From a virus: a DNA stretch of 21,463 bases. Shown here piece after piece: positions 1 to 21,463 of this stretch. Both the position numbers and the translations under genes were made by a program. The DNA is taken from the IMG/VR virus record IMGVR_UViG_3300030098_000495, positions 10,974 to 32,436 of that record, one strand, 5' to 3'. A model generated the notes under the pieces. The model had not been told where the DNA came from and searched no databases. It saw nothing but the letters and a program-made list of their open reading frames with translations. How positions within the stretch are numbered: the stretch's first letter is position 1; each line of letters begins with the position of its first letter.

Positions 1-34
1 TTAAATTAGATTAAATTTGTTTTGATTTGTTGGA

Positions 35-74
35 TTTTTTTCTTTGTTCTTACTCTTTAGAACTAAAAAAAAAG
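35..74. terminator. Imperfect hairpin, possible bidirectional terminator
   Basis: GTTCT (46-50) pairs with AGAAC (59-63) across an 8-nt loop. The stem extends outward through a T-run (35-45) facing an A-run (65-73), interrupted by a T-T and a C-A mismatch. The GC content of the stem is low, so it is a weak candidate. It could end transcription arriving from genes left of the window, or just reflect base composition. Confidence 0.25.
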
Positions 75-314
75 ATTATTCAAGCATAAAAACACAATAA
101 AAAGTTAAGATTTTAATGTTTTTTTGGTGAAATTGTTAATAAAAGCGGATTGTTTTGTTTCCGTAATCCAAACCCATAAAACCTTTTAGCCACATAGACG
201 TAGACACTCAAAACCAAAGTTCAATTTTATAAAAACTATGTTTTATTATAAACATCTATTTAGAAAGTTTGTAAAGACTTTTGCGATATGAGCAATGATG
301 TTTACTATAAGACT

Positions 315-363
315 AGAGGACGATTATAAACTTAGAATTAGTTTGACTCTTATAAGAGGACGA
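315..363. repeat. 9-bp direct repeat spaced exactly 40 bp, with a 12-bp palindrome
   Basis: AGAGGACGA occurs at 315-323 and again at 355-363, start to start exactly 40 bp, close to four helical turns. Each copy is preceded by a TATAAG element (306-311; 351-356 overlapping the copy). The perfect palindrome CTCTTATAAGAG at 347-358 overlaps the second copy. This looks like a protein-binding site, either a transcription operator or a terminase small-subunit recognition site, given that the TerS-like gene follows. The arrangement is seen directly; the role is inference. Confidence 0.45.
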
Positions 364-477
364 AGTTAGTGTTTTAAAAATAAAGTTTTTCATAATTTTA
401 TTACAATAGACAATAATGTTAACAATTACTTGTTCAATTTTATATTATTATTATGAAAAGGGAAAGGAAACATTTTG

Positions 478-484
478 TATTTTG
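478..484 (+). promoter_or_regulatory. Near-match to a Bacteroidota -7 box before the TerS-like gene
   Basis: TATTTTG is one base short of the TAnnTTTG -7 consensus. It ends five bases before the ATG at 490, an arrangement parallel to 14633-14648. No TTG or TTTG lies at the expected -33 distance, so support is weak. Confidence 0.2.
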
Positions 485-489
485 GCACA

Positions 490-903
490 ATGGAAGAAAA
501 GAAGTTAGGGGAAGAGGCAAGGAAGAAGAGACCTCAACTTGGTAAGATAGATGAGAATTATAATAAGACTCCTAAATCACTATTACCAAAAAACAATGAA
601 GCAAGGCAAGTGGCTAAGATGACTAGGAAGTCATTGGCTTATGCTTTAGAAGGACAGCCAGTAAAAATTAAGATGGCATTAGATATTTTATTTGATGAAG
701 ACCCTAGAGCATACATAGATGCTATAGCAAAACTAATGAACTACGCTATACCAAAACTACAATCAACAGAAATTAAAAAAGACACAGACACTAAGATTGA
801 GATTAAACTAAATGAAGGTGCTACTCTTGATGATATTAAAAATCAAATTAGAGGTCTTGAAGATACTGAAGACATAGACTACACAGATATAGATGACGAA
901 TAA
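490..903 (+). CDS. Terminase small subunit-like protein
   Basis: A 137-residue, highly charged protein that would act as the DNA-recognition partner of the large terminase. The N-terminal 50 residues are Lys-rich. The middle (MALDILFDEDPRAYIDAIAK, then LMNYAIPKLQ) resembles the helical region of small phage terminase-like proteins in which an Ala/Ile-Pro-Lys motif follows a helix. The C-terminus is strongly acidic (ends DIDYTDIDDE). It overlaps the TerL gene by 11 nt, the usual TerS-TerL order, and this position is the main support. The start is uncertain. A TTG at 475 in the same frame has AGGAAA just upstream and would add five residues (142 aa). I prefer the ATG at 490 because it is a standard codon and follows a -7-like box. 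No helix-turn-helix is obvious by eye. Confidence 0.55.
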   Translation: MEEKKLGEEARKKRPQLGKIDENYNKTPKSLLPKNNEARQVAKMTRKSLAYALEGQPVKIKMALDILFDEDPRAYIDAIAKLMNYAIPKLQSTEIKKDTDTKIEIKLNEGATLDDIKNQIRGLEDTEDIDYTDIDDE

Positions 904-2335
904 AAAACTTTTAAAGTTTGCGCTTAACAAGAAACTTTGTGAGATGAGTTTCTATGAGTTTTTCAAACAGGCTTGGCACGTGGTAGAACCTGCAGTACCT
1001 CTATCAACTAATTGGCATCATAAATATATATGCGATACACTACAAAAAGAATGTGAAAGAATAATAAGACAAGAACCAAAAACAAAAGATATAATTATTA
1101 ACGTACCATTTAGAAGTACAAAATCTTTAATAGTTACTGTTATGTTTCCAGTATGGGCTTGGATAAAATCACCAAAACTAAGATTTATAACCTCATCATA
1201 TTCTGCAACACTATCTATTGAACTATCTACTAAGAGCAGAGATATAATATTTAGTGATTGGTTTAAAAAAAGATGGGGTGATGTTTTCTTTATTAAAAAA
1301 GACCAAAACTTAAAAGAGAGATACGAGAATAATCATATTGGTATGCGAAGAGCAACATCTGTTGGAGGTACAGTAACTGGTCAAGGTGGAGACTTCTTAA
1401 TTGTAGATGATCCTTTATCACCACAAATGGCAAACTCAGCAACAGAAAGAGATAATGCAAACGAGTGGTATAGGACAACATTCTACTCAAGATTAAACCA
1501 AGCAGATATTGGAGTTAGGATTATAATAATGCAAAGAGTACACGAAGATGATTTAAGTGGATTCTTGTTAGATAAAGAAACAAGATTTAATTATAAGCAT
1601 ATATGCATACCTGCAACAAGTGAAGATGGTAATATAAAACCAAAATCACTAGTTCAATTTTATAATAAAGAAAATGGATTGTTTTGGGAAGAAAGATTTA
1701 GTAAAAAAGTTTTAGAAGATTATAAAAGTGCTTTAGGAACGTATGGATATGCGGGGCAACTACAACAAACACCAACACCCCTAGATAGTGGTATGATACA
1801 CAGAGATTGGTTTAAGATAGATAGGTATAGGAAAGAAGAGGCTACAGTAAACTTTATTATAGACCCAGCATATACTGCAAATCAAAAAAATGACCCTTCA
1901 GCATTGTTAGCATATACTTATGTAGATAACAAATGGCAAATAGTAGACTGCACCAATGTTAGGAAAGAATTTCCAGAACTTGTTAAGTTTATTCCTGAAT
2001 GGGTAAAGAAGAATGGATATACAAATAAAAGCAGAATATATGTAGAGCCAAAAGCATCTGGTAAGTCTATAGTGCAAACATTAATTAGGGAAACAGGACT
2101 TAATGTAAAAGAAGATAAACCACCAACTAAAGACAAGGTAGCAAGAGTAAGTGATATTAGTGCATCACTAGAAAGTGGTAGGGTAAGTTTGTTGAGTGGT
2201 AGATGGAATGAAGAATTTTTAGACCAACTAACTAAATTTCCAGCAGCAAAGCATGATGATATGGTAGATTGCTTAGTAATGGCTGTAAACAAAGAAATTT
2301 GGGGAGGAAGTGGCAAAATAGTATATTTTAATTAA
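893..2335 (+). CDS. terL: Terminase large subunit (packaging ATPase and nuclease)
   Basis: A 480-residue DNA-packaging motor that pumps DNA into the prohead through the portal and cuts it. The N-terminal ATPase has a divergent Walker A (VPFRSTKS, residues 71-78) and a Walker B (DFLIVDD, 167-173). The linker carries the family-typical YGYAGQLQQTP (about 284-294). The RNase H-like nuclease has its first acidic residue in IIDPAY (D324), a middle segment RIYVEPKASG (381-390), and the final acidic cluster HDDMVD (454-459). The length is normal for the family. The gene starts with ATG inside the end of the TerS-like gene. The Walker A lacks the usual glycine before GKS (here RSTKS), which is seen in some phage terminases, so I do not read it as inactivation. 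Identification is firm. Confidence 0.95.
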   Translation: MTNKKLLKFALNKKLCEMSFYEFFKQAWHVVEPAVPLSTNWHHKYICDTLQKECERIIRQEPKTKDIIINVPFRSTKSLIVTVMFPVWAWIKSPKLRFITSSYSATLSIELSTKSRDIIFSDWFKKRWGDVFFIKKDQNLKERYENNHIGMRRATSVGGTVTGQGGDFLIVDDPLSPQMANSATERDNANEWYRTTFYSRLNQADIGVRIIIMQRVHEDDLSGFLLDKETRFNYKHICIPATSEDGNIKPKSLVQFYNKENGLFWEERFSKKVLEDYKSALGTYGYAGQLQQTPTPLDSGMIHRDWFKIDRYRKEEATVNFIIDPAYTANQKNDPSALLAYTYVDNKWQIVDCTNVRKEFPELVKFIPEWVKKNGYTNKSRIYVEPKASGKSIVQTLIRETGLNVKEDKPPTKDKVARVSDISASLESGRVSLLSGRWNEEFLDQLTKFPAAKHDDMVDCLVMAVNKEIWGGSGKIVYFN

Positions 2336-2384
2336 ATTTTTTCAGTTTGTTAGAAAACTATGAAAATAATAAAGTAAATGAATG

Positions 2385-2392
2385 TAATTTTG
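2385..2392 (+). promoter_or_regulatory. TAnnTTTG-type -7 box after TerL
   Basis: TAATTTTG is a perfect match to the Bacteroidota -7 consensus TAnnTTTG. It lies in the 85-base gap after TerL, 28 nt before the next ATG. No clear TTTG or TTG sits at the expected -33 spacing. The motif is not rare in such AT-rich DNA. Confidence 0.35.
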
Positions 2393-2403
2393 TTAAGTTT
2401 TTA

Positions 2404-2422
2404 ATAATTTTCAAAAAATTAT
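2404..2422 (+). other. All-AU hairpin covering the start codon of the next gene
   Basis: ATAATTTT (2404-2411) and AAAATTAT (2415-2422) form a perfect 8-bp stem with a 3-nt loop. The right arm includes the A and T of the ATG at 2421. If it folds in the mRNA it would hide the start codon. All pairs are A-U, so it is thermodynamically weak. Confidence 0.3.
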
Positions 2423-2861
2423 GAAAGATAATAAAGTAATTTACTTAAATGAGCAGCATGAAAAGATTGTTGACAGGCATTTAAAAATAATGCAAAAAAT
2501 AATGTATTATGCTACAGAAAACACAAAAGATGGTAAGTTTCAAGACTATTTGTCTATATTAGATTCAATTTACATGTACTCTAATAATTTTTATGAAACA
2601 GTAGTTAGTAAAAAAAATTGTGATAAAGGTTCTGTTGCAGAATTTTTGTTTTTAATACCAAATATGTCTTTTTATACTGCTGTTGGTTTTTTAACAGCAC
2701 TAAAAGATGGTAAAAATGATTTAGAGTTAAAAGATGTTTTAGAAAGGATAGGTGTGCATTGTGAAGATACAACTGGAGAGTTAGCAGATGTTTTAATAGA
2801 CGAAACAGAAAATGAAAAACTGATAAATGATATTTTTGATGAAATGTTAAGTAAAAACTAA
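2421..2861 (+). CDS. Hypothetical protein, unrecognised
   Basis: A 146-residue protein that I do not recognise. It appears mostly helical. The N-terminal half (residues about 10-60) is rich in Lys, Ile, Met and Tyr. A more hydrophobic segment (FLFLIPNMSFYTAVGFLTAL, about 75-94) could be a buried helix pair and is not a convincing membrane span. The C-terminal third is acidic (about 115-143). There is no signal peptide and no metal motif. It sits between TerL and the tail-chaperone-like pair, and its stop is four bases before the next start, so it is likely co-transcribed with the tail genes. Its position could suit an additional tail-assembly protein, but nothing in the sequence proves this. 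Confidence 0.75.
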   Translation: MKDNKVIYLNEQHEKIVDRHLKIMQKIMYYATENTKDGKFQDYLSILDSIYMYSNNFYETVVSKKNCDKGSVAEFLFLIPNMSFYTAVGFLTALKDGKNDLELKDVLERIGVHCEDTTGELADVLIDETENEKLINDIFDEMLSKN

Positions 2862-2865
2862 TAAT

Positions 2866-3546
2866 ATGATACAAATTAAAATTCAAGACAAAAACTATGA
2901 TATTCCAACTAAGTGGAAAGACATGAAGTTAAACTATTGGTGTGGGCTATATGCTATCATCAACAAGTACAATAAAAAGGATGAAGAAGGGAATATTATA
3001 GAGCCAGACCATTCAGAGGTAGAGTTACTAAGAATGAATAGAGATATTTTTATGTATTTGACTGGTCTTAAAGAAAATGAAATGAGTCTACTTGATTTAG
3101 ATAGTGTAAATAGTGCTATCAATGCTTTTGCAGGTGCTTTAGAAGAATATAAGCCAAAAGGTATAGAAAAATTTGAGTTAGATGATAAAACATATTATTT
3201 TCCAAAAGAATTTTTAAAAAGAAACACTTTTGGTGATTATATAGAGTCTACACACTTAGATAGCACAATAAAAATAATGAAGCATGGAAGATTTGATGTT
3301 TTGCCAGAACAAATGGCAATATTGTGCAGAGAGGCAGGAGAAGAGTATGATGACGATATAATACCAGAAAAAACAGAAAAATTTAAAGAATTAACAATGG
3401 ACATAGTTTGGGAGTTCAGTTTTTTTTTGACTATGCAAAGCGTAAAATTAACAAAGACTTTCCAAATGTTTTTGGGGAAAACAGAAGAGGAAGTGGAACA
3501 GGCAAAAATAGAGTTTCTACAGTTGGACTCTACAACAAATTCATAA
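2866..3546 (+). CDS. Tail assembly chaperone-like protein (short, zero-frame product)
   Basis: A 226-residue protein. The opening (residues 1-30: a short beta-rich stretch, then IPTKWKDMKLNYW) is a pattern I know from Bacteroidota phage proteins at the tail-assembly-chaperone position. There, a strand-rich start is followed by IPxxWxxxxL and a helical domain. A second Pro-Glu-Gln segment (LPEQMAILCREAG) lies at about 146-158. At codons 185-188 the gene runs through nine T residues. From there an overlapping open frame in -1 continues 200 bases past this stop. This is the arrangement of gpG and gpGT-type chaperones, which hold the tape measure until the tube forms. Unlike the usual order, the tape measure is about 7.4 kb downstream. 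Chaperone function is inferred from architecture. As a plain coding region it is secure. Confidence 0.6.
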   Translation: MIQIKIQDKNYDIPTKWKDMKLNYWCGLYAIINKYNKKDEEGNIIEPDHSEVELLRMNRDIFMYLTGLKENEMSLLDLDSVNSAINAFAGALEEYKPKGIEKFELDDKTYYFPKEFLKRNTFGDYIESTHLDSTIKIMKHGRFDVLPEQMAILCREAGEEYDDDIIPEKTEKFKELTMDIVWEFSFFLTMQSVKLTKTFQMFLGKTEEEVEQAKIEFLQLDSTTNS

Positions 3547-3746
3547 AACCATATGGCTGGTTAAACAGTTTATATATGGTGGCAGAAAAAAAAGTATTTA
3601 AAATGGAAGGAGAAAATCATATAGAAAGCGTAAAAAAAACAGATTTATATAAGGTTTTAACTTATTTAAGTTGGAATACTGCTAAAAATGATTATGAAAC
3701 TGCTGTTCAAGAAAAAATACATAATAAAAATAATATAACATTGTAA
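3408..3746 (+). CDS. -1 frame extension of the tail assembly chaperone (T-domain-like)
   Basis: An open frame overlapping the 3' end of the previous gene by 139 bases, in -1 relative to it. The upstream limit here is a TTG at 3408, but the frame is more plausibly entered by slippage at 3420-3426, giving a fusion. The later ATG in this frame (about 3572) would remove the best domain. The segment YGWLNSLYMVAEKKVFKME, followed by a helix ending in VLTYLSWNTAKNDYE, matches what I recall of a small domain in Bacteroidota phages: Gly-Trp plus a helix, then Leu-Ser-(Tyr/Trp), then a charged tail. In those phages it often follows the chaperone gene. The stop is two bases before the next gene. Whether it is made as a fusion or as a separate protein cannot be decided from sequence alone. 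Confidence 0.55.
   Translation: MGVQFFFDYAKRKINKDFPNVFGENRRGSGTGKNRVSTVGLYNKFIKPYGWLNSLYMVAEKKVFKMEGENHIESVKKTDLYKVLTYLSWNTAKNDYETAVQEKIHNKNNITL
3420..3426 (+). other. Slippery heptamer for -1 ribosomal frameshifting (T TTT TTT)
   Basis: A run of nine T residues at 3420-3428 is read in the zero frame as AGT-TTT-TTT-TTG. The T-TTT-TTT heptamer lets both tRNAs re-pair after a one-base backward slip. The -1 frame then continues open to 3746. The fusion would be 187 residues of the upstream frame plus 106 of the downstream frame, 293 in all. No strong stimulatory hairpin is obvious directly downstream. The same run could also cause polymerase slippage or be a sequencing error. Confidence 0.5.
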
Positions 3747-3748
3747 TA

Positions 3749-4891
3749 ATGGCATCAACAAGATTAACAGATATAATATCGGTATTTGAAAGCAAATGGA
3801 CATATGGGGATGTAAAGTTTGGTTATGAAGGGGAGGTAAACCAAGACCATGACATAAAATACCCATTAATGCTTATAGAGCCGCCAGAATCTACTATACC
3901 ACAAATATATAATGGTAGAGAAGAATATACTTTTGAAATAAATTTTTATAATTTATATTCTCAGGCAGCACAATCAGTAGTAACACTACAAAAAAGATGG
4001 GATAACTTACAAGATTTGGCTAATGAATGGCTAGACTTCGTATTAAAAAACTATCAAGATGTAACAGTAGATGCTTACTTAAATGATGAAAGTATAGAAA
4101 TAGAAAGAGTAAAAGAGGTAGCAAATGATAAATTAGTTCAACTAAAACTAACATTCACAATGAGTGGGTTTACAAAATGTTTTAGACCAGTATCTAATTA
4201 TCCATCAGACTTTTCTGATTTAGTAGTTTGGTTGAAAGCAGATAGTGGGGCTACATTTGATATACCTTCTAAAAGGGTAAGTTCTTGGACTGACCAGTCA
4301 GGTAATAATAATAGCGTATCACAGGCTACAAATACAAAGCAACCATTAAGAGAGGGTTTTGATGGTGCTAATGACAAAGCATTTTTATCTTTTGATGGAG
4401 TTAATGATAGTCTTGTTTCAAATTCAAACTGTCCTATATCTGCAAATAGTTACACTATATTTGTTGTTGCAAAACAAAATGCAGCAAATGTTAGCACACT
4501 TCCAGTATTTAATTACATTAGTGGTAGTGTTGAGATTTTAATTGGTTTTACTGAAAACAAATTTCTTTCTTTAGTTACTGACGGATCGGTAACTCTTCAG
4601 TCAAGTAGTAGAGATTCTAGCAACTATGGATTAATAGTAACAGGACTAGATGGAAGTTCAGGAAGACTAAAAACTACTATTAATAATAGTGCAACCGCAT
4701 CACAGACAAGTGGTTCTTGGGATGATACTACAACTTTTAATAGTGCTTTTTTTGCTATAGGACGAAAGAGAGGTTCTGAGGTATTTACAAATACAAATGT
4801 TGAAGAGGTTATTGTTTACAATAGGGAGTTGACTGATAGTGAAAAAACAGATATAAAAAATTATTTAAACACAAAATATAAAATTTATTAA
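3749..4891 (+). CDS. Tail protein with C-terminal LamG-like lectin domain
   Basis: A 380-residue protein with two parts. Residues 1-145 (YPLMLIEPPES at about 38-48, an alternating-strand region, and the helix QKRWDNLQDLANEWLDFVLK at 81-100) have the look of small tail-terminator or tail-completion proteins in phages of this type. Residues about 155-380 form a concanavalin/LamG-like fold. The signs are LVVWLKADSG, then SSWTDQSGNNN, then FDGVNDSLVS, and a closing EEVIVYNRELTDSEKTDIKN, the classic end of these lectin domains. The domain would bind a glycan or a protein on the cell surface. The gene starts two bases after the chaperone extension and ends two bases before the next gene. The fusion of a tail-joint domain to a lectin is unusual. 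The LamG call is good; the N-terminal call is tentative. Confidence 0.7.
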   Translation: MASTRLTDIISVFESKWTYGDVKFGYEGEVNQDHDIKYPLMLIEPPESTIPQIYNGREEYTFEINFYNLYSQAAQSVVTLQKRWDNLQDLANEWLDFVLKNYQDVTVDAYLNDESIEIERVKEVANDKLVQLKLTFTMSGFTKCFRPVSNYPSDFSDLVVWLKADSGATFDIPSKRVSSWTDQSGNNNSVSQATNTKQPLREGFDGANDKAFLSFDGVNDSLVSNSNCPISANSYTIFVVAKQNAANVSTLPVFNYISGSVEILIGFTENKFLSLVTDGSVTLQSSSRDSSNYGLIVTGLDGSSGRLKTTINNSATASQTSGSWDDTTTFNSAFFAIGRKRGSEVFTNTNVEEVIVYNRELTDSEKTDIKNYLNTKYKIY

Positions 4892-4893
4892 TT

Positions 4894-6708
4894 ATGGCAA
4901 GTCTTAATGGAGATATGGGCTGGGGTTTTCAACCTTTAAGTTTTGGATCAAATGATAATATATTTGGCACATTTCAAGTAAAAAGAACAAATATTCTTAA
5001 AAGTGCTAATGACCATTTAAGGTATCAAGTTATATGGAAAAGTAGTGGTGTGACTGAAGCAACAGAGCCATCTATAGAAAGAGGAACATCAAATTCAGGT
5101 GATGTCGTTTATGTAAAGTTTATTGTTGAAGTTTGTGTAAATGTTGTAGATGCAAATATAAACGGATGGGAAAGAATTGCTACAATAAAAAAAACAAGGG
5201 ATATTATCAATAAAAAATTTGACACAGGTACTGCAGCCCCTAATCATAGGTTTACTGTAGATGTTAGTCAGGTAGTTTCAGATGAGTTATCTTATAGTTT
5301 ATGCCCAATAAACAAAGGGTCTTGGAAGAGTTATAAATATGGAGGTATGAATGGAGGGGCAATAATGCAAGACAATGTTCTGTCAAATTCAGTAGATCTT
5401 TTTGGTGACCCTATAAGTAATTACAATGTTTCTAAAAATGGAACTTTTAGAAGACTAAGAGTAAGAGCAATACCATATGTTATACTTTCTAATGGAGATA
5501 TAGAAAGTGCAGGTAATTATATTTCAAATGTAGTTACAGTTATAAACTCTGTAAATCAAATATCTAGTGATGGTGTTTATTATAACGATAATAATTATGG
5601 GGGTCTTTATACAATGTCTGGTTCTTCTACAGAATCTACTAGAACACAGTATAAGTTTTTAAGTAGATATAATAATCATCAATATCTTAGTGGTGCTTAT
5701 GGTAAAAAACCTGTAAGAATAGATGAAGAAGCAGAATTTTTAAATTTTTACTTTAACAATATAAATTCTGTGGGAATAGGAGGTTCTACAGGTCAAGATA
5801 CAGTAAGAGCCTGTGGTATGCTTGTAGAAACATTTACAAGTGATGGTAGTCCAGAAAATCAATTTTATATAATAGATTTTGAAGATACTTTAATTAAATT
5901 TACAGACAATGCTCTTGGTATGGTAGTTTTAAAAGACATTCAGCATGTAATGACTACTCAAAACGTATCTCCCTCTTTTATAAACAATAATACTTGCTAT
6001 GAATATGATTCTTCTGCAACATCACTTCCTTATTGGACAGAATATACAGGAAGTAAAATAACTCAACTCACAGATTGCTATAGAGTTAGTATATATAGGT
6101 TTTCTGCAGACACTCTTTCTGCAGATCCAAGAAGGACATCTGAATATAGATACTACAAAATAGATAGAGAAGATGAAAAAGAAGCATACAAATTTGTTAG
6201 ATTTCATTGGTTAAATGACTTAGGATCAACAGATAGTTTTACAGCAAAAAGAAATATAGCAGAAGGTTATACAATAAATAGAAGCACAATAGACACTAAT
6301 ACAACAGATAAAACTTGGTATCAAAACAGTTCAAATAATGGCAGTTCTATACTTCCAGAACATTATATATCAGATACAATGAGAGGAGGAGATATATATA
6401 AAGGAGGTAGACAAATAACAAATGTTGAAGCACAGCGTGTACAAAGTGTTTATACTGAGCCTCTAAATATAGAAGAGGCTGAATGGCTTTCTAAAATGAT
6501 GTTATCGCCAAATGTTTGGATAGAAATGGATAATGATGCAACTAAATTAGGAAATCTTTACAATTCACATTTAAGACCATCAACAAAAGAATATACACCT
6601 ATTATTATAACTAATAGTGATGTTGAAACTGTTAATCAAGAGCAAGGGCTTGTTACTTTTAATATAGAATATACATTATCACACAAAACAATAACACAAA
6701 GCAATTAA
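4894..6708 (+). CDS. Large tail structural protein (distal tail or tip)
   Basis: A 604-residue, strand-rich protein without signal peptide or membrane span. The C-terminal third has FVRFHWLNDLGSTDSFTAKR (about 433-452), where a Phe-x-Trp-Leu-Asn-x-Leu-Gly motif precedes an aromatic or Ser/Thr-rich stretch. It also has EEAEWLSKMMLSPNVWIEM (about 528-546) followed by a Pro-rich loop and strands. I know these signatures from Bacteroidota phage tail proteins lying next to the tail-tip protein. It probably forms part of the distal tail or baseplate ring. It lies between the lectin fusion and the 1032-residue tip protein with gaps of two and three bases. The exact role (Dit-like or tip-wall) is not resolved. 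Confidence 0.65.
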   Translation: MASLNGDMGWGFQPLSFGSNDNIFGTFQVKRTNILKSANDHLRYQVIWKSSGVTEATEPSIERGTSNSGDVVYVKFIVEVCVNVVDANINGWERIATIKKTRDIINKKFDTGTAAPNHRFTVDVSQVVSDELSYSLCPINKGSWKSYKYGGMNGGAIMQDNVLSNSVDLFGDPISNYNVSKNGTFRRLRVRAIPYVILSNGDIESAGNYISNVVTVINSVNQISSDGVYYNDNNYGGLYTMSGSSTESTRTQYKFLSRYNNHQYLSGAYGKKPVRIDEEAEFLNFYFNNINSVGIGGSTGQDTVRACGMLVETFTSDGSPENQFYIIDFEDTLIKFTDNALGMVVLKDIQHVMTTQNVSPSFINNNTCYEYDSSATSLPYWTEYTGSKITQLTDCYRVSIYRFSADTLSADPRRTSEYRYYKIDREDEKEAYKFVRFHWLNDLGSTDSFTAKRNIAEGYTINRSTIDTNTTDKTWYQNSSNNGSSILPEHYISDTMRGGDIYKGGRQITNVEAQRVQSVYTEPLNIEEAEWLSKMMLSPNVWIEMDNDATKLGNLYNSHLRPSTKEYTPIIITNSDVETVNQEQGLVTFNIEYTLSHKTITQSN

Positions 6709-6711
6709 TAT

Positions 6712-9700
6712 ATGTCTGTAAAAATAGAAATCTTAGATTATAAGAAAGGAGAAGGAGGTAATTTAGTAGATTGCGCTTTAGGAGTTCCTGAGAATGGATG
6801 GGAGGTGTCACCATCTAATAATCAAACAGCAATTTTTAGAAATGCAGGTATTCCTCCAAGTCCTACAGGACAGCGTTTTATTGGTGTAACACCCCCTTTA
6901 GTAGCAGGTAGAGAATATGAAGCAACACTAAAAATAACAACATATAGTGGAACTGGAGTTGTTGGTCTTGCTAATACTGATGTTAATGGTAATCCTACAG
7001 GTGTTGGCACAAACCTTAGAAGTAGTGGAACTGGTACATTTACTGATACTTTTACTTGGGCTGCAGGGGCTACAGGAGGTCTTGACATTTTTTGTCAACC
7101 TGCATCTAGTTGTATTGTATCAGTTGAACTTACAGATGACACAGGTGTAGTTTGGGAAAAAAGTATTGCAGGGTCATTAGATGTAACAGACCATTTAGAA
7201 TTTCCTCTTGCTTTAACATTTCAAATTACAGATTTAAAAGATATTACTTCAACAAGTGGAGATTTTAGTAAAACATTTAAAATTCCTGCTACAAAAAACA
7301 ATAATAAAATATTAAAACAACAATTTAATCCTAATATAGAATATGCTGGACAACCTCTTACTTTTGGAAGAAAATGTAGAATATTAGTAAATGATTTTTA
7401 TTCTTTAGAGGGTTTTATAAAAATAAATGGTATAGGTGGATTTGGACAATCTCCTGCATATTATGATTGTGTTTTTTATGGTAATAATTTGAGTTGGGCA
7501 AAAGATTTAGATGGTAAATATATGAACGAAACTTTTGCTGACGGGCATGGATTATGGGGGTCTAATGGAAATCAATTAAGTTATAATAAAAGTAGTATTA
7601 TGGCTACTTGGACTCAAGAACATAGCGAGTCTGACTCTTCTCCTTTAGTTTACCCTGTAGTATCTTATGGAGATTATAATCCAGATGGTATTCCTTTTAC
7701 AATACAACTATTAGATTTTAAAGATGACCAGTTCAACAATACACCTTTGGTAGCGAAAGGGTATGTTGGTTGGGATGACAATAAAGATAGTTATGGTACA
7801 CCACCTCCATCATCCGATTGGAGACCTGCCCTTTGGGTTAAAACAACACTTGAAGCAATATTTTCTAAAATAGGATATACTATATCTTCTGATTTTATTA
7901 ATACAGATATGTTCAAAAGGCTAGTATGGTTGCTACCAAATTTTAAATACAATAATCCTGATGAGAGATATAATGAGTTTGGAATAGAATACAAGTGGGT
8001 GACTGAAAGAAATGCATCATTTGATGCAGGAAGTACTACTGTAAATGAAGATTTTGCTTTTACGTTTAAAGATGCGTCTTTAAAAGAGAGTGATGGAGAC
8101 AGTCATTATACAGGAGATGCTACGTCAGCATTAGAATTTAATACAGAAACAAACCAAAGTGCTAATGGCTATAATCTTGATTTAGTTTTAGATAACAACA
8201 ATAGACTTTCTACAAATAATAATGTTATTACTATAGGAGAGTATGGATATTATACTATAAGATTTCCTGTCATGCAAGTAAAAGTAGCATCACTTTTTTC
8301 ATCTACCACAGATCAGGGAACTGTTTCTTCTCTTGATTGCTGTATAAATATAGAAGTAAAAACAGTTGGTCAATCAACTTTTAATATAATTGGTCAAATT
8401 GAAAGAACATTAGAACCAGAAAATGCAAATGCAAATCATATTGTTGATAACAATGTTTATTCATTTACTGATTATGTTAATACACCATCTTTTACAACAG
8501 AAAATCCTATATGGCTAAACAAAAACGATCAAATAAGATTTAGAAAGGGGGCGCGTCTAACAGAGACAAGTTCTTCTTCTCAAGGTTTTAATGTAAATAT
8601 TTTGTGGAGAGCAGCAGGATCATCAGACCTACAAATATCTCTAGACCCTGTTCCTGTATTATATGGTCAAACATATGATTTAGACAAAGTAATTAATAAG
8701 GAATATAAACAAATAGATTTTATCAAAGGTGTTGCTCACGCTTTTAATTTAACTTTAACAACAGACGAGGTTGCTAAAATTGTTTTTATAGAACCTTTTG
8801 ATAATTTTTATAAAACATATGAACACGCTATAGATTGGACACAAAAACTAGATAGAAGTAAAGAAATAAAAGATGTTTTTCAAAAAACAGATTTAAAAAG
8901 AGAATTTGTTTTTAAATATAAATCAGATGATAAAGATTTAAAAGTAAAAGATAGAGGAAATAAGTATTTTAAAAAAATACATGATGAATCTCCATATATA
9001 GAAATTCTTTCTGATTCTTTTGAAAAAGGACGAAGCACTTTTGAAAATCCTTTTTTTGCAGGAACGTATAATGCACAAGATTCAGATGCGGCAGGTAGAA
9101 TATCTAATAGACCTGCGTATTCTGGATGCTTATGGGAAACAACAGTAACTGCTGGTTCAAGTAGGGCAAATACACCAAAAGGATTTGATTTTTTACCTAG
9201 ACTTTTGTTTTGGAAAAAATATTCTCCTTCAAGTGCTATTGACGCTAGAATGCAAGTAGAAGTGCAAACATGGAAAGATAAAAGTGTAAGAATTATTCCT
9301 GATGCAAGTGTAACAATAGACCCTGATACTATTTTAAGTGGTGTTTTACCTCAAGCAACTTCTTGCAATAAACATGATATAGATAGTCCTGTCCTTTCAT
9401 ATGGAAATGTATGGATAAAAGACTATGATGATGCTACAGGAGATTTTGCAGCCATAGTTGCTGGTAAAGGTCTTTTTGAAACATATTATAAAAAAATGTT
9501 TGAAATGCTAAAAATAAATCCAAGAATAAGAACTGTTTTTTTAAATTTAAAATTGTCTGATATTGTAAAATTAGACTTTAGAAAACTTGTTTATATAGAT
9601 GGTGTTTACTACAGAATAAATAAAATATTAGATTATCAACCAAATAAAAATACAGTAACAAAAGTAGAGTTAATTTGTTGGAAAGAATTTGGTGCGTTTG

Positions 9701-9810
9701 CAACATCTGCACCTGCATTTGGTCAAAGCAATAGTACAAATTGGGGCAACGGTATTTATATCAACACAGATGATGTAGCAATTCCAGATGACGCAACAAT
9801 AGGTTTTTAA
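6712..9810 (+). CDS. Tail tip / baseplate hub protein with N-terminal jelly-roll module
   Basis: A 1032-residue protein, the largest in the window. Residues about 20-146 look like an inserted carbohydrate-binding jelly roll: NGWEVS start, VAGREYEATLKITTYSGTG, a TFTDTFTWAAGATGG strand pair, and a final SCIVSVELTDDTG strand. After this comes the segment DITSTSGDFSKTFKIPATKN (about 176-195), a hallmark of large Bacteroidota phage tip proteins (Ser-x-Phe-Ser-Lys-Thr-x-x-x-Pro). The middle (about 430-620) is beta-rich. The C-terminus has KLVYIDGVYYRINKILDYQP (about 957-976) followed by a Lys-Val-Glu-Leu strand, the usual end of these proteins. It likely forms the central hub that contacts the cell envelope. 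It has no recognisable peptidase or lysozyme motif. Confidence 0.7.
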   Translation: MSVKIEILDYKKGEGGNLVDCALGVPENGWEVSPSNNQTAIFRNAGIPPSPTGQRFIGVTPPLVAGREYEATLKITTYSGTGVVGLANTDVNGNPTGVGTNLRSSGTGTFTDTFTWAAGATGGLDIFCQPASSCIVSVELTDDTGVVWEKSIAGSLDVTDHLEFPLALTFQITDLKDITSTSGDFSKTFKIPATKNNNKILKQQFNPNIEYAGQPLTFGRKCRILVNDFYSLEGFIKINGIGGFGQSPAYYDCVFYGNNLSWAKDLDGKYMNETFADGHGLWGSNGNQLSYNKSSIMATWTQEHSESDSSPLVYPVVSYGDYNPDGIPFTIQLLDFKDDQFNNTPLVAKGYVGWDDNKDSYGTPPPSSDWRPALWVKTTLEAIFSKIGYTISSDFINTDMFKRLVWLLPNFKYNNPDERYNEFGIEYKWVTERNASFDAGSTTVNEDFAFTFKDASLKESDGDSHYTGDATSALEFNTETNQSANGYNLDLVLDNNNRLSTNNNVITIGEYGYYTIRFPVMQVKVASLFSSTTDQGTVSSLDCCINIEVKTVGQSTFNIIGQIERTLEPENANANHIVDNNVYSFTDYVNTPSFTTENPIWLNKNDQIRFRKGARLTETSSSSQGFNVNILWRAAGSSDLQISLDPVPVLYGQTYDLDKVINKEYKQIDFIKGVAHAFNLTLTTDEVAKIVFIEPFDNFYKTYEHAIDWTQKLDRSKEIKDVFQKTDLKREFVFKYKSDDKDLKVKDRGNKYFKKIHDESPYIEILSDSFEKGRSTFENPFFAGTYNAQDSDAAGRISNRPAYSGCLWETTVTAGSSRANTPKGFDFLPRLLFWKKYSPSSAIDARMQVEVQTWKDKSVRIIPDASVTIDPDTILSGVLPQATSCNKHDIDSPVLSYGNVWIKDYDDATGDFAAIVAGKGLFETYYKKMFEMLKINPRIRTVFLNLKLSDIVKLDFRKLVYIDGVYYRINKILDYQPNKNTVTKVELICWKEFGAFATSAPAFGQSNSTNWGNGIYINTDDVAIPDDATIGF

Positions 9811-9828
9811 AATAATAAAAATATAAAT

Positions 9829-10596
9829 ATGCCGATTAATTATCAACAACAAATATCACCACAGGGAACACCAAATAGAAAGGGGTTAGAAATATATAAA
9901 AATGATACTATATTTTCAGGAGAACATGTTAATTGGGGTAATGCTTTAGCACTTCAAGATAAATTAGCGACTTTTAGTGATATAACAGTATCAGGAGATT
10001 CTGTAATTCCTATTGATGATGCTTTAAGAGACACATCAGTAACACATACAACAAATGTTTGGGTTAGGTTTCATACTGCAACAGGATCACAAAATTTTTT
10101 AGCAGCAGCGCCAACAAGCGGTAGTGGTTATTTTAATTTTTTTGCTGCATCAAATAGTGGGCTTGCGTCTTATGCAGGAATTTTTCAGAAATTATCTACA
10201 ACTGTTGGTACTGAATATGAAATTGAAGTAACTAACACATTAGACAATCAGTCATCAGTTTTATACATAGAAACACATTTTCCAAGATTTGACCTAAGTT
10301 CTGGCGAGGTGGGTTATAAATTAAATTCACAAGAAACTATAACTTATCCTAATTCTACTACATCACAATGTATTAGATCCTCAACATTTACTGCTAAAAC
10401 TCCAAATGATTATCTTGTGATATATCTTACAATTTTTCCTGCTACCCTTACTAGCACTACCGCAGAAGCAAAAATTACAAATATCTCAATAAAAGAAAAG
10501 ACAGACATTTTAGTACCTATATATTCAGAAGATAGATTAGGCAACGCAGAAAAGGTATTAAGAAGAGAGACTTACGAAAAAACATTTAATACATAA
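9829..10596 (+). CDS. Virion protein with jelly-roll carbohydrate-binding-like domain
   Basis: A 255-residue protein. The first 45 residues (RKGLEIYKNDTIFSGEHVNW) resemble the start of the gene at 20212 (PKGFEIATNNTVL followed by NLAWK), which suggests a common short virion-docking segment. Residues about 50-225 form a jelly-roll type beta sandwich: VWVRFHTATGS, VGTEYEIEVTNTLDNQS, a STFTAKTPNDYLVIYLTIFP strand pair, and a closing KITNISIKEK. This is like CBM4_9-type modules. The last 30 residues are charged and probably helical. It follows the tip protein by 18 bases and its stop overlaps the next start by one base. It is likely a tail-tip decoration or short fibre that touches host polysaccharide. 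The carbohydrate target is unknown. Confidence 0.55.
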   Translation: MPINYQQQISPQGTPNRKGLEIYKNDTIFSGEHVNWGNALALQDKLATFSDITVSGDSVIPIDDALRDTSVTHTTNVWVRFHTATGSQNFLAAAPTSGSGYFNFFAASNSGLASYAGIFQKLSTTVGTEYEIEVTNTLDNQSSVLYIETHFPRFDLSSGEVGYKLNSQETITYPNSTTSQCIRSSTFTAKTPNDYLVIYLTIFPATLTSTTAEAKITNISIKEKTDILVPIYSEDRLGNAEKVLRRETYEKTFNT

Positions 10597-11141
10597 TGAA
10601 AGCATTTAAACATACAAATAGAGCCTTAAGAGAAGTAGGTGATATGTTGCGTGTGAAACTGCAAGATGAATTAAAGTTTCAAAAGCATAATGCTACAGGT
10701 AGATTAAGTAGAGGGTTAAAATTTCAAGTTATAAAGAAAGGTTTGAGTATTTTAAATGTAACTTCATCTGTTGCTTATTGGAAAGCAGTTAACAATCCTG
10801 CATTTGCTAAAATTCCAAACCTTAACACAATATTAAGATGGATGGGTCAAAGAAATATACGAGGAGGGATGTCTGTTGCTATGAGAATTTTAGGCAGAAT
10901 AAAAACGAGTGGTTATGGTAATAGAAATTACCCAGACAATAGTATGAGAGATGCTTATATAGTTTATCAAAAGGGAAATGCAATACCTAGAAGAACAAAC
11001 TTTGCAGGATATGTAGCAAATAAACACTCAAAAGAAGTGGCAGCAAAGTTAGCACCATCAATAGGTGTAGATGTGGCTAATATGATATCAGAACAAATAA
11101 AAAAGAATAATCCAAAAACAAATGTTCAAAGAGCATTTTAA
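10596..11141 (+). CDS. HK97 gp10-like tail-completion/neck protein
   Basis: A 181-residue basic protein. The opening helix (residues 1-30) is followed by ATGRLSRGLKFQVIKKGLSI (33-52), then VTSSVAYWKAVNNP (55-68). This matches the HK97-gp10 or minor head/tail-completion family, in which a helix is followed by a Thr-Gly-x-Leu-x-x-Ser-type turn and a strand pair with an exposed aromatic loop. The long middle loop (RNIRGGMSVAMRI) and the basic C-terminal helix fit a protein that bridges the neck and tail. It starts on the last base of the preceding stop (TAATG). It is placed directly before the tape measure instead of among the head genes. Identification is moderately sure. Confidence 0.55.
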   Translation: MKAFKHTNRALREVGDMLRVKLQDELKFQKHNATGRLSRGLKFQVIKKGLSILNVTSSVAYWKAVNNPAFAKIPNLNTILRWMGQRNIRGGMSVAMRILGRIKTSGYGNRNYPDNSMRDAYIVYQKGNAIPRRTNFAGYVANKHSKEVAAKLAPSIGVDVANMISEQIKKNNPKTNVQRAF

Positions 11142-11152
11142 TATATAAAGAT

Positions 11153-13753
11153 ATGGCAAACACAGAAAAGATAGTAGTACAGGTAGTCGTACAAGGGGAT
11201 AAAGATTTACAAAGATTAGAAGGTAGAACTAAAAAAACAACTGCTAGTTTTGGTAAGATGGCTGCAGGAGTTCTTGGTGCAGTCGCAGCCTTTAGACAGG
11301 TTACGTCAGCAGTATCAACTGCTATTAGAAGTTTTAGAGATTTTGAGTTCCAAATGGCTAAAGTAAAAGCAATTACTGGTGCTAACAGGACAGAGTTTTT
11401 AAAACTTACAAAATCTGCTCAAGATTTGGGTAGGTCTACGTTCTTTACAGCACAACAAGTAGCAGAACTACAAACTAATTATGGTAAGTTAGGATTTACT
11501 ACACAAGAAATATTAGACGCACAAGAGGCTACTTTACAATTAGCAACTGCAACAGATAGTGATTTAGGTAGGGCAGCCATAGTAGCAGGTTCGGCAGTAA
11601 GAGGTTTTGGATTAGATGCTAGTGAAACAAACAGAGTAGTAGATGTAATGGCTGTAGCATTTACAAGTTCTGCATTAGATATAGAAAAATTTCAAACATC
11701 TATGACTAAGGTTGCACCAATTGCAAAATCTGCAGGATTTTCTATAGAAGATACTACTGCTATTATGTCGCAATTAGCAGACTCTGGTATTGAGGCTTCT
11801 ATTGCAGGTACATCTTTAAGAAATATTTTACTTAAAATGCAAGACCCAAATTCTGATTTAGTAAAATCATTTGGTAAAACTATTCACTCTTTAGATGAGT
11901 TAGTTCCTGCATTAACAAAATTTAGTAAAGAAGGAGGTAGTCTAGCAGAAATTATGGAGGTTGTTGACTTAAGACAAGCAGCAGCATTTGAGCAAATGAT
12001 TACAAGTAGAGAAAGAACAATACAGTTAAGAGATGCTTTAGTGGATGCTGAAGGGGCTGCCGCAGAAATGGCTAGAATTGTTGGAGATAGTTTAGAAGGT
12101 GCTTTAAAAAGGTCTACGTCTGCAACACAAGGTTTTTCTATAGCATTTATGGATTTATTTGGTAAAACTTTTCAAAATATAGTTGATGGTTTTGCTTCTT
12201 TAGTCAATACATTAACTGATTTTATAGCAATTCCAATATCAGAAAAACTTCAGAAAGATAGAGTAGCAATGAATGACTTGTTTGTCGCTTTACAAGACAC
12301 AAACATATCTCAAGACACAAGAAACAAACTGGTAACTGAACTAAACACAAAGTACGGAGAATATCTTCCTAAGATAATTACAGAAAAAACTAATTTAGAA
12401 GGTTTAAAAAAGGCTCAAGTTGAAGCAAATGCTGCTTTGCTACAAAGAATTAATATACTTGCTGCAGAAGAAAAATTATTAGAAATAAGAAGTAAAATTC
12501 AAGAAAAACAGGTTAAAGCAGCAACACTTGCAAAAGAAAAAGCAGAAGAAGAAAGAGAGGCTTTAAAAACTAATAATATTTTATTTTCCAAAGAAAGTGA
12601 AAATATAAACGAAGGCATGAAGGCTAGACAGGCTAGGCTTACAATGCAAACTGTCAGCACTATTGCTGTAAACGATAATACTGACGCTATAACTAAAAAT
12701 AATGAAGAGATAAAAAAATTAGAACAAGAGTATGAAGATTATTCTAAAATTGCTTTAGAAGCAGGTGTAAATCTTGATGAATTGACAAATCAAGTAACAG
12801 GAAATACTAACACTACAAACTCAAACACAGAATCAACATTAGCAAACACAACTGCTAAGAGAGATAATGCTTTAGCAACAGACTTTTTATCTACTGTTTC
12901 TGAAGATTATTTTAACAGTCTTACAGAAGATGTTTTAAATGGAACTGCAACTATAGAACAGCAAGAGCAAAAACTAAGAGATTTTCAAATTGAATTGCTA
13001 GATAATTTATTAAAAGACGAGGAGTTAACTTATGAAGAAAGGGTAAAACTTGAAACAAAGTTAAACAAACTCAAACTTGATAATATGAAAACAGAGCAGG
13101 ATTCTAGGCAAAAAGATATAGATGGCGTTGCTGCTCTTGGACAACAACTTATAACTTTAGCAGGAGAAGATGAAAAAATGCAGAAAATTAGAAAAGTTGG
13201 TATTCAACTTTCTGCTGCTGCTGCTGTTGCTAATAATTTATTAGCACTATCAAATTCTGCTGTTGCGGTTTCTGAACAAGCAAAACTAAAGTTTCCTTTC
13301 AATATTATAGCAATGCTTTCTACTATTGGTACTTTAATGTCTTTATTTGCAAATATAAAAGCATTAAAAAATTCTTTTGGTGATGGTGGAATGATAGAAG
13401 AATTTGCAAATGGCGGCATGGTACATGGAAGGTCACACGCACAAGGTGGAGAGAAGTTTGCAGTAGGAGGTAGAGTAGTAGAATTAGAAGGGGGAGAGGC
13501 TGTAATAAATAAAAGAAGTACAGCAATGTTTAAAGATCAATTATCAGCAATGAATGCAGCAGGTGGTGGTGTTAAGTTTGCAGATGGTGGTATGCTTAAT
13601 ATGCCTTCATTTACTCAACAACAATTTAATGCTGTAGGGCAAAATCAAATGATGGGTGCTATGAATAGATCAAGCAAAGTAGTTGTTGTAGAGGCTGATA
13701 TAACAGACACACAAAACTCTGTAAATGTTATAGAATCAGACGCAATTATTTAA
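11153..13753 (+). CDS. Tail tape measure protein
   Basis: An 866-residue protein that sets tail length and occupies the tube lumen before DNA ejection. Residues about 65-300 carry the TP901/PhageMin-type core: QDLGRSTFFTAQQVAELQTN, GKLGFTTQEIL, and FGLDASETNRVVDVMAVAF followed by SGIEASIAGTSLRNIL. The region about 409-540 is Glu/Lys/Ala-rich and should be coiled coil. A hydrophobic segment (about 683-740, including FPFNIIAMLSTIGTLMSLF) could span a membrane during ejection. The C-terminus has Gly-Gly repeats (DGGMIEEFANGGMVHG, VGGRVVELEGGEAVI, FADGGMLNMP), typical of these proteins. No lysozyme or peptidase domain is visible. At about 1.5 angstrom per residue the tail would be roughly 130 nm, which is an estimate. 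Together with the tube-like proteins and the absence of a sheath gene here, it points to a siphovirus. Confidence 0.92.
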   Translation: MANTEKIVVQVVVQGDKDLQRLEGRTKKTTASFGKMAAGVLGAVAAFRQVTSAVSTAIRSFRDFEFQMAKVKAITGANRTEFLKLTKSAQDLGRSTFFTAQQVAELQTNYGKLGFTTQEILDAQEATLQLATATDSDLGRAAIVAGSAVRGFGLDASETNRVVDVMAVAFTSSALDIEKFQTSMTKVAPIAKSAGFSIEDTTAIMSQLADSGIEASIAGTSLRNILLKMQDPNSDLVKSFGKTIHSLDELVPALTKFSKEGGSLAEIMEVVDLRQAAAFEQMITSRERTIQLRDALVDAEGAAAEMARIVGDSLEGALKRSTSATQGFSIAFMDLFGKTFQNIVDGFASLVNTLTDFIAIPISEKLQKDRVAMNDLFVALQDTNISQDTRNKLVTELNTKYGEYLPKIITEKTNLEGLKKAQVEANAALLQRINILAAEEKLLEIRSKIQEKQVKAATLAKEKAEEEREALKTNNILFSKESENINEGMKARQARLTMQTVSTIAVNDNTDAITKNNEEIKKLEQEYEDYSKIALEAGVNLDELTNQVTGNTNTTNSNTESTLANTTAKRDNALATDFLSTVSEDYFNSLTEDVLNGTATIEQQEQKLRDFQIELLDNLLKDEELTYEERVKLETKLNKLKLDNMKTEQDSRQKDIDGVAALGQQLITLAGEDEKMQKIRKVGIQLSAAAAVANNLLALSNSAVAVSEQAKLKFPFNIIAMLSTIGTLMSLFANIKALKNSFGDGGMIEEFANGGMVHGRSHAQGGEKFAVGGRVVELEGGEAVINKRSTAMFKDQLSAMNAAGGGVKFADGGMLNMPSFTQQQFNAVGQNQMMGAMNRSSKVVVVEADITDTQNSVNVIESDAII

Positions 13754-13772
13754 TAATGAAAAAAATAAACAA

Positions 13773-13967
13773 ATGTTTGTTGATAAAAAAACTAAGTTAG
13801 AAAGATTAAGTATATGTAAAAGTTGTAGTTTTTACCGAAACTTTATGTTACTTAAAAGACCAAAGATAAAGTGGGGAGCAAGATGTGCAGATTGCATGTG
13901 TTTCCTAGATGCAAAAACTTCTTTAACAAAAGAGTTCTTTGGTAAATGTCCTCAAAATAAATGGTAA
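13773..13967 (+). CDS. Small Cys-rich zinc-ribbon-like protein
   Basis: A 64-residue protein with the pattern CKSC (15-18), CADCMC (38-43) and a final CP before the C-terminal KW. I recall this arrangement, Cys-x2-Cys, then Cys-x2-Cys-x-Cys-Phe, then Lys and Cys-Pro-x-x-x-Trp, from many small phage proteins of no proven function. The cysteines could bind one or two zinc ions. The ATG at 13773 follows an A-rich stretch. The ATG at 13756 belongs to a different frame and stops quickly. The gene sits between the tape measure and the next small gene. Possible roles, such as nucleic acid or protein binding, are not decidable here. Confidence 0.65.
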   Translation: MFVDKKTKLERLSICKSCSFYRNFMLLKRPKIKWGARCADCMCFLDAKTSLTKEFFGKCPQNKW

Positions 13968-13977
13968 AACTTTACAT

Positions 13978-14286
13978 ATGGATTTAAAAGAAATCGCTAA
14001 AAATTATAGCAAAAACAAAATTACAGCAATGACAGATGCTGTTATTAGAAACAAACAACACACAAGAAACTTTACTACTTATCATTCTGAATCATTATAT
14101 TTAATGTTTGCAGAATGGCACTTATTATTTCCTTCAAATAAGCAGGACATGAGTTGTTCTTCTTGTAGAAAAGCAGTAGTTAAATTTTGGGAAACTATTG
14201 TAGATGAGTGGATTGATATGGCACAAGAAATAGAAACTACTAAAAAACCTAATGCCTCTAAAAAGAAAAAGACAAAAGCAAAATAA
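13978..14286 (+). CDS. Hypothetical protein with a CXXC motif and Lys-rich tail
   Basis: A 102-residue protein, start taken at ATG 13978. An in-frame TTG at 13939 would overlap the zinc-ribbon gene and is less likely. Helical segments are suggested at residues 1-15 and in SLYLMFAEWHLLFPSNKQ (about 38-55). CSSC follows (about 60-63), then a Trp-rich helix (KFWETIVDEWIDMAQEIE). A strongly basic tail (KKKKTKAK) ends the protein. A lone CXXC is not a full zinc finger, so a redox or metal role would need a partner. The tail overlaps the next gene by 35 bases in another frame. Function is unknown. The basic tail suggests nucleic-acid or capsid contact, but that is inference. Confidence 0.65.
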   Translation: MDLKEIAKNYSKNKITAMTDAVIRNKQHTRNFTTYHSESLYLMFAEWHLLFPSNKQDMSCSSCRKAVVKFWETIVDEWIDMAQEIETTKKPNASKKKKTKAK

Positions 14287-14590
14287 AGTAGATGTTGTAA
14301 AAGACTTCATTGAAACTGCTGGTGTTGGATTACAAAAAAGATTTGGGCTTCATCCGACTTGTAAGGATATTGTTAGGCATTTTGTAGAAAGAGGTATAAT
14401 AGAACCTAAAAGGCTTCGCAACTTTATGATTATTGTAGACTTTGATAGAATGTTAGTTACTAACAAGGGTAGCAGAACACATACTTGGATGGATTTGTCT
14501 ATAAAGTATAATATAAGCGAAAGTCAGGCTCAGAATATAGTGTATAAAGAAAGACAAAAATCAACAATATCTTATAATATTAGAGATTAA
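14252..14590 (+). CDS. Putative DNA-binding helix-turn-helix protein
   Basis: A 112-residue basic protein that starts with Arg/Lys-rich residues (MPLKRKRQKQNK) inside the end of the previous gene. The C-terminal half has WMDLSIKYNISESQAQNIVY (about 79-98), which reads as a helix, a turn at the Asn-Ile-Ser, and a recognition helix, like homeodomain-type or Mor-like phage regulators. The middle part (CKDIVRHFVERGIIEPKRLRNFM) is helical with many basic residues. It lies immediately before the putative promoter (14633) of the protease and capsid block, which makes a late-gene activator an attractive guess. There is no experimental or database support, and it may be structural. Confidence 0.55.
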   Translation: MPLKRKRQKQNKVDVVKDFIETAGVGLQKRFGLHPTCKDIVRHFVERGIIEPKRLRNFMIIVDFDRMLVTNKGSRTHTWMDLSIKYNISESQAQNIVYKERQKSTISYNIRD

Positions 14591-14632
14591 AGTTTTGTAT
14601 AGAAATAGTGTAAATAGATAAAACATTAATAA

Positions 14633-14640
14633 TATTTTTG
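14633..14640 (+). promoter_or_regulatory. TAnnTTTG -7 box before the protease/capsid block
   Basis: TATTTTTG is a perfect match to the Bacteroidota -7 element. It ends five bases before the ATG of the protease gene, so transcription might begin at or next to the start codon, leaving little or no 5' leader. No good -33 TTTG is visible 17-23 bases upstream. It sits in the longest gap of this region (55 bases), a sensible place for a late promoter. Confidence 0.4.
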
Positions 14641-14645
14641 CGTTT

Positions 14646-15683
14646 ATGAAAGGAAAATGGTATAATATTCAAAATAAAGTAGAAGGAAAATCTACTGATA
14701 TATATATCTTTGATGAGATAGGTACTTATGGAGTAACAGCACAAGAATTTATTAATGACATTAAAGAATTAAAAGGAACGCCAATTAACTTACGTATCAA
14801 CAGTTTAGGTGGTGATGTGTTTGATGGTATGGCAATGTATAATGTAATCAAAAGGAGAGAGGCTAAGACTACTGTTTATATTGAGGGGATTGCTGCAAGT
14901 ATTGCTACAATTATTGCTCTTGGTGCAGATGAGGTTATTATGGCTGAAAATTCTTTGTTTATGATTCATAACGCTTGGGGAGGTACTATGGGTGAAGCAA
15001 AAGACATGAGAAAGGTTGCTGAAACTTTAGATAAAATCTCAGGTGAACTGACAGACATTTATAGAAAAAAGACTGGATTATCTTACGAGGCTTTGCAAGA
15101 AATGATGGATGAAGAAACTTGGTTAAATGCTGAAGAAGCATACGAACTAGGTTTTGTTGATGTTATTTCTGACTCTATAAAAGTGGCTGCAAAGTATGAT
15201 GTTTCTAAATTCAAAAACATCACAGAAGAAGAAATACAGAATAAATTAAATATTAACATAAAAAACAGAAAAATGACTAATGAGTTAAAAGAATGGTTTA
15301 ACAACAAAGTTGAAGAGATTGTTGCTGCTGTAAAAGGTGATGTAAAAGTTTCAGAAGATGTTGTTGAAGAAACAACTGTTAATGTAACATTGGGTGATAA
15401 AGAAGATATAATGAATAAAATATCAGAATTTGAAACTAATAACATTGAGTTGAAAAACAAGATTTCTTCATTAGAAGAAGAGTTAGCAAATGCTAAAGGC
15501 ACTAACTTAACTTTAACTGAAGAAGTAGAGGCGTTAAACGCTAAAATTAACAAAGCAGATGCTAAAGGTACTGACATCAAAACTGAAGCAGACCCTGCAG
15601 TAGTTGAAAACAAGAAAGAAGATGCTAATGCAGATTTTTACAATGCAATGGCAGAAAGAATCAGAAATAAATTTAATAACTAA
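14646..15683 (+). CDS. ClpP-type prohead protease fused to a C-terminal scaffold domain
   Basis: A 345-residue protein. Residues about 15-185 form a ClpP-like serine protease: INSLGGDVFDGMAMYNVI (51-68), the nucleophile in GIAAS (Ser85), and MIHNAWGG with His108. An acidic residue at the third-triad position lies in MMDEETWL (Asp155/Glu157 region), followed by EEAYELGFVD. The protease would cleave scaffold or capsid during maturation. Residues about 210-345 are Glu/Lys/Asn-rich with heptad-like coiled coil (ISEFETNNIELKNKISSLEE, then VEALNAKINKA) and fit a scaffold. The capsid protein next door has no visible N-terminal scaffold arm, consistent with the scaffold being here. An internal start at 15273 may yield scaffold alone. 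The domain order is well supported; the exact cleavage targets are unknown. Confidence 0.9.
   Translation: MKGKWYNIQNKVEGKSTDIYIFDEIGTYGVTAQEFINDIKELKGTPINLRINSLGGDVFDGMAMYNVIKRREAKTTVYIEGIAASIATIIALGADEVIMAENSLFMIHNAWGGTMGEAKDMRKVAETLDKISGELTDIYRKKTGLSYEALQEMMDEETWLNAEEAYELGFVDVISDSIKVAAKYDVSKFKNITEEEIQNKLNINIKNRKMTNELKEWFNNKVEEIVAAVKGDVKVSEDVVEETTVNVTLGDKEDIMNKISEFETNNIELKNKISSLEEELANAKGTNLTLTEEVEALNAKINKADAKGTDIKTEADPAVVENKKEDANADFYNAMAERIRNKFNN
15273..15683 (+). CDS. Possible internally started scaffold protein (136 residues)
   Basis: Codon 210 of the protease gene is ATG, in frame, exactly where the protease domain ends and the scaffold begins. It is preceded by an A-rich stretch (ACATAAAAAACAGAAAA) like those before other start codons here. 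This would give a separate scaffold of 136 residues from the same gene. The parallel is the lambda C/Nu3 pair, which is established for that phage. In this window it is inference from position, start context and domain boundary. Met alone is not proof. Confidence 0.35.
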   Translation: MTNELKEWFNNKVEEIVAAVKGDVKVSEDVVEETTVNVTLGDKEDIMNKISEFETNNIELKNKISSLEEELANAKGTNLTLTEEVEALNAKINKADAKGTDIKTEADPAVVENKKEDANADFYNAMAERIRNKFNN

Positions 15684-15689
15684 AAAATA
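15673..15689 (+). promoter_or_regulatory. 17-bp upstream element, copy 1 (before the capsid gene)
   Basis: TTAATAACTAAAAAATA spans the last codons and stop of the protease gene. It ends 8 nt before the capsid ATG. The other identical copies are at 16761-16777 and 17376-17392. Confidence 0.5.
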
Positions 15690-15697
15690 GAAATAAA

Positions 15698-16705
15698 ATG
15701 GCAAACGTAGCAAATAAAGGAACTTTCGCAACATACAATGGTGCGAGTCTAAATGAGATGTTCTATGAGCCAGTATTTAAAAGTGATGACATTATGCGTA
15801 ACTATAGAGTTATACCTAATGTAAAACATAAAATGAATGTTTACACTTCTGCTGCTCTAACAAAAATAGTACAAAAATACACTACTTGTTCTGCAACTAG
15901 TGGTAGTACACAATTTAATATTGAAAATAAAACAATTACTGCTGGTAGAATGAGAGTTGCTCTTGAGCAATGTCAATCTGAGTTTGAAAACACTTACATT
16001 GAAGAATTATACAGAAGTGGTGTTGATGTGTTTAACCTTGAAGGAACTGTAGTTGCAGATGCGATTGTAAATCGTGCTGTAAAAGGTATTGGTTCTGATG
16101 TAGTAAGATTAGCATGGGGTGGAGATGGTGCAACTGGTAACTACGACCAAATGTCTGGATGGATGAAATTAATGGGAGATGATGCAACTGTATTGGGAGC
16201 AAGAACTGAATTAAGTGCAGTAGCGCCTACAGCACCTACAGCAGCAGAATCTCTTAGTTTATTAAGAACTATGTATGACTCTGCACCAGCAGCATTACAA
16301 CAAGTTCCTGCAGCAGACAAGAAAATCTTTGTATCTCCTAAGACTTACAATGCTTACTTAACAAACTTAGAAGGTACTTCTGCAGATTTAGCAATTACTA
16401 ACCAACAAGATGGTGTATTAGTTGTTAAGTTTAGAGGTGTTGAATTAGTGCCTATGTATGAGTGGGATACTATTTTAGCAGATACTGATCCAGCAATGTT
16501 CTTAAGAGGTGGTGTTAATGGAACGGAAGGTGCTTGTTACTGTGCAGTAGATAACCTAATTATAGGCTCTGATGTAACAGATCCAGAAGGTTCTTTTAAA
16601 GTATTTTATGATGATTTAGAAGAGAAAATGTTCTTCAGAGGATACTTCAAGTTAGGAGTACAATTCTTGTACCCTTCGCTTGTACAATGGGGAATTTTCT
16701 ACTAA
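15698..16705 (+). CDS. Major capsid protein (HK97-type fold)
   Basis: A 335-residue capsid shell protein. It follows the protease/scaffold gene, the standard order. Its C-terminal part shows signatures I know from Bacteroidota phage capsid proteins: CYCAVDNLIIGSDVTDPEGS (281-300), then FKVFYDDLEEKMFFRGYFKL (301-320), then GVQFLYPSLVQWG. The middle has ADKKIFVSPKTYNAYLTNL (about 206-224) and an aromatic, acidic loop VPMYEWDTIL, consistent with the P and A domains of the fold. There is no clear N-terminal delta or scaffold arm, in line with the scaffold being fused to the protease. The 17-bp element precedes the start, fitting the high expression this gene needs. Confidence 0.88.
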   Translation: MANVANKGTFATYNGASLNEMFYEPVFKSDDIMRNYRVIPNVKHKMNVYTSAALTKIVQKYTTCSATSGSTQFNIENKTITAGRMRVALEQCQSEFENTYIEELYRSGVDVFNLEGTVVADAIVNRAVKGIGSDVVRLAWGGDGATGNYDQMSGWMKLMGDDATVLGARTELSAVAPTAPTAAESLSLLRTMYDSAPAALQQVPAADKKIFVSPKTYNAYLTNLEGTSADLAITNQQDGVLVVKFRGVELVPMYEWDTILADTDPAMFLRGGVNGTEGACYCAVDNLIIGSDVTDPEGSFKVFYDDLEEKMFFRGYFKLGVQFLYPSLVQWGIFY

Positions 16706-16721
16706 ACAATAATGTAATAAT

Positions 16722-16749
16722 AGAGGGAAGGTGTTAAAACCTTCTCTCT
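16722..16749 (+). terminator. Terminator-like hairpin after the capsid gene
   Basis: AGAGGGAAGGT (16722-16732) pairs with ACCTTCTCTCT (16739-16749): eleven pairs with one G-U wobble, and a 6-nt loop (16733-16738). A T-rich stretch with interspersed A and C follows, without an uninterrupted U-tract. This is the only GC-containing strong stem I saw between head and tail genes. It could partly end transcription after the capsid gene or protect the 3' end of a capsid mRNA. Confidence 0.6.
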
Positions 16750-16760
16750 TATTTACTTCT

Positions 16761-16777
16761 TTAATAACTAAAAAATA
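16761..16777 (+). promoter_or_regulatory. 17-bp upstream element, copy 2 (before the first tube gene)
   Basis: This copy of TTAATAACTAAAAAATA lies wholly in non-coding DNA, 56 bases after the capsid stop, and ends 8 nt before the ATG at 16786. It shares four further bases with copy 3. Confidence 0.5.
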
Positions 16778-16785
16778 ATAATGAC

Positions 16786-17379
16786 ATGGCAATAGATAAA
16801 GGAATCGCTATATTAAGTACCGATTTACAGCAGGTAGGAGGTATAAAACATATATTGTTAAGAAGTTGGGCGGCAGATGATGCTATTACTTATGATAGTA
16901 CAGACAATCATCTTATAACAAGTATTGTAGATACTGGTGGCTCAACTGCTGATTGGTATTTATATGAGTTCAAAGCACAAGAGGCTAACATGACTATTAA
17001 TGCTACAAAAGAAAATGGTTCTACTGCATTTGAGTGTGGGTTATCTTTTATGCTTCCAAAAATGGGTGATGCAAAGTTTACAGAAGTTCAAAATATGTTA
17101 ACTGATTGTATGATGGGTATAGCAGTTGATAATAATGGAACTGCTTTTGTATTAGGTGTTTCTGAAAAATATCAAAACACAAAAGTAGTAGAAAGAAGTC
17201 AGACTTTTTTAAGTGTTGCTTCTATAGAAGGGGGTACAGGTAGTGCTTATACTGACCAAAATGGTATAACAGTTAATTTAACTTGTAAACAATTTGAGTT
17301 ACCAAGAGAGTATTCTGGTACTATAAATTATTATACTGATGCAACGCCTTCTGCTTCATATAAAGCAACAACATCTTAA
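16786..17379 (+). CDS. Tail tube-like protein, first of a tandem pair
   Basis: A 197-residue, mostly beta-strand protein. GGI (18-20) is followed by a short strand ending in Arg-Ser-Trp. Then come LITSIVDTGGS (43-53), a mid-segment ECGLSFMLPKM (83-93), DNNGTAFVLG (115-124), and SIEGGTGSAYTDQNGITVNL (146-165) with a closing ELPREY. This set of motifs recurs in a tail protein of Bacteroidota phages located near the capsid gene. I take it as the tube building block. The start is ATG 16786; an ATG five bases earlier is in another frame and stops at once. The gene at 17400 is a clear paralogue. A phage head-decoration role cannot be excluded. Confidence 0.6.
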   Translation: MAIDKGIAILSTDLQQVGGIKHILLRSWAADDAITYDSTDNHLITSIVDTGGSTADWYLYEFKAQEANMTINATKENGSTAFECGLSFMLPKMGDAKFTEVQNMLTDCMMGIAVDNNGTAFVLGVSEKYQNTKVVERSQTFLSVASIEGGTGSAYTDQNGITVNLTCKQFELPREYSGTINYYTDATPSASYKATTS

Positions 17380-17392
17380 TAACTAAAAAATA
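17376..17392 (+). promoter_or_regulatory. 17-bp upstream element, copy 3 (before the second tube gene)
   Basis: Third identical copy of TTAATAACTAAAAAATA. It begins at the stop codon region of the first tube gene and ends 7 nt before the ATG at 17400. Confidence 0.5.
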
Positions 17393-17399
17393 ATAAAAA

Positions 17400-18020
17400 A
17401 TGGCAATAGCAAGTGGATTAACAACAACGTGTACTAACTTACAATCAAGTGGTGGTATTCAAACTGTATTTATAAGAGAGTGGAACTCTACAGGCTCTCC
17501 AGACCAAATTGCAACTTTAGGAACTGGTACTATAACTTCTATAGCAGATAGTGGTGGTACTAATTCTACTTGGGGTGTTTTTGAAACTAAACTAGAAACT
17601 CCTGTTTTAGCAATATCTGGAACTTCTGAAATGAATGTAAATACTTATGAGTGTAGTTTAACTTTTATGCTACCACAAATGGATTTAGCAAGAAGAAACA
17701 GTATTACTGATTTTCAAGGAAAATGTTTACAGGTGATGATGTTAGATACTAATGGTACTTATTTTGTTATGGGTATTAGTGGTACTTTGACAGGAGGAGA
17801 TGGTGGTTTAGACATCCCAGCATCATCACATATTGGAACTAGACCTCAGACGTTTGCAAGATTAGCAAGTGTAGAGGGTGGTACTGGAGCAGCGTTTTCT
17901 GACGAAAATGGATTAACAGTTACTTTGTCTTGTACTCAGTATGAGTTACCAAGAACTTATGTAGCAGCAGGTGCTGCAGTTTCAATTAGTGCTTCAGGCT
18001 TAGTAGCAACTGTATCTTAA
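17400..18020 (+). CDS. Tail tube-like protein, second of a tandem pair
   Basis: A 206-residue paralogue of the preceding protein. It shares the MAI start, GGI (18-20), ITSIADSGG (45-53), ECSLTFMLPQM (84-94), DTNGTYFVMG (116-125), SVEGGTGAAFSDENGLTVTL (157-176) and a closing YELPRTY. Differences include a Gly-rich loop (LTGGDGGLDIP, 130-140) and a short Ser/Ala-rich tail. Two paralogues side by side suggest duplication, with one forming the tube and the other a specialised ring, terminator or decoration. Alternatively, both build a mixed tube. The two start with the same 17-bp upstream element. Confidence is good for paralogy, moderate for the tube role. Confidence 0.6.
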   Translation: MAIASGLTTTCTNLQSSGGIQTVFIREWNSTGSPDQIATLGTGTITSIADSGGTNSTWGVFETKLETPVLAISGTSEMNVNTYECSLTFMLPQMDLARRNSITDFQGKCLQVMMLDTNGTYFVMGISGTLTGGDGGLDIPASSHIGTRPQTFARLASVEGGTGAAFSDENGLTVTLSCTQYELPRTYVAAGAAVSISASGLVATVS

Positions 18021-18035
18021 TAATTAAAGGTATAA

Positions 18036-18083
18036 TAATAGGTTGACTTTGTTCGTAAAAAGTTTTATAACATTATCCTATTA
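18036..18083 (+). promoter_or_regulatory. Sigma70-like hexamers inside a 7-bp inverted repeat
   Basis: TTGACT (18043-18048) and TATAAC (18066-18071) are separated by 17 bases, each one base from the standard bacterial -35 and -10 consensus. They are flanked by TAATAGG (18036-18042) and CCTATTA (18077-18083), arms 41 bp apart start to start. This is either an operator-flanked promoter or an RNA hairpin, since an inner TAAAA/TTTTA pair could also fold. It occupies the 80-base gap before the portal group. The hexamer pattern is unusual for a Bacteroidota host. Confidence 0.3.
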
Positions 18084-18100
18084 ATATCTTTTATTAAATT

Positions 18101-18379
18101 ATGTGTGGATGTTCAGAAAAAGAGATAAATTTAGATACTATTAAAATATATACATTTATGGGTACTTATAAAGCAAAATATAATTCAGGAGTTTCAGTAA
18201 AAAATGACGTTATAATTGAATGGGCAGTTGCTACTCAAGAAACTTTAGCATACGCTTATGAAGAGTTAGGAATGACTGATGTAATAGAAAAATTATCAAC
18301 TACAAAGACAAAAAATGAGCCAAAGAAAGCAGCCAAAAAGAAAAAGTCAGGTAAAGAATCTTCAGACTCAAAAGAGTAA
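18101..18379 (+). CDS. Small hypothetical protein with Cys-Gly-Cys start and Lys-rich tail
   Basis: A 92-residue protein I do not recognise. It begins MCGCSEKE. This is not a lipoprotein signal, because no hydrophobic stretch precedes the cysteine. The middle (about residues 12-55) shows strands and a helix (ATQETLAYAYEELGM), and the tail is basic (KKAAKKKKSGKES). It sits just before the portal gene, which it overlaps by 65 bases in the +1 frame, so the two are almost certainly translated from one message. Position suggests a head or neck accessory, but nothing proves it. The Cys pair might bind metal together with a partner. Confidence 0.6.
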   Translation: MCGCSEKEINLDTIKIYTFMGTYKAKYNSGVSVKNDVIIEWAVATQETLAYAYEELGMTDVIEKLSTTKTKNEPKKAAKKKKSGKESSDSKE

Positions 18380-19613
18380 TACTTTTGAATTTGGAGTTTT
18401 TAATTTAGCAATACCTGAGCATGTTGAAGAACCTCAAGACTTATCAAAAGTAAGGACTAAGTTTATTCCTTTTGGTACTAACAACTTATTTCCTCAATAT
18501 TTAGCAGAATTAAAAAGAAAGTCTAGTACACACAGAAGTGTGTTAGCACAAAAAGCAGTTTTTACAAGTGGAGCAAAATTTGTAACTAACAATGAAACTG
18601 TCAAAGAATTCATCAAAGATGTAAATGCTGATGGAGAGACATTAAGAGATATATTTAAAAAACTTGCTGATGACTATTACACTTTTGGTAATGCTTATTT
18701 AGAAGGAGTTTTATATGATGGCGGTGTTAATCTATACCATATAGATGCAACTACTGTTAGAATGTCTAAAAACAAAAAAGAGGTGTATGTACATCCAGAC
18801 TGGGCTAAGTACAACACTATGAAAGATAAACTTTCTATTATTCCTATTTACCCACAAGTTAAAGGTAGCAGGTTTGTAGTTCAATTTAAAGACTATGAGC
18901 CTACCTTTCAATTCTATGGATTACCAGACTACATTGCTGCTTTAGAGCATATTGCAGTAGATTATGAAATAGGAAAATGGAATCACACAAAATTTAAAAA
19001 TGGCTTTCAACCATCTGCTATTATTGAGATTAATGGCGATATGGGAGAAGAAGAGGCTAAGAAGTTAGTAAGAGAAGCACAAAAGAAATTTGTTGGAGAT
19101 GGTAATAATGGTAAGATTATGTTTATCGTTAAAAATGGAGATGCTTCACAGGCTAATGTTCAGATTATTAAAGACGACCAAGAAGGAAGTTGGATAGATT
19201 TACAACGAATAACTGACCAAAATATTGTAACTGCACATAGATGGCAGCCTTCATTAAGTGGTTTAGTTAGTTCTGGAAAAATGAACAACACAGGAAGTGA
19301 GATCAGAATTGCTTATGATTTAGCAATGACTACAGTAATTAAAGACACTTCTGATTTACTACTTAATGGATTAAGAACTATTTTATTTAAAGAAATGGGA
19401 TTCTTACCAGAAGAACTTTTAATACATTATGAGCCGCCTATTAGTTTTGCTACTCAGATAGACCCTAAAGAAATTCTAACTATAAATGAACAAAGAAAAA
19501 TGTTAGATGAAGATTTACCAATGCTAGAAGAGGGTGATATGTTTATAACAGATAGAGAGCAGATTATTGTAACAAGACAAAATGAATCACGAGAAACTGA
19601 AACAAACGAATAA
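18315..19613 (+). CDS. Portal protein
   Basis: A 432-residue portal, the ring through which DNA enters and leaves the head and on which terminase docks. The N-terminal segment KFIPFGTNNLFPQYLAELKR (49-68) followed by STHRSVLAQKAVFTSG is the start pattern of portals in Bacteroidota phages. Also visible are YYTFGNAYLEGVLYDGG (about 121-137), a Gly-rich FVGDGNNGKIMFIVKNG segment, and WQPSLSGLVSS at the clip/stem part. The length is normal for this family. The start is ATG 18315, inside the previous gene; there is no good later ATG before the conserved part. The first 20 residues are Lys/Gln-rich. It lies well downstream of TerL and after the capsid and tube genes, which is not the usual order. 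Confidence 0.88.
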   Translation: MSQRKQPKRKSQVKNLQTQKSNTFEFGVFNLAIPEHVEEPQDLSKVRTKFIPFGTNNLFPQYLAELKRKSSTHRSVLAQKAVFTSGAKFVTNNETVKEFIKDVNADGETLRDIFKKLADDYYTFGNAYLEGVLYDGGVNLYHIDATTVRMSKNKKEVYVHPDWAKYNTMKDKLSIIPIYPQVKGSRFVVQFKDYEPTFQFYGLPDYIAALEHIAVDYEIGKWNHTKFKNGFQPSAIIEINGDMGEEEAKKLVREAQKKFVGDGNNGKIMFIVKNGDASQANVQIIKDDQEGSWIDLQRITDQNIVTAHRWQPSLSGLVSSGKMNNTGSEIRIAYDLAMTTVIKDTSDLLLNGLRTILFKEMGFLPEELLIHYEPPISFATQIDPKEILTINEQRKMLDEDLPMLEEGDMFITDREQIIVTRQNESRETETNE

Positions 19614-19615
19614 CT

Positions 19616-20200
19616 ATGGCTAACGTAAACCAATATAACCCTTTAGTAACTGCAGCAGAAGTAATTAGCAATAGTTTTACAAATGCCAATACAGATACTG
19701 CTTTAATTTCTAATAATACTATTTTACTTGCAGAGTTAGCACATTTAAAAGAAGCAATAGGAAAAAAGTTTTACGAAGAAATAAAAACACAACATCATGC
19801 TGGTTCATTAACTACTGCAAATCAAACTTTGATGGATGATTTTTTAACTAGGTGTTTGTGTTGGTTTGTTAGATTTGAAGTAATAAATGAAGTTCAAAGT
19901 AACAGCAGTAGTATGGGGATTGTTCACAATGTAGATGAGTTTTCTACTATTGTTGATCCTGCAGAGTTAAATGCTTATAAGCAAGATACATATAGAAAGG
20001 CAGAAATATATTTAAAAGATATGTTAGACTACATGAATGATGATGATCAATCAGGTCAATATCCTACTTATGAGTCTAACAAGCCTTGTAATAATAATGT
20101 TTATAAAAATCATGGTATAATAATGTATGACAGTATATATTCAAGACCTACTAGAAACTATGGTAGTTGGAAAGATTACTGTCCTTGTGATGACTGTTAA
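19616..20200 (+). CDS. Head-tail connector-like protein
   Basis: A 194-residue, mostly helical protein. The opening YNPLVTAAEVISNSFTNANT (7-26) and the later pattern of paired helices with FVRFEVINEVQSNSSSMGIV (84-103), then VDEFSTIVDPAEL, resemble the small helical connector proteins that follow the portal in Bacteroidota phages. They seal the portal ring and accept the tail. The C-terminus is Asn/Tyr-rich and ends CPCDDC, which is unusual. It starts two bases after the portal stop and is followed by the fibre-like gene after 11 bases. Connector function is by position and pattern, not by any catalytic motif. Confidence 0.6.
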   Translation: MANVNQYNPLVTAAEVISNSFTNANTDTALISNNTILLAELAHLKEAIGKKFYEEIKTQHHAGSLTTANQTLMDDFLTRCLCWFVRFEVINEVQSNSSSMGIVHNVDEFSTIVDPAELNAYKQDTYRKAEIYLKDMLDYMNDDDQSGQYPTYESNKPCNNNVYKNHGIIMYDSIYSRPTRNYGSWKDYCPCDDC

Positions 20201-20211
20201 AAAATAGATAA

Positions 20212-20850
20212 ATGGCTTCAAACGAACATAAAAACTTAAATGACGCAAATAGACATAACCCAAAAGGATTTGAGATTGCTACCAATAATACTGTTTTATG
20301 CAAGGGTATAGGTAGTTCTGCTACTTTAACTGATGGTAATTTAGCATGGAAATCTAAATCATTGATGGGAACTACTAATTATAAAATGCAAGGATTTTTA
20401 ACTGGTGCTACAAATTATACTTATGGAGAGGATATTGCAGATACTAAATCTCCTTTTGAAATGGCTGTAAACTTTGGCTCTGCAACAGTTGCAGGAACAA
20501 CTTTGACAGTAACAAATGCATTTAGAATAGGTCAAGGTTGTGTAATTCCAGAAAATTGTAATGTTAGTTCTATTTTTGGTTGGATGACTTCTAATGGTAC
20601 AAACACTATAACACTTGCAATGTGTAAGATAACACCAACAGCAAATAATTCTTCAAACCTTCAACCTGTAGTAATTGATGAAATTGAATTAACTGGTCTT
20701 AACAGTAACAATAAAATGATTACTATAAATGAAACAACCATAACTACTGCGTCATTATCTGCAGGAGATATTATCTTTCCAATGGTAAAAGAGTCAAGTG
20801 CAGGTTCTACAATCTACTTTAATGTCAATGTTCAAACAACATCTTTCTAA
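20212..20850 (+). CDS. Virion fibre-like or decoration protein
   Basis: A 212-residue protein with an N-terminal segment NEHKNLNDANRHNPKGFEIA (4-23) followed by a strand and NLAWK. This is the start style of Bacteroidota phage virion proteins whose N-terminus docks onto the particle. The remainder is Thr/Asn/Ser-rich beta structure with repeated Asn-Thr-Ile-Thr-type strands (for example SNGTNTITLAMCKITP). There is a small-residue C-terminus and no coiled coil. The N-terminal part resembles that of the gene at 9829. A short upstream TAAAAAATA core precedes the ATG. The next gene starts on its last stop base. Its exact site on the particle is unknown. Confidence 0.55.
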   Translation: MASNEHKNLNDANRHNPKGFEIATNNTVLCKGIGSSATLTDGNLAWKSKSLMGTTNYKMQGFLTGATNYTYGEDIADTKSPFEMAVNFGSATVAGTTLTVTNAFRIGQGCVIPENCNVSSIFGWMTSNGTNTITLAMCKITPTANNSSNLQPVVIDEIELTGLNSNNKMITINETTITTASLSAGDIIFPMVKESSAGSTIYFNVNVQTTSF

Positions 20851-21083
20851 TGACAACTAAGGAGGAAATAATAGCAATGAAAAAAGATATAACTTCTATA
20901 AACAAAAAAATAGACAGCATAGATGAAAAATTAGATATGCTAACAGATAAATTACTAAATCCTGATAATGGTGTTACTGCTAGGGTTAACAGAAATACAA
21001 TGATGAGAAAAAATTTAGTAAAGGCAATGTGGGTAATATATACTATTACTCTAGGAGCAATAATAAAAATATTTACAGAATAA
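20850..21083 (+). CDS. Coiled-coil and membrane-anchored protein, holin-accessory-like
   Basis: A 77-residue protein. Residues 1-38 form an amphipathic coiled coil (Ile/Leu heptads in ITSINKKIDSIDEKLDMLTD). A short linker (NPDNGVTARVNRNTMMRKN) and one hydrophobic segment (about 57-73, LVKAMWVIYTITLGAII) follow. It ends with Lys and a short tail. This layout is like XhlA-type lysis accessory proteins, and holin-like proteins are often near the end of the structural block. The first ATG (20850) overlaps the previous stop. A second in-frame ATG at codon 10 has a perfect AAGGAGG upstream, so two forms may be made. No endolysin is present in the window to confirm the lysis link. A virion-associated coiled coil is the alternative. 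Confidence 0.5.
   Translation: MTTKEEIIAMKKDITSINKKIDSIDEKLDMLTDKLLNPDNGVTARVNRNTMMRKNLVKAMWVIYTITLGAIIKIFTE
20859..20865 (+). promoter_or_regulatory. Perfect Shine-Dalgarno-like AAGGAGG before an internal start
   Basis: AAGGAGG at 20859-20865 lies 11 nt before ATG 20877 (codon 10 of the coiled-coil membrane protein). No other start I checked in this window has so strong a match. It also encodes Lys-Glu in frame, so it could be chance. Confidence 0.35.
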
Positions 21084-21098
21084 TAAAAAAATAATAAT

Positions 21099-21463
21099 AT
21101 GGCAACAACAATAACAGCAGCAGATTTAACAGTAACAATTACAGAATCTTATACTTTAAATGGAGTTATTTATGGAAATTCATCTAATAAGGTTTTTTCA
21201 AGTAATGGTCAGGTTTTACAAAGAATCATGAATGTTAGCACTAGCGACCCTGCAATTTTAAACTTTGGGGCTGCTGATGCAGCAGGACAATTAAAAGTAG
21301 GAGATTTTAAATATTTTAGAATTAAAAATTTAGATGACACAAATTTTGTAACGTTAACTCTTTACAATGGCGCTGACTCTTTCTTTTATAAGTTAGCAGC
21401 AGGTGATACGTTTTTATTAATGAGTAATGATATGGATGCTATTGACGCAAGTACAACTTTTGG
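21099..21463 (+). CDS. Virion protein, incomplete at the window end
   Basis: An ATGGCA start follows an A-rich upstream stretch. The frame stays open for 121 codons to the window edge. The visible part is beta-rich: LTVTITESYTLNGVIYG, then a Val-Phe-Ser-Ser-Asn strand, FKYFRIKNLDDTNFVTLTLY (about 69-88) and a small-residue loop (KLAAGDTFLLM). I recall the phrase Arg-Ile-x-Asn-Leu-Asp-Asp-Thr-Asn from small virion-associated proteins of uncultured and Bacteroidota phages. Function is unknown. Position after the fibre-like gene fits a particle surface component. Confidence 0.55.
   Translation, partial: MATTITAADLTVTITESYTLNGVIYGNSSNKVFSSNGQVLQRIMNVSTSDPAILNFGAADAAGQLKVGDFKYFRIKNLDDTNFVTLTLYNGADSFFYKLAAGDTFLLMSNDMDAIDASTTF

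Follow-up and report, generated by a model that had tools for sequence, protein, structure and literature searches.

Comparative evidence for -1 recoding at a conserved run of nine T residues in a phage tail-module gene

Introduction

A conserved frameshift leading to a C-terminally extended product in a tail module is, from the examples of lambda and P2, a mark of tail assembly chaperones (PMC5009743). In chaperones of this type, the tape measure protein is coated by the short form, and it is the long form that brings in the tail tube protein (PMC5009743). The shift between P2 gpE and E' occurs at TTTTTTG and has no hairpin (PMC3091744); read in frame, the P2 slip site is GGT TTT TTG. Recoding in phages of Bacteroidota appears to be little described, and searches of a paper library for frameshifting and tails in Bacteroidota or Flavobacterium phages yielded no account of a site such as the one analyzed here.

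Our subject is a stretch of 21,463 bases (the window) out of a 32,436-base IMG/VR record. It derives from a marine phage whose host probably belongs to the Bacteroidota, as suggested by the closest terminases (those of Croceibacter and Chryseobacterium phages among them), by the portal protein, whose lowest E-value is to Nonlabens phage P12024S, and by genome matches.

Results

A run of nine T residues connects two reading frames

The upstream ORF (2866-3546, plus strand) encodes 226 amino acids, comprising a conserved N domain (residues 1-187) and a 39-residue tail in the 0 frame that ends at the stop codon at 3544-3546. Nine consecutive T residues (T9) occupy positions 3420-3428 and are followed by G3429, so that the 0 frame reads GAG TTC AGT TTT TTT TTG ACT and contains two in-frame heptamers, T TTT TTT (3420-3426) and T TTT TTG (3423-3429). 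The second ORF extends to position 3746. A -1 shift after TTT TTT would join the 187 residues of the N domain to 106 residues of a C domain (3426-3746, plus strand), giving a predicted fusion of 293 amino acids; this C domain would be reachable by recoding only. These coordinates confirm the frames of the original prediction, in which AGT-TTT-TTT-TTG is overlapped by a second ORF that is exactly -1 and runs 200 nt past the upstream stop to give a 293-residue fusion.

No second T9 occurs on the coding strand in the whole record of 32,436 bases. When we simulated the gene with its amino acids fixed and with phage codon usage, a T9 arose here by chance with a probability of 0.38. The evidence from a single genome is therefore weak, and conservation across relatives is decisive. 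We collected relatives by scanning viral contigs for the N or the C part, and no peptide pattern used for this purpose crosses the T-run; loci were counted if they held both parts. All 288 loci, which represent 161 distinct 550-nt neighborhoods with amino-acid identities down to about 40%, have exactly nine T and the C domain in the -1 frame. The original prediction had looked to aligned relatives for a conserved T-run, and this is what they contain; versions with eight or ten T, which would merge the frames, were found at none of the 288 loci. A run of eight A at position 3586, ~160 nt 3' of T9, served as an internal control, and in the relatives its length ranges from 7 to 9 or the run is missing. 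The codon that holds the first T of T9 is AGT in 117, GCT in 36 and GGT in 8 of the 161 distinct sequences: the amino acid varies and the T is constant.

Both frames are under selection

Synonymous divergence is approximately normal along the N domain, falls to near zero over the last six codons before the shift, and is zero at the slip codons. Almost none is seen in the GAG TTC AGT that adjoins the run on its 5' side (3412-3420): GAG is present in 156 of 160 relatives and TTC in 159 of 160, although the genome uses each only as a minority codon, and the third base of the Ser, Ala or Gly codon before the run is always T. We found no explanation for the near fixation of GAG TTC (3412-3417), which is missing from the distant T9 lineages described below.

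Downstream of the run, the 0-frame tail and the C domain overlap (3429-3546). Among the 52 sequences that share the window's 39-codon 0-frame tail, synonymous divergence in the -1 frame, relative to the N-region rate, amounts to 0.18 within the overlap and 0.98 just past the 0-frame stop. Such a sharp rise at the stop indicates dual coding, with the tail of the short product and the C domain both selected, and in the window's clade this comparison shows that selection acts on both frames in the overlap. The constraint is weaker in two other, more diverged subclades (0.60 and 0.84), where the 0-frame tail may be of lesser importance. The conservation of T9 and the synonymous divergence in both frames strongly support the predicted -1 frameshift joining two bona fide domains, and on this comparison of relatives we consider programmed recoding at T9 to be real.

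T9 recurs in distant lineages in two codon registers

Exactly nine T and a C domain in the -1 frame were also found in three far more distant lineages (P12024S, G006 and G510) with ~20% amino-acid identity. In Nonlabens phage P12024S, the gene directly after the terminase carries T9 as CTT TTT TTT TAT and continues in the -1 frame as the gene annotated next. These two annotated hypothetical genes, 38 and 39 of JQ823122 (L298:23136-23830), are very likely one frameshifted T9 gene. P12024S is the weakest of the links to the window family (N profile, E 1e-3; C profile, E 7e-5). A first search of genome contigs with the N profile gave no match. The 396 Flavobacteriales genomes yielded one match, with T9 as GTT TTT TTT TGT, a C domain in the -1 frame and 19% identity to the window in the N part; one more, from another order, came from 395 genomes of the same class, with TAT TTT TTT TTA directly after a terminase gene. 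We saw other genes and no such pair in the tail region of Croceibacter phage P2559Y. Over the four lineages, T9 thus occurs in two codon registers, xxT TTT TTT TTR (window and G510) and xTT TTT TTT Txx (P12024S and G006).

Slippage by the ribosome or by RNA polymerase

Either the ribosome or RNA polymerase could produce the fusion. A ribosome would slip on T TTT TTT or T TTT TTG, as for P2 gpE/E', and would do so without a downstream RNA structure or a Shine-Dalgarno stimulator. We found no downstream stimulatory RNA structure in 14 sequences (mean z near 0). The upstream GGGAG resembles a Shine-Dalgarno sequence and was considered as a stimulator; it is lost in the L164 subclade and is unlikely to help because Bacteroidia ribosomes make no use of Shine-Dalgarno pairing (PMC9976891), and we rejected it.

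RNA polymerase slipping on T9 would add one U (or remove two), such that part of the mRNAs would encode the fusion in frame and ribosomes would read them normally; the two products would be the same and only the slipping machine would differ. The missing RNA structure and the disregard of Bacteroidia ribosomes for Shine-Dalgarno sequences favor the polymerase, as does the length of the run. Bacterial polymerases typically slip on runs of nine A or T (PMC5009743), and a homopolymer of at least nine that is independent of register is what the two registers in four lineages display. A ribosome would require only seven T, and exactly nine, kept in 161 distinct relatives and three other lineages, exceeds the need of a heptamer. 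Runs of eight or more A are also scarce in the coding sequence of the phage (2 observed versus 6.0 expected from codon shuffling, P = 0.014), consistent with avoidance of slippage. However, any T9 contains an in-phase T TTT TTT whichever its register, the synonymous constraint extends beyond the run to the preceding GAG TTC, a pattern not expected from a homopolymer model, and the precedent of phage tail genes points to the ribosome: to our knowledge, the phage tail frameshifts tested so far are all ribosomal. An immediate +1-frame stop after T9, present in all 161 sequences, was dropped as a sign of polymerase slippage, its background being 38% for codons starting with TT.

We hold the two machines about equal and put the ribosome at roughly even odds, with a slight preference for it; polymerase slippage falls a little short of even. 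We tentatively propose, giving it roughly one chance in three, that the locus represents a widespread and as yet unnamed family of tail proteins in Bacteroidota phages, with a long form that arises by RNA polymerase slippage on exactly nine T. If polymerase slippage is true, the tail-assembly pair would be controlled at the level of transcription in hosts that ignore Shine-Dalgarno stimulators; we know of no earlier tail-assembly pair with transcriptional control in place of ribosomal frameshifting. Because the site is bare, with neither RNA structure nor a usable Shine-Dalgarno helper, it could cleanly separate ribosomal from polymerase slippage.

Both domains also occur in a single uninterrupted ORF

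In other homologues, from Duneviridae and from prophages, the two domains lie in one uninterrupted ORF of 256-303 amino acids. Carriers are Flavobacterium phages 2A, FPSV-D15 and laban6-1, Cellulophaga phage Ingeline, which is a siphovirus (PMC8776804), three Flavobacteriaceae genomes, an uncultured Bacteroidales genome and a gut phage fragment. Bridging profiles tie these proteins collinearly to the T9 family in both domains, most clearly for Ingeline (N versus 2A, E 3e-8; N versus Ingeline, E 9e-7; C versus Ingeline, E 1e-6; best shuffled controls, 5e-3). The single-ORF proteins correspond to PHROG 25418, which has no assigned function. In Flavobacterium phage 6H (KC959568, L299:10044-10927, minus strand), the 293-residue ORF seen in the close relatives 2A and FPSV-D15 is interrupted by a short differing stretch with a 2-base length change, either a sequence error or a real break.

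Domains and genomic context

We folded the two domains separately. The N domain is predicted as a beta-hairpin followed by helices (pLDDT 82); the model of the C domain is poor (pLDDT 61). The N model found counterparts in a viral fold library among the proteins of Flavobacterium phage 6H (E 3.6e-6) and of Nonlabens phage P12024S (E 3e-4), and weak fold matches included two proteins named tail assembly chaperone (E 0.036 and 0.38). Pfam and NCBIfam gave no match to the proteins, PHROG matches of the pair were weak and to groups without assigned function, and a search of solved structures by sequence and by fold returned nothing convincing.

The gene stands in the same gene run as the large terminase subunit upstream (893-2335, plus strand; PF17289, phrog_38), and a 146-residue ORF without a family match (2421-2861) lies between the two. 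Besides terminase and tape measure, the window holds a portal gene. The gene that follows (3749-4891, plus strand; phrog_10356, PF13385 below cut-off) encodes an N-terminal part that looks tail-terminator-like, by eye only, and a LamG-like C-terminal part; a similar-looking gene comes after the pair in P12024S, G006 and G510 as well. At two loci, L066 and L190 (IMGVR 3300046169_000031), the C domain continues without a stop, in frame, into the next gene, possibly as a fusion with the terminator-like protein. The tape measure gene (11153-13753, plus strand; PF10145, TIGR01760, phrog_1533) is located 7.4 kb downstream, with five genes between. Further on, after the capsid gene, adjacent ORFs at 16786-17379 and 17400-18020 encode similar proteins of 197 and 206 amino acids, both weakly matching phrog_19091, that resemble duplicated major tail proteins.

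A tail-assembly-chaperone-type role is probable

A conserved frameshift to a C-terminally extended product, located in a tail module, leads us to infer a pair of the tail-assembly-chaperone type. As with gpG/gpGT, comparative evidence points to two products from one start by a -1 shift close to the end of the upstream gene, and an in-phase X XXY YYZ heptamer is present. Alignment with hhalign against lambda gpG (E 0.35) and P2 gpE (E 0.56) remained at background level and gave no support for direct homology to either. Nor does the pair lie between major tail protein and tape measure, since the likely major tail proteins are further downstream. The chaperone architecture that had been predicted is therefore plausible from architecture and module context and finds no support in homology or gene position. 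With no detectable gpG or gpE homology and with the gene away from the tape measure, we liken the pair in its working to a chaperone pair and do not class it as one. A chaperone role, judged from architecture and module context, seems to us probable.

Alternatively, the recoding would be real and the protein another component of the tail module, such as a neck, tail completion or connector protein, whose C-terminal extension is sub-stoichiometric in the virion. The gene adjoins the terminase and lies upstream of the terminator-like gene, the Ingeline homologue follows portal and adaptor, with the tape measure two genes further on, single-ORF relatives exist, and no homology to known chaperones was detected, all of which suits such a component. 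Against it stand the frameshift to a C-terminal extension, a hallmark of chaperone pairs when conserved in a tail module, and the two weak fold matches that carry the chaperone name. We regard this alternative as possible but rather unlikely.

The second ORF very probably lacks its own start

That the second ORF forms a gene of its own, initiated separately, is very improbable. An NTG codon does lie 12 nt 5' of T9 in the window (TTG) and in many relatives, but its first base is not kept as ATG and the codon is missing in some relatives. Moreover, in 23 distinct relatives the stretch from the last -1-frame stop to T9 is free of ATG, GTG and TTG. The stop is a TGA located 6 nt ahead of T9 in 15 of these, and a TAG immediately next to the run in L145. 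Separate initiation is impossible in these 23 relatives, and we rejected a separate start, refuted outright for the subclade with TGA; this disposes of the separately initiated second domain that the original prediction had named as refuting it. The first in-frame ATG lies 24-78 codons deep in the conserved C domain, and a separate start would leave the invariance of T9 unexplained.

There is next to no probability that the two frames result from an error in sequencing or assembly, or from the decay of a gene that a homopolymer indel has split: homopolymers are error-prone and the window is a metagenome contig, but 288 of 288 concordant loci from many metagenomes agree on nine T, which rules out sequencing error as the cause of the split, the isolate genome JQ823122 has T9 too, and the single-coded -1 region is under normal purifying selection.

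Discussion

The best explanation as a whole, in which we place moderate confidence, combines recoding at T9, two products, a chaperone-type pair and a slip slightly more likely to be ribosomal. From one start, two proteins would be made. Most translation would stay in frame to the stop at 3546 and yield an abundant 226-residue N product, and a -1 shift at T9 would give a scarcer 293-residue fusion of N and C domains, a product ratio that we infer. The N domain would act in high copy number, and a second tail component would be recruited through the C domain of the rare fusions. Homologues free of a frameshift exist, and the two-product ratio is thus not universal. As the same two-domain tail protein is encoded either in one frame or via a frameshift, the benefit of having two forms becomes testable. 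For annotation, gene callers overlook the C domain or call it as a separate hypothetical gene, for example in P12024S.

Among its relatives, the locus resembles PHROG 25418 of Duneviridae (2A, laban6-1 and Ingeline) in its collinear N and C domains, a length of 293-301 amino acids and a place in the tail module, whereas these proteins are read in a single uninterrupted frame and every T9 relative has the -1 offset. Genes 38 and 39 of P12024S (PHROG 32199) share T9, the C part in the -1 frame and the position directly after the terminase, with the likeness resting on fold for the N part (E 3e-4) and on a profile for the C part (E 7e-5); they differ in the codon register, CTT TTT TTT TAT, and are annotated as two unrelated hypothetical proteins.

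Transcriptional slippage genes of the Shigella mxiE type similarly use a run of A or T to obtain an extended product (PMC5009743), but these are not phage tail genes. Lambda gpG/gpGT offers an N product and a -1 fusion from one start, presumably with an abundant short and a rare long form as in the window; it differs in its slippery site and in its position between V and H, shows no detectable sequence similarity, and has a smaller N domain than the window. The original prediction had set the T-run apart from the classical lambda site; a view of it as foreign to known slip sites needs correction in the light of P2 gpE/E', which shifts at TTTTTTG, in frame GGT TTT TTG (PMC3091744). The P2 pair lies directly before the tape measure gene, unlike the pair in the window, and its run is T6 with T TTT TTG, one TTT codon fewer; its products are 91 and 142 amino acids long, and no sequence similarity is detectable. 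What gpE and gpE+E' have in common with the window is a -1 shift on a T-run ending in G, with no downstream hairpin, that adds a C-terminal extension to a product of the tail genes.
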